A stretch of 20,783 nt of DNA. Source: a virus. The DNA lies in IMG/VR virus record IMGVR_UViG_3300009370_000207, positions 1 to 20,783 of that record. One strand, written 5' to 3'. A program made the translations under genes and the position numbers. Positions 1 through 20,783 of the stretch are shown piece after piece (the first letter of the stretch is position 1; each line of letters starts with the position of its first letter). Below the pieces are notes generated by a model, which was not told where the DNA came from, ran no database searches, and saw nothing but the letters and a program-made list of their open reading frames with translations.

Positions 1-97
1 CATTACACCAATATACACATAGGTTATGAATGAATATTAATGAATGAATTAACCTTTAACCCATATACCCTAAGTGTTAATTTAGTGCCCGTCCCTG

Positions 98-111
98 TGT
101 TAATATTAACA
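98..111. promoter_or_regulatory. 14-bp perfect palindrome, possible operator
   Basis: TGTTAATATTAACA reads the same on both strands. It lies in the gene-free AT-rich leader upstream of the first gene, where a regulator or promoter would be expected. Short AT-rich palindromes can arise by chance, so the regulatory role is only an inference. Confidence 0.3.
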
Positions 112-146
112 TTTTCAAGGCATCTTGTCAAGCCCTTCAGTCACTA

Positions 147-159
147 TTCCTTTAAGGAA
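147..159. promoter_or_regulatory. Inverted repeat over a Shine-Dalgarno-like site
   Basis: TTCCTTTAAGGAA is a 6-bp inverted repeat around one base. Its right half, AAGGAA, is Shine-Dalgarno-like and lies about 9 bases before an ATG at 168 that opens only a four-codon frame ending in TAA (180). It could be an operator, or a leader that influences translation of the gene starting at 194. No function is proven. Confidence 0.25.
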
Positions 160-193
160 CGGATTTTATGTTTTTCCGTTAATATATACTCCA

Positions 194-394
194 ATGGGAA
201 AAGACGACAAGCTATTGGGGAGACTTGAGGAAGGGGTGAACTCCATGAAAGAGGACATCAATGAGCTCAAGGACACATTCAGCTCCATAGACCAGCGATT
301 GAGGAAGATTGAGGACTGGCGAATATGGATACTTGGATGGACGACAGCCATCAGCTTTGTCATGTCATTCCTGATGAGGAGTGTCATTCAATAA
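194..394 (+). CDS. XhlA-like coiled-coil membrane protein (putative holin-type)
   Basis: A 66-residue protein. Residues about 5-42 are charged and heptad-like, predicting a coiled coil. They are followed by one hydrophobic segment (about 45-63, beginning WIWILGWTTAISF) and a very short C-terminal tail. A short N-terminal coiled coil with a C-terminal membrane anchor is the architecture of the haemolysin XhlA family, often found with phage lysis genes; the lysis role here is inference. The start is uncertain. ATG 194 fits the coiled coil, but there is no clear ribosome site, and a longer reading from TTG 125 adds residues of no obvious character. The stop overlaps the next start (TAATG). Confidence 0.6.
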   Translation: MGKDDKLLGRLEEGVNSMKEDINELKDTFSSIDQRLRKIEDWRIWILGWTTAISFVMSFLMRSVIQ

Positions 395-573
395 TGGGGG
401 AGAAGAATTACAGCATGGACAGACCCTTAAACCTGCCGATTGGGAGTGTTAGGGCAATACTGGCTATAATACTGGTATTGGCTTTCATTTGCCCAGCGAT
501 AGAAAATGAGAACATAAAAGATGCAACACTTTTGGTATTGGGCTTTTACTTTGGCTCAAGACCGATAGATTAG
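394..573 (+). CDS. Short membrane protein with GSVRAILA motif
   Basis: A 59-residue protein starting one base inside the previous stop codon. A polar N-terminus leads to the motif LNLPIGSVRAILAIILV, a hydrophobic helix, then a short loop and a second apolar stretch ending GFYFGSRPID. Small phage proteins with a similar Pro-x-Gly-Ser-Val-Arg-Ala motif before a membrane segment and a Phe-Gly-Ser-Arg end recur, from memory, in tailed-virus genomes; their function is unknown to me. The next Met (415) is an alternative start, with GGGGAGAAG upstream. The position beside the XhlA-like gene makes a lysis or membrane role possible but unproven. Confidence 0.6.
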   Translation: MGEKNYSMDRPLNLPIGSVRAILAIILVLAFICPAIENENIKDATLLVLGFYFGSRPID

Positions 574-584
574 GAGGATTTAAA

Positions 585-914
585 ATGAGTAGACTTACAA
601 ACTGGTGGAGAAACAAGGCGAAAGCCAAACTGAAGAGATTCATAGGGAAATACATCCCTGCACTCGCTGAGAAACTTGCAGACGAGGTGAATAAGGCGAT
701 TGATGAGAAACAGGCGACAATGGATGCTGATGTTGAGGCTTTCATCAAGGAGCACATCAAGGACGGACCTATTGAGGATGTTGTGCTAAATGCATGGCGA
801 AACCTTATGAGGGACAAAATCCACGAAGCGATTGACTTGGCACAGGCAAAAATCCTGAACCAGGACAGCATTGAGGATACTGCTGAGGAATTAGTGGGAA
901 AAGTCCTAGATTAA
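585..914 (+). CDS. Helical protein of unknown function (unshifted product)
   Basis: A 109-residue protein with a good ribosome site (TAGGAGG, 8-9 bases before ATG). It is basic at the N-terminus (SRLTNWWRNKAKAKLKRF) and then strongly acidic and alpha-helical (many Glu, Asp, Ala, Lys), with no membrane segment. No family is recognised. The frame ends Gly-Lys-Val-Leu-Asp-stop. Four codons before the stop lies GGGAAAA (896-902) in the exact register G GGA AAA used for -1 ribosomal slippage, and the -1 frame continues with protein-like sequence to 979, so this may be the short form of two products. Confidence 0.65.
   Translation: MSRLTNWWRNKAKAKLKRFIGKYIPALAEKLADEVNKAIDEKQATMDADVEAFIKEHIKDGPIEDVVLNAWRNLMRDKIHEAIDLAQAKILNQDSIEDTAEELVGKVLD
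896..902 (+). other. Candidate -1 slippery heptamer GGGAAAA
   Basis: In the 585 frame the codons are GTG GGA AAA GTC, so the heptamer is in X XXY YYZ register. G GGA AAR is a slippery class known from phage tail-chaperone genes (phage lambda uses GGGAAAG). The zero-frame stop follows at 912. No strong hairpin was found immediately downstream. Confidence 0.4.
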
Positions 915-979
915 AACTCATCTACAGACAAGAAAGGGATGAGGACATAGTCGGCATAGAGTTTGACTGGAGATGGTAG
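902..979 (+). CDS. -1 frame extension of the 585 gene (putative frameshift product)
   Basis: If ribosomes slip at 896-902, the product gains 25 residues ending at TAG 977-979, giving about 131 residues instead of 109. The added part contains KLIYRQERDEDIVGIEFDW, a balanced, protein-like composition. The -1 frame is open from 887 to 977 and contains no ATG, GTG or TTG, so a separate gene would need a rare start such as ATT. An alternative is that this segment and the ORF at 963 belong to one gene broken by a one-base indel near the TTT at 962-964. Confidence 0.35.
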   Translation, partial: SPRLKLIYRQERDEDIVGIEFDWRW

Positions 980-1184
980 TTACAAATGGGCTTACCTGGA
1001 AGAGGGTGAGGTCTATTACTATGCAGCAGACGAAAACTCATACATTGCTCTAAAGAGGGTCGGTAACCTGACTTTCCTGGAGGGGGAGGTAACCAAGAAT
1101 GGCAAAAACGGAAAAAGAGAGGATAGAGAGGCTGTATGCGAGGACATTACTGTCGGTGGAGAAAATCAAGGACAGGGTTGTTGA
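963..1184 (+). CDS. Small ORF of unknown function, TTG start, overlaps next gene
   Basis: The first 45 or so residues (GDGSYKWAYLEEGEVYYYAA and the residues after it) look like a small beta-rich domain. The last 29 codons overlap the 1099 gene in another frame and look like a shadow of it. The only near-standard start is TTG 963, with no convincing ribosome site. It begins inside the preceding -1 frame segment and may be its continuation after a +1 shift or an indel. No family is recognised. Confidence 0.35.
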   Translation: MTGDGSYKWAYLEEGEVYYYAADENSYIALKRVGNLTFLEGEVTKNGKNGKREDREAVCEDITVGGENQGQGC

Positions 1185-1335
1185 GATAGAGAACAAGATG
1201 GGAAATGACACGAATACTGCAAACGACATACACAAGTATGCAGCAGCATTGAACAATGTGACCAAATCACAGCAAAATGAGATTAGTGTATTGAAATCAC
1301 TATCAATAGTCCTTGAAAGCATGGAAAAGGAATGA
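1099..1335 (+). CDS. Putative small terminase subunit (by position)
   Basis: A 78-residue protein with a strong ribosome site (GGGGGAGGT, about 8 bases before ATG). Its last bases overlap the start of the large terminase (ATGA), a typical translationally coupled pair. The sequence is charged and helical (MAKTEKERIERLYARTLL at the start), consistent with oligomerising helices. I see no clear helix-turn-helix, and it is short for a small terminase, so the assignment rests on position and coupling. It could instead be another small head-module protein. Confidence 0.5.
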   Translation: MAKTEKERIERLYARTLLSVEKIKDRVVEIENKMGNDTNTANDIHKYAAALNNVTKSQQNEISVLKSLSIVLESMEKE

Positions 1336-2624
1336 GTGGAGCTTTTGGAGCACTAAATCCCAAAAAAGGGAGACAAGGGGGAGTTTCAACAAGTGTTTCA
1401 ACCATAAAGGGGTCAAAAGCCGACTGGAAACCCTTTGATTGGCAAAAAAAGGTCCTGAAGGAGAGTGAAGGCAAGAATGTTGTCATCTGTGCTGGTCGTC
1501 AGGTCGGAAAGACTGAATTGGCGATAATGAAGGCTTGGATGGCAGCAACATCAGGAGAAAACAAGACTGTTTGGTGGATTTCCCCAACATTGAGGCAATG
1601 CCGAAGGGACATTATGCCCAGAGCATTGAAGCTGTTCAAGAATGACCCCCTTTTTGAGAAGATAATCGTAACAGACATGATTCTTTACCTTAAGAATGGC
1701 TCTAGGATAATTTTCCTGTCAGGAGAGCAGCAACATGCTGACCACCTGCTGGGAGCAACTTTGGACCATTGCATACTTGATGAGGCTGCCAGGTTGGACA
1801 GGAAGATATGGGAACAGTACATTGAACCCATGCTTGTCGTAAAAAATGCGAAAGTGTGGATGATTTCCACACCTTTGGGAAGAAACTGGTTTTATGAGGC
1901 TTGGATGTGGGGAAAGGACGAGACAATGGATGATTGGACATCTTTTCACACCCCATCCACAGAAAGTCCACTTATCGGAAAAAAACTGGATGTAATCCAG
2001 AAAAGGACACCAAAAGACATATTTGAGCAGGAATACCTTGCCGAATTCACAGATTCTGCTGGAGGAGCTTTTTTCGGTCTTGGATACTGTGAGGACAACT
2101 ACAGCCTTCCTGTAAAGTTTGACAAGAAGAAATCCTACACCTGTGGAGTTGATGTTGCCAGGAAGAACGACTTTACTGTTATTACGATTATTGACAACAA
2201 GGGTAGAGTGGTGTATATAGATAGATGCCAAGATGTATCATTTGAGCAGCAAAAGTCAAGAATCCATGTCGCAGTAAACAAATATGGAGGCTGTCCAGTC
2301 TGGATAGATGCTACTGGTCTCGGTTCATCCGTTTTTGAGGCTTTGAGACATTCAGGGCTCAGAATTGATGGCATAACATTGGATTACAGGACAAAAGCAG
2401 AGATAATACAGCATTTAGGATTCCAAATTGAGACAGAATCGGTAATCTATCCTTTAGGACATATTTTGATAGAAGAGTTACAGAACTATCAATTCAAGAG
2501 AAGTCCGACTGGAGTGGTAAAGTACGAGGCAGCACCTGGTCATCATGACGACTGTGTAATCTCTCTTGCTTTAGCAGTCTGGGGACAAAGGAAAACTGGA
2601 GGAACAGGTCTATGGGTATTTTAG
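1332..2624 (+). CDS. terL: Terminase large subunit (DNA-packaging ATPase/nuclease)
   Basis: A 430-residue packaging motor. The N-terminal ATPase carries Walker A GRQVGKT (residues 55-61), Walker B CILDEA (147-152, D150/E151 acidic pair) and a coupling motif MISTPLGRNW (177-186). The C-terminal RNase H-like nuclease carries the expected acidic residues: D274 in CGVDVARKND, D326 in VWIDATG, and D406/D407 in GHHDDC. This is the Terminase_6-type layout at normal length. It would bind the portal, pump DNA into the prohead using ATP and cut concatemers. The start overlaps the preceding gene (ATGA), and its last 13 bases overlap the portal gene. All motifs are intact. Confidence 0.97.
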   Translation: MSGAFGALNPKKGRQGGVSTSVSTIKGSKADWKPFDWQKKVLKESEGKNVVICAGRQVGKTELAIMKAWMAATSGENKTVWWISPTLRQCRRDIMPRALKLFKNDPLFEKIIVTDMILYLKNGSRIIFLSGEQQHADHLLGATLDHCILDEAARLDRKIWEQYIEPMLVVKNAKVWMISTPLGRNWFYEAWMWGKDETMDDWTSFHTPSTESPLIGKKLDVIQKRTPKDIFEQEYLAEFTDSAGGAFFGLGYCEDNYSLPVKFDKKKSYTCGVDVARKNDFTVITIIDNKGRVVYIDRCQDVSFEQQKSRIHVAVNKYGGCPVWIDATGLGSSVFEALRHSGLRIDGITLDYRTKAEIIQHLGFQIETESVIYPLGHILIEELQNYQFKRSPTGVVKYEAAPGHHDDCVISLALAVWGQRKTGGTGLWVF

Positions 2625-4009
2625 ACAATTTTAAGAAAAATTTTAGGAGCACATTGAATTTGGACTTTTGGAGGAGATTGAACAGGAATCCTCCTAGTTC
2701 TGAAAGATATATGCAGATAGCAACTGGTATAGGTAATCAAAACTTAAAAAAGACAACCATACCAACAATGTCACAAAAGGATATGGTAGATGCATACATG
2801 TCTGCTGTATATGCAGCAACAAAGAGAATTGCAGATGCGATAGCATTGACACCCTTTTATTCATATACAACAGATAATAACGAATTAAAGAAGAATCTTG
2901 ATTTCTCAAGCCCTTTTTATAAACTGTTCATGAATCCAAACCCAATTATGGACCATATGGAAGTTATGGAAAGGTTGTCTTTGGATTTGGATTTGACAGG
3001 AAATGCTTATGCATATATAGTGAAAGACGAAAAAGGTATGCCTGTTGAGATACATCCATTGCTTTCGCAAAATGTAACTGTTGTTCCAGAGAAGGAGGAC
3101 AATGATGACGGACACCTTGTTGCTGGTTATCTGTACAGTTTGGACAGCATTGACAGCAGTTATCCCAATTTTGTTGATGATGGAAGGACAACAGCCTTTG
3201 CAAGGGATGAAGTCATTCACTTCAAGACAGCAAACCCAAAATCACTATTCTACGGATTCTCTCCATTGGAGGCAGCCAGGTATTCTGTTGACACAGACAC
3301 AGAGATGGGTGTACAAAGATTGAGACTATTGCAGAATAGGGCGATACCAGAGGGGTTATTGGTTTCACAGAGACCATTGTCTTCTGAAGATGCCGAAAGG
3401 ATAAGAACACAATGGAATCAGCTTTATCAGGGAAGAAACCAGAGAGGGAAACTCGCTGTGCTTGATGCTGGTTCTTTTGAGTTCCAGAGATTGGGACTTT
3501 CTGCTGAGGAACTTGAATTCCAAAAAGGAAAGGATTCTGTATGGCAGGAGATATTCGCCATATACAGAGTTCCATTTGCGATACTGGGTGGACCACAGAC
3601 GAACAAGGCAACAGTTGATGCAGCAGAGAGAATATTCGTCAAGGATGCACTAAAGCCAAGATTGGCTAAAATACAGGCAACATTTAACAAATGGCTAATG
3701 CCATTGTTCAAGGAAAACATGATAATGCAGTTTGATGACCCAGCAAGTAAGGACAGCTCTTTCAGGATGGAAGAGAAAAAGACAAACCTCCAGCTTGGGA
3801 TAACAACAATAAATGAAGAAAGGGCAAAAGATGGACTAGGTCCTGTTGAATGGGGAGCAGAACCAATTCTCCAGCAGCAGATGATTCCTTATATGGAAAA
3901 CCCTATAGGAACGGAAAAAGACCTCTTGGATGAAGAGATAGATGACCTGAACTACTGGATGAAGAAACTTGACGAAGATAGCGAGGCATCTGAAGATTTA
4001 AAAGACTGA
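2612..4009 (+). CDS. Portal protein, HK97 type
   Basis: A 465-residue protein of the HK97-like portal family, recognised from VYAATKRIADAIALTPFYSY near the N-terminus, VIHFKT followed by FYGFSPLEAARYSVD in the middle, and FAILGG about residue 325 with the helical wing after it. It forms the dodecameric DNA channel at one capsid vertex, where terminase and later the connector dock. It starts 13 bases before the terminase stop. The C-terminus is acidic (DEDSEASEDLKD). The last codons read GAT TTA AAA GAC TGA, containing a TTTAAAA slippery heptamer in register. The -1 frame runs straight on into the MuF-like gene, so a longer portal-MuF fusion of about 716 residues may also be made. Confidence 0.95.
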   Translation: MGILDNFKKNFRSTLNLDFWRRLNRNPPSSERYMQIATGIGNQNLKKTTIPTMSQKDMVDAYMSAVYAATKRIADAIALTPFYSYTTDNNELKKNLDFSSPFYKLFMNPNPIMDHMEVMERLSLDLDLTGNAYAYIVKDEKGMPVEIHPLLSQNVTVVPEKEDNDDGHLVAGYLYSLDSIDSSYPNFVDDGRTTAFARDEVIHFKTANPKSLFYGFSPLEAARYSVDTDTEMGVQRLRLLQNRAIPEGLLVSQRPLSSEDAERIRTQWNQLYQGRNQRGKLAVLDAGSFEFQRLGLSAEELEFQKGKDSVWQEIFAIYRVPFAILGGPQTNKATVDAAERIFVKDALKPRLAKIQATFNKWLMPLFKENMIMQFDDPASKDSSFRMEEKKTNLQLGITTINEERAKDGLGPVEWGAEPILQQQMIPYMENPIGTEKDLLDEEIDDLNYWMKKLDEDSEASEDLKD

Positions 4010-4036
4010 AGTCGTGGCAACCCCTGATTTCAGGGG
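3997..4036 (+). other. Putative -1 frameshift signal: TTTAAAA plus hairpin
   Basis: TTTAAAA (3997-4003) is in U UUA AAA register with the portal frame, and the portal stop TGA (4007) follows at once. Downstream, CCCCTG-ATTT-CAGGGG (4021-4036) forms a stable 6-bp hairpin, with GGC (4016-4018) able to pair with GCT (4039-4041) beyond an AA/AA internal loop. The spacer of 12-17 bases is longer than the usual 5-9 for a stimulatory stem. The -1 frame is open from 3994 through 4761. Confidence 0.6.
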
Positions 4037-4761
4037 AAGCTCTCATAGAGAAAAGGGATGCAAAGTCAAAACAAATAGAAAGAACCCTTTTTGTTGAGAT
4101 TTCAAAGTATTATGTAAAATTTTTGCGAGAGGTCAGTCTGAACATATCAAAAGCAGACAAGGCTTACAGGATAATGAAAAAGGACATCAATGACGACATG
4201 ATAGACCTCATTCTTCCGAGCCAGGCAGAAAAGCTAGATGAATTCATAAAACTCATAGCTCCCATACTTCTTATAGGATACAAGGATTCGTTTGAATCTA
4301 TGGGTGGAACTTTTTCACAAAAAAACAGCTATATACAAAAATCATTGAATATAGAAAAAGCTCTTTTCAACAATATGATGGCAAATACATTTTTGTCATT
4401 GAGATTGTCTTTGAAAAATGCCTTTTCTGTAAACCTGAGCCAAAAAGAGATAAAAGATGTCGTGGGGAAGATACTTGACAACAACCAGGCAAAAGCCAGG
4501 CTTATAGCACGAACAGAATCCCTGAGAACAGCAAATGTGGGAATTTTCGCAGCAACAGTACAGGACAATGAAGTTCAGGGTTATGAGTGGGTTGCAGTAA
4601 TGGACAGGGTGACAAGAGAGCACCATGCTAGGGTCAATGGGGAAAGGATAGAAAAGGGAGGATATTTTTCAAACGGACTACAGTACCCACTTGACCCAAA
4701 TGGACCACCAGAAGAGGTTTGTAATTGTCGTTGTATTGCGATTCCGTTGCGAAAAGTGTAA
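4003..4761 (+). CDS. MuF-like minor head morphogenesis protein, read in -1 frame from portal
   Basis: The C-terminal part is a Phage_Mu_F domain: IARTESLRTANVG, then EWVAVMDRVTREHHARVNG, then PNGPPEEVCNCRC. Such proteins bind the portal inside the prohead and aid assembly or are injected. From 4123 the ORF has only a TTG with no ribosome site. Upstream, the same frame is open to 3994 and codes for 40 protein-like residues (including LKSWQPLISGEALIEKRDAK and QIERTLFVEISKYYVKF) typical of a MuF N-terminus. There is no ATG, GTG or TTG between 3994 and 4123, so entry by -1 slippage at 3997-4003 is the simplest reading (252 residues after the slip). Alternatives are initiation at CTG 4006, or TTG 4123 giving 212 residues. 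Confidence 0.85.
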   Translation, partial: RLKSWQPLISGEALIEKRDAKSKQIERTLFVEISKYYVKFLREVSLNISKADKAYRIMKKDINDDMIDLILPSQAEKLDEFIKLIAPILLIGYKDSFESMGGTFSQKNSYIQKSLNIEKALFNNMMANTFLSLRLSLKNAFSVNLSQKEIKDVVGKILDNNQAKARLIARTESLRTANVGIFAATVQDNEVQGYEWVAVMDRVTREHHARVNGERIEKGGYFSNGLQYPLDPNGPPEEVCNCRCIAIPLRKV

Positions 4762-4775
4762 ATTATCGGTAATAT
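4747..4775 (+). promoter_or_regulatory. Possible promoter before the protease-capsid genes
   Basis: TTGCGA (4747-4752), a 17-base spacer and TAATAT (4770-4775) make a sigma70-like pair, each box matching consensus at 4 of 6. Transcription would start about 4782-4786, at or just before the protease ATG (4786), giving a leaderless or nearly leaderless message. That would explain why this gene has no Shine-Dalgarno site. If the host is archaeal, this reading does not apply. Confidence 0.25.
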
Positions 4776-4785
4776 AAGAAACATT

Positions 4786-5715
4786 ATGGAAAATAAACAA
4801 TTTACAAAAGCTTTAATCACAGATGAACTTGACGAAAAGGGAGAATTTGTGTTTACAGCATCAACAGCGAGTTTGGACAGGGAAAATGATATTATCAAAG
4901 CAGATGGCTGGATGCTGGACACTTTCAAGGATGGTGGTCCTTTGTTATGGGGACACGACCAGAATAAACTTCCTGTAGGAAGGGTTCTTTGGGTTAAGGC
5001 TGACGATAACAAGTTAGTGGGGAAGGCAAAATTCAATGGGACAACACAACTTTCAAAAGATGTTGAAAAACTGGTTCGTTCTGGAGATTTGACTGGGCTT
5101 TCTGTTGGTTTTAGACCAATGGATATGAAAATGAACAATGATGGAGGCAGAACTTTTACAAAACAGGAATTATTGGAAATATCTGTTGTGAATGTACCTG
5201 CAAATCCAGATGCTGTCATTCATATGATTAAGTCTTTGGATATAAAGAGCCAATCTGTACTTGACATGCTAAAGCAAGAAGAAAAAGAAACAGTAGACGA
5301 GTGCATTGAAAGAAAAATTCCAATCATCTTGGAAGAGAATCCAACAATGAGCAGCGAACAGGCTTTTGCCATAGCTCAGGAAATGTGCATGGAATCAACT
5401 GTTACCGACAGTACAGAAGGCGAAAGCAAGGGTTGTGGATGCAATGAAGTCAAAGAAGAGAAGGGTGAGGGTTGTCCAATGAACGAACCCAAATGCTCTT
5501 ATTACAATGACGAAAAATCACTTCCCTTGATTGACTTGGATAAACTGATAAAGAAAGTTGATTCAATAAATGAAAAAGTTGATTTACTAATAAAAGAAAA
5601 ACAAGATGCTGAAGAAAAGGTGGAGACAGACTTACGAGAGAGAAAACTAGAAATTCTCCGAAGAGCTGTTAGCAACTATTTGGCACAAAAAAAATCTAAT
5701 ACGGAGGATATTTAA
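4786..5715 (+). CDS. HK97-family prohead protease (S78) with Cys-rich C-terminal extension
   Basis: A 309-residue protein. Residues 1-150 are the S78 prohead protease: substrate-strand start TASTASLDRENDII, catalytic His57 in LLWGHDQ, Ser106 in GLSVGF, and the conserved ELLEISVVNVPANPDA (E131 a candidate third residue). It cleaves scaffold/delta domains during capsid maturation. Residues about 169-201 form a helical module bracketed by Cys (DECIERKIPII to IAQEMC). Residues 216-238 carry a Cys cluster (GCGCNEVK, GCPM, KCSYY). Residues 250-300 look coiled-coil, like a scaffold. No separate scaffold gene is seen, so the C-terminal half may supply that role. The gene starts 24 bases after the MuF stop without a ribosome site. 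Confidence 0.93.
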   Translation: MENKQFTKALITDELDEKGEFVFTASTASLDRENDIIKADGWMLDTFKDGGPLLWGHDQNKLPVGRVLWVKADDNKLVGKAKFNGTTQLSKDVEKLVRSGDLTGLSVGFRPMDMKMNNDGGRTFTKQELLEISVVNVPANPDAVIHMIKSLDIKSQSVLDMLKQEEKETVDECIERKIPIILEENPTMSSEQAFAIAQEMCMESTVTDSTEGESKGCGCNEVKEEKGEGCPMNEPKCSYYNDEKSLPLIDLDKLIKKVDSINEKVDLLIKEKQDAEEKVETDLRERKLEILRRAVSNYLAQKKSNTEDI

Positions 5716-5719
5716 TATT

Positions 5720-6907
5720 ATGTCAAATGATGATGTAAAAAAGAATGATGACCTAGATTTGAACTTGGAAGAAGTTTTAACTCCTATCGTAGAAAAAGCA
5801 GTTGCTAACTCTATGCCTAAAGAAGACAAAGCTGAATCTAAAGTTGAAAGAAAGGAAATCAAAGTAAGTGGAAACACTTATGTTAAAGACCCTGTCGTTG
5901 ATGCTACTTGGAAAACTGCTGATGGAATCAGAGCTTATCTAGGTGGTTTGACACAGGCTCACTTCCAGAAAAACTGGGAGAGAAAAGATGCTTTCTATAA
6001 GAGAGCAGAAATCAAAGACTCATCAATCTACACCAAAGCAGACAACCCAATGGCTTGGGGAACAGATGCTAGTGGTGGATTTACAGTTCCTACGGAATTG
6101 TTAGCGAATGATTTCTTTGTAATGCAAATAGATAGACCAAGAATGCAGGACATGTTGAGAAACATTACTGTTCAGTCTACACAAGGTGCTGTTCCAGCAA
6201 TCTCTGCTGACCTAACAGCAGCAATCGTGGCTGAAAATGCTGACACTACTGACACAAAGCCAACTTTCGTTGAGAGAAGTTTCTCTCTTGACAAAGCAGT
6301 TGCTTTGAGTTACATGTCACAGGAACTCTTGGCTGGTACTGCTGTAGACCTAATCGGTGAAACTACAGCAAACCAAATCGTTGCTTTGAGGAGACTCATT
6401 GAAAACGAGGTTACTGATGGTTCTAACTTTAGTGGAACTATTGATGGTACTGCTTGGGATAAGCCAACATCTTCTGGTGCTTTGACTTATGCTCACTTGA
6501 AAGCATGTTACCACGAATTGGCTGTTGAATACAGGGCACTCCCTACTATGTGGATGATGCACCCAAACAATTTGGAAAGGATTATGTCCTTGACTGCTGG
6601 GTCTGCACCAATCTACAACAGAGACATGGGACTTGCTCCTGAGTCAGCAACAATCTTCGGAGCTCCAATCTTCTTGAACCCACAGGCTGTGGACACTAGC
6701 ATCTGGTATGGTGCTTGGGATAGGGCAATGGCTCTATTCAGACATGGTTCTGGTTTAAGGATTGACACATCCGAAATTGGTGGTACTGCTTGGGAATCAG
6801 TACAATATGGTATAAGGGCATACGAGTTGGTTGACTCTAACTCATTGGTCAATACCACTATTGATGGATTCGGTGGTGCTGTTGTTGAAATAGATGGTAT
6901 TACATAA
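5720..6907 (+). CDS. Major capsid protein, HK97 fold
   Basis: A 395-residue protein. The first 90 or so residues are highly charged and helical (KNDDLDLNLEEVLTPIVEKA), resembling a delta/scaffold domain removed by the protease. The HK97 fold follows: GGFTVPTELL near residue 113, then the N-arm/E-loop region, SYMSQELLAG, the P-domain helix, and a C-terminal WYGAWDRAMALF and YGIRAYELVDSNSLV. It forms the icosahedral shell. The ribosome site GGAGG (5703-5707) lies inside the end of the protease gene. Codon use here is noticeably tidier (GCT, GGT, GTT, ACT) than in neighbours, as expected for an abundant protein. Confidence 0.96.
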   Translation: MSNDDVKKNDDLDLNLEEVLTPIVEKAVANSMPKEDKAESKVERKEIKVSGNTYVKDPVVDATWKTADGIRAYLGGLTQAHFQKNWERKDAFYKRAEIKDSSIYTKADNPMAWGTDASGGFTVPTELLANDFFVMQIDRPRMQDMLRNITVQSTQGAVPAISADLTAAIVAENADTTDTKPTFVERSFSLDKAVALSYMSQELLAGTAVDLIGETTANQIVALRRLIENEVTDGSNFSGTIDGTAWDKPTSSGALTYAHLKACYHELAVEYRALPTMWMMHPNNLERIMSLTAGSAPIYNRDMGLAPESATIFGAPIFLNPQAVDTSIWYGAWDRAMALFRHGSGLRIDTSEIGGTAWESVQYGIRAYELVDSNSLVNTTIDGFGGAVVEIDGIT

Positions 6908-6940
6908 TATCTCTAGTTCATAATCTGCGATAACAACGAG

Positions 6941-6964
6941 TAGGGAGGGTTTCGGCTCTCCCTA
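6941..6964 (+). other. Strong RNA hairpin with TTCG loop after the capsid gene
   Basis: TAGGGAGGGT and GCTCTCCCTA-side bases pair over about 10 bp (two G-U pairs) around a TTCG tetraloop. It sits 33 bases after the capsid stop. It lacks a T-run (CAAAAATAAA follows), so it is not a standard intrinsic terminator. It may protect or process the 3' end of capsid mRNA or give partial termination, which would set capsid protein above downstream genes. Confidence 0.5.
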
Positions 6965-6992
6965 CAAAAATAAATAAAAAGAGGATAAACAA

Positions 6993-7163
6993 ATGAAATA
7001 CGAAATTAAAAGAGATTTTAGTCTTAAGGGAATCAAATACAGAACAGGAGATGTTACAGAAATTCCTGCTGGAGACTCTGTAAGACTTCTAAAAAATGGA
7101 TTGATTGCTGAGGCTAAAGCTGCTCCAAAGCCAAAGAAGAAAGAGAAAAAGGGAGATAAATAA
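6993..7163 (+). CDS. Small protein downstream of capsid, basic tail
   Basis: A 56-residue protein. Residues 1-40 (MKYEIKRDFSLKGIKYRTGD, then VTEIPAGDSVRLLKNGLIAE) look like a small beta-barrel-type fold. The last 15 residues are Lys/Pro/Ala-rich (APKPKKKEKKGDK). The ribosome site is GAGG about 9 bases upstream. Its stop overlaps the next start (TAATG). Many HK97-type heads have such a short gene directly after the capsid gene; a capsid-binding role is plausible, but no function is established. Confidence 0.7.
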   Translation: MKYEIKRDFSLKGIKYRTGDVTEIPAGDSVRLLKNGLIAEAKAAPKPKKKEKKGDK

Positions 7164-7525
7164 TGTCTATACAAACAGGCAATTATTCACTTTCTGGACT
7201 TGAGATAGTTAAGGGTACAGCGAACCTTACTGACACCAGTTCAACTGCTTTGTTGGCTGCTGATGCAGCAAGATTCACTTATATAACTGACATCATAATC
7301 ACAGTAAAGGCTGGAACAACTGCTGTTATAGGAATAACAATATTGGAAGCAGCATCTGCCATAGGCAAATTCTATGTAACAACAACTGCTGGTAATTTGG
7401 CTATAAACCTCACTACTCCAATAAAGACTTCTGCTATAAACAAGGCAATCAATGCCCAAGCAGATTCTTCTCCAACTGGTTTTGATGCTGAAGTAACTTT
7501 AGTCGGTTTCCAAGCAAAGAACTAA
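7163..7525 (+). CDS. Probable beta-rich capsid-associated (decoration-type) protein
   Basis: A 120-residue, Thr/Ala/Ile-rich, low-charge protein with alternating hydrophobic residues (YITDIIITVKAGTTAVIGIT, then VTTTAGNLAINL) typical of a beta sandwich. It has no signal peptide and no catalytic motif. It starts in the previous stop (TAATG), between the capsid and the connector genes, where decoration or head-fibre proteins are common. The decoration role is inferred from position and fold type only. Confidence 0.6.
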   Translation: MSIQTGNYSLSGLEIVKGTANLTDTSSTALLAADAARFTYITDIIITVKAGTTAVIGITILEAASAIGKFYVTTTAGNLAINLTTPIKTSAINKAINAQADSSPTGFDAEVTLVGFQAKN

Positions 7526-7527
7526 AA

Positions 7528-8154
7528 ATGGCTTTAGGTAGACTGTCAGTCCTGAAGGACTATCTGAATATAGGTAATACGACTAACGATAATACCCTAA
7601 AGGTGTATCTCAAGGCTGCAACTGCTGTGGCTGTAAATTACACCAATAGGGATTATCTTGAAAAACCTGCTGCTGCCATAGATGAGTTCTACAGCCCTAC
7701 AGATATTCTAAACTCAAGGCTGTATTTGAAAAACAAACCATTGAATACTGTAAGTGCAGTTGTGGAAAATTATGGGAAAGTTGGTGGTGATGACACTATT
7801 GCTGCTGGAGACTACGAAGTGTTTAGTGATTTGGGGGTTATCAGGTTTGATGATGCAAGTTTAACTCCTGGATTTCTGAATGTCAAGGTTAACTACCAAC
7901 CTGGATACGATACAAGTGATTGGGATACGGATGCAGTAACAACTACATTTGGAACAGTTCCAGAAGACTTGGAATTCGCTGTAGTCAGGATTGCAGCAAA
8001 GATGTGGCTGGATTCCAAAAAGGGAGATGGCAGAGCAGGTGTCAAAGGAAAATCAAGAGGACAGGAAAGGATAAACTTTTCAGAAATGTTTGCAGACGAT
8101 TTTCCAAAAGAGGCAGAGTTGATACTTGATGGCTATGTCATGTTGTCTGTCTGA
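7528..8154 (+). CDS. Head-tail connector (gp6-like adaptor)
   Basis: A 208-residue protein matching the gp6-like adaptor pattern. It has an N-terminal helical stretch (LSVLKDYLNIGNTTNDNTLK, then VAVNYTNRDYL), a beta insertion (LKNKPLNTVSAVVENYGKV; YEVFSDLGVIRFD; VKVNYQPGY) and C-terminal helices (PEDLEFAVVRIAAKMWLDSK). In HK97 and relatives such proteins form the ring beneath the portal. It is spaced two bases from the previous gene, with only a weak ribosome site, and ends TGATG into the next gene, suggesting coupled translation. Confidence 0.75.
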   Translation: MALGRLSVLKDYLNIGNTTNDNTLKVYLKAATAVAVNYTNRDYLEKPAAAIDEFYSPTDILNSRLYLKNKPLNTVSAVVENYGKVGGDDTIAAGDYEVFSDLGVIRFDDASLTPGFLNVKVNYQPGYDTSDWDTDAVTTTFGTVPEDLEFAVVRIAAKMWLDSKKGDGRAGVKGKSRGQERINFSEMFADDFPKEAELILDGYVMLSV

Positions 8155-8717
8155 TGAAATTTCTTGTAACAGATGTAGTTCGTTCTAGGGGAAGAAATTA
8201 TGCATGGGAGAAATTTGAACCAGAACTTGAGTATCATATGGATATAGTGGGAAACAAGATGGTGGAGGATGCCATATATGCAACAACTTCTTACAAGTGG
8301 AGGGGAACTCTTTCAAATAGTTTTTCATATGTAAAAAGAACTGGAAGAGGTGTCGCAGGGGTTTCCCTTGTGAACCCAAATCCACAAGCAGCCATGTACA
8401 ACACAGGACAAGGAATGGGAGCACCAACAGGAGGTCCATCTCCTCCAGTTAACAATACTTCTGCCTGGTCAGGGGATAAATCAACTTATTACAAAGACTC
8501 CAAAGGAGAACACCATGACATAAATACTGCATCTGCAGGTTATTATTCAAAGGCAATGTATGCAATGAACATGGCTATGAACACAGGTCCTCAGTTTGGG
8601 GATGGGGGAAATAACAGTTATGCCCTAGAAGGTTACTTAGATGAAATAGAAGACAGGGTTGGAGACTACCTAGCTGATTCATTTGATGACATGATGAGGG
8701 AGGCAGGTCTTATATGA
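8154..8717 (+). CDS. Neck/tail-completion protein (HK97 gp10-like)
   Basis: A 187-residue protein. The centre, WRGTLSNSFSYVKRTGRGVA followed by GVSLVNPNPQAAMYNTGQGM, resembles the HK97-gp10 pattern (T-G-x-L-x-x-S, a strand, then P-x-A-x-x-x-x-x-G-x-G). It lies in the expected order: connector, this gene, tail terminator, tail tube. A Gly/Pro/Ser loop (about 90-105) and C-terminal helices follow. The start is in the previous stop (TGATG), and the end overlaps the next start by four bases (ATGA). The fit is moderate, and it could be a head-closure protein instead. Confidence 0.6.
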   Translation: MKFLVTDVVRSRGRNYAWEKFEPELEYHMDIVGNKMVEDAIYATTSYKWRGTLSNSFSYVKRTGRGVAGVSLVNPNPQAAMYNTGQGMGAPTGGPSPPVNNTSAWSGDKSTYYKDSKGEHHDINTASAGYYSKAMYAMNMAMNTGPQFGDGGNNSYALEGYLDEIEDRVGDYLADSFDDMMREAGLI

Positions 8718-9175
8718 GTGCAGATGGAATTAGGGAAGGAATAGTGGGAGCTCTTGTAACAAAGCTCTCAACAATAACAACAGGAAATGGCTATCAGCAA
8801 AATGTTGGTTCTGTTCTTGATTACCCAACCCATTTCAATGATATTGATAGGGGTAGTTTTCCAGTCGTTTCAATAGTTATAGGAAGGACAGGACAAAAAT
8901 ACCTTCTTGGGAATACAAGTGTTGATGCAACAATGACAATCGGATTAAGGTGTTATGTTGAGGGTTATGATGAAGACACAATAAGGGATTCGGCAAATAA
9001 ACTCACAGAAGACATAAACAAGTGTCTTTTTAACAACAACACATTGGGTCTTTCTTATGTCATTGATACAAAAGTAATGAATATGACACCACCTTTCATA
9101 TGGCTTGATGTCGGAGATGTTGGAATGTTTGATGTTTCCATTAATGTTATATACCGAAGAGACCTTAGTGCATAG
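8714..9175 (+). CDS. Putative tail terminator protein
   Basis: A 153-residue protein starting in ATGA overlap with the previous gene. It shows an alpha/beta pattern: an N-terminal helix (GIREGIVGALVTKLSTI), strands FPVVSIVIG and MTIGLRCYVEGY, a helix DTIRDSANKLTEDINKCLF, and a final strand FDVSINVIYRRD. This order and the place just before the tail tube match tail terminator (lambda gpU-like) proteins, which cap the tube at the head-proximal end and join it to the neck. The match is by layout and secondary structure rather than a catalytic motif. Confidence 0.6.
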   Translation: MSADGIREGIVGALVTKLSTITTGNGYQQNVGSVLDYPTHFNDIDRGSFPVVSIVIGRTGQKYLLGNTSVDATMTIGLRCYVEGYDEDTIRDSANKLTEDINKCLFNNNTLGLSYVIDTKVMNMTPPFIWLDVGDVGMFDVSINVIYRRDLSA

Positions 9176-9183
9176 GGGATGAT

Positions 9184-9221
9184 AGCACCCTCTCCCCCAG
9201 AGGTATACACAAGGAGGTGCT
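9184..9221 (+). promoter_or_regulatory. Mutually exclusive hairpins masking a strong ribosome site
   Basis: AGCACC(C)TC (9184-9192) can pair with GAGGTGCT (9214-9221), burying the core of an excellent Shine-Dalgarno AAGGAGGTG (9211-9219). A competing hairpin, CCTCT-CCCCC-AGAGG (9189-9203), uses part of the same left arm and would free the site. The downstream ATG at 9229 opens a 22-codon ORF. This is a switch-like layout seen directly in sequence; its function is inferred. Confidence 0.4.
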
Positions 9222-9228
9222 GAGAAAA

Positions 9229-9297
9229 ATGGAATTCCCAGCAGTTAGGCTAACTCTAACCATACTAAATATTACCAAAAATCAAAATAATCAGTAA
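9229..9297 (+). CDS. 22-codon leader-type ORF with strong ribosome site
   Basis: ATG follows AAGGAGGTG by about 9 bases, the best ribosome site in the window, yet the ORF ends after 22 codons (MEFPAVRLTLTILNITKNQN, then NQ). Inverted repeats lie within it (AGTTA/TAACT at 9243-9255) and over its end (AATATTAC 9268-9275 with GTAATATT 9294-9301). It may be a leader peptide regulating the tail genes, or a real microprotein. No homologue is recognised. Confidence 0.4.
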   Translation: MEFPAVRLTLTILNITKNQNNQ

Positions 9298-9341
9298 TAT
9301 TAAACTAACCGAAAGGTAAACCAATAAAGAGAGGTGTCGCA

Positions 9342-9464
9342 ATGACAAAAAAAGATGTAAAGGTAAAGTCTGTCGCAAAGAAAGGATATTTCACAGACAG
9401 GGTTAAGAAAATCCAAGAGTTGCACGAAAAGAAACTTGCAGCTCAAAAGGGGGATAAAGACTAA
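9342..9464 (+). CDS. 40-residue basic protein before the tail tube
   Basis: ATG follows GAGAGGTG by about five bases. The peptide is Lys-rich and helical (MTKKDVKVKSVAKKGYFTDR, then VKKIQELHEKKLAAQKGDKD), with nothing hydrophobic enough for a membrane. Its stop overlaps the tail tube start (TAATG), suggesting translational coupling. It ends Lys-Gly-Asp-Lys-Asp, like the end of the small protein at 6993. Function unknown. Confidence 0.6.
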   Translation: MTKKDVKVKSVAKKGYFTDRVKKIQELHEKKLAAQKGDKD

Positions 9465-10420
9465 TGGTTAAATTAGGAAGAAAGCAATACTTAGGCTGGG
9501 GACTAGAGGGAACTGCTGGTACTGCTGTAGCAATAGCAAATGGCGACTATCACTTGGTTGAAGATGTTTCTGTAGAGATGACTGGAGATGAAAACGAAAG
9601 GGTTGGAAACTTGGGCTCTATTGATGGGATGGCTGGTGTTACTGGCTCTAGAATGGGAACTATAAGTTTCACTACCGAATTGAGAGGTGGTGGAGTTACT
9701 GGAACAGCACCTGTAGATATTCCTTTATGGAAGGGTTCTGGTTTTGAATGTGGAGAGACAAACTATACTGCAACTAGTAATATGGTTGTGGACCAAACAG
9801 TTCCAACCACATCCAACAGTTCAGTAACATTGAAGTATTATGCTGATGGTACTGTCTGGCAATTCAAGGGATGCACAGGGAATGTTGTGGTGACTTTAGA
9901 ATCAGGAATGGTTGGAAAATGTGCTTGGACTTTTCAAGGTCAAGTAAACCAAGAGGTTCAGGATGCATCAAACCCAACTCCAAGTTACAACACAGTAGTT
10001 CCACCTGTCTGCCAGAACACAACATTGACTTTAGATGGTTCTGCTACAGATTTTGGTGTTTGCAAAAGCTTGACTTTTGACATGGGTAATGAGATTACTG
10101 ACCGAAGGGATATGTCAGAAGAAAGAGGTTATGCAATACCTAGAATCACAAGAAGATTGGGTACTGGAACAATGACTGTTGAAATTCCAGCATTAAGTTC
10201 TTATGACTGGAACTCCAGGTGGAGAAACAAAACCAAGATTGATGGTTCTATACTTGTTGGAACAGAAACATTCAAGAAGATGACTTTTGCTTGGGATATG
10301 GTTTTGACTTCAGCTCCAAATCCATCTGATACAGATGGCATAATGACTTATGAGGTTTCATTTGCCCTAGTAACAGACAATTTGGCTGGAAACAATACTT
10401 TAAGCTTAACATACTCATAA
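9464..10420 (+). CDS. Major tail (tube) protein
   Basis: A 318-residue, beta-rich, Thr/Gly/Ser-rich protein lying between the tail-terminator candidate and the frameshifting chaperones, the fixed position of the tube gene. Typical N-terminal features are GRKQYLGWGLEGTAGTAVAI and a second section, GTISFTTELRGGG. The later part (MTVEIPALSSYDWNSRW; KKMTFAWDMVLTSAP; MTYEVSFALVTDN) looks like a repeated tube fold, so it may hold two tube-like domains. Length is greater than the usual 150-250, consistent with an added domain. Hexameric rings stack around the tape measure to form the tube. No protease or fibre motif is present. Confidence 0.82.
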   Translation: MVKLGRKQYLGWGLEGTAGTAVAIANGDYHLVEDVSVEMTGDENERVGNLGSIDGMAGVTGSRMGTISFTTELRGGGVTGTAPVDIPLWKGSGFECGETNYTATSNMVVDQTVPTTSNSSVTLKYYADGTVWQFKGCTGNVVVTLESGMVGKCAWTFQGQVNQEVQDASNPTPSYNTVVPPVCQNTTLTLDGSATDFGVCKSLTFDMGNEITDRRDMSEERGYAIPRITRRLGTGTMTVEIPALSSYDWNSRWRNKTKIDGSILVGTETFKKMTFAWDMVLTSAPNPSDTDGIMTYEVSFALVTDNLAGNNTLSLTYS

Positions 10421-10449
10421 AGAGTAATTAAAACGAGGAGGTTTTAAAT

Positions 10450-10860
10450 ATGGCAAAGAAAAAAAAGAAAGGGTTAAGTCTGATAGATTTAGGTGCTAGA
10501 CAGGAATTTATCAGCACCCTTGATATAGATGATGAAAAGACTAGATGGATGATTGGACCATTGTCAGCAAGACAGTTGTTCGGTGTTTATGCTAAGTATG
10601 AGGGAGATGGAGAGGAAGATGTTCTCCAATCCCCTGCTCAGTCGGCACTAATGGCAATGGACTTTGTGAAATATGGTTTAAAACAGGTTGTTGGACCTTT
10701 AAGTAGTGGCTTTACTATGACAAGCTCAACAGACTTGGGGTTTTCTTCCAAGTGTGTAAAGTCATCTTACTTGGACCGACTGCCTACTGAACTTATTGTT
10801 GAACTTGGTGGGCAGATAGCCACCATCTCAACTCTGGGGACAGAACAAAAAAAAGGTTAA
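10450..10860 (+). CDS. Tail assembly chaperone, short form (gpG-like)
   Basis: A 136-residue protein with a strong ribosome site (GAGGAGG). The N-terminus is very Lys-rich (MAKKKKKGLSL), then acidic/helical with DEKTRWMIGPLSARQLFGVY and LMAMDFVKYGLKQVVGPLSS. By analogy with lambda gpG it would bind the tape measure before the tube polymerises. It ends CAA AAA AAA GGT TAA: the eight-A run holds a slippery A AAA AAA, and the -1 frame continues to 11198. This gene order (tube, chaperone pair with frameshift, tape measure) is the conserved tailed-phage arrangement. Confidence 0.85.
   Translation: MAKKKKKGLSLIDLGARQEFISTLDIDDEKTRWMIGPLSARQLFGVYAKYEGDGEEDVLQSPAQSALMAMDFVKYGLKQVVGPLSSGFTMTSSTDLGFSSKCVKSSYLDRLPTELIVELGGQIATISTLGTEQKKG
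10848..10854 (+). other. -1 slippery heptamer AAAAAAA of the tail chaperone genes
   Basis: Zero-frame codons are CAA AAA AAA GGT TAA. The heptamer A AAA AAA followed by G is a strong, well-known -1 slippery site. The -1 frame after it is open for 114 codons with protein-like content. The zero-frame stop is only one codon beyond. Confidence 0.8.
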
Positions 10861-11198
10861 GGACTGTTCTTGCTGGTGTAAGAGCAGGGTATGACTGCAA
10901 ATCCTGCAAGAGAGCAGGGTTATGTGAGATGAGAGGGTGTATTCCTGGTGTGAAGGCATCCACTCCTTACATTATTGATGGAGAAGAAGTATGGTATTGT
11001 CCTTTAACATATAACAATGTGTTTACAAACCAATGTATCACATTGTGGAAAGCATCAAGACAGGGATTCCTGGCAGACAGGGGTTCTTACTTGGACCAAT
11101 CATACATCTTCACAGAGGTTGTTGAAATGTTAGAGCATGACCAAAATGAATATGAGCATAATGAGATGAAGAGCAAACAAAAAAGGATTAAGAGATAG
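10854..11198 (+). CDS. Tail assembly chaperone, -1 frameshift extension (gpT-like)
   Basis: Slippage at 10848-10854 would join 135 residues of the short form to 114 residues here (249 in total). The extension begins RLRTVLAGVRAGYDCKSCKR and carries four Cys in C-x2-C-x5-C-x4-C spacing (codons at 10896, 10905, 10923, 10938), a likely metal-binding knuckle. It then continues through VWYCPLTYNNVFTNQCITLW and a charged helical end. ATG 10929 is an internal Met; starting there would lose three of the four Cys, and it has no clear ribosome site. The stop TAG overlaps the tape-measure GTG (TAGTG). In lambda the G-T product recruits the tape measure to the tube. Confidence 0.8.
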   Translation, partial: RLRTVLAGVRAGYDCKSCKRAGLCEMRGCIPGVKASTPYIIDGEEVWYCPLTYNNVFTNQCITLWKASRQGFLADRGSYLDQSYIFTEVVEMLEHDQNEYEHNEMKSKQKRIKR

Positions 11199-13888
11199 TG
11201 GTTTTTAAAGCAGCAAAAGATATACTAATCAAGGCAGACCTCAAGATTGATGGTTTTGTAAAGCCTTTGCGAGACATGAGAGGAGAATGGGCAAAGTTCT
11301 CAAGTCAAATCCCACATACAAGGGCTCTTATATCGGCACTTGGAAAAACAGTAAAAACTGCATTTACACTTGCAGGAAAGCTAATTAAGGGGACTTGGAA
11401 TGTCTTACAGAGACTGACACAGGGATTCAGAAATGCAACAAGGGAATCTAACCTTTTCAATGGTTCTCAAAGGCAGGGACAATCTAATATGGCAAAAAAC
11501 ACGAAGTCGGTTCTGGCTGGGCTGACTGGTGTTGGTGCTCTGGCTGGTATTTGGTTTATTGCAGCGAAGGGTATGAGGGCTGGATTGAGGGAGATGAATT
11601 CCTCAACAGATGCACAGATAAAGCTAAATCAGGTCTTGAAGGCAACAGGTCATGCTGCTGGATTAAATTCCAAAGACCTGATGGAATCTGCCCAAGCAAT
11701 GAGAAGGGCAACACGATTAAGCACTTCCGAAGTCCAAGATGCTCAGGGTGTCATGCTCACTTTCACAAAGATAGGAAAAAATAACTTTGATACTGCAATG
11801 GATTCGGCAGCAGATATGTCTGCCATGTTCGGACAGAGTATGCAGCAATCAGTAATTCAGTTGGGTACAGCATTGAATGACCCAATAGCTGGTGTTGGAA
11901 GATTGATGAGAATAGGTGTTTCATTCTCTGAGGAACAGAGAAAATCCATCAAGCTGTTCATGGAGCAGAATGATGTCATGTCTGCCCAAAAGGTCATATT
12001 GCAAGAACTTGAACATGAGTTTGGTGGTGTTGCAGAGGCTTTGGCAGACACTTTCTTCGGAAGATGGACACAAATAGTAAATGCAATAGCAGAACTTGCT
12101 GGTGGAATGGGACAGATTATTGAAAAAAGCCCTGAAGTGAAAGAAGCAATGACTGAAATAAGGGATAAGATAAATGAATGGGCAGCTATAGATTGGAATA
12201 AGCAATTCAACACATGGAGAAGGGATTTCCTTAAAGGGATAAGAAAACTGCTCACAGCAATCGCCAAGACTTCTCCAGGTTTTGTGATTGCCTTTGAACT
12301 TGGTTTCAACCTAGTCTCGGCAGCTTGGGAGATACTTGTAGAGGATTTGGAAACATTATGGGATGGTTTCGTTACTTATTTTGAAGAAAACAGTTTTGAA
12401 GACATGATAGATGATATGAAGAATGTCCTTCCAGGAAAAATAAGTGACCTTTTCGTTGATATAACTGCTGCTGTGTTGGCAGGAGTAGAAACAATGGCAA
12501 AAGAGGTAGGGGAGTTTTTCCAGGAACAAATAGCTTTTGCAAGGGAAAGAGAGGGTGGAACAGTAGATACTGCTGACTACATCTTGGGATTGTGGGAGTT
12601 TTTCCACCCATTTGCAAAAAAAGACAAGGAATCGGCAGCGAGAAGAGATGCTGCCAAAGAGGAGTTTAGATTCAATATTGCAAACATAAAAGAAAACATG
12701 AAGTCTGCAATTATAGACCCAACCTGGACAAGAACCCTGACAAATAACATGGTGGGTGTCATACAGAAGATGGAAGATGTCATGACAGAAGAGGGAGTTG
12801 CATTTGAATCCTTCTTTGGAGAAGGAAAAGACAGCAAACTGATGACTGCTCAAGACCTTCAAAATCTTATGGAAGGATGGGAGACCCTGCTAAGGACAGG
12901 TGATGAAGGCTTACGAGCACGACACCCAATAACAAAAGATTGGTTATTGGGAGATTTGGACATTGTGGATTCAGCTTTTCATGGTATTAGCAATGTCCTT
13001 AGAAGCATATTTACTGATGAGGGGAAAACAAGGGAAGAAATGATGCAGGTTTACAAAGACGAAGGACTTGCACCAGGAATGACTTCTGGTTATGAGCTTA
13101 TTAGTGCTCTTCTTAGTGAGGCTATGATGCCACCAGGAGAAGTGAGCTTTTGGGACTTGTTTGAAAAATGGAAAGCAGCTATAAAACCAGATGACACAGG
13201 AATGGGAGGGGGTGTTTTTCAGCCAAGTGGAGACACAGATGGTCCACTTGAAGATGGATTGAATTACCTTTCTACTTTGAAAGAAAGAATAGAGGCAAAA
13301 GCTAAAGAAAAAGGTGGTTTTTTTGGTATTGCAGATGAGGCTGTGGCAAAATTAATAGCATCCATTGATAAACTAATGGATTCTATAGATGAAAATACAG
13401 AAGAAACAGGGGGAACTAATGGAACTACTGAAAAAATATCATCCCTTAATGAAACACTCACAAGAGTTGAAACACAACTCCAAAACATGGCTACCCAACT
13501 TGGTGCTGGATTGGCTGAAGGTGGTAGTGTAAGAGACCAGGTTGGAAACATGTTCCAGCAGTTTTTCACAGACCACTATACAAATGCCATTGCAGATTCT
13601 TTCAGGACTGATGCTAAAAATCCAGGCTCTTTATCAGGGTTTGCTGGAGGATTCTTAGAGTCTATACTTCCTGGACTTGGTGGAGGATTGCTTGGTGGAC
13701 TTATTGGTGGTCTTTTCAGGAAAAAACCAAAGCCAGTAAAAAAACCTGTTCCAGTAAAGGTTGTGAATTGGGGAGATATGACAGCACAACTACTCAAGGC
13801 ATCAAATAGAAGAGCAGTATCGCCAATGATAACAACAGGAGGTAATTCTGTAATGTCTGCAAATTTCAGTAGAGGTGCTAGGGTATAA
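11198..13888 (+). CDS. Tail tape measure protein
   Basis: An 896-residue, largely helical protein with a GTG start one base into the previous stop and AAGGA upstream. Residues 1-80 resemble the TP901-type start (basic helices, IKADLKIDGFVKPLRDM). A hydrophobic segment lies at 104-124 (SVLAGLTGVGALAGIWFIAA), followed by the conserved-looking NSSTDAQIKLNQVLKATGHA region and long helices with Trp-rich spots. Near the C-terminus are helical repeats (about 750-790), then a glycine zipper (PGLGGGLLGGLIGGLF, about 825-842) and a Lys/Pro stretch. At roughly 0.15 nm per residue, the family rule predicts a tail about 130 nm long. Hydrophobic segments may insert into the host membrane during DNA entry. 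No lysozyme or peptidase motif was noticed. Confidence 0.92.
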   Translation: MVFKAAKDILIKADLKIDGFVKPLRDMRGEWAKFSSQIPHTRALISALGKTVKTAFTLAGKLIKGTWNVLQRLTQGFRNATRESNLFNGSQRQGQSNMAKNTKSVLAGLTGVGALAGIWFIAAKGMRAGLREMNSSTDAQIKLNQVLKATGHAAGLNSKDLMESAQAMRRATRLSTSEVQDAQGVMLTFTKIGKNNFDTAMDSAADMSAMFGQSMQQSVIQLGTALNDPIAGVGRLMRIGVSFSEEQRKSIKLFMEQNDVMSAQKVILQELEHEFGGVAEALADTFFGRWTQIVNAIAELAGGMGQIIEKSPEVKEAMTEIRDKINEWAAIDWNKQFNTWRRDFLKGIRKLLTAIAKTSPGFVIAFELGFNLVSAAWEILVEDLETLWDGFVTYFEENSFEDMIDDMKNVLPGKISDLFVDITAAVLAGVETMAKEVGEFFQEQIAFAREREGGTVDTADYILGLWEFFHPFAKKDKESAARRDAAKEEFRFNIANIKENMKSAIIDPTWTRTLTNNMVGVIQKMEDVMTEEGVAFESFFGEGKDSKLMTAQDLQNLMEGWETLLRTGDEGLRARHPITKDWLLGDLDIVDSAFHGISNVLRSIFTDEGKTREEMMQVYKDEGLAPGMTSGYELISALLSEAMMPPGEVSFWDLFEKWKAAIKPDDTGMGGGVFQPSGDTDGPLEDGLNYLSTLKERIEAKAKEKGGFFGIADEAVAKLIASIDKLMDSIDENTEETGGTNGTTEKISSLNETLTRVETQLQNMATQLGAGLAEGGSVRDQVGNMFQQFFTDHYTNAIADSFRTDAKNPGSLSGFAGGFLESILPGLGGGLLGGLIGGLFRKKPKPVKKPVPVKVVNWGDMTAQLLKASNRRAVSPMITTGGNSVMSANFSRGARV

Positions 13889-14301
13889 TGGCAAACGAGG
13901 GGAAGATAACAATAGCAGAAACTGATGGTTCTCCAGAAGTTGAATTAAATCCAGCACTCTTGCTTGAAGTAGAACACAGAAGTGATTGGTCTTATAGGGA
14001 TGTGAATGGGCAACTAAGGGCAAGAGACTTGCCAACTTACGGAAAAATAAGGGAACTAAGAATAGAAATCCCTATGGGAGCAATTTCAAGGGCAAATTGG
14101 ACACAACTCAATACTTGGATGACTGGTGGCACAGAAGTTAGGATTCAAGACCTTGCAACAAATTCAACCTACTATGATGCCACACCAAAATATTTTTTTG
14201 GGAGGATAGCAACTCTGGATGCTGGTGCTTACTCTGAGGCAAAGATGAACGAACCACCTTATTCAATAACTATTGAAGTAGACAGATTCGCTGCTACATA
14301 A
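13888..14301 (+). CDS. Small distal-tail-region protein
   Basis: A 137-residue protein starting in the tape-measure stop (TAATG) and ending in the start of the hub gene (TAATG). It appears beta-rich, with strands such as ALLLEVEHRSDWSYRD, IRELRIEIPMG and YSITIEVDRF. It contains WTQLNTWMTGGTEVRIQDLA, recalling proteins of the distal tail tip. The place between tape measure and hub is that of a distal tail or tip adaptor protein. The exact family is not recognised. Confidence 0.6.
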   Translation: MANEGKITIAETDGSPEVELNPALLLEVEHRSDWSYRDVNGQLRARDLPTYGKIRELRIEIPMGAISRANWTQLNTWMTGGTEVRIQDLATNSTYYDATPKYFFGRIATLDAGAYSEAKMNEPPYSITIEVDRFAAT

Positions 14302-17300
14302 TGGCTCTCCCAACAATCAAAATAGCATGTTCAAACGGACATTTTCAGGAATCATTGCAGAATCATGGAGACACAGGAACATGGACTTCCAATGATGGAA
14401 CAAGCCCTACAAAACTTATTGATTCTGGTGCTGATTGGGTTGTAGATGAATGGATTGGATACTATGTTGTTTTTGACACAGGTGGAACTCCAACACCAAT
14501 AATAATTACAGACAATGACCAAACAAGCATAACTGTTGCTGGGGATTACTCTGCCCAAGTGGGAAAGAATTACAGAATTGCTGGTGGCATAACTGGAACT
14601 GTTACTGCCAATGCTAGTGCTAGTGATGAAATAGCACTTACAGCAGTCAAGGACAAATATGGAACTGCCCACAATCCGATTGCGAATGAATTTGCCAAAA
14701 TGGTTTTTGTTCCTGACAAATTGGATGGAACTGCTTATACCATAGTTTCAAATATTGCTGGAACTGCTGCGACAACATTGACCATAGATACATCCATTGC
14801 TGTTACAGCAACAAGCTGTGAGGTTGGAAGAGGAGCATCAGCAACACTATACCCAGAAGCAGTAAACATTTCTGGGGAAATAAATGAACCTAAAACATTA
14901 TCTGCAAATATTATGTATGATATTGATTCAACATTTGAAGATGATGAAAGCATATCTAACCCATTGCAGCTAGGCTCTTTTTTAAGGGTTTCTGAAACAA
15001 CTGGAAACAATGTGGTTTTTGAGGGATATGTTTATGAAACTCCTGTAGACAAAGATGCTGATAAAAAAATGATAACTGTTACAGCAATGGACAGGTTGGC
15101 AATTCTTGACCATACTGTAATACCTGTCACAACAGATGAACCAAGTGCTTTTTCTTATGGTGTTTCTACCCCACAACTTGAAGCTGGAGCTCAAAGGGAG
15201 AAATCTTACTCTTACTTTCTGCAAACAAAAGGGTTCAATAATTATAGTTATGCACCAAGACCTCTTGCCATATCTGAGTTTACAAACACAGATACTGATA
15301 GCCCTTATCATTCAACCCACACAAATGGAACTTGGGGAGCTGAGGCAGCGACTACCAATAGTGGAAAGAATGATGATGGTACTTCAAATGGAAAAGTCCT
15401 GCGATTTGCTACTGGAGGATTTCTTACAGGAGAGCCAGGATTGGATTGTGTAGATGATGGATGTGTTGTCATAAAACTGGATTCAACTGCTGCAAATGCA
15501 AGAATCACTTATGTATCAGATGTTAATACAGATACAAAACTAACAACAACAGATGATGTAAGCTGGGCATCTGGAGATAAATTCATCATATTGTCAAAGA
15601 GTTGGCAAGTGGGTGCTGGGGTTGAATCAGATGCTGATTATGTGGACAGAAGTGGAACAGATGGCTTCAAGATAGAGCATTGTCTAAGGGAAGAGTTGGA
15701 AGCAGCAACTGATGATGCTGAAAAGCCAAGTGAAAACCCTACAAAGACAAAGATGTATGTTGGCAGAAATTCAACCTTTTCAAGCAGGGATGGATTTTAT
15801 GATTATTCTGGAAGAGGGTGGCTTTTGATTATGGATGGAACGGAGGTTGAAATTGCCCAGTATTCAGGTTATCTTCCTGACCCAGTAAAAGACAAATGGT
15901 ATCTAAATGCATACAACAAAACACCACAAACCTCAAGAAACACCAGGAATGACCTGACTGGAAACTGGAAAGTTGATGGAACATTTAGCGATACTGGCTC
16001 TAGGACATGGGCAGCAGATACAAATGTATTTGAGATATTCCCAAACAGGCATGGAATAATGCCACCAATAACTTATTTTGGAGATGAAAAACAGTCAAGA
16101 AACATAGGTTCTATCCCTAGTGAGGGGATAATACAACTTGCTTTAGGTGATGATAAAAATAATGGAAGAAAAAATGTAAGGGTTAATTTTTTCTCTTATG
16201 ATGGGGATGCAAAAAATGCCAATCCAGACAAGGGGACAGAAAATTCAGCAGTTGATATAACAGACATTGTGGAGGTTGCATGTAAAGGGCTTTCAAGCAC
16301 ATCTGCAACACCTGAAGACATTATTTCAACATCTAAACTTCTTGGTGGTCCTGGTTTGATGTTCTCAGATGACAGTTTGAACACAGGAATCTACATAAAC
16401 AAATTTGAATACAGGGCATTTGGGGAAAATAAATCAAGTATACACCCCAAAGAGCTTATAGATAAAATATGTGAAGATGGTGGGCTGCTTTACGACTTGA
16501 GATATGATGACAATTCTGGAGAGGTAATATTCAAACCCCTGAAACAAAAGGCAACTGCTGACATAACTATAGCAGCAGGTGGAATAACATCTCTAGCAAG
16601 GGAAAAAGATGTGTCAGATGTATTTAGTGCCATGCTTCTCCAGGTTTCATCTCCTAAAATCAATTATTTTGACCCAGCAAACATACTTCAATATGGATGT
16701 GAATTTACAACATCAGGTGCTCCATCATCAAGCAACATTCCTGATGGCAATGTTAGTGGTAGACCTAACTTTTCAAGTGGTGGCTATTCTGGACCAGGTG
16801 GAACTCCACCAGATTTCTTTTGGGCAAGAACACATCTAAAAGGGCTAGGTCCAGATGTGGTTGCAAATGGTCCTTATATGGATAACAACCAAAGGATGTT
16901 GTGTCAGTCTGTATGGAGAAAAGACTACTGGGAAACTGGGGGTGGAAGGCATTTTATGAAAGTGCAAGAAAGAAATGCTGCAAACGGAGGGGTCTATTGT
17001 GTAAACTCAGATGGGGATTCAGTTCCCTTGATAACAATGTGGATGAAAGATGGTGTTACACTAAAAACACTTGACAACTTTGCATTTACATGCTGGAAAG
17101 CAGATGACAACATAGAGAAAAGAAATCGGTTACAAAGGGCACTTGGGGATACAGCCAACTACAAACAAAGGTATGTGTTTAGGGTTGAGGTTTCTGACAA
17201 TGTTGATTTGACAGACCCACTAAACACAGGGACTTGGATACCTTATAACGACTATGCAAGTATGATTGACACAGGATACAGCAATCAAGGTTCACACAGG

Positions 17301-18164
17301 TTTTATTTAAATGCAGGTGGACCTTGTGAATTGAAAAACATTAAAGGGATAAGGATAAGAGGTATAGTTGGAGTTAGTGGTTTTCCAGGAGGATGGGGAG
17401 AGGGAAGAGAATTGACAAGACTGAAGTCAAACCCAGCAGAGGGTTGGCAAACATGGGGAGAAACTGAAGATGCTTCTGGTGCTGCTGGGACAGGTCTTGC
17501 TGAAGATTTCAACTATTCTGAAAGACCTCCTGGAAACAATTTCAGAAACAAGGAAGACCCCCAATACAATTACAATGGACAAGATAGTCCTGGAATATGG
17601 TCTGTTAATTCTTGGAAAAATAATGGATTTGGAACTCAGATGAAATCAGGTTTTGAAAATGCCATCAAGGCTACTGATACAAGTAGTGGTGCTTATGCTG
17701 GTTATGCTCAAGCAAAATGGGCAATAGGAAACTTTAAGATAAAGGGGGATGGAGTTTTCGCCATGCATGTAAGGGTTACAAAAAATCAAGAAGCTGATGG
17801 CTCTCCAGAGAGGATAACATATTCTCCATCCTATAAAAAGATTGCTGGGCTTGGCTATAAGGTAAACCCTATTTCTTTAGAGAATTTCTCTGATGCAGAA
17901 GCCTTGACACTAGGGCATAGATTCCTTGATGACAAATTGAGAAGATACCAAGCAAGGGATTATTCATTGGATGGGTTATCTCCTTTCTTGAACTCAAACA
18001 ACCTTCCCCATCTTGGACAAACAATAACAATAACAGATGACAGTAATTTTACAGGGGTAATAACATCTTATGAGTTCACAATGGATGCAGAGGGAGCAAG
18101 GTTTGATTTCAGGCTGGAGGATTACGACAGGAATAAGACAGCACAATATATCCAGGCAAAGTGA
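14301..18164 (+). CDS. Large tail tip/hub protein with inserted domains
   Basis: A 1287-residue protein. The N-terminus (about 24-95) is a Gly/Thr/Asp-rich beta module (SGADWVVDEWIGYYVVFDTG; TSITVAGDYSAQVGKNYRIA). Residues about 184-280 (INEPKTLSANIMYDIDS; MITVTAMDRLAILD) and 713-780 (HPKELIDKICEDGGLLYDLR) look like parts of a tail hub fold. The C-terminal 100 (DAEALTLGHRFLDDKLRRYQ; LGQTITITDDSNFTGVI; YEFTMDAEGARFDFRLEDYD) is the typical hub end. Between these lie large insertions rich in Gly, Asn, Asp, Trp, probably surface or carbohydrate-binding. It would form the tail tip with the fibre attached. It starts in the preceding stop (TAATG), and the next gene follows after 9 bases. Confidence 0.75.
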   Translation: MALPTIKIACSNGHFQESLQNHGDTGTWTSNDGTSPTKLIDSGADWVVDEWIGYYVVFDTGGTPTPIIITDNDQTSITVAGDYSAQVGKNYRIAGGITGTVTANASASDEIALTAVKDKYGTAHNPIANEFAKMVFVPDKLDGTAYTIVSNIAGTAATTLTIDTSIAVTATSCEVGRGASATLYPEAVNISGEINEPKTLSANIMYDIDSTFEDDESISNPLQLGSFLRVSETTGNNVVFEGYVYETPVDKDADKKMITVTAMDRLAILDHTVIPVTTDEPSAFSYGVSTPQLEAGAQREKSYSYFLQTKGFNNYSYAPRPLAISEFTNTDTDSPYHSTHTNGTWGAEAATTNSGKNDDGTSNGKVLRFATGGFLTGEPGLDCVDDGCVVIKLDSTAANARITYVSDVNTDTKLTTTDDVSWASGDKFIILSKSWQVGAGVESDADYVDRSGTDGFKIEHCLREELEAATDDAEKPSENPTKTKMYVGRNSTFSSRDGFYDYSGRGWLLIMDGTEVEIAQYSGYLPDPVKDKWYLNAYNKTPQTSRNTRNDLTGNWKVDGTFSDTGSRTWAADTNVFEIFPNRHGIMPPITYFGDEKQSRNIGSIPSEGIIQLALGDDKNNGRKNVRVNFFSYDGDAKNANPDKGTENSAVDITDIVEVACKGLSSTSATPEDIISTSKLLGGPGLMFSDDSLNTGIYINKFEYRAFGENKSSIHPKELIDKICEDGGLLYDLRYDDNSGEVIFKPLKQKATADITIAAGGITSLAREKDVSDVFSAMLLQVSSPKINYFDPANILQYGCEFTTSGAPSSSNIPDGNVSGRPNFSSGGYSGPGGTPPDFFWARTHLKGLGPDVVANGPYMDNNQRMLCQSVWRKDYWETGGGRHFMKVQERNAANGGVYCVNSDGDSVPLITMWMKDGVTLKTLDNFAFTCWKADDNIEKRNRLQRALGDTANYKQRYVFRVEVSDNVDLTDPLNTGTWIPYNDYASMIDTGYSNQGSHRFYLNAGGPCELKNIKGIRIRGIVGVSGFPGGWGEGRELTRLKSNPAEGWQTWGETEDASGAAGTGLAEDFNYSERPPGNNFRNKEDPQYNYNGQDSPGIWSVNSWKNNGFGTQMKSGFENAIKATDTSSGAYAGYAQAKWAIGNFKIKGDGVFAMHVRVTKNQEADGSPERITYSPSYKKIAGLGYKVNPISLENFSDAEALTLGHRFLDDKLRRYQARDYSLDGLSPFLNSNNLPHLGQTITITDDSNFTGVITSYEFTMDAEGARFDFRLEDYDRNKTAQYIQAK

Positions 18165-18173
18165 GGAAATGAC

Positions 18174-20204
18174 ATGAGCATATTTGACAGAAAAAGACCA
18201 TTAAAGACATTAAAGAGATATTTTGATAGGTTTTTCCAAAAGAAATATTCAGAAAAGATTGATTTTGTTGATACGACAATTCCCCCTGTTGATTTAATCG
18301 GTGGCGACATTATTCCAGATGGTACAGGAGGATACGAGGGATATGAGGACATACTTCAGGGTGCTCAAGCAACTGCTATTTCTGATGCAGATTATGACAC
18401 TCAGGTTCAATGCGAAGAATCTGCTGATGAGGATGCTATAAGGTTTGATACTGCTGGAAAAGAAAGATTCAGGATGGAAGGAAATGACACCAATGGTGGT
18501 GCTTTATACATTAAAGAGGGTTCTGGAACGACAGCACCAGGTACACCTACCTCTGGAGAGGGTGTAATCTACGAAAAGAATGACGGAAAACTCTATTTCA
18601 AGAATGATGCTGGTACAGAATACGAATTGACTGCTAGTGGTGGTGGAAGTTACAAATGGATATTAAAGGGAGATTCTGGTTCTAACCAAGATATTGATGG
18701 TGATTATATTGGCTGGGTAAAAGGTGGAACTGGAATATCAACAACTGTAGCATCAGAAATAGCATCAGACCCAACAAGGTCTGTAACGATTGATTGCGAC
18801 CTTGAGGGAACGGAACTCAAGTCCACAGGTGAAACAGGTGGTTCTAAATTCTTGAGAGAGGATGGGGATGGAACTTGCAGTTGGCAAACACCATCTGGTG
18901 GTGGTTCAATGAGTTCTTTCACCTTGACTGGAGATTCAGGAAGTAACCAAACAGTAACTGATGGAAATACTGTAGATATAGAGGGTGGAACTGGAATAAG
19001 CACAGTTGTTGGTGCTACTGACAAGGTAACCATAAATTGTGATGTTACACAAGGTGCACCTGATGATGCCCAATATGTTACTTTGGCTACTGATGGTGAC
19101 CTATCAGCAGAAAGGGTTCTTACACAAGGAACTGGAATAGACATTACTGATGGTGGTGCTAATGGAAATGTAACTGTAAATTGTGATTTAGAGGGTACTG
19201 AACTCAAATCAACTGGAGAAACTGGTGGGAATAAGTTTCTCAGGGAGGATGGAGATGGAACTTGCTCTTGGCAGACTGGACTAGGTGGTGGAACTGTTCA
19301 GGGAACAGACCACACATACGATATAGAAGCTGCCAATGAGGGTGCTACTGGTGCTTTAGCAAGAGGGGAAAACTCTGTAGATTTACAGACTGAAAGGTCA
19401 GCAAACACCATGAGGGCTGGTGGTGCTAATTCTGCTATTATTGCTGGAGAGGATAACACAGCATCTGGCACACATTCTGGAGTTTATGCTGGTAAGACAG
19501 GAGTGGCATCTGGCACTTATTCAACAACACTTGGTGGGCTAAGCTCCACAGCATCTGGAGAATATTCTGGTGTTTTGTCTGGGCATCAAAATACAGCATC
19601 TGGTGATTGGGGTGGAGTTGTTGCTGGTAGAAGCAATACAAGCTCTGGAGACTACTCACTTAGTGCTGGACAGAGCAACACAGCATCTGGTGATTGGTCT
19701 ACTGCTCTTGGTTTCAATGGAACAAACAGCAAGGATTATGCTACAACATTGGGTAATAGGGCTATAACAACAAGAGAGGGAGAGTTCACAATAGGGCTTG
19801 GGAGCAATACTTTCAAGACTGGAATTTGTGGTGGTGGTGTCAGGACAACAGATGCTACATCAACAGAACTTACATTATCTATGGGAGAGAGATTCACAAT
19901 AGAAACAGATTCTGCTGTAACATTTGAACTTCAGGTGAGTTGTGTTGGAACTACTCTCCAATCAACAGTCAATGGTGGGGTGTTGGTTCAGGGAACAATC
20001 GTAAACGATAGTGGCACAACGGATATAGGTGGACTTGGTGCTTTTACACAAACAAATAACCTTTCGGCAACAATGGTTGCTGGTGGTTCATCTGTTGCTG
20101 TAACAGCAGACAACACAACAAACTCTTTGAAGATAGTGGTTACTGGATTGGCTCTAGTGCAAATAGACTGGACAGCATCTGTTAGATTCACAGAATCTGG
20201 ATAG
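18174..20204 (+). CDS. Tail fibre / receptor-binding protein with YadA-like head repeats
   Basis: A 676-residue protein. A short basic helical N-terminus (SIFDRKRPLKTLKRYFDRFF) probably attaches to the tail. A shaft of Gly/Ser/Thr/Asp-rich beta modules follows, including a 36-residue unit present twice (residues 204-239 and 333-368) and a related GDSGSNQ/GGTGIST motif. Residues about 420-530 contain eight repeats of 14-16 residues (pattern xNTASGxxSxxxAGx) like the YadA/trimeric-autotransporter head, implying a trimeric left-handed beta-roll. The last 130 residues look like a jelly-roll receptor-binding tip ending VQIDWTASVRFTESG. The ribosome site is GAGG before ATG. It is likely to bind the host cell surface; the receptor is unknown. 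Confidence 0.87.
   Translation: MSIFDRKRPLKTLKRYFDRFFQKKYSEKIDFVDTTIPPVDLIGGDIIPDGTGGYEGYEDILQGAQATAISDADYDTQVQCEESADEDAIRFDTAGKERFRMEGNDTNGGALYIKEGSGTTAPGTPTSGEGVIYEKNDGKLYFKNDAGTEYELTASGGGSYKWILKGDSGSNQDIDGDYIGWVKGGTGISTTVASEIASDPTRSVTIDCDLEGTELKSTGETGGSKFLREDGDGTCSWQTPSGGGSMSSFTLTGDSGSNQTVTDGNTVDIEGGTGISTVVGATDKVTINCDVTQGAPDDAQYVTLATDGDLSAERVLTQGTGIDITDGGANGNVTVNCDLEGTELKSTGETGGNKFLREDGDGTCSWQTGLGGGTVQGTDHTYDIEAANEGATGALARGENSVDLQTERSANTMRAGGANSAIIAGEDNTASGTHSGVYAGKTGVASGTYSTTLGGLSSTASGEYSGVLSGHQNTASGDWGGVVAGRSNTSSGDYSLSAGQSNTASGDWSTALGFNGTNSKDYATTLGNRAITTREGEFTIGLGSNTFKTGICGGGVRTTDATSTELTLSMGERFTIETDSAVTFELQVSCVGTTLQSTVNGGVLVQGTIVNDSGTTDIGGLGAFTQTNNLSATMVAGGSSVAVTADNTTNSLKIVVTGLALVQIDWTASVRFTESG
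18783..18890 (+). repeat. Fibre module copy 1 (36 codons)
   Basis: Encodes a 36-residue unit containing LEGTELKSTGETGG and KFLREDGDGTCSWQT. Its partner at 19170-19277 matches 33 of 36 residues by eye but uses different codons at about 20 of the 33 shared residues. Confidence 0.8.
19170..19277 (+). repeat. Fibre module copy 2 (36 codons)
   Basis: The second copy of the unit at 18783-18890, in the same frame 387 bases later. The three amino-acid differences are Ile/Val, Asp/Asn and Ser/Asn; most of the other differences are silent. Confidence 0.8.
19431..19764 (+). repeat. Eight YadA-like head repeats in the fibre gene
   Basis: Imperfect 14-16 codon units, for example SGVLSGHQNTASGDW, GGVVAGRSNTSSGDY and SLSAGQSNTASGDW. 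GCATCTGG recurs at the DNA level. This pattern is typical of the left-handed parallel beta-roll of trimeric adhesin heads. Confidence 0.8.
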
Positions 20205-20214
20205 GGAGGCTTTT

Positions 20215-20289
20215 ATGAAAATAAAAATAATGGCAATTATATTTCTGATGCTCGTAATATCAGCAGCATCAGTACCAATACCAAAATAA
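20215..20289 (+). CDS. 24-residue hydrophobic micro-ORF (signal-peptide-like)
   Basis: ATG follows GGGAGG by about five bases, and the ORF ends after 24 codons: MKIKIMAIIFLMLVISAASV, then PIPK. It has a short basic N-terminus, a hydrophobic core and a possible signal-peptidase site after Ala-Ala-Ser, with almost nothing left after cleavage. It could be a microprotein inserted in the membrane, a leader, or a remnant of a secreted protein. No lipobox Cys is present. Confidence 0.4.
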   Translation: MKIKIMAIIFLMLVISAASVPIPK

Positions 20290-20306
20290 ATTTATAGGAG
20301 AAAAAA

Positions 20307-20600
20307 ATGATAAATAAACTTAGGTGGCTGGTACTTTTATCAGTCTTTGATGCCTTTGTAACCGATTATGTGCTTAAAATGGGTGGAGAGGAGTTTAATC
20401 CTGTCTTTAACTATTTCTTGACAATAGGGTGGTCTGTTTGGCAGACAAAGCTCTCTTTACTCATTCCAATAATTGTTACATGGTGGCAACTTTATACACT
20501 TGACAAGAGGATTGCAGAGATTTGTCTCAATTTTAGCTTGAAAATAATGATTTTACTGGCTGCTTTTGAGATTTGTGGGTTATTATATATTTGGTTCTAG
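20307..20600 (+). CDS. DUF5658-like membrane protein
   Basis: A 97-residue protein with a good ribosome site (TAGGAG, about 7 bases before ATG). It has three hydrophobic helices: residues about 5-23, about 33-60 and about 72-96. The pattern VFDAFVTDYVLKMGGEEFNP, then a helix beginning with IGWSVWQTKLSLLI, fits the DUF5658 family (Asp in helix 1, Gly-x-E-x-N-P at its end, Lys in helix 2), found in bacteria, archaea and their viruses. Its function is unknown. It lies right after the fibre gene and might belong to a lysis or entry-exclusion function; that is speculation. Confidence 0.75.
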   Translation: MINKLRWLVLLSVFDAFVTDYVLKMGGEEFNPVFNYFLTIGWSVWQTKLSLLIPIIVTWWQLYTLDKRIAEICLNFSLKIMILLAAFEICGLLYIWF

Positions 20601-20615
20601 ACTGGGAGGGAATAT

Positions 20616-20783
20616 ATGACATTTGAAAGGGCAAACAATGTTGTGTTCAAACATGACATTGAATACAAGAGAAACAAGGATTGGGAACATTGGGTTTTAT
20701 TATCCTCTGATCATCATTGGGACAGCAAGAAATGCGATAGAGACCTTATGGACTACCACATGAAACAAGCACAGGATAGGGAT
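20616..20783 (+). CDS. Metallophosphoesterase, N-terminal part (cut by window end)
   Basis: ATG follows GGGAGGG; 56 codons are present before the window ends. The motif WVLLSSDHHWDSKKCDRDLM matches the D-x-H metal-binding start of calcineurin-type phosphoesterases, and the Cys-Asp-Arg-x-Leu context followed by a helix resembles phage versions of this fold. The rest of the metal ligands (GD, GNH and HGH blocks) would lie outside the window. The substrate is unknown; a nucleic-acid or nucleotide phosphate is plausible. An enzyme gene here suggests the structural module ends at about 20.2 kb. Confidence 0.7.
   Translation, partial: MTFERANNVVFKHDIEYKRNKDWEHWVLLSSDHHWDSKKCDRDLMDYHMKQAQDRD

Follow-up and report, generated by a model that had tools for sequence, protein, structure and literature searches.

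The portal and MuF genes of a bacterial virus are, with high probability, joined by a programmed -1 ribosomal frameshift, which would yield the normal portal protein together with a minor portal-MuF fusion of 716 aa. The window, by which we mean the whole stretch of DNA analysed, is a 20,783-bp IMG/VR virus record whose profile matches outline a siphovirus-type head and tail module (terminase, portal, MuF, protease, capsid and onward). All features of the junction described below lie on the plus strand.

A slippery heptamer precedes a MuF frame that lacks a start

The portal gene (2612-4009, 465 aa), the 0-frame product of the site, starts with an ATG behind a strong Shine-Dalgarno (SD) sequence, GGAGG, and matches Phage_portal (PF04860, E = 5.9e-59) and phrog_12 (E = 6.8e-65). 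Read directly, its 3' end is ...GAA GAT TTA AAA GAC TGA, in which TTTAAAA (3997-4003) stands in the register of a slippery heptamer, T TTA AAA, with the TGA stop (4007-4009) two codons past it. The MuF frame, -1 relative to the portal and read from the heptamer (3997-4761), is open from 3994 to its stop at 4761 and matches Phage_Mu_F (PF04233, E = 1.4e-12; 48.8 bits at a curated cut-off of 29.6) and phrog_2468 (E = 1.8e-28).

No ATG, GTG or TTG occurs in this frame over the 40 codons (4003-4122) between the heptamer and the TTG at 4123-4125. This TTG, the first conventional start codon, is probably not used: its best SD energy is only -0.4 kcal/mol, and in an AlphaFold model of MuF (built from an 11-sequence alignment; pLDDT 82.9, pTM 0.79) it is residue 43, within a first helix spanning residues 13-60, so that a protein begun there would lack almost two thirds of the helix. 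The same helix also aligns with natural portal-MuF fusions. A Foldseek comparison of the model with the PDB was uninformative, returning helical bundles and no match at E<=0.001. The first-pass annotation, made from the letters of the window, had correctly described the end of the portal gene and the register of its heptamer, the extent of the open -1 frame, the 40 residues devoid of start codons, the missing ribosome site at TTG 4123 and the length of the fusion; it did not mention a CTG (4006) that overlaps the portal TGA, or an ATA (4045) preceded by AGGGG.

Taken by itself, the window makes a modest case against chance: in codon shuffles, any in-register X XXY YYZ heptamer within the 16-nt overlap occurred with P = 0.021, and zero start codons over the 43 open codons with P = 0.028. 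The arrangement exceeds chance because it is conserved in relatives.

The arrangement is conserved in related viruses

Portal searches yielded six related IMG/VR contigs (L002, L003-L005, L058 and L059) representing three further lineages. The portals of L002-L005 share 73-76% identity with that of the window, and those of L058 and L059 are more distant, reaching 77% identity in the most conserved 91 aa. Scanning portal patterns across 84,980 prokaryote genomes found no relative, and cultured phages held no close one, the portal and MuF of the window having <60% identity there.

In all six contigs MuF lies in the -1 frame relative to the portal, without a conserved, well-placed start. The heptamer T TTA AAA is kept in L002, L058 and L059, whereas L003-L005 read CCA AAA AAA GAT or CGA AAA AAA GAT, which puts A AAA AAA, likewise a standard slippery heptamer, into the unchanged register, and have the following stop placed differently. 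The heptamer thus varies between lineages while its register stays constant, although the three lineages with T TTA AAA, out of the four known including the window, may share it by descent. Alignment with homologues had been proposed as a check in the first-pass annotation, along with two observations that would count against a frameshift, a normal MuF start in relatives and an indel joining the frames; in none of the six contigs (0/6) were the frames joined or was a start both conserved and well placed, and the -1 relation with an in-register heptamer was present in every one. The window and L002 moreover share seven identical codons, GAG GCA TCT GAA GAT TTA AAA, in a portal tail that has otherwise diverged (P = 0.02).

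Since MuF in the relatives is only 29-38% identical, the start-less stretch is not simply young and unchanged. As a separate observation, identity between the window and L002-L005 falls, close to the proposed frameshift site, from the portal value given above to 30-38% in the adjoining MuF, suggesting that in these viruses MuF changes, or is swapped, much faster than the portal.

The stretch upstream of any start evolves as protein in the -1 frame

We compared window-L002, L058-L059 and L003-L004, as three independent pairs, by their substitutions from the heptamer up to the first start. The pN/pS ratio in the -1 frame was 0.31, 0.31 and 0.32, respectively (the window-L002 value covering the first 16 codons of the start-less stretch), as against 0.8-2.3 in the other two frames. 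Pooled, and with the heptamer codons left out, it was 0.34, compared with a median of 0.86 in column shuffles (P = 0.0006), and it was 0.37 (P = 0.004) when codons from the ATA or ATG onward were excluded. Codon usage across 4006-4122 scored +2.0 bits in the -1 frame vs -47 and -7.4 in the others, a value above the off-frame 99th percentile (-0.9) and below the true-coding 5th percentile (4.9). By these measures, selection at the protein level acts on the -1 reading of the stretch that separates the heptamer from the first possible start. The claim of a normal portal accompanied by a minor portal-MuF fusion is supported, both by comparative genomics and by a start-less stretch that evolves as -1 coding sequence.

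Candidate stimulatory elements flank the heptamer

A hairpin, CCCCTG-ATTT-CAGGGG (4021-4036), starts 17 nt past the heptamer and is a putative stimulator. Folding bore out its 6 bp, as claimed from inspection, closed by a 4-nt loop, at a minimum free energy of -15.1 kcal/mol for 4007-4060, which is not exceptional (z -1.1). A stable hairpin lies 12-17 nt past the heptamer in every lineage (-10.5 to -15.4 kcal/mol; z -1.1 to -3.7), and the stems of L058 and L059 differ by one compensatory G-C to C-G double change. Stimulatory structures are usually found 5-9 nt past the heptamer, so that the hairpins seen here are farther away.

On the other side, an SD-like AGG (3984-3986, within GAGG at 3983-3986) lies 10 nt upstream of the heptamer, the same spacing as that of the stimulating SD of E. 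coli dnaX, and may act in a similar way. The pattern AGG-N10-TTTAAAAG-N-CT is invariant in an alignment of the window, L002, L058 and L059. The pairing energy of this AGG (-5.7) is ordinary for the portal gene, and no clear counterpart occurs in L003-L005; a strong upstream SD was accordingly rejected as a defining element.

Alternative routes to a MuF protein

The best-surviving alternative, which we nevertheless regard as improbable, is coupled re-initiation at a non-AUG codon, in which ribosomes leaving the portal gene would restart at CTG (4006), or at ATA (4045) behind AGGGG, and release free MuF. The CTG overlaps the portal stop in the window, L002 and L058, and SD-like sequences (AGGGG, GAGGG or GAGAGG) precede the ATA in the window (-6.5), L002 (-5.8) and L003 (-5.3 kcal/mol), and an ATA is preceded in this way throughout L003-L005. 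However, L059 has CTA and TTA at the two places and L003-L005 lack a CTG at the stop, so neither codon is a conserved start. The CTG has no SD (-1.0), and AUA is a very inefficient start codon in bacteria. Coding constraint is moreover present upstream of the ATA (the P = 0.004 result above), the first helix of the MuF model begins ahead of it, at residue 13, and re-initiation leaves the conserved in-register heptamers unexplained.

Somewhat less probable still is that MuF is an ordinary separate gene begun at the internal TTG 4123 (in relatives, at the first ATG or TTG), the heptamer and the open stretch then being coincidental. Codons of this kind are present, the MuF domain proper lies beyond them, and TTG 4437 of L002 has an SD-like sequence (-5.8). 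Yet no SD was found at TTG 4123 or at the ATGs of L003, L058 and L059, and the positions of these codons vary by lineage, at 13, 17, 43 and 43 codons into the open frame, L058 and L059 having their SD-less ATG 13 codons past the heptamer. The location of TTG 4123 inside the first helix, and the constraint on the upstream stretch as protein, also speak against this reading.

Transcriptional slippage on an A run, generating mRNA with joined frames, would suit the seven A of L003-L005 and the nine A of the unrelated locus L149 (below), but it is very improbable: it is the register of the heptamer that is conserved and not the A run, and the T3A4 run of the window, L002, L058 and L059 is too short for such slippage. 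Just as improbable is that the split reflects a mistake in sequencing or assembly, or that a fused gene, of the kind found as single ORFs in distant relatives, has recently decayed. The same split recurs in seven contigs from several metagenomes, in four lineages and with two heptamers, making sequencing error very unlikely, and purifying selection is seen on the MuF body (pN/pS 0.06 in L058-L059 and 0.14 in L003-L004).

A model for metering MuF on the portal ring

Under the preferred reading, a programmed -1 frameshift, ribosomes translating the portal gene would reach T TTA AAA and for the most part continue to the TGA, giving the 465-aa portal, while a minority would slip back by one base (TTA AAA to TTT AAA), perhaps aided by the AGG and the hairpin, bypass the TGA and produce the 716-aa fusion. 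The portal half of that product matches the phrog_2662 profile at 58-424 and the MuF half at 496-705; only frameshifting would place the two in one polypeptide. Fusion subunits would then take their places in the 12-subunit portal ring, and the slippage rate would set the number of MuF copies per virion.

In some phages the portal ring must bear only one or few copies of MuF, and a defined fraction of portal-MuF subunits would, if the model is true, be a genetic answer to the asymmetric decoration of a symmetric 12-fold ring. Production by frameshifting would make MuF copy number directly testable. It would also bear on annotation, since gene callers would miss or mis-start such MuF proteins, including those with C-terminal cargo; in the window, 40 residues would be lost.

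The -1 products of L058 (3504-5561) and L059 (3507-5588) are ~690 aa long and consist of MuF and a ~400-residue C-terminal part that has no Pfam match and carries a zinc-metalloprotease-like motif (WRHEFGH and WRHEFAH, respectively); they look like MuF proteins with C-terminal cargo. The start of the contig holding L058 (locus L158) encodes, at the contig's other end, another MuF; this one is partial, has a divergent C-terminal part of its own, with HEFAH, and may be a paralogue, a strain variant or the result of an assembly join.

Other recoding candidates

The window also contains the classical -1 frameshift site of the tail assembly chaperone (10450-11198) ahead of the tape measure gene, where CAA AAA AAA GGT TAA holds the heptamer A AAA AAA (10848-10854), the -1 frame is open to 11198 and strong hairpins lie downstream. 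Its presence in this virus counts in favour of the portal-MuF reading.

Two portal-MuF junctions unrelated to that of the window, each known from a single contig, are likewise start-less in the -1 frame with an in-register heptamer. L149 (2401-2431) has A AAA AAA/A AAA AAG followed by 71-72 codons without a start (P = 0.004); because its run comprises nine A, transcriptional slippage or an indel is also possible there, and a DNA search for its relatives in phages found none. L105 (3428-3437) has G GGT TTT TAG and 31 start-less codons, a weak case (P = 0.29). Four further candidates were rejected as recoding, L080 and L083 having a TTG that overlaps the TGA, and L095 and L116 an ATGA, all of them normal overlapping starts. 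An in-frame TGA interrupts the MuF-like C-terminal part of a fused ORF in L065 (4630-4632; NPG-TGA-CEYCQELDGK) and could reflect a reassigned TGA, readthrough or an error. The related ~712-aa portals of L035, L036, L038 and L040 are extended by a part weakly matching DUF5824 and not MuF; L035-L040 share the portal fold, and were rejected as portal-MuF proteins on account of their DUF5824-like end.

Comparison with known systems

The first-pass annotation had pointed to fused portal-MuF genes in some phages, which was borne out, and had known of no description of such a fusion made by recoding. A putative slippage of this type has been published for Brevibacillus phage Emery, though it was not recognised as portal-MuF. 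In that phage FrameD predicted slippage in an SPP1 gp7-like gene, extending the product from 58.9 to 82.5 kDa; a portal was not among the listed proteins (PMC4168068; PMC4909266). Its authors named gp4 a head morphogenesis protein, made no mention of a portal-MuF fusion and compared no relatives (PMC4168068, PMC4909266). The deposited record (KC595516) gives a joined CDS for gp4/gp5 (L160:3171-5350). We found that gp4 (520 aa) takes the portal's place after the terminase and matches Portal_T4 (E = 5e-4, below its cut-off) and phrog_213 (E = 0.0045), both weakly; it is probably the portal missing from that genome. A heptamer, T TTT TTA, lies 13 nt before the gp4 stop, and the -1 frame encodes MuF (PF04233, E = 3e-12) and offers no start codon over 54 codons. 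A portal-like short product, a heptamer and a start-less MuF together indicate that Emery very probably uses the same device with an unrelated portal, the differences from the window being the portal family (T4-like in Emery) and the heptamer (T TTT TTA vs T TTA AAA). Our literature search, conducted mostly outside subscription journals, found no portal-MuF frameshift described as such.

Tentatively, and at somewhat below even odds, portal-MuF recoding may have arisen several times (in the window clade, Emery, L149 and perhaps L105) and serve generally to equip a fixed minority of portal subunits with a covalently attached MuF, with slippage in L058 and L059 also metering a protein cargo carried in the head.

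Portal and MuF are encoded in one ORF in distant relatives (L008, L009, L012, L015, L025, L029, L063 and L064, with both Pfam domains) and in the cultured Geobacillus phage GBK2, and a profile survey classed 51 loci as fused portal-MuF, a count in which some are the same contig fetched twice. These natural fusions favour the reading of the window's junction as a source of joined protein. Single-ORF fusions have also been reported in Microbacterium phage clusters EA3/EA5/EA8/EB (PMC7302621). Such fusions (phrog_2662, GBK2, Microbacterium phages) have the same two domains in the same order, at 654-741 aa in the complete loci tested vs 716 aa here, but they place MuF on every portal subunit and involve no recoding. 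The MuF protein of SPP1, gp7, binds the portal and occurs in 1-2 copies per capsid (PMC5576092; binding also PMC6316719). The likeness lies in a MuF associated with the portal in few copies; gp6 and gp7, however, are two separate genes, gp7 having an ATG and a strong SD, and their binding is non-covalent.

Among recoded genes, lambda gpG/gpG-T resembles the proposed site in that a -1 slip close to where the upstream gene ends yields a longer protein as a minor product, but the product is a tail chaperone and not a virion head protein. The -1 frameshifts of Lactobacillus phage A2 and of Listeria phages affect major capsid or tail proteins, as cited in later papers (PMC10274946, PMC4493119, PMC7260188); they too give a minor, C-terminally extended virion protein, but the protein is another one and its extension is not MuF. 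The PRFect paper names MuF-like genes among possible unrecognised frameshifts (PMC10274946). With a similar case already published as the putative slippage of Emery, the window clade appears to represent a new and better supported variant of frameshifting in phage structural genes.
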